DNA from: an uncultured Oscillospiraceae bacterium
GTDB taxonomy: Bacteria > Bacillota > Clostridia > Oscillospirales > Oscillospiraceae
Direction of reading: 5' to 3'
DNA: 64,000 nucleotides
Assembly: GCA_944387845.1 (NCBI GenBank)
Contig: CALXGH010000021.1
Coordinates: 1 to 64,000 of the forward strand
The first letter of the stretch is position 1, and each line of letters opens with the position of its first letter. Below, piece after piece: positions 1-64,000 of this stretch. Position numbers and translations under genes: made by a program. The notes beneath the pieces were generated by a model, which saw only the letters and a program-made list of their open reading frames with translations, did not search any database and was not told the origin of the DNA.

Positions 1-1
1 C

Positions 2-2098
2 AACTGCCAGTGGGACTTCGACGAGCTCAATCACCATCTGAACGCTGAGGCCAAGCGCTATATCGCTCAGAACAACATCCAGCTCTATATGATCAATGCT
101 ATCGACCTGGCTATTGAGATTGGTATGGGCAAACGTACAAACACAATCCTTCAGTCTGCGTTCTTCACACTTGCAGGCGTTATGCCTCAGGAAGAAGCTA
201 TCCAGTACATGAAGGATGCTGCAACAAAGTCCTACCTGAAGAAAGGTCAGGATATTGTTGATATGAACCACAAAGCTATCGACATCGGCGCAACAGCATT
301 CAAGAAGGTTGAGGTTCCTGCATCCTGGGCTGACGCTAAAGAAGAAGACGATGGCAAGAAGCTCATCGGTAAAGAAGATCTTGTTAAGATGGTTAAGAAC
401 ATTCTTGATCCTGTTGGCAGAATGGACGGCGACAGCCTGCCTGTTTCCGCATTCGTTGACCACGTTGATGGTACATTTGAGCTTGGCGCTGCCGCTTATG
501 AGAAGCGCGGCGTAGCTGTTACAGTTCCATCTTGGAACGCTGAGACATGTATCCAGTGCAACCTCTGCGCTTATGTATGTCCTCATGCTACAATCCGTCC
601 TTATGCACTTAACGACGAAGAAGTTAAGGGTGCTCCTGAGGCTGCAAAGATCGTTCCGATCAAGGCTGGCAAGGGCAAGGGCGTTTACCAGTTCTCTCTT
701 GCAGTTTCCCCGCTTGATTGTATGGGTTGCGGTGTCTGCGTAGGCACATGCCCAACTAAGTCCCTGAAGATGGTTCCTCAGGAAAATGAAGCTGCACAGC
801 AGGATGTATTTGATTACATGGTAGCAAACGTAACAGTTAAGGACGAAGTTGCTGACTCCTCCATCAAGGGCAGCCAGTTCAAGACACCTCTGCTTGAGTT
901 CTCCGGCTCCTGCGCAGGTTGTGCTGAGACAGCTTATGCACGTCTTGTTACTCAGGTTTGCGGCGATAGAATGTATATCTCCAACGCAACAGGTTGTTCC
1001 TCTATCTGGGGTGGTCCTGCTGCTACATCCCCGTACACAGTTGATAAAGATGGCCACGGTCCTGCTTGGGCTAACTCCCTCTTTGAAGATAACGCTGAGC
1101 ATGGTCTCGGTCTGTACCTCGGTCAGAAAGCCATCCGCGAGAGACTGAAGGGCAAGACAGAAGAACTCATTAAGGTTGAATGGGTACGTCCAGAACTGAA
1201 AGAAGCTGCTCAGAAGTGGCTTGACACAATGGATGACGGTGAAGCTAACAAGGCTGCTACAAAGGCTTATGTTGCTGCACTGGAAGCTTCCATCTGCACA
1301 GTAGATGAGCTTGTAGCTTCTTCCGACGCTAAGTTCAGCGCTCACGGTAAGGAACTCAAGGCTGCTGGCAAGCAGTTCTGCGACTGCGACGCTTGCGCTC
1401 TCTGCGAAGAGATCCTTAAGAATAAAGAGTACCTCTGCAAGAAGTCCGTATGGGTATTCGGCGGCGACGGCTGGGCTTATGATATCGGCTTCGGCGGCGT
1501 TGACCATGTTCTTGCTTCCGGCGAAGACATCAACATCTTCGTATTCAACACAGAGGTTTACTCCAACACAGGCGGTCAGGCTTCCAAGGCTTCCAACATC
1601 GGTCAGGTTGCTCAGTTTGCAGCTGCCGGTAAGGAAATCAAGTCCAAGAGCCTTGCTGAGATCGCTATGAGCTATGGTTACATCTATGTTGCTCAGGTAT
1701 CTATGGGTGCTAACCCAGCTCAGACTCTGAAGGCAATTCAGGAAGCTGAAGCTTACCACGGTCCTTCCCTCATCATTGCTTACTCACCATGCGAGATGCA
1801 CTCCATCAAGGGTGGTATGACAAACTGCCAGACAGAGATGAAGAAGGCTGTTGACTGCGGTTATTGGAACATGTTCCGCTTCAATCCTGCTCTTGCAGCT
1901 GAGGGTAAGAATCCGTTTACTCTCGACAGCAAGGAGCCACAGGGCGGCTATCAGGAATTTCTTATGAATGAGGCTCGCTACAGCCGTCTGACACGTGAAT
2001 TCCCAGAGAGAGCTAACGTTCTGTTCAAGAAGAGCGAAGAAGAAGCAAAGGCTCGTTATCAGCACCTTGTTAGACTCAAAGCTCTTTACGAGGCATAA
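2..2098 (+). CDS. nifJ: Pyruvate:ferredoxin oxidoreductase, C-terminal part (5' end outside window)
   Basis: The enzyme oxidises pyruvate with CoA to acetyl-CoA and CO2 and passes electrons to ferredoxin in the cytoplasm. The reading frame is open from base 2 with no start codon needed, so the gene begins upstream. Visible in order are two ferredoxin-type clusters (CIQCNLCAYVCP, then CMGCGVCVGTCP), a further cysteine motif CAGCAETAY that starts the thiamine-diphosphate domain, a GDGWAYDIGFGG thiamine-diphosphate motif, and NTEVYSNTGGQASKAS. This is the order of the single-chain clostridial PFOR, whose full length is near 1,170 residues, so about 700 are present. A strong hairpin terminator follows 30 bases after the stop. 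The codon choice is very biased towards highly expressed-gene codons, which fits a central catabolic enzyme. Identity is near certain. Confidence 0.96.
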   Translation, partial: NCQWDFDELNHHLNAEAKRYIAQNNIQLYMINAIDLAIEIGMGKRTNTILQSAFFTLAGVMPQEEAIQYMKDAATKSYLKKGQDIVDMNHKAIDIGATAFKKVEVPASWADAKEEDDGKKLIGKEDLVKMVKNILDPVGRMDGDSLPVSAFVDHVDGTFELGAAAYEKRGVAVTVPSWNAETCIQCNLCAYVCPHATIRPYALNDEEVKGAPEAAKIVPIKAGKGKGVYQFSLAVSPLDCMGCGVCVGTCPTKSLKMVPQENEAAQQDVFDYMVANVTVKDEVADSSIKGSQFKTPLLEFSGSCAGCAETAYARLVTQVCGDRMYISNATGCSSIWGGPAATSPYTVDKDGHGPAWANSLFEDNAEHGLGLYLGQKAIRERLKGKTEELIKVEWVRPELKEAAQKWLDTMDDGEANKAATKAYVAALEASICTVDELVASSDAKFSAHGKELKAAGKQFCDCDACALCEEILKNKEYLCKKSVWVFGGDGWAYDIGFGGVDHVLASGEDINIFVFNTEVYSNTGGQASKASNIGQVAQFAAAGKEIKSKSLAEIAMSYGYIYVAQVSMGANPAQTLKAIQEAEAYHGPSLIIAYSPCEMHSIKGGMTNCQTEMKKAVDCGYWNMFRFNPALAAEGKNPFTLDSKEPQGGYQEFLMNEARYSRLTREFPERANVLFKKSEEEAKARYQHLVRLKALYEA

Positions 2099-2130
2099 TT
2101 GCTAAAAGGCAAAACTAACAGCATATTTAA

Positions 2131-2163
2131 AACGCCGGTGTGATTTCCACACCGGCGTTTTTC
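2131..2163 (+). terminator. Intrinsic terminator after PFOR gene, probably bidirectional
   Basis: A perfect 12-bp stem (2131-2142 with 2148-2159, core CGCCGGTGTG) with a 5-base loop is followed by a T run. An A run on the other side lets it also serve spoIID, which ends at 2172 on the opposite strand. Confidence 0.9.
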
Positions 2164-2171
2164 ATTTCACT

Positions 2172-3152
2172 TTATATAAAATCTGAGACGCTTCCGAACT
2201 GACATCCCGTATAATACCAGGACAGAATATCTTTATAGTTACTTCCGGACTGAGCCATGGTGTTGGCTCCATACTGGCTCATACCCACGCCGTGGCCATA
2301 GCCTTCGGTGGTTATTTCTATCTCGGTTTCAGTCTGGTTAAAAGTTATGGATGATGACCTCAGGGAAAACAGGCTACGTATATCTGGTCCTGTCATGGTG
2401 ATGCCACCGATGACCGCAGTAGCTATTCTGCCGCTGTCATTTAAAACTATATCGGTTATCCAGGTGCTTTTATCATCGGAAAAGACGGCATCAGGGTACT
2501 GAGACATGACGGTGTTTTTAAAATCGTCATAGGACACCTTTACAGTCTGACTGAAATTCGGCACACTGTCAGCAGTCTCAGGGCTCTCAACGCTAACAAG
2601 ATAGGGGAGCTGGTTAGGCCATATATCGCCGCTGCTCTCTGTCATACCTGAAGATGACGAGTGGAATACGGCCAGGATAGGCTCACTGTCATATACAAGA
2701 CACTGACCATCTGTCTGGGATACAGACTGGGATATCTTGTCATAATACTGGTCATAATTATCCCCCCAGCGCTCTTTCATTGTGTCCTGGGATATGTATG
2801 CCTTACAGCAGACTGAATTAGTACAAACATCGGCGTCAGGGTGATTTGATGAGGGGGCCACGACCATTTTATATAATGTGTATGTCCTTGCAGCCACAGC
2901 CTGAGCTTTTAGAGCTTCCTCTTCAAATGAGGCCGGCATTTCTGCCGCCACGACACCGGTCAGATAATCGGAAAGGTTCATCTCCACAATATTGTCCCCA
3001 TCCAGCACGGACACGGTTACAGAGGCATCTGCCTGCCCCTCATTGTCGGTCAATGGAGCGCCTCTGCTCTTTGAACTTTTTAATGTATAAAATATGGGAA
3101 AAACTACAGAAAACAGTATAATTACAGCACAAATTATCGAAAAACGTTTCAT
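2172..3152 (-). CDS. spoIID: Stage II sporulation protein D (SpoIID)
   Basis: SpoIID is a membrane-anchored peptidoglycan lytic transglycosylase that, with SpoIIM and SpoIIP, drives membrane migration during forespore engulfment. The protein has an N-terminal membrane anchor (residues about 5-22), then the SpoIID/LytB domain with the typical LTGVVAAEMPASFEEEALKA stretch, QAVAARTYTL, a cysteine-bearing insert, FHSSSSGMTESS, and the C-terminal motif GYGHGVGMSQYGA. The start is placed at the ATG at 3152 because GGAGG lies six bases upstream; an in-frame upstream ATG at 3194 lacks a site. At 326 residues it matches the family. It stands alone and diverges from the membrane protein gene at 3245. 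Sigma-E control is expected from the family but I could not identify the promoter. Confidence 0.93.
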   Translation of the reverse strand: MKRFSIICAVIILFSVVFPIFYTLKSSKSRGAPLTDNEGQADASVTVSVLDGDNIVEMNLSDYLTGVVAAEMPASFEEEALKAQAVAARTYTLYKMVVAPSSNHPDADVCTNSVCCKAYISQDTMKERWGDNYDQYYDKISQSVSQTDGQCLVYDSEPILAVFHSSSSGMTESSGDIWPNQLPYLVSVESPETADSVPNFSQTVKVSYDDFKNTVMSQYPDAVFSDDKSTWITDIVLNDSGRIATAVIGGITMTGPDIRSLFSLRSSSITFNQTETEIEITTEGYGHGVGMSQYGANTMAQSGSNYKDILSWYYTGCQFGSVSDFI

Positions 3153-3172
3153 CTCTTGACCTCCGCACATGA

Positions 3173-3201
3173 TTGACAGCAGGTGTAATCTCATGTATAA
3201 T
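3173..3201 (+). promoter_or_regulatory. Perfect-consensus sigma-A promoter for the gene at 3245
   Basis: TTGACA (3173-3178) and TATAAT (3196-3201) are separated by exactly 17 bases. Both hexamers match the consensus at all six positions. Transcription would begin near 3208. Confidence 0.8.
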
Positions 3202-3244
3202 ATTTATACTCATGTAAGATTTATATTTTGGTTGGGCAGTATTT

Positions 3245-3991
3245 ATGCGGAAAAAAATTCAGTTGGCAATGGTTCTCATTTTTTTAGCGGGGATAGCAGG
3301 CTGCATACTTAAAAACATTGAATTTAATACTGTGCTCAAAAACGCGGTTATTGTGGAAGAAAATTCTACTGTTACACTGGCACTAAGCGGGCTGACCGTT
3401 GTTGTGCTAATTGTTTCCGCTGCGTTTTCCTTTTTTGTATCTAAAAACTGGAGCAGTACTTCCACTGGGATATCTGTGTCCAAAATACTGGCGGTCGTGT
3501 CTGCTGTTTTAATAATCGCCGGTGCGGTTATGTACTATCTGGAAAACCGTAATTATCTTTTGCCTGAGACCATAGTGTTTGTTCTCTTCGCTCTTTTTAC
3601 TGGGTTTGGAGTATTTTATATGGGTAGCGGTAAAGGTCCTGAAGATGGGCTTATGCGAATTTTGTGTGTTGTCCCATCGATATTTTGCTGTATATGGCTT
3701 GTTCTGATTTATAAGGAATATGCAACTGAGCCACAGCTCATCAAGTTCGTATACAATTGCCTTGCTGCTGCCGCACAGACTATGGCGTTTTATTATATCT
3801 CTGGCTTTTTCTACAAGAGGTATAACAGAGGCCGAGGCATTTTTGCATGCCTTCTTGGTATTTATTTCTCCATTTTGGTTATCGGTACAGCTCGGGGCAT
3901 CTGGGAGATGCTCATAATCGCCGGACTGGCTATTTCGATCGGTAACTGCCTGCTGGGGATAATATGTCGAAAAGAAGATAAAATTCAGTAA
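3245..3991 (+). CDS. Polytopic membrane protein of unknown function
   Basis: I do not recognise this 248-residue protein. It is almost entirely hydrophobic: about seven predicted membrane spans can be seen, beginning with residues 7-23 (a signal-anchor-like segment), then about 45-66, 80-96, 103-121, 134-148, 166-186 and 195-238, separated by short charged loops such as KGPEDG and YKRYNRGRG. There are no obvious catalytic or metal-binding motifs. The ribosome binding site is poor (GGGCAG before the ATG), but the gene has a perfect consensus sigma-A promoter and its own terminator, so it is a single-gene transcription unit. It diverges from spoIID. A role in the cell envelope is possible but not shown. 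Confidence 0.75.
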   Translation: MRKKIQLAMVLIFLAGIAGCILKNIEFNTVLKNAVIVEENSTVTLALSGLTVVVLIVSAAFSFFVSKNWSSTSTGISVSKILAVVSAVLIIAGAVMYYLENRNYLLPETIVFVLFALFTGFGVFYMGSGKGPEDGLMRILCVVPSIFCCIWLVLIYKEYATEPQLIKFVYNCLAAAAQTMAFYYISGFFYKRYNRGRGIFACLLGIYFSILVIGTARGIWEMLIIAGLAISIGNCLLGIICRKEDKIQ

Positions 3992-4017
3992 AAAAGAGAG
4001 CGTTTAGCTCTCTTTTT
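3991..4017 (+). terminator. Intrinsic terminator
   Basis: An 11-bp stem (3991-4001 with 4007-4017) made of AAAAAGAGAGC and its complement, with loop GTTTA, ends in a T run directly after the membrane protein stop codon. Confidence 0.88.
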
Positions 4018-4084
4018 GCGTTTTTATAATCCATTGCTCTTATGTGCGTCAGCACTGGGAATATATATCTAAGGAGGTCTACTT

Positions 4085-4696
4085 ATGTTATTACAGGAAG
4101 AACGGGAGATAGTACGGGAATATGGTATTATCATGCTGGAGAAAAATCTCACAAGTGGTACCAGTGGAAACATAAGCGTATTTAACCGCGAAAAGGGTCT
4201 TTACGCAATGACGCCCACATCCATGGACTATCGAAAGATCAAAGAGGAAGATATCGTTATTATCGACCTTGACGGAAACATTGTAGACGGCAAGAGAAAG
4301 CCGTCCATAGAACACATAATGCACCGCTACTATTATAAGTACAGAGATGACATAAATGCCGTTGTGCATACCCATTCCCCTTACGCAACGGCGTATTCCT
4401 GCCTTGCAAAACCTCTTCCGGCAGTACACTTCCTTATTAAAAAATGCGGCGCACTGGAGCTGCCATGCGCTCCATTTGCTCCAGCCGGGAGCAAAAAACT
4501 GGCCGAGGTAACCTATGAAGCAATGAATGGGCTAAAGGCTGTGCTTATGCAGAACCATGGTCTTATTGCCGGAGGCAAGGATATGGAGGATGCTATGAGT
4601 ATAGCGGAATCTCTGGAAGTTGTAACGCAGATGTATTTCCTGGCAAAAAGCATAGGCGAGCCTGTAATCCTCACTGAAGAAATGCTGAAAAGATAG
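4085..4696 (+). CDS. Class II aldolase/adducin family protein, L-fuculose-phosphate aldolase-like
   Basis: Members of this family are zinc enzymes that cleave sugar phosphates such as L-fuculose-1-phosphate or L-ribulose-5-phosphate, or act as epimerases. The 203-residue length is right for the family. Visible motifs are TSGNISVF near residue 22 (phosphate binding), the zinc ligands in VHTHSPYAT (about residue 97), a catalytic acidic residue region, and the late metal-ligand histidine in MQNHGLIAGG (about residue 156). A strong site AAGGAGG precedes the ATG. The gene is followed after 11 bases by a 2-hydroxyacid dehydrogenase, so the pair probably forms a short sugar-acid or deoxysugar breakdown operon. 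The exact substrate cannot be told from the sequence; no kinase or transporter is next to it. Confidence 0.85.
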   Translation: MLLQEEREIVREYGIIMLEKNLTSGTSGNISVFNREKGLYAMTPTSMDYRKIKEEDIVIIDLDGNIVDGKRKPSIEHIMHRYYYKYRDDINAVVHTHSPYATAYSCLAKPLPAVHFLIKKCGALELPCAPFAPAGSKKLAEVTYEAMNGLKAVLMQNHGLIAGGKDMEDAMSIAESLEVVTQMYFLAKSIGEPVILTEEMLKR

Positions 4697-4707
4697 TAGG
4701 TGAAAAT

Positions 4708-5766
4708 ATGAGTAAAATCAAAGTAGCGTTTTCCAGCGACCTTGTGGAGCCCTATTTCTCTCATCTTAAAGAGATGTGCGATGTTAAAATCGTAGGTAAA
4801 AAGGCCCTGGGAAGAAATCCAACTGAAGATGAACTTTTGGAGCAGTGTCTTGGCTGCGATGTAGTTTACATAAATACTGAGGTCGTAACTGAAAAATGTA
4901 TTGAGGCATGGAAAGCCAGCGGTATGAAGCTTTTGGGCTGCGGCAGAGGAACACCGGTAAATGTGGACTGGAAAGCTATATATAAAGCAGGGATACCTCT
5001 TGTTTACACGCCGGGCCGGAATGCTAACTCCGTTTCGGAGTATGTTTTCGGGCTTTTAATCGCCCTAGTACGTAGGATCGCGGCAAATAACCATGCTCTG
5101 AGATCCGGTAGATATCTGGGACCGGAGAAAGAGAACGTACTGGATATAGATTTTCAGCAGGATGTTGTTTGGTATATGCCTGACGGCACCAGCCCTATGA
5201 GGGATTTCGGTGGGGGCTTTGAGCTATACGGCCGTACAATATCTATAATCGGATACGGAGCCATAGGAAGAAGAGTTGCCCACACGGCAAAAGAAGGCTT
5301 CGGTATGGAAGTAAAGGTATATGATCCGTACTGCACTAAAGAAGATATAGAAAGCGGCGGATATGAAAAAGTTGAGTTGGATGAGGCGCTGTCCACGGCG
5401 GATGTGATTTCTATACATCTGCCTGTAAACAAGGAGACAAAAGGAATGGTGGATGAAAGCTGGTTTTCCAAAATGAAGTCCACGGCAATATTCATAAACT
5501 CCGCAAGAGCTTCCGTAGTTGACCAGAAGGCCCTTATTGACGCGATAGAAGAAGGGAAAATCGCCGGAGCAGCTATGGATGTTATGTGGCAGGAGCCAGC
5601 ACCGAAAAATCATCCCCTTCTTGACAGGGACAATGTTCTCATAACAAGCCATCTGGCAGGTATGAGCTGCGATGTGGCAAGATGGCAGAGCGAGATGATC
5701 TTTGACGAGATAAAGAGATTTGTAAATGGCCAGGAGCCAAAGCTTGTCTGGAAGAGAACAGAGTGA
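4708..5766 (+). CDS. D-isomer-specific 2-hydroxyacid dehydrogenase (NAD-binding)
   Basis: This cytoplasmic enzyme family interconverts 2-hydroxyacids and 2-oxoacids with NAD(P). The 352-residue chain has the family's split substrate-binding domain (residues 1-100 and the C-terminus) around a Rossmann fold. The dinucleotide motif IIGYGAIGRRVA lies near residue 178, followed by DPYC for adenine-ribose binding, INSARASVVD with the catalytic arginine near 270, and SHLAGMS carrying the catalytic histidine near 316. There is no ACT domain, so it is not a standard serine-pathway phosphoglycerate dehydrogenase. An insert of about 40 residues between the substrate domain and the Rossmann motif (FQQDVVWYMPDG region) is longer than usual. 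It is co-transcribed with the aldolase just upstream. Substrate unknown. Confidence 0.86.
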   Translation: MSKIKVAFSSDLVEPYFSHLKEMCDVKIVGKKALGRNPTEDELLEQCLGCDVVYINTEVVTEKCIEAWKASGMKLLGCGRGTPVNVDWKAIYKAGIPLVYTPGRNANSVSEYVFGLLIALVRRIAANNHALRSGRYLGPEKENVLDIDFQQDVVWYMPDGTSPMRDFGGGFELYGRTISIIGYGAIGRRVAHTAKEGFGMEVKVYDPYCTKEDIESGGYEKVELDEALSTADVISIHLPVNKETKGMVDESWFSKMKSTAIFINSARASVVDQKALIDAIEEGKIAGAAMDVMWQEPAPKNHPLLDRDNVLITSHLAGMSCDVARWQSEMIFDEIKRFVNGQEPKLVWKRTE

Positions 5767-5787
5767 TCAAAAAAGAACTTAAAAAGC

Positions 5788-5823
5788 AAATAAGGCCACC
5801 CCTGATTTGGGATGGTCTTATTT
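5788..5823 (+). terminator. Imperfect hairpin after the dehydrogenase gene
   Basis: Bases 5788-5802 pair with 5809-5823 at 14 of 15 positions (one A/C mismatch and one G-U pair). The stem's own right arm ends in ATTT but there is no long T run after it, so termination efficiency is uncertain. Confidence 0.6.
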
Positions 5824-5915
5824 GGAGTATATGGGTAGAAAAAGGTTACAGGGGATTTCTTTACAACAAGTGGATGAAAATCCATAAATAATTTGTGAAA
5901 AAATCAACTTTTATC

Positions 5916-5944
5916 TTGATATATCTACAAATTTTGAGTAAAAT
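5916..5944 (+). promoter_or_regulatory. Sigma-A promoter for the hydrogenase-sensor operon, with 150-base leader
   Basis: TTGATA (5916-5921) and TAAAAT (5939-5944) are 17 bases apart, each one mismatch from consensus. The leader to the start codon at 6104 is about 150 bases. It contains the palindromic octamer TGTATACA twice (5961-5968 and 6025-6032) and a 6-bp hairpin (6054-6059 with 6072-6077) just before the ribosome binding site. No known riboswitch was recognised in the 5767-6103 gap. Confidence 0.6.
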
Positions 5945-6103
5945 CGACAAAGGTGATTAGTGTATACATATAAACATAAGCATAGTGATATGGGGTGCTT
6001 TGTGCTGTGCTGAAATAGAAATTTTGTATACAGTCAGATCTGTGAAAGTAATTTTCCGCATGTGAAGTCAGGCGGAATGTATTATGCCCCAGGGAGGAAA
6101 ATT

Positions 6104-6853
6104 ATGAACCTTGATCGGGTAATAGCAGTCAGAAACGCAAAAACGGTCTACCGGGACGGAGACAGGTGCATAAAGGTTTTTAATGACAAATACACCAAGG
6201 CCGACGTTTTGAACGAGGCTCTCAATCAGGCCCGTGTAGAGGAGACAGGTCTCAATATACCAAAAATTTTAGAAGTTACACAAGTAGGCGATAAATGGGC
6301 CATTGTTTTGGAATATATTACAGGCAAAACCATGGATCGGCTTATGAAAGAGGAGAGCGAGAAAAAGGAGGAGTACATGGAGAGATTTGTAGACCTCCAA
6401 ATCTCCGTGTTTGAAAAACGCTGTCCGAAGCTCAGCAGACTGAGAGATAAGCTTGGTGGAAATATACTTTTCTCTGAGCTTGATGCCACAACCCGTGTAG
6501 ATCTTCATGCAAGGCTGGACAGTATGCCAAGGAATAATGAGCTCTGCCACGGGGATTTTAATCCATCCAACATAATAATAAGAGAGGACGGAACGCCATT
6601 TATTCTGGACTGGTCTCATGCGACGGTTGGAAATAGGGAAGCGGACGTAGCAAGGACTTTTCTGTATTTCTATCTGAACGGAGAAAAAGAAAGCGCTAAG
6701 GCATATCTGGAGATGTTCTGCAATAAGAGCGGATCTTCCAAAGAGGATATAAAAAAGTGGATGCCCATAGTGGCTGCATCCCTTTCGGTGAAAGGCAACG
6801 AGAGAGAACGGGAGCTTCTGCTCAGTTGGGAAAATATTGTTGATTACGAATAA
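6104..6853 (+). CDS. Aminoglycoside-phosphotransferase-like (APH-fold) small-molecule kinase
   Basis: The family transfers the gamma-phosphate of ATP to hydroxyl groups of small molecules such as choline, thiamine, sugars or antibiotics, and sometimes of proteins. The 249-residue chain shows the catalytic motif LCHGDFNPSNIII (about residues 145-157; Asp and Asn are the catalytic base and metal ligand) and the metal-binding FILDWSHA about 20 residues later. The N-terminal lobe is short but has VLEYITGKTMD, the hinge region. The start is the ATG at 6104, chosen because GGGAGG lies six bases before it. It is the first gene of the hydrogen-sensor operon, 14 bases before the next gene, so a link to that system is likely. 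The substrate is unknown and I see no reason to call it antibiotic resistance. Confidence 0.78.
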   Translation: MNLDRVIAVRNAKTVYRDGDRCIKVFNDKYTKADVLNEALNQARVEETGLNIPKILEVTQVGDKWAIVLEYITGKTMDRLMKEESEKKEEYMERFVDLQISVFEKRCPKLSRLRDKLGGNILFSELDATTRVDLHARLDSMPRNNELCHGDFNPSNIIIREDGTPFILDWSHATVGNREADVARTFLYFYLNGEKESAKAYLEMFCNKSGSSKEDIKKWMPIVAASLSVKGNERERELLLSWENIVDYE

Positions 6854-6867
6854 GGAGCAAATAGATT

Positions 6868-7107
6868 ATGAAAGTTGTAGTTTGTATAGGTTCTTCATGC
6901 CATATTAAAGGTTCACGTCAAGTAGTTCAGAAGCTTCAGGAACTTATTGCCCAGGCGGGTCTTGGAGATAAAATTGAGCTTGGCGGAACTTTCTGCATGG
7001 GTAACTGTCAGAAAGGCGTTTGCGTTACGGTAGACGATGAGATGTTTTCCGTATCTCCAGAAACTACGGAAGAGTTTTTCAACGAGCATATAAAAGCGAG
7101 GGCGTGA
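6868..7107 (+). CDS. Thioredoxin-fold [2Fe-2S] ferredoxin-like protein (NuoE/HydC-like), copy 1
   Basis: This 79-residue protein is the isolated C-terminal thioredoxin-like [2Fe-2S] domain found in NuoE/HydC and NuoF. The cluster ligands expected in the family are two cysteines of the first loop and two of the second: here VCIGSSCHIKGS (residues 5-11) and FCMGNCQKGV (about residues 43-47). It probably carries electrons between the sensory hydrogenase and a partner. The next gene is a paralogue starting 5 bases after its stop, and both precede the PAS-containing hydrogenase. Ribosome binding site AAGGAG is present. The family is certain; the electron partner is inferred from gene order. Confidence 0.85.
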   Translation: MKVVVCIGSSCHIKGSRQVVQKLQELIAQAGLGDKIELGGTFCMGNCQKGVCVTVDDEMFSVSPETTEEFFNEHIKARA

Positions 7108-7111
7108 TTAT

Positions 7112-7369
7112 ATGATAATTCAGATCTGCGTCGGTTCATCCTGCCATCTGAAAGGCTCGGAAAAGATAGTTGAGCTTTTTCAGAAAGCCATTGAGCAGTA
7201 CCATCTGGAGCGGGACATAACCCTTGCGGGCAGTTTCTGTACTGGAAAGTGCAACAGGGTAGGCGTAACCGTTCAGGTGGACGATGATATATACCCAGGC
7301 GTTACCGTTGAGGGATTTAATGAGTTTTTTGAAGATAAGGTCCTGAAAAAATTACGTGAGGGAGCGTGA
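7112..7369 (+). CDS. Thioredoxin-fold [2Fe-2S] ferredoxin-like protein, copy 2
   Basis: An 85-residue paralogue of the preceding protein, with the same cysteine spacing: ICVGSSCHLKGS near the N-terminus and FCTGKCNRVGV in the middle. The two copies share the GS-SCH-KGS frame but differ elsewhere, so the duplication is old and each may have its own partner. A short C-terminal tail rich in lysine ends the chain. Its stop codon overlaps or abuts the start of the sensory hydrogenase gene, indicating translational coupling. It is probably part of the electron path into or out of the hydrogenase; this is inference from position. Confidence 0.84.
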   Translation: MIIQICVGSSCHLKGSEKIVELFQKAIEQYHLERDITLAGSFCTGKCNRVGVTVQVDDDIYPGVTVEGFNEFFEDKVLKKLREGA

Positions 7370-7374
7370 TATCT

Positions 7375-9051
7375 GTGTCAAGTAGTCTTATTTTAAAGAA
7401 ATCCAACTGTAAAAACTGCTACAAGTGTATAAGGCATTGTCCGGTAAAGTCCATCCGCTTCTCAGGAAACCAGGCCCATATTATAGATAACGAGTGTATA
7501 CTGTGCGGCCACTGCTTTGTTGTCTGCCCGCAGAATGCCAAGCAGATCAGAGACGAGACAGAGAAAGTCCATGTTCTTTTACAGACTGGAGATCCTGTAG
7601 TGGTTAGCCTTGCTCCGTCCTTCATCGCAAATTATGAAGGTGTAGGCATAGAGTCTATGAGAGAAGCCCTTAAAAAATTGGGCTTTTACGATGTTGAGGA
7701 GACAGCTATTGGCGCCACAATGGTAAAAAGGGAATATGAACGTATGCTCAAAGAGGAGAAAAGGGACATTCTCATATCCTCCTGCTGCCATTCTATAAAT
7801 CTTCTCATACAGAAGTATTTCCCAAATGAGATTCAGTATCTTGCTGATGTGGTTTCTCCTATGGTTGCCCACTGCAAGGATATAAAGAAGAGAATACCAA
7901 ACGCCAAAACTGTTTTTATCGGCCCATGTGTTGCCAAAAAGGATGAGGGCGAACTAAGCGACGGTATAGTTGACGCTGTCCTCACCTTTGAGGAGCTTAC
8001 AGAGTGGCTGAAGAGAGAAGATATTGAACTTAAAAAAGAGATCATACCTGATAATAACAGCCGGGCCAGATTCTTCCCCACCACAGGCGGCATTTTAAAG
8101 ACCATGGCTCAGGACGCACCGGGCTACACATATATCGCCCTTGACGGCGTGGAAAACTGCATAGCTGCTCTTAAGGATATAGAGAGCGGAAAAATACACA
8201 ACTGCTTTATAGAGATGTCGGCGTGTATAGGAAGCTGCATCGGTGGCCCTGTAATGGAGAAATACCGCCGCAGTCCTGTAAAAGACTATGTATCTGTAGC
8301 CAATTTCGCCGGCGAGGAAGATTTTGATGTTCCGCAGCCAGATATCGTGGCTATGAAGAAAGACTTTGAGTATATAGACAGAGAGTCCAAGATGCCATCT
8401 GAAAGTGAGATTCGGGAGATACTACACCAGATGGGCAAATTCCGCCCTGAGCAAGAGCTCAACTGCGGCTCATGCGGATATGACACCTGCCGTGAAAAGG
8501 CGATTGCCATATACCAGGGCAAGGCCGAGATATCCATGTGCCTGCCGTTCTTAAAAGACAAGGCCGAGAGTTTCTCCGACACTATCGTTAAAAACACGCC
8601 AAACGGCCTTATTGTGTTAAACGACAAACTGGAGGTCCAGCAGATAAACTCAGCGGCGCTGAATATTATGAATATCAGATATCAGTCCGACGTTTTGGGC
8701 GACCAGGTAGTGCGGATACTTGACCCGACGGTATTTATAAAGGTACAGAACACCGGCAGGGGAATATATAACGAGAGGGTATACCTTGCTGAGTATAAGA
8801 GATATGTGGAGTGGACTATTGTTCCTGACAGAGAGAGCAAGATGCTCATCTGCATTATGCGTGATGTTACAGATGAGGAAAATGAGAGAGAGAAGAAAGA
8901 GAGCATAAGCCGTCAGACGGTTGAGGTAGCCGATAAGGTAGTAGAAAAGCAGATGCGTATCGTTCAGGAGATAGCTTCACTTTTAGGTGAGACAGCCGCC
9001 GAGACAAAGATTGCCCTTTCAAAATTGAAGGAGTCGATATCTGATGAATGA
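7375..9051 (+). CDS. hydS: Sensory [FeFe] hydrogenase with PAS domain (group C, HydS-type)
   Basis: Group C [FeFe] hydrogenases are thought to sense H2 rather than to turn it over fast. Domains in order: two [4Fe-4S] ferredoxin motifs (CKNCYKCIRHCP and CILCGHCFVVCP), the H-cluster domain with SSCCHSINLLIQKYFP, FIGPCVAKKDE and EMSACIGSCIGG (the cysteines that would hold the H-cluster), a further Fe-S motif CGSCGYDTC near residue 365-385, and a PAS domain (GLIVLNDKLEVQQINSAALN) followed by a coiled C-terminus. The classic P-loop motif TSCCP of catalytic enzymes is SSCCH here, as expected for an altered proton path. Two GTG codons (7366 and 7375) could start it; 7375 has better spacing from GAGGGAG. 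The phosphatase gene overlaps its end by 8 bases, which fits a sensor-to-phosphatase output. Confidence 0.88.
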   Translation: MSSSLILKKSNCKNCYKCIRHCPVKSIRFSGNQAHIIDNECILCGHCFVVCPQNAKQIRDETEKVHVLLQTGDPVVVSLAPSFIANYEGVGIESMREALKKLGFYDVEETAIGATMVKREYERMLKEEKRDILISSCCHSINLLIQKYFPNEIQYLADVVSPMVAHCKDIKKRIPNAKTVFIGPCVAKKDEGELSDGIVDAVLTFEELTEWLKREDIELKKEIIPDNNSRARFFPTTGGILKTMAQDAPGYTYIALDGVENCIAALKDIESGKIHNCFIEMSACIGSCIGGPVMEKYRRSPVKDYVSVANFAGEEDFDVPQPDIVAMKKDFEYIDRESKMPSESEIREILHQMGKFRPEQELNCGSCGYDTCREKAIAIYQGKAEISMCLPFLKDKAESFSDTIVKNTPNGLIVLNDKLEVQQINSAALNIMNIRYQSDVLGDQVVRILDPTVFIKVQNTGRGIYNERVYLAEYKRYVEWTIVPDRESKMLICIMRDVTDEENEREKKESISRQTVEVADKVVEKQMRIVQEIASLLGETAAETKIALSKLKESISDE

Positions 9052-10216
9052 TTTATGTGCTGAGATCGGGTACAAGAGTATAAATCATTTCGGAGAGCAG
9101 CTCTGCGGGGATCATGTGGATATCATAGAGCAGGACGAGAACTCCACGGTAATCGTACTGGCTGACGGACTGGGCAGTGGTGTAAAAGCCAGTATTTTAT
9201 CCACCCTTACATCCAAGATAATATCCACCATGATGGCTGAGGGACTACCGCTTGAAGAGTGTGTGTCCACAATCGCTGACACTCTCCCAGTGTGTTCCGT
9301 AAGGGGCGTTGCGTACTCCACTTTTACCATCATACACCTGATCAATAACGACACGGCCGAGCTTATACAGTATGACAACCCAATGATAATACTGCTGCGG
9401 GATGGGGTTAATTATGATTACCCTAAGACCGAGATGAGTATCGGCGGAAAGCAGATATACAGGTCAAACATAAAGCTTCGGGAAAATGACATTTTCATAG
9501 CCATGAGTGATGGTTGCCCACACGCGGGCATTGGTCTTGCCTTCAACTTTGGCTGGAAAAGAGAGGACATAATATCATTTATGGAGACTCTGGCTCCGGC
9601 GGGATATACGGCAAAGACACTGTCAACTATACTTGTGGATGAGTGCAACAAGCTCTACGGAAATGAGCCGGGTGATGACGCAACCGCCTGCGTTATACGC
9701 ATAAGGAAGAGAGAGCCTATGAATCTTCTCTTTGGGCCTCCTTCCAACAGGGACGACTGCGACAGGATGATGAGCCTTTTCTTCTCCAAAGAAGGAAAGC
9801 ATATAGTCTGTGGCGGTACGACGTCATCAATCGCAGCTAAATATCTGAACAAACCGCTGAAAGCAAGCCTTACTTTTGAAAGCAGCGATGTGCCGCCTAT
9901 CGCGGAGATCGAGGGCGTTGACCTTGTTACAGAGGGCGTAATAACCATAAACAAGGTGCTGGAATACGCCAAAGACTATCTCAAAGATAATGAGAGTTAC
10001 GAACAGTGGTGTTATAAGAAGGATGGTGCGTCTCTTATAAGCAGGCTGCTTTTTGAAGAGGCGACAGATATAAATTTCTTTGTGGGCAGAGCTATAAATC
10101 CGGCACATCAGAACCCGGAACTGCCTATTACATTCAGCATAAAAATGAACCTGGTGCAGGAACTGTCTGAATGCCTTAAGAAGATGGGCAAACGCATTAA
10201 GGTAAGTTATTTTTAA
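9044..10216 (+). CDS. SpoIIE/PP2C-type serine phosphatase with an unassigned C-terminal domain
   Basis: Family members dephosphorylate serine or threonine on partner proteins such as anti-sigma-factor antagonists. Residues 1-225 form the PP2C-like domain: VIVLADGLGSGVKAS with the first metal-binding Asp-Gly, IFIAMSDGCPHAG with the second, and GDDATACVIRIR with the last metal aspartates. The remaining 160 residues (from about GPPSNRDDCDRMM to the end) match no domain I know; they carry HIVCGGTTSSIAAKYL and might bind a ligand or partner. The gene starts 8 bases inside hydS and is followed after 12 bases by a second hydrogenase. Such phosphatases are known neighbours of group C hydrogenases, and the likely role is to convert the hydrogenase redox signal into dephosphorylation. 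Its target is not in the window. Confidence 0.83.
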   Translation: MNDLCAEIGYKSINHFGEQLCGDHVDIIEQDENSTVIVLADGLGSGVKASILSTLTSKIISTMMAEGLPLEECVSTIADTLPVCSVRGVAYSTFTIIHLINNDTAELIQYDNPMIILLRDGVNYDYPKTEMSIGGKQIYRSNIKLRENDIFIAMSDGCPHAGIGLAFNFGWKREDIISFMETLAPAGYTAKTLSTILVDECNKLYGNEPGDDATACVIRIRKREPMNLLFGPPSNRDDCDRMMSLFFSKEGKHIVCGGTTSSIAAKYLNKPLKASLTFESSDVPPIAEIEGVDLVTEGVITINKVLEYAKDYLKDNESYEQWCYKKDGASLISRLLFEEATDINFFVGRAINPAHQNPELPITFSIKMNLVQELSECLKKMGKRIKVSYF

Positions 10217-10228
10217 GGGAGAAAAAAC

Positions 10229-11662
10229 ATGAGAAAATTTGATACAAAAGTACAGCATCTTAAATATAAGGTCCTGAGAGAAGTTGCCCGTCATGCATGG
10301 GACGACACGCTCCTTGAGAGCATTACTGACATTCCGAAGGACATTGTACCTGGAAAAGTGCCAACAATGCGCTGCTGCGTATATAAAGAGCGTGCTATTT
10401 TGTCAGAGCGAGTAAAGATCGCCATGGGCGGCGATAAGGATAATCCGAACGTTATCGAGGTTATAGACATCGCCTGCGATGAGTGCCCTGCTGCTGGATA
10501 TGAGGTAACAGACTCATGCAGAGGCTGCCTTGCACACCGCTGTGAGGATGTTTGCCCGAGAGGAGCTATATCCTTTGACCATAATCATACAGCACATATA
10601 GACAAGACAAAGTGTATTGAGTGCGGACGTTGCTCCCAGGTTTGTCCTTATACTGCCATCATTAACCGCAAGAGGCCATGTCAGAACGCATGCAAGGTAA
10701 AGGCTATAACCATAAGCGAGGACAGCGTAGCTGCAATTGACAATGAAAAGTGCATATCCTGTGGTGCTTGTGTATATCAGTGCCCATTCGGTGCTATTAT
10801 GGATAAGTCATACATACTCAACGTAATAGATATAATCAAGAAGAGTGAGGGCGGAAAGAAATACAAGGTATACGCCATTGTTGCCCCGTCTATATCCAGC
10901 CAGTTCTCATACGCAAAACTGGGCCAGGTAGTAGCTGGACTTAAAAAGATGGGATTCCACACAGTTATTGAAGCTGCTCTCGGCGCGGATATGGTAGCTC
11001 TCAGCGAGTCAAAGGAACTTGTGGAGAAGGGCTTCCTTACAAGTTCATGCTGCCCGGGCTTTGTAGCATACATCAAAAAGTCATATCCGGAGCTTATCCC
11101 TTACATCTCCCACAACCTGTCTCCTATGGCGGCTCTGGGCAAGTATATAAAGGATACAACAGAAAATGCAAAGGTAATATTCATCGGGCCATGCACCGCG
11201 AAAAAGATGGAAATGCAGCTTGACACAGTTAAGCCATATGTAGATTCCGTAATGACCTTTGAAGAGCTTCAGGCTATGTTTGATAGCCTTGATATGGATA
11301 TAAATACTCTTGAAGAGGATGTACTTGACAATGCATCCTACTTCGGAAGAATATTTGCCCGTACAGGCGGCCTGTCTGATGCTGTGGCTCAGGCCCTTAA
11401 AGAACAGAACCTCGACTTTGAGGTCAAACCGGCAGTATGCAACGGTATTGAGGAGTGCAAAGTTGCTCTTCTGAAAAAGAGCAAAAATGTCCTCAAAGAG
11501 AACTTTATTGAGGGTATGGCCTGTGTCGGTGGATGCATCGGCGGTGCTGGATGTCTTACACACGGGGCAAAGGATAAAGCTCAGGTTGATGAATACGGCA
11601 GAGAAGCTATGGAAAAGACAATATCTGACGCTGTTGCCGTTCTCGGCATAAACAACAAATAA
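10229..11662 (+). CDS. Monomeric [FeFe] hydrogenase, probably group B
   Basis: The enzyme would reduce protons with ferredoxin electrons or oxidise H2. The 477-residue chain has an N-terminal region with extra cysteines (ACDECPAAGYEV, CRGCLAHRCEDVCP), ferredoxin-type motifs CIECGRCSQVCP and CISCGACVYQCP, and the H-cluster domain with TSSCCPGFVAYIKK, FIGPCTAKKMEMQ and EGMACVGGCIGGAG. Phe after CCPG (rather than Trp) and the N-terminal layout suggest group B, typical of Clostridia, rather than the well-studied group A. It has no PAS domain and closes the operon that starts at 6104, followed by a strong terminator. Co-transcription with the sensor suggests that it is either the regulated output or a second component of the sensing system. 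Confidence 0.87.
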   Translation: MRKFDTKVQHLKYKVLREVARHAWDDTLLESITDIPKDIVPGKVPTMRCCVYKERAILSERVKIAMGGDKDNPNVIEVIDIACDECPAAGYEVTDSCRGCLAHRCEDVCPRGAISFDHNHTAHIDKTKCIECGRCSQVCPYTAIINRKRPCQNACKVKAITISEDSVAAIDNEKCISCGACVYQCPFGAIMDKSYILNVIDIIKKSEGGKKYKVYAIVAPSISSQFSYAKLGQVVAGLKKMGFHTVIEAALGADMVALSESKELVEKGFLTSSCCPGFVAYIKKSYPELIPYISHNLSPMAALGKYIKDTTENAKVIFIGPCTAKKMEMQLDTVKPYVDSVMTFEELQAMFDSLDMDINTLEEDVLDNASYFGRIFARTGGLSDAVAQALKEQNLDFEVKPAVCNGIEECKVALLKKSKNVLKENFIEGMACVGGCIGGAGCLTHGAKDKAQVDEYGREAMEKTISDAVAVLGINNK

Positions 11663-11663
11663 G

Positions 11664-11693
11664 AAAAAAGCATCCCATAAGGGATGCTTTTTT
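11664..11693 (+). terminator. Intrinsic terminator of the hydrogenase operon
   Basis: A perfect 13-bp stem (11664-11676 with 11681-11693, core GCATCCC/GGGATGC) with loop ATAA and a T run. Confidence 0.92.
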
Positions 11694-11736
11694 GCATGTT
11701 AGAGTATTCGGCTCTATATACAGAAAGATAATATGA

Positions 11737-11776
11737 AAATATACCCGGAGAACAGTAAAGTTCTCCGGGTATATTT
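11737..11776 (-). terminator. Intrinsic terminator of pflAB (minus strand)
   Basis: A 17-bp perfect stem (11737-11753 with 11760-11776) containing ACCCGGAGAAC. On the minus strand it follows the pflB stop and ends in an A/T-rich T stretch. Confidence 0.88.
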
Positions 11777-11791
11777 TGATTGTAGTAAAAT

Positions 11792-14035
11792 TTAGATGGA
11801 CTCATGGAATGTGCGCTTGATTACTTCAAGCTGCTGTTCCCTGCTAAGGCGGTTAAAGTTTACCGCATAACCGGAAACTCGGATTGTCAAAGTAGGATAC
11901 TGCTCAGGGTGTTCCATAGCATCTAACAGCACCTGACGATCAAGTACGTTTACATTAAGGTGGTGAGCTCCCTGGATAAAGTAGCCATCCAGAATGGAGA
12001 CAAGGTTATGGACACGCTCTTCCAGGCTCTTTCCAAGTGCGTTAGGTACAATTGAGAAGGTGTTGGAAACGCCGTCCTGACATACACCGCGATATGGAAT
12101 CTTGGCAACGGAGTTAAGGCTGGCCAAAGCACCGTTTTCATCTCTGCCGTGCATCGGGTTAGCGCCAGGAGCAAAAGGTTCTCCAGCTTTGCGCCCGTCC
12201 GGTGTGCTTCCTGTCTTCTTGCCGTACATTACATTGCTGGTGATAGTCAGTGCGGAGAGTGTGTGGATAGCGTTGCGGTACAGTGGGTGCTTTTTCAGTT
12301 CAGCGGAGAAATAGGATACAATTTCAACGGCAATATCGTCTACGCGATCATCGTCATTACCGTATTTGGGGAATTCTCCTTCCACCTCAAAGTCAACGGC
12401 GATTCCCTGCTCATTGCGGATTGGGCGTACTTTTGCAAATTTAATAGCGGAGAGGGAGTCTGCGGCGATGGACAGACCTGCCACGCCAAAGGCTGCAAGA
12501 CGCTCCACAAGAGTGTCATGAAGGGCCATCTGGCTTGCCTCATAGGCATATTTGTCATGCATATAGTGGATGATATTTATCGTATCCACATAGAGTTCTG
12601 CAACATAGGACAGAACCTTCTTATAGTTTGTTAGGACTTTTGAATAGTTGAGCACCTCGTCTTCATCCCGCTGGATACCAGGAACAACCTGCATTCCCTT
12701 CTTTTCGTCAACGCCTCCATTGATGGCGTAAAGAAGGCTCTTTGCAAGATTTGCCCTTGCGCCGAAGAACTGCATCTGCTTGCCAACTGCCATTGCGGAT
12801 ACGCAGCATGCTATGCAGTAGTCATCGCCATAGAGAGGACGCATGATATCGTCGTTCTCATACTGAATGGAGTCAGTAATTACGCTCATTTTTGCACAAT
12901 AGTCTTTAAAGCCCTGGGGCAGATTCTGGCTCCACAGAACGGTCAGGTTCGGTTCCGGGGCAGTGCCCAGGTTTGTAAGAGTGTGGAGATAGCGGAAGCA
13001 TGTCTTGGTTACAAGTGTGCGACCGTCGATTCCCATGCCGCCGAGAGCCTCGGTAACCCATGTTGGGTCGCCTCCGAAGAGCTCATTGTACTCTGGGGTA
13101 CGCAGGTGGCGAACAAGACGGAGCTTGATAACAAACTGGTCGATAAGCTCCTGAGCGCCTTCTTCATCAAGAATTCCGCGATCCATATCACGCTGAATAT
13201 AGATATCCAGGAAGGTAGCGGTGCGGCCGAGAGAGGTGGCGGCTCCGTTGTTCTCTTTGACTCCGGCCAGGTAGCCTAAGTACAGATTCTGTACGGCCTC
13301 CCGTGCATTTTCTGCAGGGCGGGTTACATCACAGCCGTAACGGGCTGCCATGGAAGCCAGTTCCTGAAGGGCACGGATCTGCATATTTATTTCTTCACGC
13401 AGACGGATGAGCTCGTCAGTCATAGGGCCGTCCATTTCTTCAAGATCGCGCTTCTTTTCTTCGATGAGGAAGTCAGTACCGTACAGAGGTATGCGACGAT
13501 AGTCGCCTACAATACGTCCGCGGCCGTAGGCGTCAGGCAGACCAGTGAGAAGACCGGCGGTGCGGGCCAGACGTGTGCGCTTTGGATAGGCGTCAAACAC
13601 ACCTTCATTGTGGGTTTTGCGGTAAAGGTGGAAATGTTTGCGAATTTCTGGATCTAAAGTATAGCCATACTGCTCTAAAGCAGATTCTGCCATACGCAAG
13701 CCGCCGTAGAGGTTAACGATCCTCTTGAGAGGCGCATCTGTCTGAAGACCTACTATAACTTCGTTTTCTTTATCAATGTAGCCGGGTTCAAAATTGTCAA
13801 TACCGGATATTACTTTTGTTTCGACATCCAGAATTCCCTTTTTCATCTCCTCAAGAATCAGGTTGTGAGCCTGTTCCCACACCTTTTTAGTGCGAGGAGA
13901 AATGGGGGAGAGGAAGCTGTCGTCTCCAAGATAAGGTGTGTAATTTTTCTGTATAAAGTTTCGTACGTTTATGAGATGTCTCCACTCGCCAGTGTGAAAT
14001 CCCTGCCAATAGCTGCCGTTAACATCAATGCTCAT
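11792..14035 (-). CDS. pflB: Pyruvate formate-lyase (formate C-acetyltransferase)
   Basis: PFL is a glycyl-radical enzyme that cleaves pyruvate with CoA into acetyl-CoA and formate under anaerobic conditions. At 747 residues it is close to the 750-760 of the family. The two catalytic cysteines are adjacent in [13 protein letters not shown], and the radical glycine is in RVSGYAVNF, Gly about residue 722, 25 residues from the C-terminus as expected. The sequence RGIVGDYRR-like and GRGR motifs of the substrate pocket are also present. The ATG overlaps the stop of pflA by 4 bases (ATGA), so the two are translated together. Both are downstream of a ZTP riboswitch, so formate production is linked to folate and purine status. 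Confidence 0.96.
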
Positions 14036-14778
14036 AAATTTTCCTCCTCATTTTCTATGTGAGTTACTGTGTTGTTAATTCTTTTCTGCCAATCAATAAG
14101 GCTGTTCCCATCCATAGGCGGGACTCCTTCAAGGGGATAGGATATCCCCATCTCATGATACTTATGTACTCCTAATGTGTGGTAGGGTAATAGTTCTACA
14201 CGACGGATGTGCGAGATGGATTTGAGATAGTCTTCAAGGGATGCCAGGTGTTCATCACCATCGGTGAGGCCTGGCACTACAACGTGGCGGATCCACATTG
14301 GCACATGCAGTCTTTGTGCTGCTTCAAGGAAATGCTCCCACTGGCCACTTTCACGGCGGGTAATTTTTTGAAAGCCTTGCGGGGTATGCTCTTTGATGTC
14401 CATCAATATAAGGTCGGTATATTTCAGGATCTCTTCATAATCCCCCATACCGCAGCCGGCTGTATCCAAACAGGTATTAATTCCCTTCTGATGGCACAGC
14501 TTTAAACATTCCAGTAAAAATTCGGGCTGGAGCAGAGGTTCCCCTCCTGAGAAAGTTACGCCTCCCTCAGTGCCATAATAGGGTTTGAAGCGACACAGCT
14601 TCGCCACCAACTCTTCAGGTGTAATTTGCTGTGCCCGCTCGCCACGGATCTCCCAAGTATCAGGGTTGTGGCAGTACTGACATCGAAGGTTGCAACCTTG
14701 AAGAAATACAACTGTGCGAATACCTGGGCCGTCTACCAGGCCCATGCTCTCCACGGAATGAATGTACCCGATCGCCAT
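14032..14778 (-). CDS. pflA: Pyruvate formate-lyase activating enzyme (radical SAM)
   Basis: This radical S-adenosylmethionine enzyme installs the glycyl radical on PflB. The signature [11 protein letters not shown] (CX3CX2C, about residues 30-37) binds the [4Fe-4S] cluster, and [10 protein letters not shown] (about residue 77) is the SAM-binding GGE motif. The N-terminus [20 protein letters not shown] is typical of the family, and the 248-residue length fits. An excellent ribosome binding site (AAGGAGGG) sits just before the ATG. It is the first gene of the operon, placed before pflB instead of after it as in Escherichia coli. The leader contains the ZTP riboswitch, whose terminator ends about 20 bases before the ribosome binding site. 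Confidence 0.95.
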
Positions 14779-14813
14779 TTGTGCCCTCCTTTGACAATGA
14801 TTATAAAAACAAA

Positions 14814-14918
14814 AAGGCCGACAGTCTGGGACCCTTTATGCCCAGACGGTCGGCCGATATTCACGTCGCACTCCACGTGGTTAATTCCACTTAAAACCGT
14901 CAGTTGTGCAACTACCGT
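14814..14918 (-). ncRNA. ZTP riboswitch (pfl motif) with terminator, leader of pflAB
   Basis: Read on the minus strand, the leader has all parts of the ZTP/ZMP-sensing pfl motif. P1 is GTTGCA (14912-14907) with TGCGAC (14870-14865); the conserved CAACTGACGG follows P1; P2 is a GTGG/CCAC hairpin (14890-14887 with 14880-14877); GTGGAGTGCGAC leads back into P1; and the downstream domain holds CCGTCTGGGCA (14849-14839), matching the family's CCGCCUGGGCA. The last part is also the 5' arm of a 15-bp terminator stem (14855-14841 with 14828-14814 region) followed by TTTTTGTTTTT. Binding of ZTP, a signal of low 10-formyl-tetrahydrofolate, would be expected to block the terminator and allow pflAB transcription. 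Known family biology; alignment was by eye. Confidence 0.9.
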
Positions 14919-14924
14919 AATTGC

Positions 14925-14953
14925 AGTCTAACATGCTTTCAAATACATGTCAA
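14925..14953 (-). promoter_or_regulatory. Sigma-A promoter for the riboswitch-pflAB transcript
   Basis: On the minus strand TTGACA (14953-14948) is followed after 17 bases by TAGACT (14930-14925). Transcription would begin near 14918, immediately before the riboswitch aptamer, which fixes the RNA 5' end. Confidence 0.82.
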
Positions 14954-15250
14954 GCCGTTTGTTTCAAAAAACTTTTTATGTAATCTCAAGTTGCTATATT
15001 AATGCTTCACTTTTTATAAGTGCAGAAATTTGATAGATTTTATACGATAATTAACTTATACTTCCAAAATTTGGTTATAAAATGCCAGAGTTTGTTAGGC
15101 CCAATTATGTGGATGATTTTAATTTCTTTTGTTTAGAAGAGATGTACTGGGGCGATACCGTGGAAGAGATAAATATTAAGTGCCATTGTATGGATAAGCA
15201 CTTCTGTTAATTCACACAATGGCACAACAGGTCTTTATGTCTTTTTTGCT
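14954..15250. other. Gene-free stretch between the pfl promoter and fakA
   Basis: I see no gene here. The only structure is a perfect 10-bp inverted repeat GTGCCATTGT/ACAATGGCAC (15180-15189 and 15216-15225) with a 26-base loop, lying just after the fakA stop on the minus strand. It could be a weak terminator, but no T run follows. Confidence 0.5.
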
Positions 15251-16909
15251 CTATTCAGCTGAGATCATGTAATAGTATACAGGCTGGCCTCCGTAAGCGG
15301 TAACTACGTCGGCATCAGGGAAGGCTTCGGAGAATACCTCTGCAAGGGATTCTGCGTCATCTTCCAGCACGTCTTTTCCGTAGAAAATAGTGATTATTTC
15401 AGGTTCATACTCTTTCAGAGAATCAACAAGAGCTCTTGTAACTACGTCATAATCAGAGGTATTTGCGATAACGGAACCTTCAAGAAGGGCGAGGAACTCG
15501 CCGGTCTTTATCAGCTTACCGTCAAATTCTGAATCTCTGGCTGCGTAGGTGATTGAAGCGGAGTGAACATTTGAGAATGAGGTTGATAGAACCTCAGTCA
15601 GCTCCTCTTCCGTAGCGGAGGCATCGAAATTCATCATTGCTGCGATACCCTGCATGACGGTGGTTGTAGGAATGACAATGACTTTCTTATTCTCTACGAG
15701 AGGTATGCACTGTTCAGCTGCCATGATTATGTTCTTGTTGTTGGGGAACACATAAACTATCTCTGCAGGAGTCTTTTTAACCTGCTTTAAAATGTCCTCA
15801 GTGGATGGATTCATCGTCTGGCCACCCATGATTATCCTGTCGACACCAAGTTCTGTAAATGTCTCAGAGAGACCGTCGCCTACACATACGGCAACAACAC
15901 CGAATTTTTTCTCCGGCTTTGCGTCAGCCTCTTCGATCTCGATATTTTCAAGATCGTCTATGCTCTGAGCCTTTCTGCCTGCGGCCAGATCATCACGCTG
16001 AGTACGCATGTTTTCGATCTTGGCAAGCTCGAGAGTACCGTATTTCTGGGCTTCATTGAGGGCGTCGCCTGGAATATTGGTATGGACATGAACTTTGAAA
16101 GCGTTATCGTCCTCGCCGATAACAAGGCTGTCGCCAATGCTGTCAAGATAAGCAGCAAGAGGGTCGAGAGATTTCTTTACAGTTTTGCGGACGATAAATA
16201 CAGTATCAAAGGTGAATGTTATCTCCTCGTCAGAAAGGCCGGCAAAGTCAGCCTTGCCCTCAGATTCGGAAGCATCGCCTGTGTATTCTATCATCTCTCC
16301 TCGAAGAGCTTTGAGCATGCCCTCAAGGATACAGATATATCCTTTACCGCCAGCGTCGATAACCCCTGCCTTTTTAAGTACAGGATTCTGATTAATAGTG
16401 TTTTCCAGGGCCTTTTTACCAGCCCGGATGGTTATTTCAAGGAGATTTTCAATATCGTCAGTCTCCTTAGCTGCGGCCACCGCAGCGTCGGAAGCAAGAC
16501 GTGAAACTGTAAGTATTGTACCTTCAGCCGGCTTCATAACTGCCTTATAAGCGGAAGATACACCATTTTGCATTGCGGCCGCAAAAGTTTTTGCGTCAGC
16601 TTTTTCGCAACCTTTGAATTCTTTTGAAATGCCTCTGAAAAGGAGCGAGAGAATAACGCCGGAATTGCCGCGGGCGCCTCTGAGCAGAGCGCTAGCTACT
16701 GTGTCAGATGCTTCGGATATATTCATTTCGCCGTGCTTTTTAAGCTCGGTAGAGGCCGTCCCAATTGTAAGGGACATATTAGTGCCTGTATCGCCGTCGG
16801 GAACAGGAAAAACATTCAGGTCATTTATGGCCTGTTTTTCGATATTGATGGCGTTTGAGGCATTAATAACCATATCTTTAAATGCCGCGCCTGTAATTTC
16901 TGTTATCAC
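15251..16909 (-). CDS. fakA: Fatty acid kinase catalytic subunit FakA (DAK2 domain)
   Basis: FakA (YloV) phosphorylates fatty acids bound by FakB proteins so that they can enter phospholipid synthesis. The N-terminal DAK2-like nucleotide domain has NVFPVPDGDTGTNMSLT (about residues 30-46), RGARGNSGVILS near 80, and a glycine-rich IDAGGKGY; the C-terminal half has the family's IIMGGQTMNPSTEDIL and FPNNKNI motifs. The start is set at the GTG at 16909, because GGAGGG lies 7 bases upstream and the family begins just before this point (ITEITGAAFKDM). An upstream ATG would overlap the preceding gene's stop region. Length is 552 residues. It lies 16 bases after the Asp23 gene, the usual neighbour in Firmicutes. 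Confidence 0.92.
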   Translation of the reverse strand: MITEITGAAFKDMVINASNAINIEKQAINDLNVFPVPDGDTGTNMSLTIGTASTELKKHGEMNISEASDTVASALLRGARGNSGVILSLLFRGISKEFKGCEKADAKTFAAAMQNGVSSAYKAVMKPAEGTILTVSRLASDAAVAAAKETDDIENLLEITIRAGKKALENTINQNPVLKKAGVIDAGGKGYICILEGMLKALRGEMIEYTGDASESEGKADFAGLSDEEITFTFDTVFIVRKTVKKSLDPLAAYLDSIGDSLVIGEDDNAFKVHVHTNIPGDALNEAQKYGTLELAKIENMRTQRDDLAAGRKAQSIDDLENIEIEEADAKPEKKFGVVAVCVGDGLSETFTELGVDRIIMGGQTMNPSTEDILKQVKKTPAEIVYVFPNNKNIIMAAEQCIPLVENKKVIVIPTTTVMQGIAAMMNFDASATEEELTEVLSTSFSNVHSASITYAARDSEFDGKLIKTGEFLALLEGSVIANTSDYDVVTRALVDSLKEYEPEIITIFYGKDVLEDDAESLAEVFSEAFPDADVVTAYGGQPVYYYMISAE

Positions 16910-16925
16910 TGCATTTCCCTCCATG

Positions 16926-17279
16926 TCAGTCAAGGCTTATGGAGTCAACAAAGACATCCACACTGCTTACTTTTATACCGGTAACTACCGATACTTTGTA
17001 AGCTACTTCGGAAATAATACTCTTGCAGATAGCCGGAATATTTACTCCGTGTTCGATGATGATGTGAAGTTCTATCGAAACAGTATCGTTATCGTTGAAA
17101 GTTACATATACGCCTTTCCCCATGGATTCGCGTTTTAAAAGGTGGACGAGCCCGTCAGTAACCGAGCGCATAGCCATACCCTTTACGCCGAAACAGCTGG
17201 TGGCAGCTTCGCCGACAAGAGTGGTAAATACGTCCGCATTGATGTAAATGAAACCATTATCATTTTCAAGTTTCACCAT
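16926..17279 (-). CDS. Asp23/Gls24 family protein (YloU-like)
   Basis: A 117-residue cytoplasmic or membrane-associated protein of the alkaline-shock family. It shows the family's GEAATSCFGVKGMA segment (about residue 25) and LHIIIEHGVNIPAICKSI, and ends with VTGIKVSSVDVFVDSI, the conserved C-terminal strand. Proteins of this group are linked to envelope stress and, through operon conservation, to FakA. The start ATG is preceded by GGAGTAGGATC. A second family member sits at 54271 in this window. Function at the molecular level is not established for the family. Confidence 0.9.
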   Translation of the reverse strand: MVKLENDNGFIYINADVFTTLVGEAATSCFGVKGMAMRSVTDGLVHLLKRESMGKGVYVTFNDNDTVSIELHIIIEHGVNIPAICKSIISEVAYKVSVVTGIKVSSVDVFVDSISLD

Positions 17280-17511
17280 GATCCTACTCCATTTCTAAAA
17301 AATATTTGAAATATTGCCGGTTTATTTGTTACTTAGTTAATATATGATATATATAATTTGAATATCCTGATTGAAAATACAAATTATATACAAAACGACA
17401 AAAATGCCTTAGCTAATAGATTATAATATATTTACACAAAAACTACAAGCATTTTACCTGTAAGGGGAAAAGAAAACTTGCAAAAATTCCCTGGTTATAT
17501 TTATAAAAATA

Positions 17512-17540
17512 TTGAATTGCAAATCATAATAGTGTAAAAT
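17512..17540 (+). promoter_or_regulatory. Probable promoter of the small membrane peptide gene
   Basis: TTGAAT (17512-17517) and TAAAAT (17535-17540) with 17 bases between. The 17280-17576 gap otherwise holds A/T-rich sequence that should include the divergent Asp23-fakA promoter, which I could not place with confidence. Confidence 0.45.
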
Positions 17541-17576
17541 AATAAAACAATTACAGAAATTTCGGGAGGATACAGC

Positions 17577-17756
17577 ATGAATAAAACTGTTAAGACAATT
17601 TTATGTATCGTAGCAGCTGTTGCCGCAGCCGTTGCTGTTATATGCGCCATAGTCAGATACAGAGACCAGATAGTCGATTTCCTCACGGGTGTCAAAGAAA
17701 AAGTTGCGAAAAGACGCTTTACAGAAGAGGAATATGAGGACTTTGCAGATATTTAA
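17577..17756 (+). CDS. Small single-span membrane protein, 59 residues
   Basis: An unrecognised small protein. It begins MNKTVKTILC, has a hydrophobic Ala/Val-rich span at residues 7-26, then a charged cytoplasmic tail ending FTEEEYEDFADI. The tail has a basic half (KEKVAKRR) and an acidic end, resembling the layout of YtxH-like small proteins, but there is no clear family match. Support for it being real: GGGAGG eight bases before the ATG, a plausible promoter 37 bases upstream, and a perfect terminator 45 bases after the stop, so it is a complete one-gene unit. It lies between the divergent Asp23-fakA operon and a CofE-like gene. Confidence 0.75.
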   Translation: MNKTVKTILCIVAAVAAAVAVICAIVRYRDQIVDFLTGVKEKVAKRRFTEEEYEDFADI

Positions 17757-17800
17757 GTTTTTATATGATAATATAAAGTGATTAATTAAATATTAATTAT

Positions 17801-17830
17801 AAAAGACGGTTTTATCTAAAACCGTCTTTT
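17801..17830 (+). terminator. Intrinsic terminator
   Basis: A perfect 13-bp stem (17801-17813 with 17818-17830), AAAAGACGGTTTT and its complement, with loop ATCT; the right arm ends in T bases. Confidence 0.88.
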
Positions 17831-17965
17831 ATTTATGCATGTAAGCGCTCTGCATATGAGAGTTTATATATGGCATATAGGGAATTTTACTTCAGAGGAG
17901 CTTAAGGCATCTTTAAGGATGATTGGATATTATATCCTTAGTATCAATCACAAAGGAGAAAAAAG

Positions 17966-18667
17966 ATGGATTTTAAGGCCAATGAGGGAAAAAAACTGGA
18001 GATATGTACATCGGTTGGGGCATTTGAGAGGTATCCTGTAAAAACTCATTTTGTTCAAATAGGGGAGAGCTATGTAGAGCTTGTAAATAAATATATCCTG
18101 CCTTATTACGAGGAAGGAGACATCATAACGATAAGCGAGAAGATAATTTCGCTGTGTCAGAGACGAATAGTATATAAAAAAGATATGAAGCTTTCGCCTC
18201 TTGCAAAGTTTCTTTCAAAATTTGCTTCTCATAGTGAGGCTGGGATAGGAGTTGACAGTGTATGGAAAATGCAGTTCGCAATAGATCACTGCGGTGCTCT
18301 GAAGATTATATGGGCGGCTATTTGTGCGGGAATAGCCAAAATGTTTGGAAAAAAGGGAGTGTTTTACGATATAGCCGGACCGGAAGTTAGAGGTCTTGAC
18401 GGATTTTACGACCACAGTTTTAAGGAGTATGGACGGTTTGGGATAATGCTCCCAGAATGTCCGTCTGCGGTGTGCGATGAGATATACAAAGAGACTGGGG
18501 TGATGGCTGCTGTAGTTGACGCAAACGATTATGTTAGGGATATTTTGGGGAAGTGTTCCATGATCAGTTACAGCTATGATGAAATTGCAGAAATGATAAA
18601 GGATAATCCTTCAGGTCAGTCAACACAGATGACGCCGTTTGTTATAATACGAAAAGTAGAAAACTGA
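17966..18667 (+). CDS. CofE-like protein (coenzyme F420-0:L-glutamate ligase family)
   Basis: True CofE adds glutamate to coenzyme F420-0 with GTP. This 233-residue chain follows the pattern of a branch of that family common in Firmicutes: KTHFVQIGESYVELVNKYI, GDIITISEKIISLCQRR (about residues 52-68), FGKKGVFYDIAGPEVRGLDG (about 128-147), VVDANDYVRDILG and a C-terminal DNPSGQSTQMTPFVIIRK. Clostridia with this protein usually make no F420, and no other F420 gene is in the window, so the substrate is probably different. A good site AAAGGAG precedes the ATG. It stands alone between two terminator-bounded units. Family fairly sure, function open. Confidence 0.72.
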   Translation: MDFKANEGKKLEICTSVGAFERYPVKTHFVQIGESYVELVNKYILPYYEEGDIITISEKIISLCQRRIVYKKDMKLSPLAKFLSKFASHSEAGIGVDSVWKMQFAIDHCGALKIIWAAICAGIAKMFGKKGVFYDIAGPEVRGLDGFYDHSFKEYGRFGIMLPECPSAVCDEIYKETGVMAAVVDANDYVRDILGKCSMISYSYDEIAEMIKDNPSGQSTQMTPFVIIRKVEN

Positions 18668-18758
18668 GGTATTTTTAAATTAATAATACTTTAACATATT
18701 TTACTGAAATTCTATTATATAATGATAATGAAATAGTTTTAAAAAGGCGGGAAGAAAA

Positions 18759-19199
18759 ATGAATATAGCTTTTTTTCTGACACCGAAAGTCAATGTATCA
18801 TACATTTATGATGATTTTACAATAAGACAGAGCCTTGAAAAAATGAGGTTCCATGGTTATACATCCGTGCCTGTAATATCCCGGGACGGAAAATACGTAG
18901 GGGTAGTGAGCGACGGCGATTTTCTCTGGTACATAGTTGATTTTATGAGAGAAAATATAAAAGATGGGGTCAAAGATATGGAAAAGGCCAGGGTAAAAGA
19001 CCTGCTCCGTAAAAAGGGTCAGGCCAAGTTGCCTGTGAGCCCCGTTAGAATCACCGCACAGATAGACGAGCTGGTAGAGACGGCCATGAAGCAGAACTTT
19101 GTGCCGGTTATCGATGATAATGACGCTTTTGTGGGGATAGTTACAAGAAGAGCCATAATCCAGCAGCTTTATAAGGAAAAAGAGGCGGCAGTAAGCTGA
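18759..19199 (+). CDS. CBS-domain pair protein
   Basis: The 146-residue protein is made of two CBS motifs, which bind adenosyl ligands such as AMP, ATP, SAM or c-di-AMP and usually regulate a partner. The first repeat includes MRFHGYTSVPVISRDGKYVGVVSDGDFLWYI (split here into MRFHGYTSVPVISRDG and KYVGVVSDGDFL, residues about 29-55), the second QNFVPVIDDNDAFVGIVTRR (about 115-134). A 60-residue linker separates them. AAAGGCGGGAAG precedes the ATG. It is followed by a terminator. No partner enzyme is next to it. Confidence 0.85.
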   Translation: MNIAFFLTPKVNVSYIYDDFTIRQSLEKMRFHGYTSVPVISRDGKYVGVVSDGDFLWYIVDFMRENIKDGVKDMEKARVKDLLRKKGQAKLPVSPVRITAQIDELVETAMKQNFVPVIDDNDAFVGIVTRRAIIQQLYKEKEAAVS

Positions 19200-19206
19200 A
19201 AAATAT

Positions 19207-19240
19207 AAAACAGGACGGTGTAAACTGTCCTGTTTTTTTG
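19207..19240 (+). terminator. Intrinsic terminator after the CBS gene
   Basis: AAAACAGGACGGT (19207-19219) folds on ACTGTCCTGTTTT (19224-19236) with one G-U pair, followed by a T run. Confidence 0.85.
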
Positions 19241-19309
19241 CTTCTGGATAGCGGATGAAAATTTGGCATAAAAAAACTGCCGCGGACAGGTCCACTTTGT
19301 TTAGAAAGT

Positions 19310-19369
19310 CCGTGTCTGGGTTTTCCGTGTACGGGTTTTCCGTGTCTGGGTTTTCCGTGTACGGATAAG
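19310..19369. repeat. Four 15-bp tandem repeats, left array
   Basis: Units at 19310, 19325, 19340 and 19355. They alternate between CCGTGTCTGGGTTTT and CCGTGTACGGGTTTT; the last is altered to CCGTGTACGGATAAG. The same array with its 45-base tail recurs at 20991-21050. Each core (CCGT-GT-ACGG) is nearly palindromic. Read on the minus strand it would encode a GKPVHGKPRH-type peptide, which I do not believe is translated. Confidence 0.9.
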
Positions 19370-19403
19370 CCGAACAAGGGGTGTTTAGTGAGGATTAAAA
19401 AGA

Positions 19404-19480
19404 AAAGAGCGGGTTTACACCCGCTCTTTATAAATAACAAAAATGAAATAAAACCGCCCTTTTTAAGCTAAAAAGGCGGT
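19404..19480 (-). terminator. Two hairpins downstream of the truncated tRNA-Thr copy
   Basis: On the minus strand the first hairpin after the tRNA fragment pairs ACCGCC...TTTTT arms (19453-19464 with 19470-19480), and a second 11-bp hairpin (19404-19414 with 19419-19429, loop TTAC) follows. The second is the same stem as the terminator of the intact tRNA at 21085-21110, but with the loop in the reverse-complement orientation. Confidence 0.7.
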
Positions 19481-19483
19481 CTT

Positions 19484-19545
19484 TGGAGCTGCTAGGCAGA
19501 ATCGAACTGCTGACCTCTTCATTACCAATGAAGTGCTCTACCTAC
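19484..19545 (-). pseudogene. Truncated tRNA-Thr copy (3' part only)
   Basis: These 62 bases match the 3' part of the intact tRNA-Thr at 21137-21212 with a single mismatch (19501, in the T loop). They include the encoded CCA end, acceptor 3' strand, T arm, anticodon arm with GGT and part of the D arm. Beyond 19545 the match stops: the 5' acceptor strand and D stem are lost, so it cannot fold as a tRNA. The layout (intact gene plus a distal 3' fragment on its downstream side) is that of a tRNA attachment-site duplication. Confidence 0.85.
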
Positions 19546-19586
19546 GACATGCTACGCAGTTTTTTTAGATAATTTGGTATGCTTCG

Positions 19587-19745
19587 CAGCCTTTCGCGGG
19601 CTGGTCTAATCTTGTTGTAGTCAAGCACTCATCATAAATTACCTTTCAAAAGAACGGTGCAAGCATAAAACAGCAGTCAAGGGTAAATGAACGCTTCGCG
19701 CCCTTGACAAGCTGTTTTAGAAAAAGGTAAATCTTTTGAAAGGAG
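19587..19745 (+). ncRNA. Structured leader candidate upstream of the HNH gene
   Basis: Three nested or successive stems can be drawn. CAGCC (19587-19591) pairs with GGCTG (19599-19603). An outer stem CCTTTCAAAAG (19642-19652) pairs perfectly over 11 bases with CTTTTGAAAGG (19733-19743). Inside it AAAACAGC and GTCAAGGG (19667-19674, 19676-19683) pair with CCCTTGAC and GCTGTTTT (19701-19708, 19711-19718). The outer stem covers the AGGAG ribosome binding site (19741-19745) of the HNH gene. I do not recognise a known RNA family; group I or II intron cores were not evident. Confidence 0.55.
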
Positions 19746-19753
19746 AAAATATT

Positions 19754-20065
19754 ATGATGAGTTCACGCATTGACAACGCAACAAGAAAGAAGATTTACGC
19801 CCGCGATGGCTGGCGGTGTGCGCTCTGCGACGGTACAAACGGCCTACAGATACACCACTACATCAAGCGCAGTTTAGGCGGCACAAATACGCCGCATAAC
19901 CTCGTAACACTGTGCTCAGCTTGCCATAGCCACGTACATGGCTTTCCGCTCTATGAGACCTACATAACACCAGAGGACATAGAGCAGGCAATCTGCGAAT
20001 ACCTCTCGGATATGTACGCACCAAACTGGAATCCGTACAGAAAAGGAGCACACCCATTAGAATAG
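19754..20065 (+). CDS. Small HNH endonuclease-type protein
   Basis: HNH proteins are metal-dependent nucleases found in phages, introns and small mobile elements. This one is 103 residues with a single HNH module: WRCALCDGTNGLQIHHYI (zinc cysteines and the HH pair, about residues 21-38), SLGGTNTPHNLVTL with the central Asn, and CSACHSHVHG with the second zinc pair and terminal histidines. No RuvC, intron-maturase or DNA-binding domain is attached. The start at 19754 follows AAAGGAG. It lies inside the tRNA-Thr-flanked island, behind a foldable leader and before a strong terminator. Phage-packaging HNH proteins have similar size, but no phage gene is nearby. Confidence 0.82.
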   Translation: MMSSRIDNATRKKIYARDGWRCALCDGTNGLQIHHYIKRSLGGTNTPHNLVTLCSACHSHVHGFPLYETYITPEDIEQAICEYLSDMYAPNWNPYRKGAHPLE

Positions 20066-20072
20066 CCAAAAG

Positions 20073-20100
20073 GAAAGGCCGGGCTTGTGCCCGGCCTTTT
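20073..20100 (+). terminator. Intrinsic terminator after the HNH gene
   Basis: A 12-bp stem (20073-20084 with 20089-20100; AAGGCCGGGC/GCCCGGCCTT) with loop TTGT and a T run. Confidence 0.9.
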
Positions 20101-20107
20101 CTATTGC

Positions 20108-20129
20108 TATAATTATAGAACAAATGTTC
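20108..20129 (+). promoter_or_regulatory. Promoter -10 with a LexA-like palindrome
   Basis: A perfect TATAAT (20108-20113) is followed by AGAACAAATGTTCT (20117-20130), whose core GAAC-N4-GTTC matches the Gram-positive LexA box. The -35 is weak. A repressor bound here would cover the transcription start of the gene at 20156. Confidence 0.45.
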
Positions 20130-20155
20130 TGTTTGTCGCTGGAAAAGGATTGAAA

Positions 20156-20410
20156 ATGAAAAAAGAAGAATTATCAGAATGGAGTAAAAAACATATGAAA
20201 ACAGTATCGACGAGACTAAACGAAGAAGACTACTACAATCTGCAGAGACTATGCAAACAGCAAAGAATAAGCATGCACCAAGCGTTACGCTTCATGGTAG
20301 CAATATTCTTGAGAGCGGGAAGACTACCTTTAAAGTCAAATAAATTGAAGCGGGATTTTGATAATTATATCGACGATGACTTCATGTACGACGTTTACAA
20401 AAACAGCTGA
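20156..20410 (+). CDS. Small basic protein, possibly ribbon-helix-helix DNA-binding
   Basis: An 84-residue protein that I cannot assign to a named family. Residues 17-50 (MKTVSTRLNEEDYYNLQRLC followed by KQQRISMHQALRFM) read as a short strand and two helices in the spacing of ribbon-helix-helix repressors (TRLNEEDYYNLQRLCKQ... then a SMHQALR second helix). The C-terminal third is acidic and aromatic. The start at 20156 follows AAGGAT. It is the second gene of the island, behind its own promoter with a LexA-like site. Plausible roles are copy or excision control of the element; this is inference from position. Confidence 0.6.
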   Translation: MKKEELSEWSKKHMKTVSTRLNEEDYYNLQRLCKQQRISMHQALRFMVAIFLRAGRLPLKSNKLKRDFDNYIDDDFMYDVYKNS

Positions 20411-20990
20411 AAATGAGACACTTCGACTAATAGGAAAAACTACGACGGAAGGTAGGTTTATACCACAATATATGGTAGTAGTATAAGATACCTACTACTA
20501 AATATAAGATAGGAATAAGACAGGAAAAAGACAGAACAAAAGAATAGCAAATTGTGGAAAACTTACTGCGGAAAAAGGGCAAATTGTGGAAAACTCAGCG
20601 TATAACAGAAGGTTGTGCTATTCTACAAAGAGAAGAAAAAAGAGGTGCCCGCCCTCGGCGGCTGGTGGTTGTTTGGCCCCGCCTCTCCCTTGCGCATGGT
20701 CGCCCCGCCGTTTGGGGCTGTTGTTGTCTTGGTGCTCCGTGTCGGCGGGCTTCGGCCGCGCGGCGTTCCTTCGGCCCTTCGCGCCTCGGCTTGCGCCGCG
20801 TTGCCTCGGCTGTCGCGCGCCCGCGCCCCCTTTTTGCAGTACAGCCTAAATCTGATAACTACACTGCAGCGGTATGGCGGCGGTGGCTGTCCTCTCTCTT
20901 CGCTCGCTGAGCACGCTCTGCGGCCTACCGCCCTTCGGGTCTCTCGGCCTCGAGCTAAATACGCTCGCTCCGTTTGAGGACAGACCCCCG
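20411..20990. other. Non-coding part of the island: hairpin, DnaA-box-like repeats and a GC-rich block
   Basis: No credible gene is seen. Bases 20475-20481 pair with 20492-20498 (GTAGTAG/CTACTAC). A 15-base direct repeat AAATTGTGGAAAACT begins at 20549 and 20581; it contains TTTTCCACA on the minus strand, which fits the relaxed DnaA box. From about 20640 to 20990 the sequence is strikingly GC-rich with G/C-run codons in all frames, unlike everything around it. The overlapping open frames here have arginine/alanine-rich composition typical of chance frames in GC-rich DNA. Confidence 0.5.
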
Positions 20991-21050
20991 CCGTGTACGG
21001 GTTTTCCGTGTACGGGTTTTCCGTGTACGGGTTTTCCGTGTACGGATAAG
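20991..21050. repeat. Four 15-bp tandem repeats, right array
   Basis: Units at 20991, 21006, 21021 and 21036; the first three are identical (CCGTGTACGGGTTTT) and the last is CCGTGTACGGATAAG as in the left array. From 21036 to 21095 the sequence is identical to 19355-19414. Confidence 0.92.
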
Positions 21051-21084
21051 CCGAACAAGGGGTGTTTAGTGAGGATTAAAAAGA

Positions 21085-21110
21085 AAAGAGCGGGTGTAAA
21101 CCCGCTCTTT
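21085..21110 (-). terminator. Terminator of the tRNA-Asp/tRNA-Thr transcript
   Basis: An 11-bp stem (21085-21095 with 21100-21110; GAGCGGGT/ACCCGCTC), loop GTAA, followed on the minus strand by TTTCTTTTTAATCC. Confidence 0.85.
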
Positions 21111-21136
21111 ATATGGCCTGCAACTAGGCTTTAATA

Positions 21137-21212
21137 TGGAGCTGCTAGGCAGATTCGAACTGCTGACCTCTTCATTACCAATGAAGTGCTCTACCTACTG
21201 AGCTATAGCAGC
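21137..21212 (-). tRNA. tRNA-Thr (anticodon GGT)
   Basis: Read on the minus strand, the 76 bases give acceptor GCTGCTA/TAGCAGC, D stem GCTC/GAGC, anticodon arm CTTCA-TTGGTAA-TGAAG (anticodon GGT), a T arm with GTTCGAATC, discriminator T and an encoded CCA. It is followed by the island whose far end holds a 62-base partial copy. Confidence 0.96.
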
Positions 21213-21216
21213 ATAA

Positions 21217-21293
21217 TGGCGACCGAGAAGGGGCTCGAACCCTCGACCTCCAGCGTGACAGGCTGGCGTTCTAACCAACTGAACTACTCGGCC
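21217..21293 (-). tRNA. tRNA-Asp (anticodon GTC)
   Basis: On the minus strand 77 bases form acceptor GGCCGAG with CTCGGTC (one G-U), anticodon arm CCAGC-CTGTCAC-GCTGG (anticodon GTC), T arm with GTTCGAGCC and an encoded CCA. It is 4 bases before tRNA-Thr in the same transcript. Confidence 0.96.
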
Positions 21294-21361
21294 GTATATA
21301 ATTAAAGGCGAAACCAGAGCCGAAAATACGGACTTATGGGTTTTCCATCCTTAGCTTTGTA

Positions 21362-21390
21362 ATTATACAATCTAAAAAAATATATGTCAA
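21362..21390 (-). promoter_or_regulatory. Perfect-consensus promoter of the tRNA operon
   Basis: On the minus strand TTGACA (21390-21385) and TATAAT (21367-21362) are 17 bases apart, all twelve positions matching consensus. The start of transcription would be about 60 bases before tRNA-Asp. Confidence 0.88.
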
Positions 21391-21436
21391 CAGAATTTAT
21401 TTATGCTGCTCAATTTGAAAGCCATGGCGGCTTTTG

Positions 21437-22366
21437 CTATTCCATAGACTCAAGAGCAGCTATCATGTCCGGCCTTTTTATATCCGCGCAAATATCAAGA
21501 AACTTACCTGATACAGGGTCGCAAAATCCCATGTGGAAAGCGTGGAGGGCCTGGGGAGATATACCAAGAGTACTGCTGAGCTCAGATGAACGCTGGGTAA
21601 AATACATATTGTCTCCCAAAATCGGACAACCTGAGTGGAGACAGTGGACCCTTATCTGGTGGGTACGTCCGGTCTCCAAAATAAAAGACACCTGGGACAC
21701 TATTTCTCCGGCTATTACACCTTTTTTTATTGTTTTGTAGTGTGTAACAGCTTTTTGCCCGCGGCTGTCAACGGTCCTTATTATATCTCTGCCGTCGGGA
21801 CGGTATATTGGAAGGTCAATAGTCCCTTCGTTTTCCGGAAAAGAGCCAAGGACTATGGCTATATACTCTTTAAAAGCGTCATCTTTTTTAAGAGATTCGA
21901 TAGCTCTTGTCATATAAAAGCTGTTTTTCGCGAAGAGAACTATGCCGCTGGTGCCTCTGTCCAGTCTGTTGACGCTGTGGCATGTACCATGGCCTGTTGT
22001 ACGCTTTAAGTACCCTGCCACATAATTTGACAGGGTGTCCATGTACTGGGCGCGGGAGGGATGGGTTATCATTCCACTGGGTTTGTTTACAAGGAGAATT
22101 CCCTCGTTTTCATATAAAATATCCAGCGTACCGTCCTGAGGCACGTTATCGCACTCAGGCTCCGCCCGGCTAAGGTCTGCCGTTATGGTTTCGCCACCCC
22201 TAAGTATGTAATTTGTATACTGACTTTTACCATCTACGAAAATACCGTCTGCCCTTTTAAGACGCCGCACCATGGAGGCCGACAGCTGCATATCTGTCCG
22301 TAGTACATTTTGCAGTTTTCGGCCCTGGCTGTCCTGGGGCACACGGTATTTTATCTCCATAATCAA
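21437..22366 (-). CDS. RluA/RluD-family pseudouridine synthase
   Basis: Enzymes of this family convert uridines in rRNA or tRNA to pseudouridine. The 309-residue chain has an N-terminal S4-like RNA-binding part (LQNVLRTDMQLSASMVRRLKRADG region, residues 17-40), then the catalytic domain with VNRLDRGTSGIVLFAKN (catalytic Asp about residue 137) and GRTHQIRVHCLHSG and PILGDNMY motifs near 230-250. The start codon overlaps the murF stop by 4 bases on the minus strand, so it is the last gene of ddl-murF-synthase. Which uridine is modified cannot be told. Confidence 0.9.
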   Translation of the reverse strand: MIMEIKYRVPQDSQGRKLQNVLRTDMQLSASMVRRLKRADGIFVDGKSQYTNYILRGGETITADLSRAEPECDNVPQDGTLDILYENEGILLVNKPSGMITHPSRAQYMDTLSNYVAGYLKRTTGHGTCHSVNRLDRGTSGIVLFAKNSFYMTRAIESLKKDDAFKEYIAIVLGSFPENEGTIDLPIYRPDGRDIIRTVDSRGQKAVTHYKTIKKGVIAGEIVSQVSFILETGRTHQIRVHCLHSGCPILGDNMYFTQRSSELSSTLGISPQALHAFHMGFCDPVSGKFLDICADIKRPDMIAALESME

Positions 22367-23730
22367 AATTCCTTCAGCTTTTCCACGATATCCTCAAAAC
22401 GCATGGAGTGGGATGCTTTTACCAAAATAGTGTCGCCCTCCTGAATCACACGGTGGATATCATTTATAAAATCATTTTTATGCATATAATAATAGGCTTT
22501 TTGTTCAGGACGAGCGCTTATGAAGCCGTCATAAATATCCTTGGCTCGCTCGCCACAGGCAACAAGACAGTCGATACCTTCTTTTTGAGCGTTTACACCG
22601 GTGTTAAAGTGCAGAGATTTTGAGTCGTCGCCAAGCTCCAGCATGTCGCCTAAAATTGCCACTTTACGGCCGGGAACGGACATCAGAGATTTTATTCCGG
22701 CGGCAACTGTAGCCGGGCTGGCGTTATAGCAGTCGCTGATTATTGTTATATCATCGCATTTTATAACATTTGCCCTGTCGCCAACAGTTTTATAATGACT
22801 GATTCCTGTAGCAATGCTGTCATTATCCATTCCCAGTGCCATACCAACGGCAGTTGCAGCCAGAGCGGCGGAGACAACATGCACGCCATAGGCGTTAATA
22901 TGGATAGGAAAAACGCAATCGCCTGTGTCTATATCGCAGCTTGTGCCCTCGTAGCCTGAATTTTTTACATTTAATGCTTTTACATCGCAACCATCGCTAA
23001 GACCGTAGATAACCTTTTTTATTTTCGGGTCATATGACCTGAGCATATCATCATCGCCATTTAAAACAGCCAGAGCATTTTTTTCCATGTATGAGAATAC
23101 AGCGCTTTTGGCCTTTAAAACCCCGTTTAAATCCTTCAGGGCCTCAAGGTGGCAGTGGCCAATGGATGTCATAATACATATGTCCGGCCGGACGATCTCG
23201 GCAAGATGCTCCATCTCGCCGAAGGCTGAGATCCCCATCTCTACAACGGCAGCGGTGTGTTCATCTTTTATGGAAAGAACCGTAAGAGGTACGCCGAGCT
23301 CATTGTTGAGATTGGCGTCTGTTTTAAGCACGGAGAATTTCTGACCTAAAACTGAGGCGGTCATCTCCTTGGCTGTAGTTTTACCAAAGCTGCCCACGAT
23401 GCCTACGATAGGAAGAGTAAGCCTGCGTCTGTATTCTGCGGCAATATATCTTACGGCGTCAAGAACGCTGTCAACGAGAATGTATGGTTTTTCCGTATTA
23501 AGAGGACGCTGTACAAGACAACACAGAGCGCCGCTGTCGTAGGCCTTTTCTGCAAAGTCATGGCCGTCGACGGAAGCACCTTTTATACAAAGGAAGAGGT
23601 TCCCCTCACTTACCTGCCTGCTGTCTCTCACAACGCCGGTTATACACGCGCTGGCAAGAGAGTCGGGACCCACATATTTTCCGCCACAGGAGGCGGCGAT
23701 ATCTTTTAGTGTAAAAGGAATCATGTTCAT
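22363..23730 (-). CDS. murF: UDP-N-acetylmuramoyl-tripeptide--D-alanyl-D-alanine ligase (MurF)
   Basis: MurF adds D-Ala-D-Ala to the UDP-MurNAc-tripeptide, the last cytoplasmic step of peptidoglycan precursor assembly. The 455-residue chain has an N-terminal substrate domain (NLFLCIKGASVDGHDFAEKA), the ATP-binding motif VGSFGKTTAKEM (about residue 112), NLNNELGVPLTVL after it, ISDCYNASPATVAAGI (about 327) and the C-terminal domain with ILGDMLELGDDS. The Mur P-loop normally reads G(T/S)xGKT; here GSFGKTT fits. It is flanked by ddl upstream, which makes its D-Ala-D-Ala substrate, at 16 bases distance, so the pair is a functional unit. Confidence 0.95.
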   Translation of the reverse strand: MNMIPFTLKDIAASCGGKYVGPDSLASACITGVVRDSRQVSEGNLFLCIKGASVDGHDFAEKAYDSGALCCLVQRPLNTEKPYILVDSVLDAVRYIAAEYRRRLTLPIVGIVGSFGKTTAKEMTASVLGQKFSVLKTDANLNNELGVPLTVLSIKDEHTAAVVEMGISAFGEMEHLAEIVRPDICIMTSIGHCHLEALKDLNGVLKAKSAVFSYMEKNALAVLNGDDDMLRSYDPKIKKVIYGLSDGCDVKALNVKNSGYEGTSCDIDTGDCVFPIHINAYGVHVVSAALAATAVGMALGMDNDSIATGISHYKTVGDRANVIKCDDITIISDCYNASPATVAAGIKSLMSVPGRKVAILGDMLELGDDSKSLHFNTGVNAQKEGIDCLVACGERAKDIYDGFISARPEQKAYYYMHKNDFINDIHRVIQEGDTILVKASHSMRFEDIVEKLKEF

Positions 23731-23745
23731 ATTTTATCACCAAGG

Positions 23746-24780
23746 TCAGTTGAAATTTTTAAGGGAAATCTCAATGATTTTCTCGCAGAGCTGGCCATAA
23801 CTCATACCCATTTCGGCAGCCATCTGGGGAATAAGGCTGGTGGGAGTCATACCTGGCAGAGTATTGGCCTCAAGACAGTATACGTTCTCGTCTTCGTCGG
23901 TCATAAAGTCAATACGGCAGTATGTGTCTATCATCAGAGCTTTATATGCCTTTACAGCAGCCTTTTCTATGCGTTCTTTTAAAACAGGGCTTATCTGGGC
24001 CGGGCAGATCTCTTCTGTAAGGCCTGCTTGATATTTGTTTTTATAGTCATAAAATCCCTGCTTGGGGATAATCTCTATGATTGGCATAGGCTCACCATCA
24101 AGTATGCCGATTGTGAGCTCACGGCCTTTTATGTACTTTTCTACGATGACTGCGTCTTCGTATTTAAACGAGAGGGCGAGAGCAGCTTCATACTCCGCCT
24201 CTGAGTTTACTATAGAAACACCTACAGAAGAGCCACCGCTGCATGGCTTGACAACACAGGGGAAGCCTACGTTACGATGGAACTTGTCGTCTTTATACAC
24301 AGTGATGCTGTCGGCAGTTCCAACGCCGGCGGCCTTGAAAAGAATCTTTGAAAGGCCCTTGTTCATTGCAATGGCGCTGCCAAGATAGCCGGAGCCGGTA
24401 TATTTAATGCCTTCGACATCAAAAAGTGCTTGTATCTTTCCGTTTTCTCCGTCCTCGCCGTGCATTGCCATAAAAACAATGTCGGCCTCGCGGCAGATAT
24501 CTATTACATTGTCTCCGAGTTTACTGCCGTTTTTCTGGTTCCGGCTTGCCTTTACCGCATCAAGGTCAGGCTCGCTATCTCCTATAACAGAGGAGAAGGA
24601 AACAGTCTCTTTTTCAAAAACGTCTTTTGGGTTTTCGTATGTACCTTCGTAGCCGAAGAAGGAGTCTATAAGAACCACATTGTGGCCGCGTTCCTTCAAG
24701 GCGTTAAAAATAAGCGTTCCGCTTTTTATTGAAACGTCGCGCTCTGTTGAGAGCCCGCCGCAAAGTACAACAATATTCAT
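23746..24780 (-). CDS. ddl: D-alanine--D-alanine ligase
   Basis: Ddl joins two D-alanines with ATP for peptidoglycan. The 344-residue chain begins with the typical VVLCGGLSTERDVSIKSG, has FMAMHGEDGENGKIQ (about residue 94), the ATP-grasp loop PCVVKPCSGGSSVGVSIV (about 172-189), GRELTIGILDG, and the metal-binding end YCLEANTLPGMTPTSLIPQM. The loop region that separates D-Ala from D-lactate ligases (EEICPAQISP then YKALMIDTYCRID) looks like the D-Ala type: the family Tyr in the substrate loop is not obvious, so specificity is expected, not shown. GGAGGG precedes the ATG. It leads the ddl-murF-pseudouridine synthase operon. Confidence 0.94.
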   Translation of the reverse strand: MNIVVLCGGLSTERDVSIKSGTLIFNALKERGHNVVLIDSFFGYEGTYENPKDVFEKETVSFSSVIGDSEPDLDAVKASRNQKNGSKLGDNVIDICREADIVFMAMHGEDGENGKIQALFDVEGIKYTGSGYLGSAIAMNKGLSKILFKAAGVGTADSITVYKDDKFHRNVGFPCVVKPCSGGSSVGVSIVNSEAEYEAALALSFKYEDAVIVEKYIKGRELTIGILDGEPMPIIEIIPKQGFYDYKNKYQAGLTEEICPAQISPVLKERIEKAAVKAYKALMIDTYCRIDFMTDEDENVYCLEANTLPGMTPTSLIPQMAAEMGMSYGQLCEKIIEISLKNFN

Positions 24781-24840
24781 TTTACCCTCCGATCGATATT
24801 TATATATACATAATATGCCGAAAAAGCCATCGGCTAATAA

Positions 24841-24869
24841 AGTATAGCCTAAAAGTTTTTCTTTTACAA
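24841..24869 (-). promoter_or_regulatory. Promoter of the ddl-murF operon
   Basis: On the minus strand TTGTAA (24869-24864) and TATACT (24846-24841) are 17 bases apart, about 60 bases before the ddl start. Confidence 0.65.
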
Positions 24870-24973
24870 TGGCGGAACGTGCCTTTGCTAGGACTTAGTT
24901 TGAAAAAAATGCTGCGTTCCAAATAAAAGACATACAGCCTGGGAATCATATTAAAAAGGCAAATAGCCGGGTA

Positions 24974-25002
24974 TTGACAAAGTATAAAGGTAATGCTAAC
25001 AT
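24974..25002 (+). promoter_or_regulatory. Promoter of the Crp/Fnr-type regulator
   Basis: TTGACA (24974-24979) is followed after 17 bases by TAACAT (24997-25002). The start of transcription would be near 25009, which makes the ATG at 25015 unlikely and supports the ATG at 25048. Confidence 0.6.
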
Positions 25003-25047
25003 AATGCCGATAAAATGTATCATTTGAGACAGTTTTTGGAGATGTTG

Positions 25048-25761
25048 ATGTTAGAGACATTTTTTGGGCCAGAAGATTACAGCGCAATAAGAGAGAGCTT
25101 TTTGTTCCGAGAAACAGAGGAGAGCTTCATAAAAGATGTCCTCTCAGATGAACTCTGCGAGGGAGCAGAATATGGAAAAGGCGATGTCATATACAGTGAA
25201 CGGGATTTTCGCCGGAGTCTGGGACTTATTCTAAAAGGACAGGTCCAGGTAACCAAAAAAATAGAGGGCAAAAGAGAGTATATAATGAACATTATTTCGG
25301 CGCCTGGTCTTTTTGGTGCTGCGGCGGTGTTCAATGAAGAAAGCTCCTATGTTACTAGGATAACTGCTGTCCAGGATACTAGGATTGTATTTTTTCCTCA
25401 GAAGCTCCTTGAGAGGATAATTGAGGAAAATGGTACGGCTGCTAGAAATTATATAGTTTTTCTTTCGGACAGAATACAGTTTTTGAATAGGAAAATACAA
25501 TCTCTTGTAACATCCAGCGCCGGACAGGCTGTGGCTAGGTATCTTATAAATAATATGAGATGCTATGGAGAAGAATATGTTGCAGATGATATAAAGAGCT
25601 TCTCGTCCCTTGCGAAAATGCTAAATATAGGTAGGGCGTCTCTTTACAGAAGTCTTGATATGTTTGGGTCCAAGGGCCTTATAAAAAAAGAAGGCAAAAA
25701 AATTGTTATAATTGACCCGTGTGGTCTTTTAGATATTTCAGTAAGCGATACTGCTGACTGA
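25048..25761 (+). CDS. Crp/Fnr-family transcriptional regulator
   Basis: A 237-residue DNA-binding regulator. The N-terminal effector-binding barrel has YGKGDVIYSERD, LGLILKGQVQVTKK and GLFGAAAVFN (about residues 45-105), followed by a dimerisation helix and a C-terminal winged helix with FSSLAKMLNIGRASLYRSLDMF (about residues 186-207), the recognition helix being RASLYRSL. No N-terminal cysteine set for an oxygen-sensing [4Fe-4S] cluster is visible, so it is not Fnr in the strict sense. The ATG at 25048 has GGAG six bases upstream. It stands 28 bases before an ABC transporter lipoprotein gene and probably controls that operon. Confidence 0.88.
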   Translation: MLETFFGPEDYSAIRESFLFRETEESFIKDVLSDELCEGAEYGKGDVIYSERDFRRSLGLILKGQVQVTKKIEGKREYIMNIISAPGLFGAAAVFNEESSYVTRITAVQDTRIVFFPQKLLERIIEENGTAARNYIVFLSDRIQFLNRKIQSLVTSSAGQAVARYLINNMRCYGEEYVADDIKSFSSLAKMLNIGRASLYRSLDMFGSKGLIKKEGKKIVIIDPCGLLDISVSDTAD

Positions 25762-25789
25762 TAGCAAAACAAAAGAAAGAGGAGATAAA

Positions 25790-26806
25790 ATGAAAAAATT
25801 TCTGTCAATCATTTTAGTGCTGATGCTTGTTTTCGGCCTTGCTGCCTGCGGAAATGATAAAGCCGACACGCCTGACGATACAAACGACGGCGAAGAGACA
25901 AAGGATTATATATCCGAGAGCTTTAATGTAGGCTTTTTGAACGGCCCAACAGGTATAGGCGCTGCTTATCTTATGGATCAGGCCGACAAGGGTAATCTTG
26001 AACTCAACTACAAGTTCACAACAGAGTCCGACGCGTCTGTTATAGCAAGTGCTGTAATTAACGAAGAGATTGACGTTGCAGCAGTTCCTACAAACGTTGC
26101 AGCAACTCTCTACAACAAGACAAACGGTGCAGTCAAGATCATCGCAATCAATACTATGGGCGTTTTACACATCCTTGAAAAAGGCGACACAATAAAGAGT
26201 ATTGCCGACCTGGAAGGCAAAACAATCTACGCAACAGGCCAGGGAGCAAACCCTGAGTATGTTCTCAACTATATTCTCCGCGAAAATGGACTTGAGCCAG
26301 GCGAGGATGTAACAATTGAGTATCTTGCTAGCGAAGAACTGACAACAAAGATGGCTGCCGGTGAGATAGATATCTGCATGCTTCCTGTTCCAGCGGCAAC
26401 AACAGTTCTTATGAAAAATGAGGAAGTAAGAGACGCTATTAATCTCACAGACGAGTGGAACAAGGTCTCCGACAGCGAGCTTACACAGGGCTGCATAGTT
26501 GCAAGAACTGACAAGTTTGACCCGAGAGAGCTTAAGATATTCCTTGATGAGTACAAAGAGTCTATCGAGTTTATGTCTAATGAGGACAATATAGACGATG
26601 CCGCCGCTATGGTAGTTGAATACGGTATCGTTGCCTCTGATGCTGTGGCAAAACAGGCAATACCTCAGTCCGGCCTTACCTGTGTAACAGGAGCAGATGA
26701 GATGAAAGCTCAGCTTGCGGATTATTTCCAGGTTCTCTTTGACGCTGATCCTACTTCTGTAGGCGGCAAAGTTCCAGACGACGGAATTTATTATGAAGCT
26801 AAGTAA
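25790..26806 (+). CDS. ABC transporter substrate-binding lipoprotein (NMT1/SsuA-like)
   Basis: A 338-residue extracytoplasmic solute receptor anchored by lipid. The signal peptide MKKFLSIILVLMLVFGLAAC ends in lipobox LAAC, with the lipidated cysteine at residue 20, followed by an acidic linker. The mature part follows the NMT1/THI5 and nitrate/sulfonate/taurine receptor pattern: FLNGPTGIGAAYLMDQ, AAVPTNVAATLYNKTNG, LEGKTIYATGQGANPEYVL and AAGEIDICMLPVPAATTVL. It lies 28 bases after the regulator gene and its stop overlaps the permease start by 14 bases. The ligand is unknown; aromatic or sulfur compounds, thiamine precursors or nitrate are all possible from the family. Confidence 0.88.
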   Translation: MKKFLSIILVLMLVFGLAACGNDKADTPDDTNDGEETKDYISESFNVGFLNGPTGIGAAYLMDQADKGNLELNYKFTTESDASVIASAVINEEIDVAAVPTNVAATLYNKTNGAVKIIAINTMGVLHILEKGDTIKSIADLEGKTIYATGQGANPEYVLNYILRENGLEPGEDVTIEYLASEELTTKMAAGEIDICMLPVPAATTVLMKNEEVRDAINLTDEWNKVSDSELTQGCIVARTDKFDPRELKIFLDEYKESIEFMSNEDNIDDAAAMVVEYGIVASDAVAKQAIPQSGLTCVTGADEMKAQLADYFQVLFDADPTSVGGKVPDDGIYYEAK

Positions 26807-27530
26807 AGCTACCGGCGGTCTGCTGTCCTTAGCTTTCTGGCTGATTATATGGTATTTAGCTGCGTACAAGGTCGGGCAGGATCTAATCCTGCCCGGCCCT
26901 GCCGTGGTTTTAAGGACTTTAGGCGACCTTGCCTCTGAAAAAGACTTCTGGATAAGCGCCTTTATGACACTTCTAAGGATATTCAGCGGTTTTCTGGTCG
27001 GCGTCATAATAGGTACCATCCTCGCTGTGCTCACCTGCGCTGGCAGAGGAGCGGATATAATCTTTTCTCCATTTATACGCACGGTAAGAGCGGTGCCAGT
27101 GGCATCTTTTATTATTCTTGTGCTTTTATGGGTGGGAAGAGCCTTTGTCCCGGCTCTTGTAAGTGCCCTTATAGTTGTTCCAGTAGTCTGGCAGGCTGTT
27201 TCCACAGCAATAGGGGAGACTGACAAGAACCTTCTGGAGATGGCTGGAGCATATAAGTTCGGCTTTTGGAAGACAGTAAAGTATGTATACATACCATCGG
27301 TACTGCCTTCATGGAGCGGCGCTGTGGTTACCGCCATGGGCCTTGCGTGGAAGTCCGGCGTTGCGGCGGAGGTTCTGTGCCTTCCAAAAGAAGCAATCGG
27401 TACCCAGCTTTACTATTCCAAAATATATCTTGAGACACCGTCCCTTTTTGCCTGGACTTTGGTGGTTATAGTTCTGAGCTTTCTTTTGGAGTATGGTTTT
27501 AAGCTTTTAAGTAGGAGGGGAGTAAAATGA
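26793..27530 (+). CDS. ABC transporter permease (SsuC/TauC-like)
   Basis: A 245-residue membrane protein with about six spans, the permease partner of the lipoprotein upstream. The cytoplasmic coupling loop (EAA motif) reads EMAGAYKFGFWKTVKYVYIP, about residues 150-169, with the conserved Gly replaced by the AGAYKFG form of the SsuC group; PSVLPSWSGAVVTAMGLAWK follows. Its ATG lies inside the lipoprotein gene and it overlaps the ATPase start by 4 bases, so translation is coupled across the three genes. Confidence 0.88.
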   Translation: MKLSKATGGLLSLAFWLIIWYLAAYKVGQDLILPGPAVVLRTLGDLASEKDFWISAFMTLLRIFSGFLVGVIIGTILAVLTCAGRGADIIFSPFIRTVRAVPVASFIILVLLWVGRAFVPALVSALIVVPVVWQAVSTAIGETDKNLLEMAGAYKFGFWKTVKYVYIPSVLPSWSGAVVTAMGLAWKSGVAAEVLCLPKEAIGTQLYYSKIYLETPSLFAWTLVVIVLSFLLEYGFKLLSRRGVK

Positions 27531-28084
27531 TATCTGTAAAAAATCTCTCCTTTTCTTACGGAGACAAGGTAGTGTTTGATAACTTCTGCGCTGGGTTTTC
27601 TAGTGGCATAAGCTGTATCACGGGACCATCGGGCAGAGGCAAGACTACGCTACTTAGGATAATCGGTGGGCTAGAAAAAAATTTCCAGGGCGAAGTAAAA
27701 TGCCCTTACAGCAAAATAGGGTATGTTTTTCAGGAGGACAGGCTGCTGCCTAAAATAAGTGCAGCGGAAAATGTCTTGGCGGTAATGAGTGAGCGGGATA
27801 TAAAAAAAGCTGTAAATTGGCTGGAAAAACTGGGACTTGAAGAGGCGGACACTATGGCGCTACCGGGAAATCTGTCCGGCGGCCAGCAAAGGAGGATAGC
27901 CATAGCAAGATGTCTTGCTTATGAGCCTGACCTTATTCTCTTGGATGAACCTTTTAAGGGCCTTGATCCGGCCCTTGCTGAAAAAGTCGCAAAAGTCATA
28001 AAGGAGACAGGGGTGCCTACTATAGCGGTACTGCACTCCAAAGAGGAGATTGACTATTTGGGCGGCGAGGTTTTCAGTGTATAA
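27527..28084 (+). CDS. ABC transporter ATP-binding protein, compact
   Basis: A 185-residue ATPase, shorter than the usual 230-260 of the SsuB/TauB group. The Walker A motif is GPSGRGKTT (residue about 33), the Q-loop FQEDRLLP (about 69), the signature LSGGQQRRIAIARCL (about 116) and Walker B LILLDEPFKGLD. The helical subdomain is trimmed and the C-terminus ends soon after the H-loop (AVLHSKEE, His about 170). All catalytic motifs are intact, so it should be active. It is the last gene of the three-gene transporter and is followed by a terminator. Confidence 0.88.
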   Translation: MISVKNLSFSYGDKVVFDNFCAGFSSGISCITGPSGRGKTTLLRIIGGLEKNFQGEVKCPYSKIGYVFQEDRLLPKISAAENVLAVMSERDIKKAVNWLEKLGLEEADTMALPGNLSGGQQRRIAIARCLAYEPDLILLDEPFKGLDPALAEKVAKVIKETGVPTIAVLHSKEEIDYLGGEVFSV

Positions 28085-28095
28085 TATTGAAACAG

Positions 28096-28130
28096 AAAAA
28101 TCCGTCTGTATATACTCAGACGGATTTTTT
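28096..28130 (+). terminator. Intrinsic terminator of the ABC transporter operon
   Basis: A perfect 13-bp stem (28096-28108 with 28117-28129; AAATCCGTCTG and complement) with an 8-base loop and a T run. Confidence 0.92.
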
Positions 28131-28246
28131 AGTCGGGATATGGTGGGGCTCGGTGAAAAGCAGGTGTGGAGACCGTGAAAAGCGGGAATTAAAGATGAGA
28201 AATTATAGAAAACTTCTGAAAATAAGTAAAAAAGTGTTTAAAAGGC

Positions 28247-28329
28247 TTGCAATATTCCGGCACTTAGTGGTATACTAAGGTACATAAACGATGAGGTGCT
28301 GTTTTGAGTGGGGTAGCCCCACTCTTTTT
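28247..28329 (+). promoter_or_regulatory. Promoter and leader attenuator of the rimP-nusA-infB operon
   Basis: TTGCAA (28247-28252) and TATACT (28271-28276) with 18 bases between form a plausible promoter. Thirty bases into the transcript a perfect 8-bp hairpin GAGTGGGG/CCCCACTC (28306-28313 with 28317-28324, loop TAG) is followed by TTTTT, i.e. an intrinsic terminator before rimP (start 28367). Read-through would be needed for operon expression. The 28131-28246 stretch holds nothing I recognise. Confidence 0.6.
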
Positions 28330-28366
28330 ATTGCATAAAATTGAAAATAAAGAAAAGGTTTTAAAA

Positions 28367-28819
28367 ATGAGTAAAATTACAGATACAGTATGGAAATTGG
28401 CAGAACCCATAGCAGCAGAAAACGGCTGTGAGATATGGGACGTGGAATATGTCCGGGAGGCTGGCAGCTGGTATCTCAGGCTGTATATAGACAAGGACGG
28501 CGGAGTATCTATAAACGACTGTGAGAATGTGAGTAGGGCTATGGACCCGGTCCTTGACGAGAAGGATCCTATACCCGGCAGTTATATTTTTGAAGTTTCC
28601 TCAGCTGGAGCCGAGAGAGCGCTGAAAAGGCCAGGAGATTTTGAAAAATTTATAGGTAGTAATGTGGAAGTTAAACTCTATAAGGCGAGAAATAACCTTA
28701 AAGAATACATAGGTATACTGAAAGGTTATGACGATGGAGCTGTAATAATTGAGTTCAAAGGCGAAGATATCAGATTTGAAAAGACAGAAGTCGCCCATGT
28801 ACGGCTTCGTGTAGTTTAA
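28367..28819 (+). CDS. rimP: Ribosome maturation factor RimP
   Basis: RimP helps 30S subunit maturation. The 150-residue protein has the two family domains: an N-terminal alpha/beta part with CEIWDVEYVREAGSWYLRLY (about residues 20-39), INDCENVSRAMDPVLDEKDP and YIFEVSSAGAERALKRPGDF (about 72-91), and a C-terminal SH3-like part (VEVKLYKA...KGYDDGAVIIEF). The start is the ATG at 28367, with AAAAGG upstream; the longer open frame that begins with TTG would enter the leader hairpin. It is first in the operon, followed after 15 bases by nusA, as in most bacteria. Confidence 0.93.
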   Translation: MSKITDTVWKLAEPIAAENGCEIWDVEYVREAGSWYLRLYIDKDGGVSINDCENVSRAMDPVLDEKDPIPGSYIFEVSSAGAERALKRPGDFEKFIGSNVEVKLYKARNNLKEYIGILKGYDDGAVIIEFKGEDIRFEKTEVAHVRLRVV

Positions 28820-28834
28820 AATGGAGGGTGAAAA

Positions 28835-29890
28835 ATGAATGCAGAATTTTTTGCTGCAATAGCTGATATTGAGAAGGAAAAAGGTATTCCAAAAGACTAT
28901 ATGCTTGAAAAAATCAACCAGGCACTGCTGGCCGCGCTGAGAAAAGATAACCCGGAAGCGGCTGACAGCGTAAAAGTTGATATAGACGAAGACAAGAAGA
29001 AAATAGATATGTACATCGTTAAGACCGTTGTTGACGAGGTAACTGAGCCTGCGATAGAGCTGACTCTCGATCAAGCTAAGGCCTATAATAAGAAGGCAAC
29101 TGTGGGCGATATTGTCAACGTACCTGTTGAGACGAAAAAGTTCGGCAGAATCGCTGCGCAGGCTGCAAAGCAGGTAATAATTCAGGGCATAAGAGAAGCC
29201 GAGCGCAGCATGGTCTACGATGAGTTTAACTCAAAAGAGCATGAGATACTTACAGCTGTTGTATCACATATTGACCCGAGAACAGGGGCTGTGTCCATAA
29301 AAATAAGCTCCAACTCTGAATTTACAGAGGCTGTCCTCTCTGCGTCTGAGAGAGTTCCTACAGAGGACCTTAGAGAAGGAGACAGAATAAAAGTTTATGT
29401 TGTTGAAGTCAGAAAGCTCTCCGGCTCTCCTCAGGTAATAATCTCCAGGACCCACCCAGGCCTTGTAAAGAGACTTTTTGAACTGGAAGTACCTGAGATA
29501 TTCGACGGCAGCGTAGAGATAAAGAGTATAGCCCGTGAAGCTGGCAGCAGAACAAAGATTGCTGTTGCTTCATCAGATCCAAACGTCGAGCCTATTGGCG
29601 CATGCGTAGGCCCTAAGGGTACAAGAGTAGGAAATATCGTCCAGGAACTGAGGGGCGAGAAGATAGATATAGTCAAGTACAGCGACGAGCCTGAAGAGTT
29701 TATCGCCGCTGCCCTGGCTCCAAGCGATGTAATAAGCGTTGAGCTTCTGCCTGAGGGCAAGAGCTGCAGGGTAATAGTACCTGATAATCAGCTCTCACTT
29801 GCCATCGGCAAAGAGGGCCAGAACGTACGTCTCGCCGCTAGACTTACAGGCTATAAAATAGATATTAATCCTGAGAGTAAGGCGTTATAA
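28835..29890 (+). CDS. nusA: Transcription termination/antitermination factor NusA
   Basis: NusA binds RNA polymerase and modulates pausing, termination and antitermination. The 351-residue chain is the short Firmicute form without the acidic C-terminal repeats of Escherichia coli. Order: N-terminal polymerase-binding domain (residues 1-125), S1 domain (about 130-200, with EFTEAVLSASERVPTEDLREGDRI across its end), KH1 (SGSPQVIISRTHPGLVKRLFELEVPEI region, then GACVGPKGTRVGNIVQEL) and KH2 (LSLAIGKEGQNVRLAARLTG) with the GxxG loops GPKG and GKEG. It is co-transcribed with rimP and ylxR. Confidence 0.96.
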   Translation: MNAEFFAAIADIEKEKGIPKDYMLEKINQALLAALRKDNPEAADSVKVDIDEDKKKIDMYIVKTVVDEVTEPAIELTLDQAKAYNKKATVGDIVNVPVETKKFGRIAAQAAKQVIIQGIREAERSMVYDEFNSKEHEILTAVVSHIDPRTGAVSIKISSNSEFTEAVLSASERVPTEDLREGDRIKVYVVEVRKLSGSPQVIISRTHPGLVKRLFELEVPEIFDGSVEIKSIAREAGSRTKIAVASSDPNVEPIGACVGPKGTRVGNIVQELRGEKIDIVKYSDEPEEFIAAALAPSDVISVELLPEGKSCRVIVPDNQLSLAIGKEGQNVRLAARLTGYKIDINPESKAL

Positions 29891-29913
29891 ACATATTGAA
29901 AGGGGCGGCAGTT

Positions 29914-30192
29914 ATGCAGAAAAAGATCCCTATGAGGCAGTGTACAGGCTGCCGTGAAATGAAACCGAAAAGAGAACTGATCAGGGTGGTGAGATCCGCC
30001 GAAGGCGAGATCAGTATTGACACAAGAGGAAAAAAGCCTGGACGGGGCGCCTATATATGCAACAGCCCTGAATGCCTGAAAAAGGCCATAAAATCAAAAG
30101 CTCTTGAGCGGGCTTTCGGGATCGCTATTCCAGATGAGATCTATCTGAGCCTCCAGCAGCAGATGGGAGTTGAAGAAGACGATCGATCTTAG
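29914..30192 (+). CDS. ylxR: YlxR family RNA-binding protein (RnpM)
   Basis: A 92-residue basic protein found between nusA and infB in most Firmicutes; the family binds RNA and is reported to act on RNase P. The signature is MRQCTGCREMKPKRELIRVVR (about residues 7-27; split cysteines CTGC), followed by DTRGKKPGRGAYIC and CLKKAIKSKALERAF. The start is at the ATG at 29914 with AAAGGGG upstream; a TTG 18 bases earlier is less likely. It overlaps the next gene by 23 bases. Confidence 0.92.
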   Translation: MQKKIPMRQCTGCREMKPKRELIRVVRSAEGEISIDTRGKKPGRGAYICNSPECLKKAIKSKALERAFGIAIPDEIYLSLQQQMGVEEDDRS

Positions 30193-30598
30193 AATTTTAG
30201 GTATAGCAAAAAAGGCGGGCTTTATTGAGGCCGGAGAAGAGACTGTGTCTGAATCGGCTGGGGCAGGAGCGGCAAAACTCATAATAATCGCCTCAGATTC
30301 AGGAGAGAGCACAAAGAAAAGGGCTAAAAGTGCTGCTGAAAAAAACAGCGTTCTGTGTGTGGAGGTGCCGGTGAGCAAGAGTGAACTGGGCCACTGCATA
30401 GGCAGAGGCGAGACCGGGATAGTAGCCGTAACGGATATGGGACTGGCCGCCAGCTTCGCTGAGAAAATCGCCAGTTTGAGCGAAGAATGCGCAAAGACGG
30501 CAAAAGAGCTCAAAGAGAGATTTGAAGATGAAAAACAAAAAAGGACCGGCGTTACGGCCCGCAGCATAAATGTTAAAGCAGGAAGAAGGAGGATTTAA
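30170..30598 (+). CDS. ylxQ: L7Ae-family RNA-binding protein (YlxQ-like)
   Basis: The L7Ae/L30e family binds kink-turns in RNA. This 142-residue chain has the family core: [18 protein letters not shown] (about residues 9-26), [39 protein letters not shown] (about 66-87) and an extra lysine-rich C-terminal tail of about 40 residues that is longer than the usual 100-residue YlxQ. The start is TTG at 30170; its ribosome binding site is adjacent, so coupling to ylxR is likely. It sits at the normal ylxQ position before infB. The family is also that of OapC, the kink-turn partner of OLE RNA, so a link to the RNA at 57684 is possible but not shown. Confidence 0.85.
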
Positions 30599-30600
30599 TA

Positions 30601-32955
30601 ATGGGGATAATCGTGAAATACAGAGTCCATGAAGTGGCCAAAGACTTTAAAACGACTTCCAAAGTCATAACAGAGATCCTTACTACCTATGCGACAACTC
30701 CCAAAAACCATATGCAGGTTCTGGAAGAGAACGAACTGGATATAATATTTGAATATTTTACACAGCATAATGAGATAGAAAGCATAGAAGATATATATAA
30801 AGAGAGCATGGAGCCTGCCAAGAAGGACGACAAAGGGCCAAAGAAGGATCAGCCCAAAAAGCAGGGTGCTCCTGCGGAAAGACGGCAGAATGTTCAGCAG
30901 AACGATCAGCAGGGCCAGAAGCAGGCACCTAAGCAGGAAATTAAAAAAGAAAACAAGCCTGAGAAAGTAAGACAGCCGAGAGTTGCGCCTCAGAAGAGGG
31001 TAATTGACACATCAGGCGTCCAGATAAATATCGATAAATATGACGAGAGGCTGGATAACTTCGTACCTGAGCGTATGCAGAACATGAGACGTGGTAAGGA
31101 GAAGTTTACAAAGAAAAACCAGCAGAACAGCATGGCTTCCAGCGCGAAAAGACGTCAGGAAGAGCGTGATAAGATCCAGCGCCTGCAGCTTGAAGTTGCA
31201 AAGAAGGCCCCTGTTAAAGTGTCTATACCTGATGAGATCGCAGTAGGCGAGCTGGCATCGAGAATGAAAAAGACAGGCGCTGAGGTAGTTAAATGCCTTA
31301 TTAAAAACGGTGTAATGGCATCCCTGTCTGATGTTATCGATTTTGACACCGCGGCTATCATAGCTGAAGAGCTGGGCTGCAAGGTAGAGAAGGAAGTTGT
31401 CGTTACAATTGAGGAGAGACTTATCGACGACAGCGAGGACAAAGATGAAGAGCTGGAGCCAAGGGCACCTGTTGTTGTAGTAATGGGCCACGTTGACCAT
31501 GGTAAGACATCTCTTCTTGACAGAATAAGAAGAGCAAATGTAGTATCCGGTGAGGCCGGCGGTATTACACAGCATATTGGCGCTTACAGAGTGCAGATAA
31601 ACGGAAAGCCAATAACATTCCTGGATACCCCGGGCCACGAGGCCTTCACATCCATGAGAGCACGCGGCGCTATGGTAACAGATATCGCAATACTGATAAT
31701 TGCCGCAGACGATGGTATCATGCCACAGACTGTAGAGTCTATTAACCATGCAAAAGCAGCGGGTATACCTATAATCGTAGCTATAAATAAAATGGATGTG
31801 CACGGTGCAAATCCGGATCGTATAAAGCAGCAGCTTATGGAATATGACCTTGTTCCTGAAGAATGGGGTGGCGATACAATCATTTGCCCAATATCTGCGA
31901 AGACAGGAGAAGGCATAGATAACCTTCTTGAAATGGTAGCCCTGACCGCTGAGATGGCTGAGCTCAAGGCAAATCCACACAGAGCTGCAAAAGGTACTGT
32001 AATCGAGGCAAGACTTGATAAGGGCAGAGGTCCTATCATGACAGTGCTCATTCAGAACGGCACACTGAAGCACGGTGATATAATTATTGCCGGAACCGCT
32101 GTGGGCAGAGTAAGGGTTATGACAAATGACAAGGGCGAGAGAGTTACAGAGGCAGGCCCGTCTGTTCCTGTAGAGATCTCCGGCATGAACGAAGTGCCAA
32201 ACGCTGGTGATATATTCAACGCCGTAAGCGATGAACGTATGGCAAGAGAGCTTGCTGAGCAGAGAAAGGCAGACCTTAAAAACGCTGCTGGCGCTTCAAA
32301 GAAAGTGTCTCTTGAAGACCTGTTTGCACAGATCAAAGAGGGCGAGCTGAAGGATTTGAACATTATCGTTAAGGCCGATGTTCAGGGCTCCGCTGAGGCG
32401 ATAAAATCGTCTCTTGAGAAGCTTGCAAATGACGAGGTGCGTGTAAGAGTTATCCACAGCGGTGTCGGCGCTATAAATGAGAGCGATGTTATGTTGGCCG
32501 CCACAAGTGATGCTATTATCGTAGGCTTTAACGTAAGACCTGATAATGCCGCAAAAGAAAACGCCACCAGAAACAAAGTGGATATTCGCATGTACCGTGT
32601 AATATATGATTGCATAAATGAGATCGAGGCAGCCATGAAGGGTATGCTGGCTCCTAAGTTTGAGGAACATGTAATCGGCCATGCTGAGGTAAGAGAGACA
32701 TACAAGGTCTCCAAAGTTGGTACAGTATGTGGCTGTTATGTTCAGGAAGGTAAGATCCAGAGAGGTTGCCAGGTTAGAGTTTTGCGTGATAACGTTGTTA
32801 TCCACGAGGGCGAGCTTGCTTCTCTCAGACGTTTCAAGGACGATGTAAGAGAAGTAGCAACAAACTACGAATGCGGTATGCAGATCGATAAATTCAACGA
32901 TGTCAAAGTTGGCGATGTTATCGAGTGCTTTGTAATGGAAGAAATAAAACAGTAA
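30601..32955 (+). CDS. infB: Translation initiation factor IF-2
   Basis: IF-2 is the GTPase that brings initiator tRNA to the 30S subunit. The 784-residue chain has an N-terminal region ([19 protein letters not shown] at residues 9-27) with a lysine- and glutamine-rich linker, then the G domain: G1 [17 protein letters not shown] (about residue 295), G3 DTPGHEAF, G4 AINKMD, G5 SAKTGEG, followed by domain II and the C-terminal initiator-tRNA domain. It is within 3 bases of the ylxQ stop. Two hairpins follow the stop, the second a terminator. Confidence 0.97.
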
Positions 32956-32959
32956 ATAA

Positions 32960-33012
32960 GGCAAGAAATCTTGCCTCTTCAGGGCGGTAAGATATTACCG
33001 CCCTGTTTTTTT
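32960..33012 (+). terminator. Two hairpins after infB, the second an intrinsic terminator
   Basis: GGCAAG/CTTGCC (32960-32965 with 32970-32975), then an 11-bp stem CAGGGCGGTAA (32980-32990) with TTACCGCCCTG (32995-33005), loop GATA, and a run of seven T. It separates infB from rbfA only partly, because the same gene order is usually one operon. Confidence 0.85.
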
Positions 33013-33040
33013 AAGAATGTATAACATTAAGGAGTGCGTT

Positions 33041-33421
33041 ATGGCTTCAAATAAGATTTACAGAATAAACGAAGATATAAAGTTTGTGCTGTCAGAACTT
33101 CTGCGGGATATAAAAGACCCTAGAATAAAGGATCAGGGCCTTTTAAGTATTACCGCGGTAGACACCACAGGCGATTTAAGATACAGTAAAGTGTATATCA
33201 GCGCTCTGGGGCTCAAGTCGGAAAAAGACCTGACAAAAGGGCTTAAGTCCGCCTCTGGCTATATGCGCCGTGAGCTTGGAATGAGGCTGAATTTAAGATA
33301 TACGCCGGAACTGATTTTTGAGCTGGACAAGTCAATAGAGTACGGCGCTCATATAAATAAGATGATAAGCGAACTTGATATATCCGAGGAGACAGAAGAA
33401 AGTGGAGAAAATATCGATTAA
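33041..33421 (+). CDS. rbfA: Ribosome-binding factor A
   Basis: RbfA is a KH-fold protein that assists 30S maturation near helix 1 of 16S rRNA. It is 126 residues with the family pattern: RINEDIKFVLSELLRDIKDPRI (about residues 6-27 over two pieces), LLSITAVDTTGDLRYSKVYIS, LKSASGYMRRELGMRLNLRYTPEL and an end FELDKSIEYGAHINKMI. The ATG at 33041 follows AAGGAG. It overlaps the next gene by 20 bases. Confidence 0.94.
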   Translation: MASNKIYRINEDIKFVLSELLRDIKDPRIKDQGLLSITAVDTTGDLRYSKVYISALGLKSEKDLTKGLKSASGYMRRELGMRLNLRYTPELIFELDKSIEYGAHINKMISELDISEETEESGENID

Positions 33422-34349
33422 ACAGGCGGCAAAGTGGCTTTTGGATAATGACGATTTCCTTATCCTGACCCATAAAAGACCTGACGGGGATACTGTTGGC
33501 TCCGCAGGCGCCCTTGTGAGAGCATTGAGAAAATTAGGAAAAAGATCTTTTCTCTATGAAAATAGCGAGATAACGGATAAATACATGCCTTTTGCCCAGG
33601 GCTTTTTTGCTGAAGAAGGATTTGAGCAGAAGAAGATAATATCTGTGGATATCGCAAGCCTTTCCCAGTTCCCGCTGGGCGGGGAAAAATATCGGGAAAG
33701 TGTTGATCTGTGTATCGACCATCACATGTCAAACTCTGGATTTGCCGAGAGAATATGTCTATATGATACGGCTTCCTGCGGTGAAATCGTATTTGACATA
33801 ATTATGGAGCTTGCCGGTGGCATGGATAAAGATACTGCGGACTGCATATATACTGCGGTATCCACTGACACAGGTTGCTTTGCCTATGCCAACACCACAG
33901 CGAACACCTTCCGCGTTGCAGGTCAGGCGGTAGAACTGGGGGCGGATCTCCCAAGGCTTAATAAAATACTTTTCCGTACAAAGACAAAGCGGAGAGCTGA
34001 CTTTGATGGTTATGCATATTCCAACATGAGGTACTATTACGACGGCCGCATGGGTGTTAACATAATAACAATGGATCTGCGTAAAGAGATGGGCCTTACG
34101 GAGGACGATCTTGACGATGTGGCGTCTATACCGACAGGAATTGAAGGTGTTGTGGCAGGCATCACCATAAAGGAACAGCCTGACGGATGCAAGATATCCG
34201 TAAGAACTGTAGGAGATGTAAACGCCAATAATATCTGCGCTGCATTCGGCGGCGGTGGACATAGGCAGGCAGCGGGATGCTTTATAGAAGGTAGTGTAAA
34301 CGAGGCCGAGGAAAAGCTTATTGAGGCAGTGGGGAAGGAGCTGCGTTGA
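33402..34349 (+). CDS. nrnA: DHH-family phosphoesterase, NrnA-type oligoribonuclease/pAp phosphatase
   Basis: NrnA degrades nanoRNAs and 3'-phosphoadenosine 5'-phosphate. The 315-residue chain has the DHH domain motifs: THKRPDGDTVGSAGALVRAL (about residues 23-42) with the first aspartates, VDIASLSQFPL, CIDHHMSN (the DHH signature, about 105) and STDTGCFAYANTT, then the DHHA1 domain ending with AFGGGGHRQAAGCFIEG. The GTG start at 33402 has GAGGAG 10 bases upstream. It lies within the rbfA-truB cluster, overlapping both neighbours, as is typical. Confidence 0.93.
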   Translation: MEKISIKQAAKWLLDNDDFLILTHKRPDGDTVGSAGALVRALRKLGKRSFLYENSEITDKYMPFAQGFFAEEGFEQKKIISVDIASLSQFPLGGEKYRESVDLCIDHHMSNSGFAERICLYDTASCGEIVFDIIMELAGGMDKDTADCIYTAVSTDTGCFAYANTTANTFRVAGQAVELGADLPRLNKILFRTKTKRRADFDGYAYSNMRYYYDGRMGVNIITMDLRKEMGLTEDDLDDVASIPTGIEGVVAGITIKEQPDGCKISVRTVGDVNANNICAAFGGGGHRQAAGCFIEGSVNEAEEKLIEAVGKELR

Positions 34350-35224
34350 ACGGTATAATCATAATAGATAAGCCCGCCGGCTGGACCAGCCATGATGTGG
34401 TGGGAAAGCTGAGAGGCCTGTTACATGAGCGTAGAATAGGCCATGGCGGTACTCTGGACCCTATGGCTACCGGGGTTTTGCCAGTATTTGTGGGAAGAGC
34501 CACTAGAGCGGTGGAATTCTGCGAAAACTATGAAAAAGAGTATATAGCTGGTATAAAACTGGGGATCACAACTGATACTCAGGATATAACCGGGAATATA
34601 CTGAAAGAAATGCCCGTAGATGTGTCAAAAGAGGCCCTTTTGGAAGTTCTTGAGCAGTTCAAAGGCGAGCAGGAGCAAATACCGCCAATGTATTCTGCAG
34701 TCAAGGTTGGCGGAAAAAAACTCTATGAGCTTGCGAGAAAGGGCAAGGAGATAGAACGAAAGCCAAGGAAAATAGAGATAAAGAAACTTGAGCTTATAGA
34801 AGCCGGAAACGGCGGCGAATTCTTACTTGACATAATCTGCTCAAAGGGTACATATATAAGGACCCTTTGCAGCGATATTGGAGACGCATTGGGCTGCGGC
34901 GGAGTGATGTCCAGCCTTCGCAGGGTAAGAGCGGGGGCTTTCGAGCTTGAGAGCGCCATAAGCATGGAATATGTGGGTAAGATGGCACAAGAGGGCAAGG
35001 CGGAAGAGACGATGCTGCCTGTTGACAGACTCTTTGTAAAATACCCTGCAACATCAGCAGAAAAACCGGAAGAAGAAAAAGCGGTTCTAAACGGCGGAGG
35101 TTATAAGACATCTCTACCGGATGGTACATACAGAGTTTACGGCAAAGACGGTAGCTTTTTGATGCTGGGTCAATGCCAAGGCGGAATTATGGAAACTATA
35201 AAAAGCTTCTTTGAGGTGAAATAA
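34346..35224 (+). CDS. truB: tRNA pseudouridine-55 synthase TruB
   Basis: TruB makes the universal T-loop pseudouridine at position 55. The 292-residue chain shows IDKPAGWTSHDVVGKLRGL (about residues 7-25), GHGGTLDPMATGVLP (about 33-47) with the catalytic Asp of LDP, YEKEYIAGIKLGITTDTQD, and SKGTYIRTLCSDIG. It starts at TTG (34346), overlapping the nrnA stop by 4 bases with GGAG just before. The next gene ribF begins at its stop codon, giving the usual truB-ribF pair. Confidence 0.94.
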   Translation: MNGIIIIDKPAGWTSHDVVGKLRGLLHERRIGHGGTLDPMATGVLPVFVGRATRAVEFCENYEKEYIAGIKLGITTDTQDITGNILKEMPVDVSKEALLEVLEQFKGEQEQIPPMYSAVKVGGKKLYELARKGKEIERKPRKIEIKKLELIEAGNGGEFLLDIICSKGTYIRTLCSDIGDALGCGGVMSSLRRVRAGAFELESAISMEYVGKMAQEGKAEETMLPVDRLFVKYPATSAEKPEEEKAVLNGGGYKTSLPDGTYRVYGKDGSFLMLGQCQGGIMETIKSFFEVK

Positions 35225-36108
35225 TGGAAAAGAAAAATATTGTGGCCGCAATGGGCTTTTTTGATGGAGTCCACAAGGGACATGGGGAACTTCTGAAAGC
35301 CGCAAAAAAATATGCAGATGAAAATGACGCTAAAAGCGCCGTAATCACTTTTGACAGACGCCCCATGAATCTTGTCAATATGAAGCAGACTGAGCTTATC
35401 AATACCCTGGCGGATAAAAAGAAGATAATTTCAGAGAAGTACGGTATAGATATGGTTATACCTCTTCCGTTTGATAAAAATCTCATGGAGACACCCTGGG
35501 ATACATTTGTGCGGGATATGGTAGATCAGTACGGTATATCCTGCTTCGTTGTGGGATTTGATTTCCATTTCGGATACAAAGGTGAGGGAAACTATAAAAG
35601 GCTCCAGGAGCTATGTCAGAAGATGGGCATTGGCTGCATAGTGATCGACGAAGTTACCATAGACGGCATGAAAGTAAGTTCTACACATATTCGTTCGTTT
35701 ATAAAAGACGGAAAAATGAAAAAAGCGAATGAGTTTTTGGGACATAGGCATATACTTACAGAAAAGATTATAACGGGCAATCAGATAGGCAGGACCATAG
35801 GTGTGCCCACTGCCAACATGATAATACCTCAGGGTATAATCACCCCCAGGTACGGGGTATATGCTGCTGATTTTATAACAGAAGACGGAAAACGGTATAG
35901 AGCAGTTACAAATGTAGGGGTACGTCCCACTGTCAGCGGCGAGGGCGTTACGGTGGAATCTCACATAATTGATTTTAGCGGAGATATTTACGGCAGGATG
36001 TGTACTGTTGAATTTATTGATTTTCTCAGGGACGAGAAAAAGTTTTCCGGCATAGATGAGCTGAAGAAACAGATTGAAAAAGATATAAATACTGTGAGAA
36101 ATGTGTAG
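35224..36108 (+). CDS. ribF: Bifunctional riboflavin kinase/FAD synthetase
   Basis: RibF converts riboflavin to FMN and then to FAD. The N-terminal nucleotidyl-transferase domain has AAMGFFDGVHKGHGELL (about residues 9-25, the HxGH-like loop), VVGFDFHFGYKGEGN and VSSTHIRSFIKDG; the C-terminal kinase domain has GRTIGVPTANM (about 194), GVYAADF and NVGVRPTV. Length 294 is slightly below the usual 305-315. It follows truB with a 1-base overlap. It ends the nusA-infB cluster. Confidence 0.94.
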   Translation: MEKKNIVAAMGFFDGVHKGHGELLKAAKKYADENDAKSAVITFDRRPMNLVNMKQTELINTLADKKKIISEKYGIDMVIPLPFDKNLMETPWDTFVRDMVDQYGISCFVVGFDFHFGYKGEGNYKRLQELCQKMGIGCIVIDEVTIDGMKVSSTHIRSFIKDGKMKKANEFLGHRHILTEKIITGNQIGRTIGVPTANMIIPQGIITPRYGVYAADFITEDGKRYRAVTNVGVRPTVSGEGVTVESHIIDFSGDIYGRMCTVEFIDFLRDEKKFSGIDELKKQIEKDINTVRNV

Positions 36109-36188
36109 ATAAAGACAGGAATTATGTAAAATTTTGCAATAAAACAAAAGATTTGCAAAAATACAGGTGAAAAAAGTAAAAAAATTTC

Positions 36189-36217
36189 TTTAAAAAAAGA
36201 TATACGTATGCTATAAT
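36189..36217 (+). promoter_or_regulatory. Promoter of the hydCB genes
   Basis: TTTAAA (36189-36194) and a perfect TATAAT (36212-36217) are 17 bases apart. A second TTGACA at 36267-36272 has only a poor -10 (TATCTC at 36290). Confidence 0.5.
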
Positions 36218-36317
36218 CATTTGTATGTGTGCCGTAATTTTTTTGCGGACAATGTAAAAATGATTATTGACATCAGTTAGCATAGTATCTATCTCTCAGA
36301 CTAAGGAGGTTTTTCAA

Positions 36318-36812
36318 GTGGCAAAGCGAAAAACTGCTGTGCCGTTCCAGGGAACAGCAGAGCAAGAAAAAAAGCTCAGAGAAATTATTGAAAAATACAA
36401 ATCCGTACCGGGCGCTGTTATGCCAGTGTTGCAGCAGGCTCAGGAGGTTTACGGTTATCTTCCCATAGAGGTACAGAAGATAATCGCAGAAGGACTTGAC
36501 GTGCCCCTTTCCGAAATTTATGGGGTAACGACCTTCTATTCTCAGTTTTCTCTCAATCCGAAGGGAAAATATGAGATTCGTATATGTCTCGGAACAGCAT
36601 GCTATGTTAAAGGCTCCGGCAATATCATGCAGAAGATGGAAGAAGAGCTGGGTATTCAGGACGGCGGTATCACTGCCGACGGCAAATTTTCTCTGGACTC
36701 TGTCCGCTGTATCGGTGCCTGCGGCCTTGCCCCTGCAATGGTTGTAAATGGTGAGGTTTACGGCAGGATGACCACTGATAAGATCCGCGATATTATCGCT
36801 TCTTGCGAATGA
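36318..36812 (+). CDS. hydC: NADH-dependent hydrogenase subunit HydC / NuoE-like [2Fe-2S] protein
   Basis: This 164-residue subunit transfers electrons between NADH-oxidising and hydrogenase subunits. It has a helical N-terminal domain (EQEKKLREIIEKYKSVPGAVMP) and a C-terminal thioredoxin-like [2Fe-2S] domain with CLGTACYVKGS (about residue 88) and RCIGACGLAPAMVV (about 130), four ligand cysteines in all. The start at GTG 36318 has the excellent site AAGGAGG. It is followed after 22 bases by the NuoF-like gene, the normal HydC-HydB pair. Confidence 0.93.
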   Translation: MAKRKTAVPFQGTAEQEKKLREIIEKYKSVPGAVMPVLQQAQEVYGYLPIEVQKIIAEGLDVPLSEIYGVTTFYSQFSLNPKGKYEIRICLGTACYVKGSGNIMQKMEEELGIQDGGITADGKFSLDSVRCIGACGLAPAMVVNGEVYGRMTTDKIRDIIASCE

Positions 36813-36834
36813 TAGGCTTATGGAGGTAGAACAA

Positions 36835-38712
36835 ATGAATTCTGTTGCTGAACTTAATGCTTTAAGAGAAAAATATAAGGGTTCGCTCTCCCTCCGCCCT
36901 ATTAGCAAAGGCGGCACAAGAGACGACAACATAAAAAGAGAGATCCTTATCTGCGGTGGTACAGGCTGCACATCTTCTCACTCCACAGATATAATTGACG
37001 CGTTCAACGAAGAAATCAAAAAAGCGGGCGTTACTGATACAAAAGTAGTACGTACAGGCTGTTTTGGACTTTGTGAGCTTGGCCCAATTGTTATTGTCTA
37101 TCCTGAGGGTGCTTTTTACTCCAAGGTCAAGGTTGAGCACGTAAAGAGGATCGTTGACGAGCATATTGTAGGCGGAAATGTTGTAAAAGAACTCCTTTAT
37201 CCTGAGACCATTCAGGACGATGGTTCAATAATCGGTATTTTTGACACTCATTTCTATGAGAACCAGTGCCGTATCGCCCTCAAAAACTGCGGCAATATCG
37301 ACCCTGAGAATATAAACGAGTACATAGCAAACGACGGTTACGCCGCTCTTGCCAAGGTCCTCACTGAGATGACACCAGACGAGGTAATTGAGGAAGTTAA
37401 GGCATCAGGACTCCGTGGCCGCGGCGGCGCGGGCTTCCCAACAGGTGTAAAATGGGGCAGCATCAAAAGAGACGACCAAGAGAAATTCATTCTCTGTAAC
37501 GCCGACGAGGGCGACCCAGGCGCGTTTATGGACTGCTCCGTACTGGAGGGCGATCCTCATGTTATACTTGAAGCAATGGCCATCGGCGGCTATGCTATCG
37601 GTGCTCACCAGGGATATATCTATGTCCGTGCTGAGTATCCAATTGCTGTTCATCGTCTTACAATAGCTATAAATCAGGCCCGTGAGTATGGCCTTTTAGG
37701 TAAAAACATACTTGGCACAGGCTTTGACTTTGATATCGGTCTGAGACTTGGCGCTGGCGCGTTTGTATGCGGCGAAGGTACTGCTCTTGAAGCCTCTATC
37801 GAGGGTAAGAGAGGTGAGCCGAGACCGAAACCACCACGTATGACGGAAAAGGGTCTTTTTGGAAAGCCATCCGTTCTTAATAATGTTGAGACATACGCCA
37901 ACATTCCTCAGATAATAATGAAGGGTGCTAAGTGGTTCACCAGCATAGGCACAGAGAAATCACCTGGTACGAAGGTATTCTGTCTTGTAGGTAACATTAA
38001 GCACACAGGTCTTGTTGAGATACCAATGGGTACCACACTCAGAGAAATCGTAGAAGATATTGGCGGCGGTATACCAAACGGTAAAAAGTTCAAGGCTGCT
38101 CAGACAGGTGGACCGTCCGGTGGATGTATCCCAGAATCACTTATTGATACTCCTATGGACTTTGATAACCTTTCAAAGATTGGCACCATGATGGGTTCTG
38201 GTGGACTTATCGTCATGGATGAGGATACATGTATGGTAGATATCGCAAAATTCTACCTGGGCTTCACCGTTGACGAGTCATGCGGAAAATGCACACCGTG
38301 CCGTATAGGAACAAAGAGACTTCTTGAGATGCTGACGAAGGTAACAAGGGGAGAAGGTACTCTTGAAATGCTGGACGAGATCACAGAACTCTGCCACTTT
38401 ATCAAGGATAACTCTCTCTGTGGTCTTGGTCAGGCTGCTCCAAACCCGGTACTTTCCACAATAACTCATTTCAGAGACGAATATGTATCCCATGTTGTGG
38501 ATAAGAAGTGCCCTGCAGGTGTTTGTAAGGCACTCATGTCCTACAATATCGATCCTACAAAGTGCCGCGGCTGTACTCTCTGCGCGAGAAACTGCCCAGC
38601 TGGCGCTGTTACCGGCAAGATCAAAGAGCCACATGTTATTGATCCGAACAAGTGCATTAAGTGCGGCGTTTGTTATGATAACTGTAGGTTTGGCGCTATT
38701 TACAAAGCGTAA
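36835..38712 (+). CDS. hydB: NADH-dependent hydrogenase subunit HydB / NuoF-like flavoprotein
   Basis: HydB holds FMN, oxidises or reduces NAD(H), and in trimeric enzymes bifurcates electrons between NADH and ferredoxin. The 625-residue chain has an N-terminal thioredoxin-like [2Fe-2S] domain (CGGTGCTSSHS, about residue 42, and RTGCFGLCELGP), the NAD/FMN fold with GRGGAGFPTGVKW (about 196) and NADEGDPGAFMD, ESCGKCTPCRIG for the N3-type cluster (about 483), and two C-terminal [4Fe-4S] motifs CRGCTLCARNCP and CIKCGVCYDNCR. GGAGG precedes the ATG at 36835. The HydA subunit expected next is missing: the following genes are nfnA and nfnB, so the catalytic partner must be encoded elsewhere. Confidence 0.94.
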   Translation: MNSVAELNALREKYKGSLSLRPISKGGTRDDNIKREILICGGTGCTSSHSTDIIDAFNEEIKKAGVTDTKVVRTGCFGLCELGPIVIVYPEGAFYSKVKVEHVKRIVDEHIVGGNVVKELLYPETIQDDGSIIGIFDTHFYENQCRIALKNCGNIDPENINEYIANDGYAALAKVLTEMTPDEVIEEVKASGLRGRGGAGFPTGVKWGSIKRDDQEKFILCNADEGDPGAFMDCSVLEGDPHVILEAMAIGGYAIGAHQGYIYVRAEYPIAVHRLTIAINQAREYGLLGKNILGTGFDFDIGLRLGAGAFVCGEGTALEASIEGKRGEPRPKPPRMTEKGLFGKPSVLNNVETYANIPQIIMKGAKWFTSIGTEKSPGTKVFCLVGNIKHTGLVEIPMGTTLREIVEDIGGGIPNGKKFKAAQTGGPSGGCIPESLIDTPMDFDNLSKIGTMMGSGGLIVMDEDTCMVDIAKFYLGFTVDESCGKCTPCRIGTKRLLEMLTKVTRGEGTLEMLDEITELCHFIKDNSLCGLGQAAPNPVLSTITHFRDEYVSHVVDKKCPAGVCKALMSYNIDPTKCRGCTLCARNCPAGAVTGKIKEPHVIDPNKCIKCGVCYDNCRFGAIYKA

Positions 38713-38729
38713 AATATATACAGTCTGAT

Positions 38730-38770
38730 ACTAAAGTAAGTCTTGTTATAATGACAAGACTTGCTTTAGT
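38730..38770 (+). terminator. Long hairpin after hydB
   Basis: A 17-bp stem (38730-38746 with 38754-38770; ACTAAAG/AGTCTTGT) with one G-U pair and a 7-base loop. No T run follows, so termination is uncertain. It may separate hydCB from nfnAB. Confidence 0.6.
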
Positions 38771-38903
38771 GCTTTGCAGGAAATGTGGATGTATGCGGTA
38801 AAAATACCAGAAATTCTTTATTTTGGACTGTTTATATACTGGAATAATGTATAAAAAAGGTTTAAAATAAAATGGTGTACAGCTGTAATTTTGCGTAAAA
38901 ATG

Positions 38904-38931
38904 TTGCAGAGCAATATAATTGTGATAGAAT
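38904..38931 (+). promoter_or_regulatory. Promoter of nfnAB
   Basis: TTGCAG (38904-38909) and TAGAAT (38926-38931) with 16 bases between, 53 bases before the nfnA start. Confidence 0.45.
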
Positions 38932-38983
38932 AGAAATCAATATAATCCAATTTGTCTGAAGTTTCAGGGAGGAGATTAAGAAA

Positions 38984-39823
38984 ATGCCAAAAAAATACGA
39001 AATTTTAAAGAAGAGAGAGTTGTCTCCGGACACAACTTTGATCTCTGTATACGCACCGCTTATTGCGAAAAAAGCAAAAGCTGGTCAGTTTATCATTCTT
39101 CGTGTTGATGAAAACGGTGAGCGTATTCCTCTCACTATTTCCAGCTGCACAGAAGATGCGGTAACGGTCATTTTCCAGAAGGTTGGCGCAACAACAATGC
39201 AGCTTGGCCTTTTGAATGAAGGCGACTGCCTGCATGACTTTGTAGGTCCTCTTGGCGTACCGACAGAAGTTGAAGGTTACAAAAAGGTTGTAGTTGTCGG
39301 CGGCGGCCTTGGCTGCGCTATCGCCCTTCCTGTAGCAAAGGCTCTCCATGAGGCTGGCGCTGAAGTTGACCTTGTAGCTGGCTTCAAAACAAAGGACATT
39401 ATCATCCTTGAAGATGAGATGAAGGAAGCCTGCACAAACCTCTATATCTGCACAGACGATGGTTCCTATGGTTTTGCTGGTTTCACAACAGCAAAGCTTG
39501 AAGAGCTTGTAAAAGAAGGCGGCTATGACGGCGCTTTCGCTATAGGTCCTCTTGTAATGATGAAGTTCTGCTGCCAGGTTACAAAGAAGTACAATGTACC
39601 AACAGTAGTAAGCATGAACCCAATCATGATCGACGGCACAGGTATGTGCGGCGGCTGCCGTATCACAGTTGGTGGCGAGACAAAGTTTGCGTGTGTTGAC
39701 GGTCCTGACTTTGACGGTTTCCAGGTTGACTTTGATGAGGCAATTGCAAGAGCTGCCACTTACAAAGAGTTCGAAGGCAAGAAGAAGGAAGAGCATATCT
39801 GCAGATTGAGAGGTGCAAAATAA
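38984..39823 (+). CDS. nfnA: NfnA-type NADH-dependent ferredoxin:NADP oxidoreductase small subunit (sulfide dehydrogenase beta-like)
   Basis: NfnAB couples NADH, NADPH and ferredoxin in an electron-bifurcating reaction. This 279-residue subunit is of the ferredoxin-NADP reductase type with FAD and a [2Fe-2S] cluster: FIILRVDENGERIPLTIS (about residues 31-48, FAD binding), VVVVGGGLGCAIALPVAKAL (about 104-123, NAD binding) and CGGCRITVGGETKFACVDGPDFDG (about 222-245; the cluster cysteines, split here as CGGCRITVG and ACVDGPDFDG). GGGAGGAG precedes the ATG. It overlaps nfnB by 1 base. An alternative use is sulfide dehydrogenase, but gene pairing with hydCB suggests redox balancing. Confidence 0.91.
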   Translation: MPKKYEILKKRELSPDTTLISVYAPLIAKKAKAGQFIILRVDENGERIPLTISSCTEDAVTVIFQKVGATTMQLGLLNEGDCLHDFVGPLGVPTEVEGYKKVVVVGGGLGCAIALPVAKALHEAGAEVDLVAGFKTKDIIILEDEMKEACTNLYICTDDGSYGFAGFTTAKLEELVKEGGYDGAFAIGPLVMMKFCCQVTKKYNVPTVVSMNPIMIDGTGMCGGCRITVGGETKFACVDGPDFDGFQVDFDEAIARAATYKEFEGKKKEEHICRLRGAK

Positions 39824-41211
39824 TGGCTAACATGTCCCCAAACAAGACTCCTATTCCAGAGCAGGAGCCAAATGTAAGAAATAAGAATTTTAAGGAAGTT
39901 TCCCTTGGTTATACACTTGAGCAGGCGCTTCAGGAAGCTGAGAGATGTCTCAACTGCAAGAACCCGCTTTGCGTACAGGGTTGCCCTGTAAATGTTCCTA
40001 TTCCTCAGTTTATCTCCAAGATCAAAGAAGGGGATATGCTTGGCGCATACAACATTCTCTCCGCTGCTAACGCATTGCCAGCAGTAAGCGGACGTGTTTG
40101 CCCACAGGAAAATCAGTGCGAAGGTAAGTGCATCAGAGGTATCAAGTGCGACAGTGTTGGTATCGGCAGACTTGAAAGATTCGTCGCTGACTGGGCTCTT
40201 GAAAACAATGTATCCAACACTGAGGTTGCTCCTTCCAATGGCCACAAAGTAGCTGTTGTAGGTTCCGGCCCTGCCGGCCTTACATGCGCTGGCGAGCTTG
40301 CAAGAAAAGGCTACAAAGTTACAGTATTTGAAGCTTTCCACGTTGCAGGCGGCGTTTTGAGCTACGGAATTCCTGAGTTCAGACTTCCTAAGGACATCGT
40401 TCAGCACGAGGTTGATAACCTTATAAAGATGGGCGTTGACATTGAGCTCAACATGGTAATCGGTAAAGTTCTCTCCATAGATGAGATCTTTGAGATGGGT
40501 TATGAAGCTGTATTCATCGGCTCAGGCGCTGGTCTGCCGATGTTCATGAAGATCCCTGGTGAGAGCCTTGTAGGCGTATTCTCCGCTAACGAATATCTTA
40601 CAAGAATCAACCTTATGAAGGCTTATAGAGATGACAGCACAACACCTATCATGAAGAGCAAGGTAGTAGCTGTTGTCGGCGGCGGTAACGTTGCTATGGA
40701 CGCAGCCCGCTGCGCTAAGCGTCTTGGTGCTGAAGTACATATCATTTACAGACGTGGTGAGGAAGAGCTTCCGGCACGTCGTGAAGAAGTTCACCATGCA
40801 AAAGAAGAGGGCATTATCTTTGACCTTCTTACAAATCCGCTGTCCATTGAAGGCGACGAAAAGGGCAGAGTTTCCAAGATCAATCTTATTAAGATGGAAC
40901 TTGGTGAGCCTGACGCTTCCGGACGCCGCAGACCAGTTGCTATTGAAGGCAGCGAGTATTCTGTTGATGTTGACACTGTTATCATGGCTCTGGGCACAAG
41001 CCCGAACCCGCTGATCAAGTCCACAACACCTGGTCTTGACACAAACAAGAAGGGCTGCATCGTTACAGGTGAGGACGGAACAACATCCCGCGACGGTATC
41101 TTTGCCGGCGGTGATGCTTCCACAGGCGCTGCAACAGTTATCCTTGCAATGGGCGCTGGTAAACATGCTGCTGCTTCTATTGATGAGTACATTAAAAATA
41201 AAAGCAAATAA
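39823..41211 (+). CDS. nfnB: NfnB-type large subunit, GltD-like NADPH oxidoreductase
   Basis: The large subunit carries FAD and two [4Fe-4S] clusters and reduces NADP. The 462-residue chain has the N-terminal cluster motifs CLNCKNPLCVQGCP (about residues 42-55) and CPQENQCEGKCIRG (about 94-107), the FAD fold VVGSGPAGLTCAGELARKG (about 145-163), the NADPH fold VVGGGNVAMDAARCAKRLG (about 282-300), and GDASTGAATVILAMGAGK near the end. It is annotated as glutamate synthase small chain by homology in many genomes, but there is no large subunit, and pairing with nfnA marks it as Nfn. A terminator follows 90 bases later. Confidence 0.92.
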   Translation: MANMSPNKTPIPEQEPNVRNKNFKEVSLGYTLEQALQEAERCLNCKNPLCVQGCPVNVPIPQFISKIKEGDMLGAYNILSAANALPAVSGRVCPQENQCEGKCIRGIKCDSVGIGRLERFVADWALENNVSNTEVAPSNGHKVAVVGSGPAGLTCAGELARKGYKVTVFEAFHVAGGVLSYGIPEFRLPKDIVQHEVDNLIKMGVDIELNMVIGKVLSIDEIFEMGYEAVFIGSGAGLPMFMKIPGESLVGVFSANEYLTRINLMKAYRDDSTTPIMKSKVVAVVGGGNVAMDAARCAKRLGAEVHIIYRRGEEELPARREEVHHAKEEGIIFDLLTNPLSIEGDEKGRVSKINLIKMELGEPDASGRRRPVAIEGSEYSVDVDTVIMALGTSPNPLIKSTTPGLDTNKKGCIVTGEDGTTSRDGIFAGGDASTGAATVILAMGAGKHAAASIDEYIKNKSK

Positions 41212-41299
41212 GTTAAACCCAATATGGCTGAGCCGTTAAAATAGTATGTGCCCTATAAGGCTGTGCTTTTCGGGTCTAGCCAATGGATCATAAACAATG

Positions 41300-41346
41300 A
41301 AAACAGGCGGCATTCAGTTATAAAACTGGGTACTGCCTGTTTTGCA
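41300..41346 (+). terminator. Imperfect intrinsic terminator after nfnB
   Basis: AAAACAGGC (41300-41308) and CAGTT (41315-41319) pair with the complement arms in 41324-41343, with mismatches in the middle; T bases follow. Loop ATAA. Confidence 0.7.
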
Positions 41347-41425
41347 AATTCAGTTTCACTAACGAAATCGCAGGATTTTAGAAAAAATACGCGGTTTTTG
41401 TAAAGGGAAAAACAGGAGAAAATAA

Positions 41426-44365
41426 ATGAAGCAAATTTTTATGGAAGAAGTCCTGAATCAGGTCAGAACTCGGGGAGATTGTGAGGCTCTGGTAGATCAG
41501 GAAATGGGTATGATGACTTTTTCGGAGATGTGGAACCTGTCTGGTAAGGTTTATCAGTACCTGATAAACCATGGCATCGGCCGGGAGGATGTTGTCGTTA
41601 TCCGCCTGCCGAGAAACAACAATGTTTGTGTTGCCATGGTAGGTGTAATGCGTGCCGGAGCAGCCTTTACTATTCTTGAAGAGGGCTATGTTCCGGACCG
41701 TGTGGATTATATAATAAAAGACTCAGGCTGCAAGCTCATTATTGACAGAGACGCCTGGGCCGAGATAGAGAAGACTGAGCTTACAGAAGAGTCTGCAGGC
41801 GAAGGATACAGGGAAGTTGATCTTCATGATGCTGCCTATATCGTATACACATCGGGCAGCACAGGAAACCCAAAGGGCGTGCTCCACGAATATGGCAGTA
41901 TCACATATCTCTGGGCATCTGTAAAATATGAGGGAAATTTCCTGGTATTTGCGGGAGATTCCTATGCCCTTATAGCGCCTCTCAATACGGTTGCCGCGGT
42001 TACGACATTTCTTGTAATTGAAATGCTGGGCGCATCCACACATATTCTTCCTACAGCGATGGCTCGTCAGCCTGACGCCATGCAGGATTATATAACAAAG
42101 CACCATATAACAGGCGCTTTCTTCTCACCCACAGTTACCCGCATTATGCGTATGTCAAATTTGGGCCTCAGCTTCATTGCCCTGGGCAGTGAGCCGGCCA
42201 ACGGCGTTTTCATAGACAACTGCACGCTGATGAATTATTACTGCTCAAGTGAGACCGGGTGTCATGCCATGTCATATATGATGGACAAGGCATATCCGAT
42301 CGCTCCGATAGGAACGCCACAGTTTGACATTGACTATAAAGTAATACCTCTTGATGAGGGCTCTGAGGACGGCGAGCTCTGCGTTTATCTTCCTTATACA
42401 CGTGGATATCTTAATCTGCCTGAGGAGACGGCAAGAGTATTTAAAGATCACTGGTATCACACAGGCGATATCGTAAGGAAAGAGGACGGTAAATATTTCC
42501 TTATCGGCCGAGTTGACGATATGTTTAAAGTAAACGGCAACAGGGTTGAGCCTGCGGAGATAGAAGTAGTGGCTAAGGAACTTTTAAAGCTGCCATGGGT
42601 AGCTGTAAAAGGTTTTGAAGAAGGAATGCATACCTATATATGCCTTTACTATCTAAATGCTACGGAGATAGATCCTGCTGAGGCAAACAAGATACTTGCC
42701 GAGAAACTTCCTTACTATATGATACCGTCCTACTATATCAAGCTGGATTCTATACCTTTCCTGCCGGGCGGAAAAATAAACAGGAAAGCGCTTCTGCCTC
42801 CTGAGAACAAGACAAGACACGGGGTATATGTTGAGCCTGAAAATGATACTGAGCGCACATTGTGCAGGGCATTTTCACGTGTTCTCAGCTTCAGTCCATA
42901 TGGCGCTGAGGATGACTTCTATATTCTTGGTGGCGATTCTCTTGCGACTATGGAAGCCATTGACTTATGTCATCTGCCGGGACTTACAATGGATATGGTC
43001 CTGCGTGGCCGTACTCCAAGAAAAATAACCCAGATTTATCGCCAGCAGATAATTCACGCTGAAGAGGATATTGCTCAGCTTAACCAGGAAGCACTGGCAA
43101 AACCTCATCCTCTGACGGTTGAGCAGAAATATATGCTTGAGTATCAGAAGCTTAATCCCGGTTACACAACATACGATTTGTATGGAATTGTTAAATACAG
43201 TATAAGAATGGATATGGAGCGGCTGGCAAAAGCTGTTACAAAGGCGTTTTCCAATCATCCGGCTCTTATGACTACATTTGAGCGGGACGAAAACGGGGAA
43301 CTGGTTCAGATTTACCATGCTGATATGGTACCGGAAATTATAGTTGAGAATATGTCCCAGGCCGAGTTTGAAGCTATAAAGGACACGCTTGTAAAGCCTC
43401 TTGATCTTATTGGCGGCAGACCTTATGTCTATCGCCTTTTCAAGACGGAAGTTGCGGACTATTCATTTTTCCATATCCACCACTCACTCATAGACGGCAC
43501 ATCCTTTAATATTCTCCTTCAGGATACGCTGAGAGCTTATTACGGTAAGGAAATGGCTATGGACGGCTATTATCTCATGCTCCAGGAGAGAGAAGACCAG
43601 GAGAAGACAGCCTTTTATGAGGAAGGTAAAGAGTATTACAAAAATAGATATGACGGCATTGAGTGGAGCATAAGACCAGAAGAAGATATGAAGTCTGATG
43701 AAAACCACATAGGCGTCATAAACGAGACATTTGACCTGACTGTTGCTCAGACTGAAAAAATGTCCAAAATGTACAATATGGGTCGAAATGGCACTCTTGT
43801 TACGGCTCTCGCTTTGGCTGTCGCGGCTTATAATAACAAAAAGGACGTTATGGTAAGCTGGGTACACAACGGAAGAAAGTCAGCTCTTGAGGCAAACGTA
43901 GTTGGACTTCTTTATAAACAGCTGCCTCTGGGACTGCGTCTTGACGAAAAGCAGACACTTGCTCAGGTTTATGAAGATGTGAGAGACCAGATGGTAAGGG
44001 GAGTAACATATTCCAACTATCCATACTGCAAACTGGGTGCACGGCCTGTTGAGGACGATAAGGCATGTTTCCTGCTGCAGAATGGAATTTACGACATATT
44101 CAATAGTGCTGATGGTGTATCTACGGATCCAGTAGAGATTGAAAACAAGAAAGTGGCATCCTATGCTATGCTTGACATGGAAGTGGTCCATGAGGAAGAG
44201 AAAGCTTATCTGAAAATGAGCTACAACGCAAGCAGATATAAGAAGGAGAGTATAGATAAGTTCAAAAACCTCTATCTTGATATTGTGCGTACGATGATAG
44301 AAAAGGCTGATGATGAGAGCTATACTGTTGGCCAGCTTCTTGAAGCAGTGAAAGATGCAAAATAA
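41426..44365 (+). CDS. Single-module nonribosomal peptide synthetase (A-T-C)
   Basis: The 979-residue enzyme has three domains. Residues 1-460 form an adenylation domain: YTSGSTGNPKG (A3, about 144-154), YHTGDIV (A7), GRVDDMFKVNGNRVEPAEIE (A8) and PGGKINRKALLPP (A10). Residues 470-545 are a carrier domain with LGGDSLA, the phosphopantetheine serine being residue 505. Residues 560-979 form a condensation domain with HHSLIDG at 685-691. There is no thioesterase. The A5 motif, usually NxYGPTE, is YYCSSETG, and the aspartate of A4 that grips the alpha-amino group is not evident, so the substrate may not be an ordinary amino acid. The gene is alone between two terminators, with site CAGGAG; no phosphopantetheinyl transferase or transporter is next to it. 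Confidence 0.88.
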   Translation: MKQIFMEEVLNQVRTRGDCEALVDQEMGMMTFSEMWNLSGKVYQYLINHGIGREDVVVIRLPRNNNVCVAMVGVMRAGAAFTILEEGYVPDRVDYIIKDSGCKLIIDRDAWAEIEKTELTEESAGEGYREVDLHDAAYIVYTSGSTGNPKGVLHEYGSITYLWASVKYEGNFLVFAGDSYALIAPLNTVAAVTTFLVIEMLGASTHILPTAMARQPDAMQDYITKHHITGAFFSPTVTRIMRMSNLGLSFIALGSEPANGVFIDNCTLMNYYCSSETGCHAMSYMMDKAYPIAPIGTPQFDIDYKVIPLDEGSEDGELCVYLPYTRGYLNLPEETARVFKDHWYHTGDIVRKEDGKYFLIGRVDDMFKVNGNRVEPAEIEVVAKELLKLPWVAVKGFEEGMHTYICLYYLNATEIDPAEANKILAEKLPYYMIPSYYIKLDSIPFLPGGKINRKALLPPENKTRHGVYVEPENDTERTLCRAFSRVLSFSPYGAEDDFYILGGDSLATMEAIDLCHLPGLTMDMVLRGRTPRKITQIYRQQIIHAEEDIAQLNQEALAKPHPLTVEQKYMLEYQKLNPGYTTYDLYGIVKYSIRMDMERLAKAVTKAFSNHPALMTTFERDENGELVQIYHADMVPEIIVENMSQAEFEAIKDTLVKPLDLIGGRPYVYRLFKTEVADYSFFHIHHSLIDGTSFNILLQDTLRAYYGKEMAMDGYYLMLQEREDQEKTAFYEEGKEYYKNRYDGIEWSIRPEEDMKSDENHIGVINETFDLTVAQTEKMSKMYNMGRNGTLVTALALAVAAYNNKKDVMVSWVHNGRKSALEANVVGLLYKQLPLGLRLDEKQTLAQVYEDVRDQMVRGVTYSNYPYCKLGARPVEDDKACFLLQNGIYDIFNSADGVSTDPVEIENKKVASYAMLDMEVVHEEEKAYLKMSYNASRYKKESIDKFKNLYLDIVRTMIEKADDESYTVGQLLEAVKDAK

Positions 44366-44387
44366 AGATCGTGTAACTTCATAAGAC

Positions 44388-44424
44388 AAAAAGAGGCATG
44401 ACTTAGGTCATGCCTCTTTTTCTT
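44388..44424 (+). terminator. Bidirectional terminator between the NRPS gene and rodA
   Basis: A 15-bp stem (44388-44402 with 44407-44421; AAAAAGAGGCATGAC and complement), loop TTAG. A run on one side, T run on the other. Confidence 0.92.
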
Positions 44425-44442
44425 TGCTATTAAGTTGGAATG

Positions 44443-45582
44443 TCAGTAGTATCTGGTAATTATATTGGGTTTAGGTCGCATTTTAATGCCGGACACAATA
44501 CCCATGGCGGCGTATAGAGTGAGTATAGACGAGCCGCCGTAGCTGAAAAATGGAAGGGTAAGACCGATTACCGGGGTAAGACCTATGCACATTCCGATGT
44601 TCTCAAAAGTCTGGAATATAAGCATCGCGGCTATACCAATACATATAAGACCGTTCTGAGTGTCGTTTGCTTTAATGCCTACATAAATGCATCTGCATAT
44701 TATAAGTATAAGCAGGAGGATTATGATAAGACATCCGATAAGGCCAAGCTCCTCGCCGGCAACGGAAAAGATAAAGTCCGTGTGCTGCTGAGGTACAGCG
44801 CCTGACTGGGTCTGAGCGCCGTTGAAAAGGCCCTGGCCAAAAAGCTTGCCGGAAGCAATGGCTATTTTGCTCTGGTTAGCCTGCCACATTACGCCTGTAC
44901 CAGTGGGGTCTATACTGTCAATATACGGGGCCAAAATTCTGTTCTTCTGGTTGTCAGAAAGGAAGAAGCGCCAAAGTATAGGTGAGACTCCTGTTACTGC
45001 CAGGAGACCGGCACCGATCCATTTGAAACTGAGTCCGGCGATGAAGATCATTACTACAAAAACGAAAAGATATACAAGAGCGGAGCCCAGGTCGGCTGAA
45101 GTGATTATAATAAGGCAGAAGAAAAAGCCAAAAAGCAGACAGGACTGCAAGACAGACATCTTATCGTTTATACCGGGACCCTGACCCTGGTAAGTCAAAA
45201 GTCGGGCCATCATGATAATGAATGGGATTTTTACAATTTCTGCAGGCTGAAGACCTATAAGACCAAATCGAATCCACGCCCTGTTACCGGAATCGCCGGC
45301 AACACCAAATATGAGCAGGGATGATATAAAAATTGTACTGAAAATGAACAACAATTTCGACTTGTCCGCTATAATGTCAACATCTATGACGGAGAACAGG
45401 AAATAGAGCACAAGGCCGATCACAAGAGCGGCAGCCTGGGTTATGACATACTGGTTGCCGGAAGAAATGGTAGCACTTTTTATAAGCACCATACCGAATA
45501 TGGTCGATATCAGGCATAATGAGAGCAGAAGAGAATCAGAGCGTTTCAGATAATCTTTCATATAGATAAAAAATCTCTTCAT
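44443..45582 (-). CDS. rodA: Rod shape-determining protein RodA (SEDS glycosyltransferase)
   Basis: RodA polymerises peptidoglycan glycan strands for cell elongation, with a class B penicillin-binding protein. The 379-residue chain is polytopic (about ten spans) and has SEDS motifs: GDSGNRAWIRFGLIGLQPAEIVKIPFI (about residues 96-122, stated as pieces GDSGNRAWI and LQPAEIVKIP), GTADLGSA-like ITSADLGSALV with the catalytic Asp, KIAIASGKLFGQG and HTDFIFSVAGEELG (about 265-278), and LPFFSYGGSS near the end. RodA is preferred over FtsW because of the HTDFIFSVAGEE form and the lack of a division cluster; this is a judgement call. It is a one-gene unit on the minus strand. Confidence 0.85.
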   Translation of the reverse strand: MKRFFIYMKDYLKRSDSLLLSLCLISTIFGMVLIKSATISSGNQYVITQAAALVIGLVLYFLFSVIDVDIIADKSKLLFIFSTIFISSLLIFGVAGDSGNRAWIRFGLIGLQPAEIVKIPFIIMMARLLTYQGQGPGINDKMSVLQSCLLFGFFFCLIIITSADLGSALVYLFVFVVMIFIAGLSFKWIGAGLLAVTGVSPILWRFFLSDNQKNRILAPYIDSIDPTGTGVMWQANQSKIAIASGKLFGQGLFNGAQTQSGAVPQQHTDFIFSVAGEELGLIGCLIIILLLILIICRCIYVGIKANDTQNGLICIGIAAMLIFQTFENIGMCIGLTPVIGLTLPFFSYGGSSILTLYAAMGIVSGIKMRPKPNIITRYY

Positions 45583-45710
45583 AAGTAAACCTCAAAATAA
45601 TAACTAATATGTATATAATTATACAGTATTATTATAATACCACCCTTTGAATTTTTAGTAAACAAGTAACATATAAGAGAAAATCTAATTTTTGTGGCCA
45701 TGCCGGTTAT

Positions 45711-45738
45711 ACCATAAATAGCGGATTTATGGTACAAT
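45711..45738 (+). promoter_or_regulatory. Inverted repeat overlapping a -10 before tsaE
   Basis: TACCATAAAT (45710-45719) and ATTTATGGTA (45725-45734) form a perfect 10-bp inverted repeat around AGCGG. Its right end overlaps TACAAT (45733-45738), a possible -10 of the tsaE-tsaB operon. It may be an operator or a small hairpin. Confidence 0.4.
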
Positions 45739-45804
45739 AATAAAAAGCCTGTCTCTTTTATATCGGGGCGGGCATAAGACTGAAAACTGGCAGATGATTG
45801 ATAT

Positions 45805-46239
45805 ATGAAATTAATAACAACAAGTGAGATGCAAACAGAAAAGGCCGGGAGCGATTTTGCGGGAAAACTGCGCAGAGGCGATGTGGTGGCTATGTACGGC
45901 GACCTTGGCGCTGGCAAAACTGCTTTTGTCCGGGGTATGGCGAAAGGACTTGGTATAAAAGATATGGTATCAAGCCCGACGTTTACCATTGTCAATGAAT
46001 ATCTGGGTGAGATACCCCTGTTCCACTTCGACATGTACAGACTGTCTGGGTCCGATGAGCTTTTCGAGATTGGCTGGGAGGACTACCTTGAACGGGGCGG
46101 TATATGCGCGGTAGAGTGGAGTGAAAATGTATCTGACACTTTTGAACCGGACACGATCACCGTAGATATTAAAAAACTCAGCGACAGCGAAAGAGAAATC
46201 ACCATAACTTTTCCTGAAGGCAGGTGCGTAGAGAAATGA
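45805..46239 (+). CDS. tsaE: tRNA threonylcarbamoyladenosine biosynthesis ATPase TsaE
   Basis: TsaE is the ATPase of the TsaB-TsaD-TsaE complex that makes N6-threonylcarbamoyladenosine at position 37 of ANN-decoding tRNAs. The 144-residue chain has Walker A GDLGAGKTAFVRGMAKGLG (about residues 35-53), SSPTFTIVNEY and FHFDMYRL (about 72-80, with the second metal-binding aspartate). Ribosome binding is weak and there is no better in-frame start. Its stop overlaps the tsaB start by 4 bases. Confidence 0.94.
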   Translation: MKLITTSEMQTEKAGSDFAGKLRRGDVVAMYGDLGAGKTAFVRGMAKGLGIKDMVSSPTFTIVNEYLGEIPLFHFDMYRLSGSDELFEIGWEDYLERGGICAVEWSENVSDTFEPDTITVDIKKLSDSEREITITFPEGRCVEK

Positions 46240-46925
46240 AGATATTGGCTTTGGAATCCAGCGCGAAGGCCGCATCGGTATGCATTATGGACGATGGAAA
46301 ACTTATAGCCCACTATTTCCAGTGCAGTGGGTTGACCCATTCAAGAACGCTTCTTAAAATGGCGGAGGATATGCTCCATGGTACCGGCCTTAAAATATCG
46401 GATATAGATATGGTGGCGGTGGCAAAAGGGCCGGGGTCCTTTACAGGCATAAGAATAGGTGTCGCGGCGGCAAAAGGCCTTGCCTGGGGTGCGGATAAAG
46501 CGATATGCGGAGTCTCAACCCTTGAGGCTATGGCGTATCAGACGGCTATGAAAGGATATATAATCTGCCCCGTTACGGATGCTAGACGCAGTCAGGTTTA
46601 CAACGCCCTTTTCCAGTCTGATGGCAACGGTATAGAGAGATTATGCCCGGACAGAGCCGTTTCAATAACGGATCTTGTAAAAGCTGCGGGAGATTTTGAA
46701 AAGCCATTTTATCTTGTAGGAGACGGGGCGAAAATCTGCGCCGAGGAGTTTGAGAAGGCTGGTGTTCCGTTTGGAACGGCGCCAGACTGGGCCGTTATGC
46801 AGAGCGCTGTTGGAGTGGCTCTGGCAGCTGTTGAAAAATGTCCCGAAGATGATGTTATACCAAACTATCTGCGCCTCTCTCAGGCTGAAAGAGAGCGCCT
46901 TGAAAAAGAGAAAAACGCAAAGTAA
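46236..46925 (+). CDS. tsaB: tRNA threonylcarbamoyladenosine biosynthesis protein TsaB
   Basis: TsaB is the inactive ASKHA-fold partner that scaffolds TsaD. The 229-residue protein begins ILALESSAKAASVCIMDDGK and has THSRTLLKMAEDML, AVAKGPGSFTGIRIGVAAAKGLAW (about residues 68-91, two pieces KGPGSFTGIRIG and AAKGLAW) and ITDARRSQVYNALF. The ATG at 46236 makes an ATGA junction with tsaE. In many Firmicutes rimI and tsaD follow; here a terminator follows instead, so tsaD must lie elsewhere. Confidence 0.93.
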   Translation: MKILALESSAKAASVCIMDDGKLIAHYFQCSGLTHSRTLLKMAEDMLHGTGLKISDIDMVAVAKGPGSFTGIRIGVAAAKGLAWGADKAICGVSTLEAMAYQTAMKGYIICPVTDARRSQVYNALFQSDGNGIERLCPDRAVSITDLVKAAGDFEKPFYLVGDGAKICAEEFEKAGVPFGTAPDWAVMQSAVGVALAAVEKCPEDDVIPNYLRLSQAERERLEKEKNAK

Positions 46926-46928
46926 ATA

Positions 46929-46963
46929 AAAAAACAGACGGTTTTAAACCGTCTGTTTTTTGT
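46929..46963 (+). terminator. Bidirectional terminator between tsaB and the methyltransferase gene
   Basis: A 15-bp stem AAAAAACAGACGGTT (46929-46943) with its complement (46947-46961), loop TTA, T run after and A run before. Confidence 0.9.
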
Positions 46964-46987
46964 TTCTTATGAAGATTTTGTAAAAGT

Positions 46988-47809
46988 TTATGCGTCTGCT
47001 TCTCCACAAAGTTGCCAGAATGCCACGGCACTGGCTGCCGCTACATTGAGGGAGTCCACTCCGTGAGACATTGGTATTTTTACGCGGTAGTCGCATTGTG
47101 ATATGGTGGAATCTGAAAGTCCCCAGCCCTCAGAACCTAAAATTATTGCCAGTTTATCTTCAGCGGCGACACGTTTGTCTCTTATGGAGATGGAATTTTC
47201 GCCGAGAGCCATGGCCACTGTCTTAAAGCCCATGTTTTTCAGCTGATCCATATCTGTTTCGGATTTGCACATATATGTCCAAGGGATTTGAAATACCGTT
47301 CCCATACTTACTCTTATGGCTCTTCGATAGAGCGGGTCGCTGCAGTTTGCGGTGAGGAGCAGGGCGTCCACATTGAGAGCTGCTGCGGAGCGGAAGATTG
47401 CGCCCACGTTCGTGGGATTTTCCACATCTTCCAGAACGGCTATTCTTCTGGTGCCAGCGCATATATCCTCCGGTCGGTCCAGAGGTTTGCGGACCATGGC
47501 GCAGAGCATGCCACGTGTAAGATTGTAACCTGTAAGACTTGAAAGAAGGTCAAACTCACCTGTGTAGACGGGGATATTTCCACAACGTGCAATTACATCT
47601 TTTGCCTGGGTTTCGATATGTTTTTTCTCGGTTAGTATGGATACTGGCTTGTAACCGGCATCAAGGGCCCTGTGGATCACTTTTGGACTTTCAGCGATGA
47701 AAAGCCCTTTTGCAGGGTTCTCCCGGTTTAAAAGCTGATTTTCAGTGAGCCGGGCATAAATGTCAAGCTCGGGAATTTTTAGGTCTGTTATCTCTATAAT
47801 ATTTGCCAT
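46988..47809 (-). CDS. TrmH-family (SpoU) RNA 2'-O-methyltransferase
   Basis: SpoU enzymes methylate the ribose of rRNA or tRNA using SAM, with a knotted fold. The 273-residue chain has an N-terminal substrate-binding part with ENPAKGLFIAESPKVIHRAL, then the SPOUT domain motifs: VLEDVENPTNVGAIFRSAAAL (about residues 125-145), LILGSEGWGLSDS (motif 2, about 215-227) and IPMSHGVDSLNVAAASAV (motif 3). The start is taken as the second ATG (47809), because GGAGG lies 9 bases before it; the first ATG is at 47815. It is a lone gene facing tsaB. The target nucleotide is unknown. Confidence 0.9.
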   Translation of the reverse strand: MANIIEITDLKIPELDIYARLTENQLLNRENPAKGLFIAESPKVIHRALDAGYKPVSILTEKKHIETQAKDVIARCGNIPVYTGEFDLLSSLTGYNLTRGMLCAMVRKPLDRPEDICAGTRRIAVLEDVENPTNVGAIFRSAAALNVDALLLTANCSDPLYRRAIRVSMGTVFQIPWTYMCKSETDMDQLKNMGFKTVAMALGENSISIRDKRVAAEDKLAIILGSEGWGLSDSTISQCDYRVKIPMSHGVDSLNVAAASAVAFWQLCGEADA

Positions 47810-47815
47810 AAGCAT

Positions 47816-48200
47816 GCTCCTCCGATATTTGAGATTTTATGATAAGGGGCAGGGTTTGTCAATTGTGGCAAAGGTCAGGTGAAAGATTTTGAAAATAGAG
47901 AAAAAAGAGAAAAAGAGTTTAGAGGTTCGAGGCGGTTTGACAACAAATTTTGCCGGAATATGTTAACCTGTATCATTATTAAGTTTATGGTACCGGAAAG
48001 GTAATTTACAGGTAAAAGAAGTGGTACAGACTGTAAAATGAAGGGCACCGGCAAAAATCGACACACTATGCCAGAAGGGTCCGTAGAGCGGGGTCGTAAA
48101 GAGTCAAAAAACAGAATATCTTGTAACATCAAAATTTTTGCTGCGGCATATTTTGTATTTTTGCGAAAAAAATCGGCTTTTGTAAAATGTTATCAAAACA
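47816..48200. other. Gene-free stretch upstream of spo0A
   Basis: I see no convincing gene or known RNA. A possible promoter TTGACA (47937-47942) with TATGTT 16 bases later (47959-47964) would create a 400-base leader to spo0A. An open frame at 48038-48298 has no ribosome binding site and an odd composition, and I do not believe it is translated. Confidence 0.4.
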
Positions 48201-48236
48201 TGCCAAATATGCGAAAAATATGCGAATTATGTCGAA
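48201..48236 (+). promoter_or_regulatory. Cluster of four 0A-box-like heptamers upstream of spo0A
   Basis: TGCCAAA (48201), TGCGAAA (48210), TGCGAAT (48221) and TGTCGAA (48230) follow each other at 9, 11 and 9 bases, close to one DNA turn. The last equals the Spo0A consensus TGTCGAA. They lie 35-70 bases before the -35 of the spo0A promoter, which fits autoregulation. Confidence 0.6.
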
Positions 48237-48270
48237 ATTGCTGGACAAAATATTCAAAAAATTACCATTT

Positions 48271-48299
48271 TTTACTTGCAAATATAAGTGCGGTATGAT
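48271..48299 (+). promoter_or_regulatory. Promoter of spo0A
   Basis: TTTACT (48271-48276) and TATGAT (48294-48299) with 17 bases between, two and one mismatches. No sigma-H type promoter could be identified. Confidence 0.5.
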
Positions 48300-48366
48300 A
48301 GATTAATTACAATAGATTTACAAATTATTAAATCATTTTAGATAGCCGTTACGGAGGAAACACGAT

Positions 48367-49146
48367 ATGGAAAAGAGCATAAAAGTTATTATTGCTGATT
48401 CCAGCGACGATTACAGGACACTGCTGGCTGAGGCGCTTGCATCTGAAGGAGATATAGAAGTAATTAAGACTACGGGCGATGGGAACAGTGCCTTTGAGGC
48501 AGTTGTCAAAAGTAAGCCTGACGTACTTATAACTGACATCATTCTGTCTGGTATAGATGGGCTTGGACTTCTTGAGAAAATCTCTGGTTTAAATGGAAGC
48601 GATAAACCGGGTATAATAGTTTTATCAGGGTTCTCCAGTGAACATGTTCTGGCCGAGACCGTGAATTTAGGTGCGGCTTATTTCTTACAGAAACCTTGTG
48701 ATATTGTAGCGCTGGCTTCCAGGATCCGCAGCGTTGCTGGTGTATCCAAAACTACTTCTCCTCAGAGCGACAAAGTCTATAAATATGAACCAAGTCTTGA
48801 AAGCGTTGTTACTGAGATTATCCATGAAATTGGCATCCCCGCACACATTAAAGGTTATCAGTATTTGAGAGAAGCAATTATTCTCACCATCAATGACATG
48901 GAAATCATAAACGCTGTTACGAAAGCTCTGTATCCTGCGGTAGCCAAGAAATTCGGAACAACACCATCCAGAGTAGAAAGAGCTATTAGACACGCTATCG
49001 AAGTTGCGTGGGATCGTGGTGATGTTGAAGTACTTCAGAAATTCTTCGGTTATACTGTATCTAACATCAAAGGCAAGCCAACTAATTCAGAGTTTATCGC
49101 GATGATTGCCGATAGATTATCCTTACAGCGCAGAAATATCAGATAA
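48367..49146 (+). CDS. spo0A: Sporulation master regulator Spo0A
   Basis: Spo0A is a response regulator that, when phosphorylated, turns on entry into sporulation. The 259-residue chain has a receiver domain (residues 1-125) with phospho-acceptor Asp57 in [19 protein letters not shown] and FLQKPCD, and the characteristic Spo0A DNA-binding domain (about 145-259): [35 protein letters not shown] and a recognition end [12 protein letters not shown]. The usual acidic pair at the start of the receiver (ADD) is ADSSDD here: Asp11 is present but its neighbour is Ser12. Ribosome binding site CGGAGG. In many Clostridia spo0A lies next to recN-spoIVB; here it is 14 kb away and alone. Confidence 0.97.
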
Positions 49147-49196
49147 ATTTAAAGTTTCGTATTTTGTTTTTCAAATTCCTTTTATAAAAAACAAGG

Positions 49197-49229
49197 CCGG
49201 ACTGCAATTGCAGTCCGGTTTTGTTTTTG
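49197..49229 (+). terminator. Intrinsic terminator of spo0A
   Basis: An 11-bp perfect palindrome CCGGACTGCAA/TTGCAGTCCGG (49197-49218) followed by TTTTGTTTTTG. Confidence 0.88.
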
Positions 49230-49335
49230 CATCTGCGGTGCTGTAATACCCTATAAGAAGGTATTCTGGGGATAAAATGGAGTGGGTATTGCTGTCTGGT
49301 GAAAATTTAAGAGTAAGCATACGGTTTAAAAAGAC

Positions 49336-49368
49336 AAAGACGTCCTTGGTTTAAGGACGTCTTTTTTT
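49336..49368 (+). terminator. Second intrinsic terminator
   Basis: A perfect 12-bp stem AAAGACGTCCTT (49336-49347) with AAGGACGTCTTT (49353-49364), loop GGTTT, T run. Confidence 0.9.
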
Positions 49369-49455
49369 ATGGTCTATATTTGGGACAGCCTTAATATTAT
49401 TAATCAGGACAAGACACAGGGCGTCTGTTACTAAAGTTTAATCAGGAGAAAATTC

Positions 49456-50367
49456 ATGGACAGGGATTATATGGTCGCAAGGTTTGACAGGGCTATAAAG
49501 CTTTTGCCTTACGGACTTAGAGAGAAAATAAGGAAGCTGGACAAAGAATCCAGAGCCTCTACTGAGGAGATAAGGCTCAGAACGGGCAAGGCCCCCACTG
49601 TCCTTATAGGAGGGCGCGAGCGGGAGTTTTCTGATGTACCTGTTACGAGAGCAGATCTGGATATGCTTATGGATATTGCTACACAAGTTTCTGGTCATGC
49701 GGTCCAGAGCAGTATGATAAACGGCTATATAACATCCACCGGAGGATTCAGAATAGGTATAGGTGGAAGCGTTTATATGAAAGACGGAGCTGTGGGAGGT
49801 TATAGGAATATCACCTCGGCGGCAGTTAGAATATCGCGGGAGCTTTTGGGTATAGGCAGTGGACTTGCCGGACAGCTTTTCGAAAATGGTATTTTCAGGT
49901 CTACCCTTATAGTATCACCACCGGGGTGTGGAAAGACCACTTTGCTCAGGGATCTTATAAGGATAATCTCCGACAGAGGAGTCCGGGTGTCTCTTGTGGA
50001 TGAGAGAGGGGAGATAGCCGCTGTGTTTGACGGGAAGCCTCAATTTGACGTTGGTACACACACAGATGTGCTTGAGGGGTGTCCTAAAGCACAGGGGATA
50101 ACGATGATGACAAGGGCTATGAACCCCCAGATTATAGCGGTGGACGAGATAACGGATATAAAAGACGTGGAAGCAATGATAAACGCCTCAAACTGCGGTA
50201 TAGGTTTTTTGGCCACTGCCCACGCGGAAAGGCTGGGAGATCTTAAATCAAGGCCTGTATACAGAAGCCTTCTTCATGCGGATATATTCAAAAATATCAT
50301 TTACATAAACAAATCGGAAGACAGAAGAACATACAAAATAGAAAGGACGGGGGCTGAAAATGATTAA
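49456..50367 (+). CDS. spoIIIAA: Stage III sporulation protein AA (ATPase)
   Basis: SpoIIIAA is a secretion-type ATPase that powers the SpoIIIA-SpoIIQ channel between mother cell and forespore. The 303-residue chain has an N-terminal domain with STEEIRLRTGKAPTV and an RecA-like ATPase: Walker A SPPGCGKTTLLRDLIR (about residues 154-169), VDERGEIAAVFDG, and Walker B IAVDEITD (about 229-236) followed by ATAHAER. Site CAGGAG precedes the ATG. It overlaps spoIIIAB by 8 bases and leads the eight-gene operon. Confidence 0.96.
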   Translation: MDRDYMVARFDRAIKLLPYGLREKIRKLDKESRASTEEIRLRTGKAPTVLIGGREREFSDVPVTRADLDMLMDIATQVSGHAVQSSMINGYITSTGGFRIGIGGSVYMKDGAVGGYRNITSAAVRISRELLGIGSGLAGQLFENGIFRSTLIVSPPGCGKTTLLRDLIRIISDRGVRVSLVDERGEIAAVFDGKPQFDVGTHTDVLEGCPKAQGITMMTRAMNPQIIAVDEITDIKDVEAMINASNCGIGFLATAHAERLGDLKSRPVYRSLLHADIFKNIIYINKSEDRRTYKIERTGAEND

Positions 50368-50875
50368 GTATATAGGCGCGGTGGTCATTATCGTATCCTG
50401 CGTATACAGCACCCTGAAAGCAGTAAAAAAGCTTAGAGACAGGGAAAAAAGCATGCAGAGCCTGTGTACGTCAATGGAGATCCTTAAAGACGAGATATCA
50501 AACCATCTGACGCCGATTCCGGAGGTTTTTGAGATGCTTGCGGAGAGATCTCAGTATCCTGCAAACAAACTTTATAAAAACGCACTTGAGGAAATGAAAA
50601 ATATCGGGAGCTGCTCTTTTTTCTCAATATGGAAAAAGGCGGTAGCGGAGACGGAAGAGCTTTTGCTTACAGAGCCTGAAAAACAGGTTCTCGGGGAGAT
50701 AGGTCTTACCTTGGGCAGATACGACGTGAAAAATCAGGAGGGTATGATAAACAGAGTCATATCCAGATTCGATTTTTACAGAAAGCGGGCCGAAGATGAC
50801 AGAAGGCAGAACACAAAGACACAGGCGTATCTTGGAATTATAAGCGGGGTGTTTGTAGTCATTGTTTTACTTTAG
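50360..50875 (+). CDS. spoIIIAB: Stage III sporulation protein AB
   Basis: SpoIIIAB is a GspF-like membrane protein of the feeding-tube complex. The 171-residue chain has an N-terminal membrane span (residues 3-18), a helical cytoplasmic-type middle with MEILKDEISNHLTPIPEVFEML (about 32-53; two pieces), LLTEPEKQVLGEIGLTLGRYD and a C-terminal span (about 153-171). It follows spoIIIAA with an 8-base overlap. Function is by family and position. Confidence 0.92.
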   Translation: MIKYIGAVVIIVSCVYSTLKAVKKLRDREKSMQSLCTSMEILKDEISNHLTPIPEVFEMLAERSQYPANKLYKNALEEMKNIGSCSFFSIWKKAVAETEELLLTEPEKQVLGEIGLTLGRYDVKNQEGMINRVISRFDFYRKRAEDDRRQNTKTQAYLGIISGVFVVIVLL

Positions 50876-50897
50876 ATTTGGAAATGGAGCGATTTAG

Positions 50898-51092
50898 GTG
50901 GATGTAGATCTCATATTCAAAATTGCGGCAGTTGGAATAATGGTAGCGGTTTTAAATCTTTTGCTGAGCCGCGCGGGCAGAGATGAACAGGCGCTGATGA
51001 CGACGATAGCCGGGCTTGTGGTGGTCCTTGTAGTAATCATAAGAGAGATAAGCGATTTATTTGATCTGATCAAGTCGCTCTTTGGTTTTTAG
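50898..51092 (+). CDS. spoIIIAC: Stage III sporulation protein AC
   Basis: A 64-residue membrane protein with two spans (residues 6-22 and 31-49) and the family sequence DLIFKIAAVGIMVAVLNLLL and GRDEQALMTTIAGLVVVLVV. It starts at GTG 50898, with GGAGCG upstream. It is part of the SpoIIIA channel. The short distance to the next gene (2 bases) and the paralogue SpoIIIAD that follows are typical. Confidence 0.92.
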   Translation: MDVDLIFKIAAVGIMVAVLNLLLSRAGRDEQALMTTIAGLVVVLVVIIREISDLFDLIKSLFGF

Positions 51093-51094
51093 CT

Positions 51095-51481
51095 ATGGAT
51101 ATTCTTCTGAAAATAGCAGCTGTAGGCGTGGCCGCCAGTGTTATGGCCATGGTATTAAAAAAGAACAGTCCGGAGATCGCCCTCCTTTTGACGGTGGCTA
51201 CAGCAAGCCTTATTATGTTTGCCGCTGTGGAAGTGATATCCGAAGTACTGGATTTTTTGCGGACGATACTGGAGTACACCAGCCTTTCGGAAGATATTTT
51301 CGGCATAGTTCTCAAAGCTGTAGCAATTGCCATTATAACGAAAATAGCTTCGGATGTTTGCAAAGACGCGGGGCAGTCGGCTTCCTCATCGGCAATAGAG
51401 CTTGTGGGATCAGCAACAGTGCTGTATATAGCGCTTCCGCTTTTTGAGACGATGATACAGATGATAAATTCTTTGGTATGA
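51095..51481 (+). CDS. spoIIIAD: Stage III sporulation protein AD
   Basis: A 128-residue membrane protein with four spans. Its N-terminal half (LLKIAAVGVAASVMAMVLKKN SPEIALLLTV region) is a relative of SpoIIIAC; the C-terminal half has VLKAVAIAIITKIASDVCKDAG, with the conserved basic and aspartate residues, and ALPLFETMIQMI at the end. It overlaps spoIIIAE by 4 bases. Confidence 0.93.
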   Translation: MDILLKIAAVGVAASVMAMVLKKNSPEIALLLTVATASLIMFAAVEVISEVLDFLRTILEYTSLSEDIFGIVLKAVAIAIITKIASDVCKDAGQSASSSAIELVGSATVLYIALPLFETMIQMINSLV

Positions 51482-52608
51482 GGAAACTTATGAAAAAATT
51501 AAAAGTACTATGGATTTTGATAATTATTATTTGTTTCTGTTCCATAACGGCCATGGCTGACGATGATGTCGCAAAGCAGCAGGCGGACGCTTTGGAGACA
51601 GAAAATATTGAAGAAGGTCTGACCGGAGACGCTCAGGAGATAATGGGAGATCAGAGCATAACGGATGGTGTGGACACAGAAAAGATAACGGAAAACCTCT
51701 ATGAAAAAGCAAAGGACAGCCTTACGGGTATAGTGAAGGAGTCGGTGGTAAACGCATCAGTCCTGGTATTCGCAGCAATGCTCTGTTCCATAGTGTCGAG
51801 CCTAATAAAAACTAACGGCCTCGGGGATGTGGATTACATTACCCTGGTAGGAGTAATCGCCGTAGCGGCTCTGTCCTTCGGAGGGGTCCAGTCCTTTGTG
51901 AACACGGCAAAGCAGGTTATGGACGAGATCGATACCTTTGCGAAAATGCTTCTGCCCGCTCTGACGGCGGCAGCGGCGGCAGGAGGTACTGCTGCCTCAG
52001 CCTCCGCCAAATACGCTATTGTAAGTATGTTTATGAGCCTTTTGATAACCATGATAAACAGCGTGATATTTCCGCTTATATATGCTTATATGGCAACATC
52101 TGTGGCGGCAGTAGCCTTCGGCGGGGACAGCCTTGCCGGAGCCTCGGAGCTTATAAAATGGGCAGCTAAGAATATACTGACCGTAACTGTTCTCATATTT
52201 ACAGTTTACATAACAGTCAGTGGAGTGGTGTCGGGTACCGCTGACGCAGCGACGACCAAGCTTGCCAAAACGGTACTGGCAACAGCGCTACCTGTGGTGG
52301 GCAGCATTATATCCGACGCCGCCGGAACGGTGCTGTCCGGCGCTCAGGTGCTAAAAAATTCTATTGGAGTTTTTGGCCTTTTCGCTGTGCTTGCAATATG
52401 CCTTGTGCCATTTTTAAAGCTTGGTATAAATTATCTGATCTATAAGGCGGCGGCTATGCTGGCAGCCACGGTGGCTGATAAGAACATATCCAAGGCCATA
52501 AGCTCCGTAAGCACGGCTATCGGAATCGTCTTGGGAGCGGTAGGCACATGCGCCATAATGCTGTTTTTTAGCATAATCTCAGTTATAAAGGCGGTGGGCG
52601 TGCTTTGA
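51478..52608 (+). CDS. spoIIIAE: Stage III sporulation protein AE
   Basis: The largest membrane protein of the complex, 376 residues. It has a cleavable-type signal segment (residues 8-27, ending ITAMAD), an acidic extracytoplasmic loop rich in Asp/Glu (about 27-75), then about seven spans, with TFAKMLLPALTAAAAAGGTAAS, FIAYMATS-like IYAYMATSVAAVAFGG, SGTADAATTKLAKTVLATALPVVGSIISDA (pieces) and FLKLGINYLIYKAAAM. An alternative start ATG at 51490 has AGGA closer to it. Function by family. Confidence 0.93.
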   Translation: MRKLMKKLKVLWILIIIICFCSITAMADDDVAKQQADALETENIEEGLTGDAQEIMGDQSITDGVDTEKITENLYEKAKDSLTGIVKESVVNASVLVFAAMLCSIVSSLIKTNGLGDVDYITLVGVIAVAALSFGGVQSFVNTAKQVMDEIDTFAKMLLPALTAAAAAGGTAASASAKYAIVSMFMSLLITMINSVIFPLIYAYMATSVAAVAFGGDSLAGASELIKWAAKNILTVTVLIFTVYITVSGVVSGTADAATTKLAKTVLATALPVVGSIISDAAGTVLSGAQVLKNSIGVFGLFAVLAICLVPFLKLGINYLIYKAAAMLAATVADKNISKAISSVSTAIGIVLGAVGTCAIMLFFSIISVIKAVGVL

Positions 52609-53102
52609 CGGAGTTTTTACATGACTGGATAATGCACCTGGCTGCTGCGGCAATAATTTCCGCCTGTGCCATGGCTATAACCCCGGAGGGAAGGACAAAA
52701 ACCGCGGTAAAAGTAGTGTGTGGCGTGATATCCATGATGGCTCTCATATCGCCCATTAACAAGATAGAGCTGGCGGCAGTCAGTGTAATCTTTGAAGAGT
52801 ACAGGGTACAGGCCATGGCTGTCTCAGAAGATTTGTCCGGAGTCAATGAGAAAATCTCCAAAGATATCATAGAATCGGAGACAGCCTCATATATATCGGA
52901 AGAAGGAAAAAATATAGGAGCGGATATACAGAGTGTCAGCGTATCTGCCATGAAGAAGGAAGATGGATACTACTACCCCCATGACGTGGAAATAAAGGGG
53001 GATATATCAGAGAGCGACAGGGATAAGCTTTTACAGTACATTAATGATGAACTTGGGATCAGCAGTGAAAATGTAATATGGAGTAGTACAGATGAAGAAT
53101 GA
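52605..53102 (+). CDS. spoIIIAF: Stage III sporulation protein AF
   Basis: A 165-residue protein with two N-terminal spans (residues 9-26 and 35-53; the sequence LAAAAIISACAMAITPEGR lies in the first) and an extracytoplasmic or cytoplasmic soluble C-terminal domain with VEIKGDISESDRDKLLQYI. The start TTG at 52605 overlaps the spoIIIAE stop (TTGA). It overlaps spoIIIAG by 11 bases. Family assignment rests on position and the span pattern; sequence of this gene is the most variable in the operon. Confidence 0.9.
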   Translation: MTEFLHDWIMHLAAAAIISACAMAITPEGRTKTAVKVVCGVISMMALISPINKIELAAVSVIFEEYRVQAMAVSEDLSGVNEKISKDIIESETASYISEEGKNIGADIQSVSVSAMKKEDGYYYPHDVEIKGDISESDRDKLLQYINDELGISSENVIWSSTDEE

Positions 53103-53595
53103 AGTGATAAACAACGCTCTTGCGAAAATGGGGAAAAACAAGTACATTATTGCAGCCCTGGCGGTGGGGATAATCCTTATGCTGATACCAGGAGGAAAGA
53201 GCGACAACGAAAAGACCCAGCACCAGAGTCAGACAGCGCCGGAGTTTTCTCTTGAGGAAGAAGAGGAAAAACTTGAAAAGCTGCTGGGCGAGATAGACGG
53301 GGTGGGGCAGGTAAAAGTTATGCTCTCCCTTAAATCCAGCACCGAGCAGGTATTAGCCTCTGACGAGGATATAAGCGAGAACGCGGATATTAAGACTGAG
53401 ACAGTCATAATATCCAACGGAAGCGGTACCCAGGCGGGCATAGCTCTAAAGTACATATATCCTGAGTATCAGGGCGCGGCAGTAGTGGCTCAGGGAGCGG
53501 ATAAATCATCAGTGAGACTTGCCATAGTCGAAGCTGTATCGTCAGTAACCGGACTTAGTTCCGATGAAATATCAGTTGCAAAAATGAAAGGTTAA
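53092..53595 (+). CDS. spoIIIAG: Stage III sporulation protein AG (ring-forming)
   Basis: SpoIIIAG forms a large oligomeric ring in the intermembrane space. The 167-residue protein has one N-terminal span (residues 17-32), a linker rich in Glu/Lys (about 40-65) and the ring-building motif domain with GEIDGVGQVKVMLSLKSS (about 66-83), TVIISNGSGTQAGIALKYIYPEY and GAAVVAQGADKSSVRLAIVEAVSSVTG (pieces). It starts inside spoIIIAF. Interaction with SpoIIIAH and SpoIIQ is known for the family. Confidence 0.94.
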   Translation: MKNEVINNALAKMGKNKYIIAALAVGIILMLIPGGKSDNEKTQHQSQTAPEFSLEEEEEKLEKLLGEIDGVGQVKVMLSLKSSTEQVLASDEDISENADIKTETVIISNGSGTQAGIALKYIYPEYQGAAVVAQGADKSSVRLAIVEAVSSVTGLSSDEISVAKMKG

Positions 53596-53609
53596 AACAG
53601 GAGGACATA

Positions 53610-54125
53610 ATGAACAAAGTAAAAAGAAATGCAGTTATTTTAATTGCCATGCTGTTTGTATGCACAGCGATCTATTTGAACTGGTCTTACGGCCAAAATG
53701 AAACAAGCGATGTACTGGGAAGCGACGTGTCAAATACCGAGACAGAACAGACAGACAGCGAAAATGTCAGCGCAGACGAATATTTTGCATCTGTCAGACT
53801 TAATAGACAGCAGGCAAGATCTGAGGCGTCCCAGACACTTGAGACCGTTTCCACAACAGAAGGTGTACCACAGGAGACACTGGACGCGGCAGCCAGCCAG
53901 ATGCTGAAGATTTCCGAGTGGACAGTAAAAGAAGCTGAAATTGAGAGCATGATTGTCGCTAAGGGCTTTACAGACTGTGTAGTGTTTATGACAGATGAGA
54001 AGGTTACTGTAACAGTTGCAAAACCTGAAGGGGGACTTACAACAGAAGGTGCAGCCCAGATCAGAGACATAATAACAAGTGAGACTGACTATACAGTGGA
54101 CTCACTTACAATAATTGAAGTATAA
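53610..54125 (+). CDS. spoIIIAH: Stage III sporulation protein AH
   Basis: SpoIIIAH is the mother-cell protein that binds forespore SpoIIQ across the septum. The 171-residue protein has one N-terminal span (residues 6-23), a disordered Thr/Ser/Asp/Glu-rich stretch, and the ring-building domain with SVRLNRQQARSEASQTLE, AASQMLKISEWTVKEAEIESMIVAKGFTDCVVFM (pieces) and VAKPEGGLTTEGAAQIRDII. AGGAGG precedes the ATG. It is the last gene of the operon; a terminator follows. Confidence 0.94.
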   Translation: MNKVKRNAVILIAMLFVCTAIYLNWSYGQNETSDVLGSDVSNTETEQTDSENVSADEYFASVRLNRQQARSEASQTLETVSTTEGVPQETLDAAASQMLKISEWTVKEAEIESMIVAKGFTDCVVFMTDEKVTVTVAKPEGGLTTEGAAQIRDIITSETDYTVDSLTIIEV

Positions 54126-54130
54126 AAAAT

Positions 54131-54170
54131 AAATATCCAAATTCGTTTTACCGCGAATTTGGATATTTTC
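54131..54170 (+). terminator. Intrinsic terminator of the spoIIIA operon
   Basis: A 15-bp stem AAATATCCAAATTCG (54131-54145) with CGAATTTGGATATTT (54154-54168), loop of 8, then TTCC. Confidence 0.85.
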
Positions 54171-54270
54171 CTGTTTGGACGTATCTTTTATCTTTATTTT
54201 TTGCACTAGATGTGGTACACTAATAAAAACCAAAAACAAATAAAAATTCACGTGATTTGAGGCAGAAATT

Positions 54271-54648
54271 ATGAATGAAAATAAAGAATATATAACTTTA
54301 TCAGAGGGAAATGGCAATGTTAATATCTCCCATGATGTTTTGGCCACAGTCGCTGCCGAGGCGGCTCTTGAGATTGAGGGAGTTGCCAGCATAGCAGGTG
54401 TCAGCACTGTCAAAGAAATCGCAAGATTTTTCAGTGGTAAAAAAGGTGGCGCTCACTGCATAAATGTTGAGGTTGCTGAGGACAACAGCCTTTGCGTTGA
54501 CATTACGATACTTCTCAATATTGGCTGCGAGATCGGCACTACCGCTCAGAAGGTACAGAGCGCTGTAGCTGAGGCTATTGAGGCCACCACAGGACTTAAA
54601 GTTTCCACGGTAAATGTTCGTATAAGCGGACTTGCCCTTGACAGGTAA
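54271..54648 (+). CDS. Asp23/Gls24 family protein (YqhY-like)
   Basis: A 125-residue member of the alkaline-shock protein family: ISHDVLATVAAEAALEIEGVASIAG (about residues 16-40), CVDITILLNIGCEIGTTAQKVQSAV and TGLKVSTVNVRISGLALD at the end. In Firmicutes the copy at this locus, before nusB, is known as YqhY and has been tied to fatty acid synthesis (acetyl-CoA carboxylase) in Bacillus. That link is from the family, not from this sequence. A second family member is at 16926. GGCAGAAATT precedes the ATG; the site is weak. Confidence 0.88.
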   Translation: MNENKEYITLSEGNGNVNISHDVLATVAAEAALEIEGVASIAGVSTVKEIARFFSGKKGGAHCINVEVAEDNSLCVDITILLNIGCEIGTTAQKVQSAVAEAIEATTGLKVSTVNVRISGLALDR

Positions 54649-54735
54649 TCTGGAAGCTGCCATGGCGCCAGGCAAGATTGGCGCGGATAGATGTGGGCTT
54701 CAGGGATATTTTAATGTGAAAAGGAAGAAATACTT

Positions 54736-55191
54736 ATGACAAGGTCAGAAGCTCGTGAGCTTGCGGTGAGAATAAGTTTTGGCATTTTTGCAAACGGCAG
54801 AGACGCGGAAGAAGTATTAAATGAATTTTTTGATAAAGAATATTATGACACTTTTTCCGGTGAGGACGCACTTTTTGAGATGTATCCTGAGAAAAAACAG
54901 ATGGAATATATCAGGAAAGTTGTAACGGGTGTCAGCCAGCACAGTGCGGAACTGGATAATTACGCGGGAAAATATTCCAGCGGCTGGGAATTTCACAGGA
55001 TTTCAAGAACGGCCCTTGCCATAATGAAAGTGGCTATGTATGAGATAATGTACATGACTGATATTCCTGACAAGGTTTCCATAAACGAAGCTGTGGAGTT
55101 AGCAAAGAAATATGACGAGCCGGAGACGGTACCTTACATTAACGGGGTTTTGGCATCGTTTTTCCGGGAAGAAGTCAGTGCAATACGATAG
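54736..55191 (+). CDS. nusB: Transcription antitermination protein NusB
   Basis: NusB binds boxA RNA with ribosomal protein S10 and supports rRNA antitermination. The all-helical 151-residue protein has TRSEARELAVRISFGIFANG (about residues 2-21), FHRISRTALAIMKVAMYEI (about 94-112) and KVSINEAVELAKKYDEPETV, PYINGVLASFF. It has the site AAAGGAAG before the ATG. It starts the nusB-xseA-xseB-ispA-(OLE)-oapA-dxs-tlyA-nadK-argR-recN gene order. Confidence 0.95.
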   Translation: MTRSEARELAVRISFGIFANGRDAEEVLNEFFDKEYYDTFSGEDALFEMYPEKKQMEYIRKVVTGVSQHSAELDNYAGKYSSGWEFHRISRTALAIMKVAMYEIMYMTDIPDKVSINEAVELAKKYDEPETVPYINGVLASFFREEVSAIR

Positions 55192-55272
55192 AGTTAAAAC
55201 TGAATTTTGAAAAGCGGCAGCCGGCGGCAGAAATATTTTCTTTCGCGGGCTGCTTTTGTAAAGGTGAAACCA

Positions 55273-56466
55273 GTGAACGAGAACAAGATATACAACGTAT
55301 CGGAACTAAATGAATATGTAAAATCCCTACTGGACGGAGATAATATTTTAGGCTCGGTTTATGTGCGAGGCGAGATATCAAACTATAAACTCTATCCGTC
55401 AGGGCACCACTATTTTACAATCAAAGACGCCACAGGCGCTCTCAGGTGCGTAATGTTTCGTGGAAATGCCACGTCTTTGAAATTCCGGCCTGAAAATGGC
55501 ATGAAGGTAATCGCCTTCGGTCGGGTAACGGTTTTTGTGCGGGATGGAGCATACCAGCTCTACGTATCCAGCCTTGCGCCCGAAGGTGTGGGGGATCTGT
55601 ATGTTGCATTTGAGCAGCTTAAGGAAAAGCTCCTTAAAGAGGGCCTGTTTGACCAGAAACACAAAAAGCCCATACCAAGATTCCCGCAAAGAATAGCGGT
55701 CATCACATCATCAGCAGGCGCTGCAGTGAGGGATATAATAAGAGTTCTCAGGGCAAGATATCCTGTCGCAAAGGTAATAATACTGCCTGTAAGAGTCCAG
55801 GGCGTGGAAGCGCCGCCGGAAATCGTTGGGGCCATTAAATATGCAAATAAGTATGAAATTGCCGATGTTATCATAACTGGCCGTGGAGGCGGCTCCATCG
55901 AGGACCTTTGGGCGTTTAATGATGAACGTGTTGCCAGGGCCATATATGACTCGGAAATACCGGTTATCTCGGCTGTAGGCCATGAGCCTGATGTAACGAT
56001 AGCAGATTTTGTGGCGGATTTAAGGGCGGCAACCCCATCTAATGGAGCGGAGCTCTGTGTTCCCGATATGCAGGAATTGAGGGAAAGCCTTGTGCAGATG
56101 GAGATAAGATCGTATCGGGCTGTAACAGGTGAGATAAACTATTATAAAAAGCGTCTTGAGGATATGGCGTCGAGACGCGTTATGAGGGAACCTGGCAGTT
56201 ATATAGACGATAAGAAAATGCTGCTCGATCACCTCCAGGAAAGACTTATGTCCTCGACGGACAGGAAAATAACAAAAAGTAAGAACTTTTACATAGCGCT
56301 TGCGTCAAAACTTGATGCCATGAGCCCACTGAAAGTCCTGGCGAGAGGATTTTCAATCGCAGAGACAGAGTCAGGGAATGTGGTAAAATCAGTTTCTGAT
56401 GTGAAAAGCGGAGATAAAATCGCGGTCAAAGTGGCAGACGGCAGAATAGACTGTACTGTGGACTGA
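55273..56466 (+). CDS. xseA: Exodeoxyribonuclease VII large subunit
   Basis: XseA degrades single-stranded DNA with XseB. The 397-residue chain has an N-terminal OB fold (YVRGEISNYKLYPSGHHYFTIKD, about residues 27-49), the catalytic region with AVITSSAGAAVRDIIRVLRARYP (about 150-172), GRGGGSIEDLWAFNDE (about 203-218) and SAVGHEPDVTIADFVADLRAATPSNGAE, and a coiled C-terminal part ending LARGFSIAETESGNVV. The GTG at 55273 is taken as the start (AAAGGTG upstream); a longer in-frame TTG at 55207 would add residues that the family lacks. Confidence 0.95.
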   Translation: MNENKIYNVSELNEYVKSLLDGDNILGSVYVRGEISNYKLYPSGHHYFTIKDATGALRCVMFRGNATSLKFRPENGMKVIAFGRVTVFVRDGAYQLYVSSLAPEGVGDLYVAFEQLKEKLLKEGLFDQKHKKPIPRFPQRIAVITSSAGAAVRDIIRVLRARYPVAKVIILPVRVQGVEAPPEIVGAIKYANKYEIADVIITGRGGGSIEDLWAFNDERVARAIYDSEIPVISAVGHEPDVTIADFVADLRAATPSNGAELCVPDMQELRESLVQMEIRSYRAVTGEINYYKKRLEDMASRRVMREPGSYIDDKKMLLDHLQERLMSSTDRKITKSKNFYIALASKLDAMSPLKVLARGFSIAETESGNVVKSVSDVKSGDKIAVKVADGRIDCTVD

Positions 56467-56488
56467 CCGGGAAAGGTTGGAAAATATA

Positions 56489-56725
56489 ATGGCAGCTAAG
56501 AAAAAGACGTTTGAAGAGGCCATAACAAGGCTTGACGAGATTGTAAAGGCACTTGAAAAAGGAGACGCTCCTCTTGAGGAATCCCTAGATCTGTTTGGAG
56601 AGGGCACAGAGCTCATAAAATATTGCGGCAAGATTCTGGACGATGCGGAGCAGAAAGTTGTAAAGCTCAGAAAAGGCCCTGACGGTCAGCCAGTAGAGGA
56701 GAGCTTTGAGGGCTTGGAAGGCTGA
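56489..56725 (+). CDS. xseB: Exodeoxyribonuclease VII small subunit
   Basis: The 78-residue partner of XseA, a helical hairpin. Family sequence: FEEAITRLDEIVKALEKGDAPLEESLDLF with EGTELIKYCGKILDDAEQKV (split across residues 7-58). The ATG at 56489 is chosen because GGAAA lies 6-10 bases before it; an upstream TTG is less likely. It overlaps the ispA reading frame region slightly, and ispA starts 5 bases after its stop. Confidence 0.94.
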   Translation: MAAKKKTFEEAITRLDEIVKALEKGDAPLEESLDLFGEGTELIKYCGKILDDAEQKVVKLRKGPDGQPVEESFEGLEG

Positions 56726-56729
56726 GAAT

Positions 56730-57599
56730 ATGAGAGAAGAACTTTTAAGGCTTAAAGAGCTTATAGATATGGAGCTTGAAAAATATTTCAAAGATGATCT
56801 TCCACAAAAAGAGCTTTTTGAAGCCATGAGATATAGCCTTCTGGCGGGAGGAAAGAGAATAAGAGGCGTGCTGGTTCTGGAATTCTGCCGTCAGAGCGGC
56901 GGAGATATAAATTCGGCGCTGCCGGTAGCCTGTGCGGTGGAGATGCTCCACGCTTATTCTCTTATACATGACGACCTGCCCTGCATGGATAACGATGACT
57001 TACGTCGTGGAAAGCCCACAAACCATATAGTTTATGGTGAGTGTACAGCTACTTTAGCTGGAGACGCTCTTCAGGCTGCGGCATTTGAAACAGTCCTTTC
57101 AGCTTCGCTAGAGCCGGAGAGGATAGCGGCGGCTGCCCGAGAACTGGCTTTTGCCGCCGGAGAGAAAGGAATATGCGGCGGTCAGTACCTTGATATGGCG
57201 GGAGAAGGAAAGAAGCTTTCTATTGAGGATGTAGAAAATATACACAGACTTAAAACAGCGGCAATGATAAAGGCGGCCTGCAAAATGGGTGTTATTGCCG
57301 GCGGAGGTACCGCAGAGCAGCTTGAGGCTGCAGAGGAGTACGCAAAAAGCGTGGGCCTTGCCTTCCAGATAAGGGATGATATCCTAGACTGCATATCTAC
57401 CACTGAGGAGCTTGGAAAGCCCGCCGGTTCTGACGAGAAGAATGCAAAAAGCACCTATGTATCCGTTTTTGGCATGGAAAAATGTAAGGAAATCGTGGAA
57501 GTTGAGACAAAAAAAGCAGAAAATGCTATAAGAGGAAAATTTTGCAATGTTGATTTTCTGCTAAAGCTGGCGGAATATTTGGCTGGCCGAAAGAGCTAA
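56730..57599 (+). CDS. ispA: Farnesyl diphosphate synthase (polyprenyl synthetase)
   Basis: IspA condenses dimethylallyl and isopentenyl diphosphates to geranyl and farnesyl diphosphate. The 289-residue chain has the first aspartate-rich motif LIHDDLPCMDNDDLRRGKPTNH (about residues 79-100; pieces HDDLPCMD and DDLRRGKP), GGQYLDMAGE (about 151) and the second motif FQIRDDILDC (about 214). Gly-Gly-Lys-Arg (AGGKRIRG) lies near residue 40. The start is the ATG at 56730 with GGAAGG upstream. The last gene before the non-coding RNA at 57684, it shares a pathway with dxs. Confidence 0.95.
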   Translation: MREELLRLKELIDMELEKYFKDDLPQKELFEAMRYSLLAGGKRIRGVLVLEFCRQSGGDINSALPVACAVEMLHAYSLIHDDLPCMDNDDLRRGKPTNHIVYGECTATLAGDALQAAAFETVLSASLEPERIAAAARELAFAAGEKGICGGQYLDMAGEGKKLSIEDVENIHRLKTAAMIKAACKMGVIAGGGTAEQLEAAEEYAKSVGLAFQIRDDILDCISTTEELGKPAGSDEKNAKSTYVSVFGMEKCKEIVEVETKKAENAIRGKFCNVDFLLKLAEYLAGRKS

Positions 57600-57630
57600 A
57601 TGGGCGATTTGTAAACTATTTATAAAAATA

Positions 57631-57659
57631 TTGAAAAATGAATATAATTCATATATAAT
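57631..57659 (+). promoter_or_regulatory. Strong promoter of OLE RNA, with a dyad in the spacer
   Basis: TTGAAA (57631-57636) and a perfect TATAAT (57654-57659) are 17 bases apart. The spacer contains ATGAAT-ATA-ATTCAT (57638-57652), a perfect inverted repeat. The transcript would begin near 57666, about 18 bases before the start of the RNA. Confidence 0.75.
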
Positions 57660-57683
57660 GAATAATCAATAAGATATATATTT

Positions 57684-58309
57684 GGCGGCGCAGTATCCTA
57701 GTCAGATCTGCCGGCTCTCAAGAAGGGCCTAAAAATCCTTTAAAGGGCACAACTGTGAAGTCCCTTGTGTTTGCCTTGAACGCCCAGTTTGGGGTGGATG
57801 CTGGGGGGAAGCTGGAAAGCTTGCATTTGTAGGGCGATTTCTAATGGCATAGAAGACCCGACCCTGCAAGTGTGGAGACCCGCCCTCGTGCGAAACGAAA
57901 CGCGAAAGTACATCGACTTTCGTACGGAGCGGGATTAAACCTGCAATGCGGTGCGTAAGCGACTTTTTTCGCCTGACGCTGTGTGCAGAGTAGCCTGCCT
58001 TGAGTGGAATCTGCGGATAGAGCATAAGGCCGGGCTTGTCATGGCCACGACGAGTCTTGGCATCGCTCTTGAAATATTTTCTGCAAAAGAGGATAGGAGT
58101 CGGTTTGACTGCAGTGGAAAACACCTAGGCTGTCTAATATGGGCAAGTAAGGGATTGCGGTACGGTCTGAGTGGCAGTCGGGTAGCAGAAAGTGGCAACG
58201 TTCTGAACGAAGTTTTAAAGGGAAACCGCCCTGATCGGCAACGAAGGGTAGCTTCGGGGGAAATCCAACCCGTACCTAAGCCGTAAGATTTACTTTATTT
58301 GCTGCCGCC
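57684..58309 (+). ncRNA. ole: OLE RNA (ornate, large, extremophilic RNA)
   Basis: OLE RNA is a roughly 600-nt structured RNA of some Firmicutes that forms a membrane-associated complex with OapA and is linked to tolerance of short-chain alcohols, cold and Mg2+. Evidence: the region has no credible gene; its ends are complementary (GGCGGC at 57684-57689 with GCCGCC at 58304-58309), giving a closing stem and a length of 626; internal hairpins include AAGCT-GGAA-AGCTT (57809-57822, GNRA tetraloop) and CGAAAGT/ACTTTCG (57903-57909 with 57916-57922); it has a near-consensus promoter; and it sits exactly between ispA and the oapA-dxs genes, the known OLE locus. The next gene is oapA. A covariance-model search is the missing proof. 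Confidence 0.92.
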
Positions 58310-58434
58310 TATATAATCAAAAGTTATGTGTCCATTTCGTGGACCTGAAGCGTCGGTTTGAACCTTGGCTTGATATAATCAAACTGATGAGTTCGGGCGG
58401 AAATGGGCTTTTTATTTGGGGGAAATTGTGAATA
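58310..58434 (+). other. Spacer between OLE RNA and oapA
   Basis: Holds a small hairpin GTCCA-TTTCG-TGGAC (about 58331-58345) and the oapA ribosome binding site GGGGGAAA. No T run after the OLE 3' end, so OLE and oapA may be one transcript that is processed or terminates inefficiently. Confidence 0.5.
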
Positions 58435-58986
58435 ATGAAAGCTAAATCTAATAGGTTGTGGATTGTTCAGATAATTATTTTGAGCATAGCCATGTCGATG
58501 ACCTTTAGTATAATTTCCGAGGCTGTGCTTGACGGAGCAGGCTATGCCATGGCGTTTTCCGTTTTGGCGGTTTTTATTATAATCGGTATAGTTTTTGATA
58601 TAATCGGCGTTGCTGTAACCAGTTCTCAGGAGGCGCCTTTTCACTCTATAGCCTCGCATGGTGAAAGAGGTGCGGGAGAGGCCATAATGCTTCTGAGAAA
58701 CGCGGAAAAGGTTTCCAGTATATGCAATGACGTTGTGGGTGATATATGTGGAATCATGAGTGGTACCACCAGCGCCGTTATAGTTGTAAATCTGGCTTCT
58801 GGCCTTGGCTGGAAGGAGGCTGTTTTGGCTGTACTCATTTCCGGTATGGTAGCCGGCCTCACCATCGGCGGCAAAGCCCTCGGCAAGAAAGTTGCAATAA
58901 ACAGCAATGTCAAAATCGTTTTGGCGGTAGGTAAGGTTATAAACTGGTTTGGCGGAATATTTAGAAGAAAAAGAGGCAAAAGTTAA
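58435..58986 (+). CDS. oapA: OLE-associated protein OapA
   Basis: OapA is the integral membrane protein that binds OLE RNA and holds it at the membrane. The 183-residue chain has about four spans (residues 9-28, 36-60, 110-130 and 133-152), with the conserved acidic and glycine-rich stretches SQEAPFHSIASHGERGAGEA (about 66-85) and VVGDICGIMSGTTSAVIVVN (about 101-120), and a strongly basic tail FGGIFRRKRGKS suited for RNA contact. Its place between OLE and dxs is invariant in OLE-bearing species. Site GGGGGAAATTGTG precedes the ATG. Outside the OLE locus the family has no clear relatives that I recognise. Confidence 0.9.
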   Translation: MKAKSNRLWIVQIIILSIAMSMTFSIISEAVLDGAGYAMAFSVLAVFIIIGIVFDIIGVAVTSSQEAPFHSIASHGERGAGEAIMLLRNAEKVSSICNDVVGDICGIMSGTTSAVIVVNLASGLGWKEAVLAVLISGMVAGLTIGGKALGKKVAINSNVKIVLAVGKVINWFGGIFRRKRGKS

Positions 58987-60834
58987 TTGAGTATCTTGGA
59001 AAAAATTAATTCTCCGGAAGATATGAAAAATCTGAATAAAGAAGAACTTTATGCCCTCGCTTATGAGATTCGTCAGTTTCTTATAGATAATGTTTCAAAA
59101 ACAGGCGGACATCTTGGCGCGAACCTTGGTATTGTGGAGACTACTATCGCAATACATAAAGTCTTTGACACGTCCAGGGATAGGCTGGTTTTTGATGTGG
59201 GACATCAGTGCTATGTGCACAAGATACTTACAGGGAGAAAAGATAGTTTTGACACTTTGCGAAAGTTCGGCGGTATAGCCGGATTTCCCAAACCCTGTGA
59301 GAGTGAACATGACGCGTTTATCGCCGGTCATGCCTCAAATTCTGTGTCTGTGGCATTGGGAATGGCCAGAGCTAGAACCATCAGAGGAGAAGATTACAGC
59401 GTGGTTGCGCTGATTGGAGATGGTGCTCTAACAGGCGGCACGGCCTATGAGGGCCTTTCTGACGCTGGAGACAGCGGAGAGCCTATGATCGTTATATTAA
59501 ACGATAACAGAATGGCTATTGACTTCAATGTGGGCGGTATAGCCAGAAGTCTTGCCCACCAGAGGCTGAAGCCTGGGTATATGAAGTTCAAGAGGGCTTA
59601 TAGAAGTGTGGTTTCAAAAGTACCAATCTTCAGAGGCCCTCATAAAGTGCTGCATAAAGTTAAAACTGCCGTTAAAGAGGCATTTTTACCATGTAGTATG
59701 TTCGAGGAGATGGGATTTGAATATTTGGGACCGGTAAACGGCCATGACATAAATATGATGATATATGTTCTCTCCCTGGCAAAGAGCATGAATAAGCCGG
59801 TGCTTATACACGCCATAACAAAAAAAGGCAAGGGCTATTCCTTTGCTGAGGCGGATCCCAGTAGATACCATTCAGTACCACCATTTAATAAAAATGAAGG
59901 TGTACAGAAGAGAGAGGATAAAGACTTTTCTGCGGCTTTCGGTGAAAAACTGTCGTCTCTGGCAGATGAAGACAGCCGTATATGCGCCATAACCGCAGCC
60001 ATGGGGCGCTCTACAGGGCTTGGGCCTTTTTACAGGAAACACCCTGATCGATTCTTTGACGTAGGTATTGCGGAGGAACATGCAGCGGCCATGTGCGCTG
60101 GTATGGCAAAAGAGGGGGCTATCCCTATCTTTGCTGTCTATTCCACATTTTTGCAAAGATCTTATGATATGCTTATTCATGATGTGGCAATATCCAATCT
60201 CCATGCAGTTTTTGCTGTAGATAGAGCGGGGCTTGTAGGAGCGGATGGAGAGACCCACCATGGTGTCTTTGACGTATCATACATATCCAGCGTTCCAAAT
60301 TTCAAAATTTATGCACCTGCCAGTTTCCAAGAAACTGAAGATATGCTTGAGAAAACTATAAAACAGGATAACTGTCCTGTTGCTATAAGATACCCGAGAG
60401 GTAAAGAAGGCCGTTATATAGACGGCGGCTGCGACAGCTCGAAAATTATTCGAGAGGGTAGAGATTTTACTATTATAACTTACGGTATATCGGTAAACAC
60501 AGCTCTGGATGTGGCGGAAATACTGGAAGCAAAAGGTATTGATATTGAGATAGTAAAGCTGGGCAGGATATGGCCGGTGGATTATTCGCATATTATACCG
60601 TCCCTTGAAAAAACAAACCGTGTGCTGTTTCTTGAAGAGACGGTAATGAGCGGCTGTATAGGCGAGAAGGTAAGTTGTGAGATATTAAAGAGAAGTATTC
60701 CACTGAAGAGCGTTTTGTATAAGAATCTGGGCCATGGTTTTGTTCAGCATGGAGATATAAAAAGTCTTTATAAGCTTTGTGGTATCGATGCTGAAAGCGT
60801 AGCCCTGGCGATTGCGGAGGAATTTGAGAAATGA
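58987..60834 (+). CDS. dxs: 1-deoxy-D-xylulose-5-phosphate synthase
   Basis: DXS condenses pyruvate with glyceraldehyde-3-phosphate, the first step of the MEP isoprenoid pathway. The 615-residue thiamine-diphosphate enzyme has TGGHLGANLGIVETTIAIH (about residues 40-58), VFDVGHQCYVHKILTGR, the cofactor motif GDGALTGGTAYEGLSDAG (about 145-162, ending ILNDN), and the transketolase-like half with FDVGIAEEHAAAMCAGMAKEG (about 358-378). It starts with TTG right after the oapA stop. The overlap with tlyA is ATGA. Only this enzyme and ispA of the isoprenoid pathway are in the window. Confidence 0.96.
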   Translation: MSILEKINSPEDMKNLNKEELYALAYEIRQFLIDNVSKTGGHLGANLGIVETTIAIHKVFDTSRDRLVFDVGHQCYVHKILTGRKDSFDTLRKFGGIAGFPKPCESEHDAFIAGHASNSVSVALGMARARTIRGEDYSVVALIGDGALTGGTAYEGLSDAGDSGEPMIVILNDNRMAIDFNVGGIARSLAHQRLKPGYMKFKRAYRSVVSKVPIFRGPHKVLHKVKTAVKEAFLPCSMFEEMGFEYLGPVNGHDINMMIYVLSLAKSMNKPVLIHAITKKGKGYSFAEADPSRYHSVPPFNKNEGVQKREDKDFSAAFGEKLSSLADEDSRICAITAAMGRSTGLGPFYRKHPDRFFDVGIAEEHAAAMCAGMAKEGAIPIFAVYSTFLQRSYDMLIHDVAISNLHAVFAVDRAGLVGADGETHHGVFDVSYISSVPNFKIYAPASFQETEDMLEKTIKQDNCPVAIRYPRGKEGRYIDGGCDSSKIIREGRDFTIITYGISVNTALDVAEILEAKGIDIEIVKLGRIWPVDYSHIIPSLEKTNRVLFLEETVMSGCIGEKVSCEILKRSIPLKSVLYKNLGHGFVQHGDIKSLYKLCGIDAESVALAIAEEFEK

Positions 60835-61628
60835 GCAAAGTCAGACTGGATGTCCTATTGGTAGATCGTGGACTTATACCCAGCCGGGAAAAAGCGAAGG
60901 CAACAATCATGAGTGGTATTGTGTTTGTGGATGGTGTAAGGCATGACAAGCCGGGTATGAGCGTAAATGATGATTGCCAGGTGGAGATAAAAGGAAATAC
61001 CCTTGAATATGTAAGTCGCGGTGGGCTAAAACTGGAGAAAGCGCTGAAATATTTTGGCGTATCTCCGAAGGGGCTGACTTGTATTGACTGTGGCGCATCA
61101 ACAGGCGGTTTTACAGATTGCCTTCTCAAAAATGGAGCCGTGAAAGTATACGCAATAGATGTTGGATATGGACAGCTTGCTTGGAGTATAAGAAGCGACG
61201 AGCGTGTAGTTGTTATGGAGCGGACTAATATCCGGTACGTAACGAAAGAACAGGTGCCGGACGAGCCCTCTCTTGCGGTTATAGATGTATCGTTCATATC
61301 GCTTAAACTGGTTTTGCCTGTGGTGAGAGAACTTCTCGGACCGGATGGTCAGGTGCTTTGCCTTATAAAACCACAGTTTGAAGCTGGCAAAGATAAAGTT
61401 GGCAAAAAGGGCGTAGTGCGGGATAGAGCCGTCCATAAAGAGGTTTTGGATAATTTTATAGCGAACGCGAAAGAAGCCGGATTTAATGTATTGGGAATAA
61501 CGTTTTCTCCTATACGGGGGCCTGAGGGCAACATAGAATATCTGGGACATCTTACTTTGAAAGATGCGGATAGCGTGGAAATCGATACCGAGGCAATCGT
61601 TGAAGCCTCTCATGGGGAGCTTGAATAG
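60831..61628 (+). CDS. tlyA: TlyA-family rRNA 2'-O-methyltransferase (hemolysin A-like)
   Basis: TlyA methylates ribose in 16S and 23S rRNA (C1409 and C1920 in Mycobacterium). The 265-residue chain has an N-terminal S4 domain (RLDVLLVDRGLIPSREKAKATI then GIVFVDG, residues 4-38) and an FtsJ-type SAM domain with CIDCGASTGGFTDCLLKNGA (about 85-104), VIDVSFISLKLVLP and LIKPQFEAGK (about 181-190). The name hemolysin is historical. It overlaps dxs by 4 bases and abuts nadK. Confidence 0.93.
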   Translation: MSKVRLDVLLVDRGLIPSREKAKATIMSGIVFVDGVRHDKPGMSVNDDCQVEIKGNTLEYVSRGGLKLEKALKYFGVSPKGLTCIDCGASTGGFTDCLLKNGAVKVYAIDVGYGQLAWSIRSDERVVVMERTNIRYVTKEQVPDEPSLAVIDVSFISLKLVLPVVRELLGPDGQVLCLIKPQFEAGKDKVGKKGVVRDRAVHKEVLDNFIANAKEAGFNVLGITFSPIRGPEGNIEYLGHLTLKDADSVEIDTEAIVEASHGELE

Positions 61629-62465
61629 ATGAAAAAGATACTTATTTGCTCAAACCCCGAAAGGGACAAGGGATTTAAAACTGCCGAGAAAGTTAAGAAA
61701 ATTTTAGATGGCAGTGCCGAGGGAATAATATGTTCTGTGGATTACAGCAACCTGCGGGCAGACAAAGAGAAAATCTCCAAAATGATTTCAGACTGTGAAT
61801 TTGCAGTAGCAATCGGCGGAGACGGAACTGTTATGCATGTCGTACGTGCTGCAGCGCCATACGGGAAAGCTGTTATAGGAATAAACAAAGGTAAGAAGGG
61901 CTTCCTTGCAGAACTCGACGAATCCAGTATAGAAATGATTTTAAACGCTACCCAGGGCGATTACATTTTTGACAAGAGAATGATGTTGGATGTTACAGTG
62001 TTTCGCAATGGCGAGAAGTTGTTTTCGGATTTTGCCGTAAACGACGCGGCTGTAAGTGGTTTTTCAAGAATGCTGGATATCAGCGTTTTTGTTGATGGTA
62101 TAAAAATGACCCAGATTTATGGCGATGGCCTGGTAATAGCATCGCCCACAGGGTCTACGGCGTACTCCATGGCAGCCGGAGGTCCGATAGTTGAACCAGA
62201 GGCGGAGAACTTCATTATAACTCCTATATGCGCCCATTCTCTGGGAGCAAGGCCTTATGTTTTAGCGCCGGACAGAGAGATACTCGTCATTATAAATAAT
62301 TTGGCCAACAAAAACGCATATGTGTCGGCAGACGGATGTGAAGGAGTAAAACTTCAATCTGGAGATATTATAAAAGTCAGAAGATCAAGACATAAAATGA
62401 GATTTATAAAAGTTACTGATAAGAGCTTTTATGAGACTGTAATAGAAAAATTGGGTGAGAGATAA
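61629..62465 (+). CDS. nadK: NAD kinase
   Basis: NadK makes NADP from NAD with ATP. The 278-residue chain has the signature IGGDGTVMHVVRAA (about residues 60-73), INKGKKGFLAEL (about 87-98) and SPTGSTAYSMAAGGPIV (about 173-189) with the conserved NDAA motif (VNDAAVSGFSRM) before it. It directly follows tlyA and overlaps argR by 1 base. It supplies the NADP pool used by the Nfn complex elsewhere in the window. Confidence 0.95.
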   Translation: MKKILICSNPERDKGFKTAEKVKKILDGSAEGIICSVDYSNLRADKEKISKMISDCEFAVAIGGDGTVMHVVRAAAPYGKAVIGINKGKKGFLAELDESSIEMILNATQGDYIFDKRMMLDVTVFRNGEKLFSDFAVNDAAVSGFSRMLDISVFVDGIKMTQIYGDGLVIASPTGSTAYSMAAGGPIVEPEAENFIITPICAHSLGARPYVLAPDREILVIINNLANKNAYVSADGCEGVKLQSGDIIKVRRSRHKMRFIKVTDKSFYETVIEKLGER

Positions 62466-62911
62466 TGAAGAACAACAGACAGAAGATAATACTTGATATA
62501 ATTTCAAACAACGATATCGAAACGCAGAATCAGCTTATAAAAGCCCTAGAGGATGCAGGCGTAAAGAGCACCCAGGCCACGATTTCCAGGGACATAAAGG
62601 AGCTTCGACTCATAAAAGAGCTTACGCCTAAAGGCACATACAGATATGCTACTGCTATAAAAGAAGGTACCGACTATATGGATAAGCTCCACACAATTTT
62701 CAAGGAATGTGTTGTATCGGTAGAGCAGGCGCAGAATCTTATCGTCATAAAAACCTTACCTGGTCTCGCAAACGCGGCCAGTAGTGCCCTTGACAACATG
62801 AATATCAAGGACCTTGTAGGTACTCTGGCAGGCGATGACACAAGTTTTATCGCCATGATCGATACTGAAGCGGCCAAGAGATTTTGTAAGGAAATCAGAG
62901 AATTTATGTGA
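62465..62911 (+). CDS. argR: Arginine repressor ArgR
   Basis: ArgR controls arginine synthesis and breakdown; it is a hexamer that binds arginine. The 148-residue chain has an N-terminal winged helix with DIETQNQLIKALEDAG and STQATISRDIKELRLIKEL (about residues 18-54), a linker, and the C-terminal domain with IKTLPGLANAASSALDNMNIKDLVGTLAGDD (pieces TLPGLANAASSALDN and LVGTLAGDDTSF) that binds arginine, Asp-Asp being the arginine-contact site. It starts one base before the nadK stop ends. Site AGAGA is modest. Confidence 0.94.
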   Translation: MKNNRQKIILDIISNNDIETQNQLIKALEDAGVKSTQATISRDIKELRLIKELTPKGTYRYATAIKEGTDYMDKLHTIFKECVVSVEQAQNLIVIKTLPGLANAASSALDNMNIKDLVGTLAGDDTSFIAMIDTEAAKRFCKEIREFM

Positions 62912-62940
62912 TTTAGCCTTTTGAAACAGGAGGCGGTTAT

Positions 62941-64000
62941 ATGTTAAAGACTCTTCATATAGAAAACGTTGCCGTTATAGAGAAAGCGGATGTGGAACTT
63001 TCGCCGGGGCTCAATGTGCTGACCGGTGAGACAGGCGCGGGAAAAACCATTGTTATTGATTCTCTTGGGGCTGTTTTGGGCGGCAGAACATCTAAGGACC
63101 TTGTGAGATCTGGCGCAAATAGTGCCAGTATTACGGCTGTGTTCTCTAGTGAAAATGTGCAGTCGTGGTGTGAGGAGAACGGAATAGAGCCTGAGGACGA
63201 AGAGATATTTATAATGCGTAGGATATCTTCTGACGGCAAAAACACATGCAGGGTAAATGGTATCCCAGTTTCAGTATCTCAGCTCAGAGAGTTGGGGAGG
63301 CTTCTTTTGGACATACATGGCCAGAACGATGGCCAGAAGCTGCTTGATGAAAAATTCCATAGACAGTATCTGGACAGTTTCGGAAAGATGGAAGAGACCC
63401 TCCGGGAGTACCAGAAGGAGTATTCAAAATATACAGACATAAAAAAAGAGATAGAGTCTCTTGATATGGACGAGAGAGAAAAACAGATAAGGATAGATAC
63501 CCTGCGTTTTCAGACAGATGAATTGAGACGTGCGGAGATAAGGCCCGGTGAGAGAGAGGAAAAGACAAAGCGTAGAGACCTTTTGCAAAACGCGGGAAAG
63601 CTCAGCGGTGCTGTGGATGACGCATTTTTTGCCCTTTATGGTTCGGATAGAGCTGATGGCGCAATAAGCCTTATAAGCCAGGCAAGATATTCTGTATTTT
63701 CGGCAACGAGATATTCTGATGAGTTTTCCGAGATAGAAAAAAGTCTTACAGACATGGAGTACACGGCTCAGGATATCGCTGAGCAACTCAGGGACATAAG
63801 AGAGTCTCTGGATTTTTCACCAGAGGAGCTGGATGAGCTTGAGTCAAGACTTGCACTTTTAAGAAAACTGTCTGTAAAGTATGGCGACAGTGAAGAGGAA
63901 ATGCTCCAGTATCTTGAGCGCTGTGAAGAGGAACTGGATAGTATAGAATACTCAGCGGATAAAATAGAGCGGCTCCATAAGGAACTTGAAAAGCAGCACA
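62941..64000 (+). CDS. recN: DNA repair protein RecN, N-terminal part (3' end outside window)
   Basis: RecN is an SMC-like ATPase that acts at double-strand breaks. The visible 353 residues begin MLKTLHIENVAVIEKADVEL and contain Walker A TGETGAGKTIVIDSLGAVLGG (about residues 32-52), RISSDGKNTCRVNG, LLLDIHGQNDGQKLLDEKFHR (about 120-140) and the start of a coiled coil. The C-terminal signature and Walker B lie beyond base 64000. AGGAGG precedes the ATG at 62941. It is the last gene of the cluster in the window; whether spoIVB follows cannot be seen. Confidence 0.95.
   Translation, partial: MLKTLHIENVAVIEKADVELSPGLNVLTGETGAGKTIVIDSLGAVLGGRTSKDLVRSGANSASITAVFSSENVQSWCEENGIEPEDEEIFIMRRISSDGKNTCRVNGIPVSVSQLRELGRLLLDIHGQNDGQKLLDEKFHRQYLDSFGKMEETLREYQKEYSKYTDIKKEIESLDMDEREKQIRIDTLRFQTDELRRAEIRPGEREEKTKRRDLLQNAGKLSGAVDDAFFALYGSDRADGAISLISQARYSVFSATRYSDEFSEIEKSLTDMEYTAQDIAEQLRDIRESLDFSPEELDELESRLALLRKLSVKYGDSEEEMLQYLERCEEELDSIEYSADKIERLHKELEKQH

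Follow-up and report, generated by a model that had tools for sequence, protein, structure and literature searches.

A predicted ZMP/ZTP-sensing ON riboswitch leads the pflA-pflB operon of an uncultured Oscillospiraceae bacterium

Introduction

What governs pyruvate formate-lyase (PFL) in a small-genome member of the Oscillospiraceae, and which metabolic need does that control serve? The question is raised by the leader of a pflA-pflB operon in a 64,000-nt stretch of an uncultured bacterium's DNA (the window; positions below refer to it). The ZMP/ZTP ligand and the ON logic of the RNA class involved were reportedly worked out by Kim, Nelson and Breaker in 2015. A preliminary description of the window proposed that a riboswitch of this class controls PFL as a central fermentation enzyme. 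We find that the leader is very probably a ZMP/ZTP-sensing transcriptional ON riboswitch, with ligand binding, direction, effect size and metabolic loop all predicted from sequence, and that its genome offers a setting in which PFL may serve biosynthesis.

Results

The pfl leader carries a full-length ZTP aptamer. A cmscan search matched RF01750 (ZMP/ZTP, the "pfl RNA motif") over model positions 1-86 of 86 at 54.1 bits, above the gathering score of 39; with the 64-kb window searched against every Rfam family, E is 5.2e-6. The covariance-model search proposed in the preliminary description thus upheld its complete pfl/ZTP motif on the minus strand, and the interval it gave, 14814-14953, fits the span from the -35 box to the U tract (Table 1). 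Helices P1, P2 and P3 are all present in the alignment. Non-standard pairs occupy the three outermost positions of P1 and the two outermost of P3 (weak U-A); the core is intact, and J1/2 and L3 retain all of their strongly conserved bases. The score lies in the lower half of the range for this family in the host and its relatives (42.7-70.4 bits). The element is an ordinary member of a riboswitch class already well known, and its RNA very probably senses the folate-shortage signal ZMP/ZTP.

Table 1. Positions of the pfl-leader elements, the operon and a riboswitch pair in a related locus.
Feature	Position	Strand	Basis or remark
Promoter, TTGACA-17-TAGACT, TG before -10 box	14925..14953	-	scan, 10/12; position conserved across ZTP leaders
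ZMP/ZTP aptamer (P1, P2, P3), RF01750	14833..14917	-	cmscan, 54.1 bits; gathering score 39
J1/2 strand GACGG of pseudoknot	14897..14901	-	pairs with 14845-14849; its A-U pair is replaced by G-C in other members
L3 strand CCGTC of pseudoknot, also within terminator 5' arm	14845..14849	-	leader comparison and direct reading
Intrinsic terminator hairpin; 5' arm is P3 5' strand, pseudoknot strand and most of P3 3' strand; 3' arm is the 'invader'	14816..14855	-	fold, -28.1 kcal/mol, z -6.0
Terminator U tract	14811..14815	-	sequence
Ribosome-binding site AGGAGGG before pflA	14784..14790	-	sequence
pflA, pyruvate formate-lyase-activating protein, 248 aa	14032..14778	-	TIGR02493, 290.8 bits; cut-off 231.75
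pflB, pyruvate formate-lyase, 747 aa, 4-base overlap with pflA	11792..14035	-	TIGR01255, 1226 bits; cut-off 994.2
Operon-end terminator after pflB, 18-pair stem, T-rich tail	11736..11777	-	scan
NiCo / ZTP riboswitch pair, Anaerovorax odorimutans MAG	L124:1108-1186 and L124:2318-2399		

Comparison of ZTP leaders supports the tertiary core of the aptamer. GACGG and CCGTC pair fully in the pfl leader, and we followed this pseudoknot through 84 leaders, 49 from the host and its relatives and 35 from named genomes. In the 83 leaders with both strands found, pair 14900/14846 is A-U in 71, G-C in 11 and G-U in 1 (kinship ignored), and a search of these 83 for mispairs found none; the first 49 leaders alone hold 45 A-U and 4 G-C. 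The 84th leader, which differs beside the motif and so falls outside the search pattern, reads G-C by eye. The pseudoknot therefore covaries between A-U and G-C without mispair across the leaders.

These data weigh on two deflationary explanations. Were the aptamer decayed and unable to bind ZMP/ZTP, the terminator behind it would be a fixed attenuator; five non-standard outer helix pairs and a moderate score point that way, against which stand the retained J1/2 and L3 bases, the fully paired pseudoknot and the presence of the element in the nearest named relatives, so we regard decay as very improbable. That a chance hairpin merely coincides with a chance Rfam match draws on the moderate bit score and nothing else. 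We rejected a chance match on the E-value over the window and all Rfam families and on the conserved place upstream of pfl; comparative data already contradict it, the pseudoknot covaries, and what probability it retains is negligible.

Aptamer and terminator compete for the same bases. The aptamer runs into an intrinsic terminator with two 15-nt arms, one C/U mismatch, a 10-nt loop and a TTTTT tract, and none of 200 shuffled sequences folded as stably. This hairpin is absent from a simple terminator scan and rests on the fold and direct reading, because the scanner's 8-nt loop limit missed its 10-nt loop. The preliminary description had placed CCGTCTGGG in the 5' arm, and there it is, though the last CA of that string falls in the loop. 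Within the terminator, 4 of 4 bases of the P3 5' strand, 4 of 5 of the pseudoknot strand and 4 of 4 of the P3 3' strand pair with downstream bases, making the expression platform exclusive with the aptamer. This overlap therefore predicts transcriptional ON logic. An OFF switch was rejected, since we saw no separate anti-terminator and the aptamer and terminator have bases in common.

A promoter sits at a conserved distance from the aptamer. The TTGACA-17-TAGACT site ends 7 nt before it. Across the region, 6 promoter-like sites were counted against 7.7 predicted by chance, so such sites are not enriched there. At the aptamer start, counting sites whose end falls anywhere from 13 nt ahead of the first model position to 4 nt past it, a match of at least 9/12 occurs in 47 of 83 ZTP leaders (one of the 84 was left out for too little upstream DNA), compared with 50 of 1626 windows further upstream (3.1%) and 65 of 1660 shuffles (3.9%). 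Because the promoter's place is fixed across ZTP leaders, transcription most likely begins a few bases ahead of P1, in line with the earlier proposal that this promoter sets the RNA 5' end.

The switch stands before genes of one-carbon supply. The pflA and pflB assignments made earlier hold, both proteins passing the curated TIGR02493 and TIGR01255 cut-offs; another glycyl radical enzyme was rejected as the product, other families scoring far below their cut-offs. pflB is the sole PFL-like gene found in the host genome. Control of the one-carbon genes pflA and pflB by the switch is assigned by position only. Upstream, an inverted repeat seen by eye, GTGCCATTGT...ACAATGGCAC (15180-15224, minus strand), separates the pfl promoter from a fakA-like gene of the YloV family (15251-16933) and is possibly the terminator of the fakA-like operon. 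On the other side, convergent with pfl, lies a three-gene cluster (7366-11662, plus strand) that looks like a hydrogenase-based sensor set. Its products are a 561-aa [FeFe] hydrogenase-like protein extended at the C-terminus, a 390-aa protein that weakly matches a SpoIIE-like phosphatase and a 477-aa [FeFe] hydrogenase of group B1.

ZTP switches commonly accompany PFL. Across 80 genomes, host included, RF01750 occurs in 37 and full-score PFL in 22; in 12 of these 22 (tables read by hand), RF01750 lies directly upstream of PFL on the same strand (G000, the host, and G021, G022, G023, G044, G056, G060, G061, G065, G069, G071 and G072). Among 80 named loci retrieved with the window's PFL as query, at least 35 carry RF01750, always upstream and on the same strand, distributed over successive batches of 20 as 19 (first listed), 8, 2 and 6. 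In the first batch, the single locus without a match is cut off 588 bases ahead of PFL; other loci also have shortened upstream sequence, so 35 is a lower bound. The link is common and not universal, since no adjacent match was found at 45 of the 80 loci, some of them short upstream, or in 10 of the 22 PFL genomes. The nearest named relatives keep the element before PFL; the closest relatives of the host's PFL come from uncultured Oscillospiraceae and Flavonifractor. One MAG, of Anaerovorax odorimutans, carries a further element, a NiCo riboswitch scoring 45.6 bits some 1.1 kb ahead of its pfl-leading ZTP riboswitch.

This layout bears on how much the switch matters. Many bacteria regulate PFL by redox state, and with a promoter present upstream, a protein redox or oxygen regulator might mainly set pflAB expression while a genuine ZTP switch only trims it. 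Against this minor role, no transcript from the pfl promoter can reach pflA without passing the terminator of -28 kcal/mol in between, and the arrangement is kept at at least 35 of 80 PFL loci. We consider such a subordinate switch possible yet unlikely.

The operon's first gene appears to go with terminator design. We classified terminators by a simple rule, taking candidate U tracts and the lowest-energy fold. In leaders with pflA first, which in the named set was judged by a distance of more than 500 nt to PFL, independent of annotation, the terminator engulfs all of P3 and the pseudoknot in 29 of 30 (all 25 named leaders and, of the five from the host and relatives, all but L021). Full overlap occurs in 4 of 16 classified pflB-first leaders (4 of 9 named, with one further named leader unclassified; 0 of 7 in relatives) and in 9 of 37 leaders of other genes, some counts outside the pflA group coming from odd downstream folds (e.g. 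L013, L018, L040, L051). In most remaining leaders the terminator begins at GGGC of the P3 3' strand and extends downstream, and the host's own purine switch is built this way. The pattern suggests an association that bears on gene-by-gene tuning of expression platforms. It may reflect descent and not tuning, because pflA-first leaders are probably more closely related to one another.

A second ZTP switch leads a purine operon in the host. The host assembly is a draft with gaps (1.56 Mb, 68 contigs, 97.64% complete, 0.84% contaminated) and holds two ZTP switches. The second leads purE-purC-purF-purM-purN-(unnamed)-AICAR formyltransferase-purD-FGAM synthase-fhs, in which purC and purF are assigned as purC-like and purF-like, the AICAR formyltransferase is stand-alone and the FGAM synthase is long. 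The purC, purF and fhs model matches fall below whole-protein cut-offs, for fhs because the gene runs to the contig end. The formate-THF ligase gene is split over contigs C62 and C60; where the ends of the two overlap they differ at two places, and one of these differences creates a stop in C62 only. That this gene ends the ZTP-led purine operon backs the earlier proposal that PFL formate feeds 10-formyl-THF. Beside the AICAR formyltransferase, a 239-aa gene (L035:7906-8625) with no NCBIfam match at 1e-30 is, by its place, a candidate IMP cyclohydrolase.

PFL may be the host's only one-carbon source. The genome encodes PFL, formate-THF ligase, FolD and AICAR formyltransferase. In the 97.64% complete assembly we found no match to serine hydroxymethyltransferase (SHMT), GcvT or molybdopterin oxidoreductase (molybdopterin formate dehydrogenase); the SHMT search succeeded in all 14 control genomes and in 73 genomes of the 80-genome set. 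Because these three were undetected and PFL, formate-THF ligase and FolD are present, PFL formate may be the sole supply, a reading that rests on the SHMT, GcvT and molybdopterin oxidoreductase searches. Against it stand the gaps in the assembly and the SHMT of close kin; formate may also be taken up, and one-carbon units may come by other routes such as histidine breakdown or formate dehydrogenases of other folds.

The data do not demonstrate a link between SHMT loss and the switch. SHMT is present in 23 of 27 genomes searched individually, including two with the nearest PFL, so its absence, seen in the host, G082, G086 and G099, is not kept in close kin. Among the 22 full-score PFL genomes, SHMT over the cut-off is missing in 3 of 12 with an adjacent ZTP element (G000, G061, G071) versus 0 of 10 without, a split expected by chance at 220/1540 = 0.14 (calculated by hand), which does not establish an association. 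Nor does lacking SHMT force a genome to have PFL, since relative G039 matches neither.

The genome setting suits biosynthesis no less than fermentation. A gene at 89-2098, in the same window as pfl, is PFOR-like by its domains. With this gene at hand and other predicted one-carbon sources undetected, the switch makes no less sense on a PFL that serves one-carbon biosynthesis than on one that serves fermentation. The earlier emphasis on PFL as a central fermentation enzyme may thus mislead and is better toned down.

Other loci in the window are notable in their own right. A 979-aa NRPS-like protein with AMP-binding and condensation domains (41426-44365, plus strand) is encoded in this small fermentative genome. 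A full-length OLE RNA (RF01071, 57669-58324, plus strand, 417.9 bits) is flanked by a polyprenyl synthetase gene (56706-57599) and by a 183-aa ORF without a Pfam match (58435-58986), followed by dxs; we take the ORF to occupy the place expected for OapA.

Discussion

We propose that folding of the pfl leader is decided by the one-carbon state of the cell. Transcription would begin just before P1 and the aptamer would fold first, P3 closing and its loop pairing with J1/2 to form the pseudoknot. With 10-formyl-THF plentiful, AICAR (ZMP) would be consumed and the aptamer left empty; the next stretch of RNA could then invade P3 and the pseudoknot strand to form the terminator, and most transcripts would end before pflA. 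Under one-carbon shortage, ZMP/ZTP would build up, lock the pseudoknot and block invasion, allowing pflAB to be read. PFL would make formate, which formate-THF ligase would convert to 10-formyl-THF. The preliminary description likewise predicted that high ZTP would raise PFL, a direction supported by the aptamer/terminator overlap and by the available text of work on related switches (PMC10085676, PMC7484762, PMC7337938).

A broader reading joins the two switches into one circuit. PFL would be the sole source of formate and one-carbon units, with SHMT, GcvT and molybdopterin formate dehydrogenase gone; a single alarmone, acting through two ZTP switches, would govern both supply (pflAB) and activation and use (the purine operon with AICAR formyltransferase and fhs); and PFL would be a dedicated biosynthetic enzyme with the riboswitch as its main governor. 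We advance this reading tentatively, as somewhat short of probable. A genome apparently without the near-universal SHMT route makes it simple to ask why ZTP should control PFL at all, the idea at stake being that such control secures formate for purine and thymidylate synthesis, with energy not the purpose. As a riboswitch, the pfl leader is a further clean example from a class already studied in depth, and its genome setting lifts it somewhat above the average match.

The locus differs in no kind from its class. The motif took its name from pfl in the 2010 work of Weinberg et al. (PMC2864571), in the available text of which pfl is among the five genes most commonly found with the motif, the reason given being formate for formyl-THF and purines; the formate argument of the preliminary description is therefore not new in kind. 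The class as presented there has the same aptamer, pre-pfl position, overlapping terminator, predicted ON logic and purine and formyl-THF gene set, and the outer P1 and P3 pairs here are weaker than consensus. Ligand and ON logic are established for ZTP riboswitches (available portions of PMC7337938, PMC7484762 and PMC10085676).

Close counterparts of the mechanism are known. Strand displacement has been published, including for pflA-linked Clostridium switches, whose invaders are reported to behave alike (PMC10085676, in the part available). In C. beijerinckii pfl, according to the same portion, the invader first pairs with the P3 3' strand and then works its way through the pseudoknot, the ON level being set by elements of the invader that are non-complementary. 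The present leader has the same full-overlap design and non-complementary invader elements, and its invasion would likewise nucleate on the P3 3' strand; it differs in its single C/U mismatch midway along a 15-nt arm and in its host, with a small genome and nearest PFL relatives among uncultured Oscillospiraceae and Flavonifractor. The Thermosinus carboxydivorans ZMP switch, as far as the accessible part of PMC7337938 describes it, has the pre-formed pseudoknot, P3-dismantling terminator and narrow ligand-binding window that are predicted here too; its sequence and linker differ, in a comparison made at the level of design. For ZTP switches, a 2026 study modelled aptamer and terminator together by covariation (PMC13273304). 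To these known systems the present locus adds a conserved layout, pseudoknot covariation free of mispairs, the terminator design of pflA-first leaders and a second switch in the same host on a purine operon ending in fhs.
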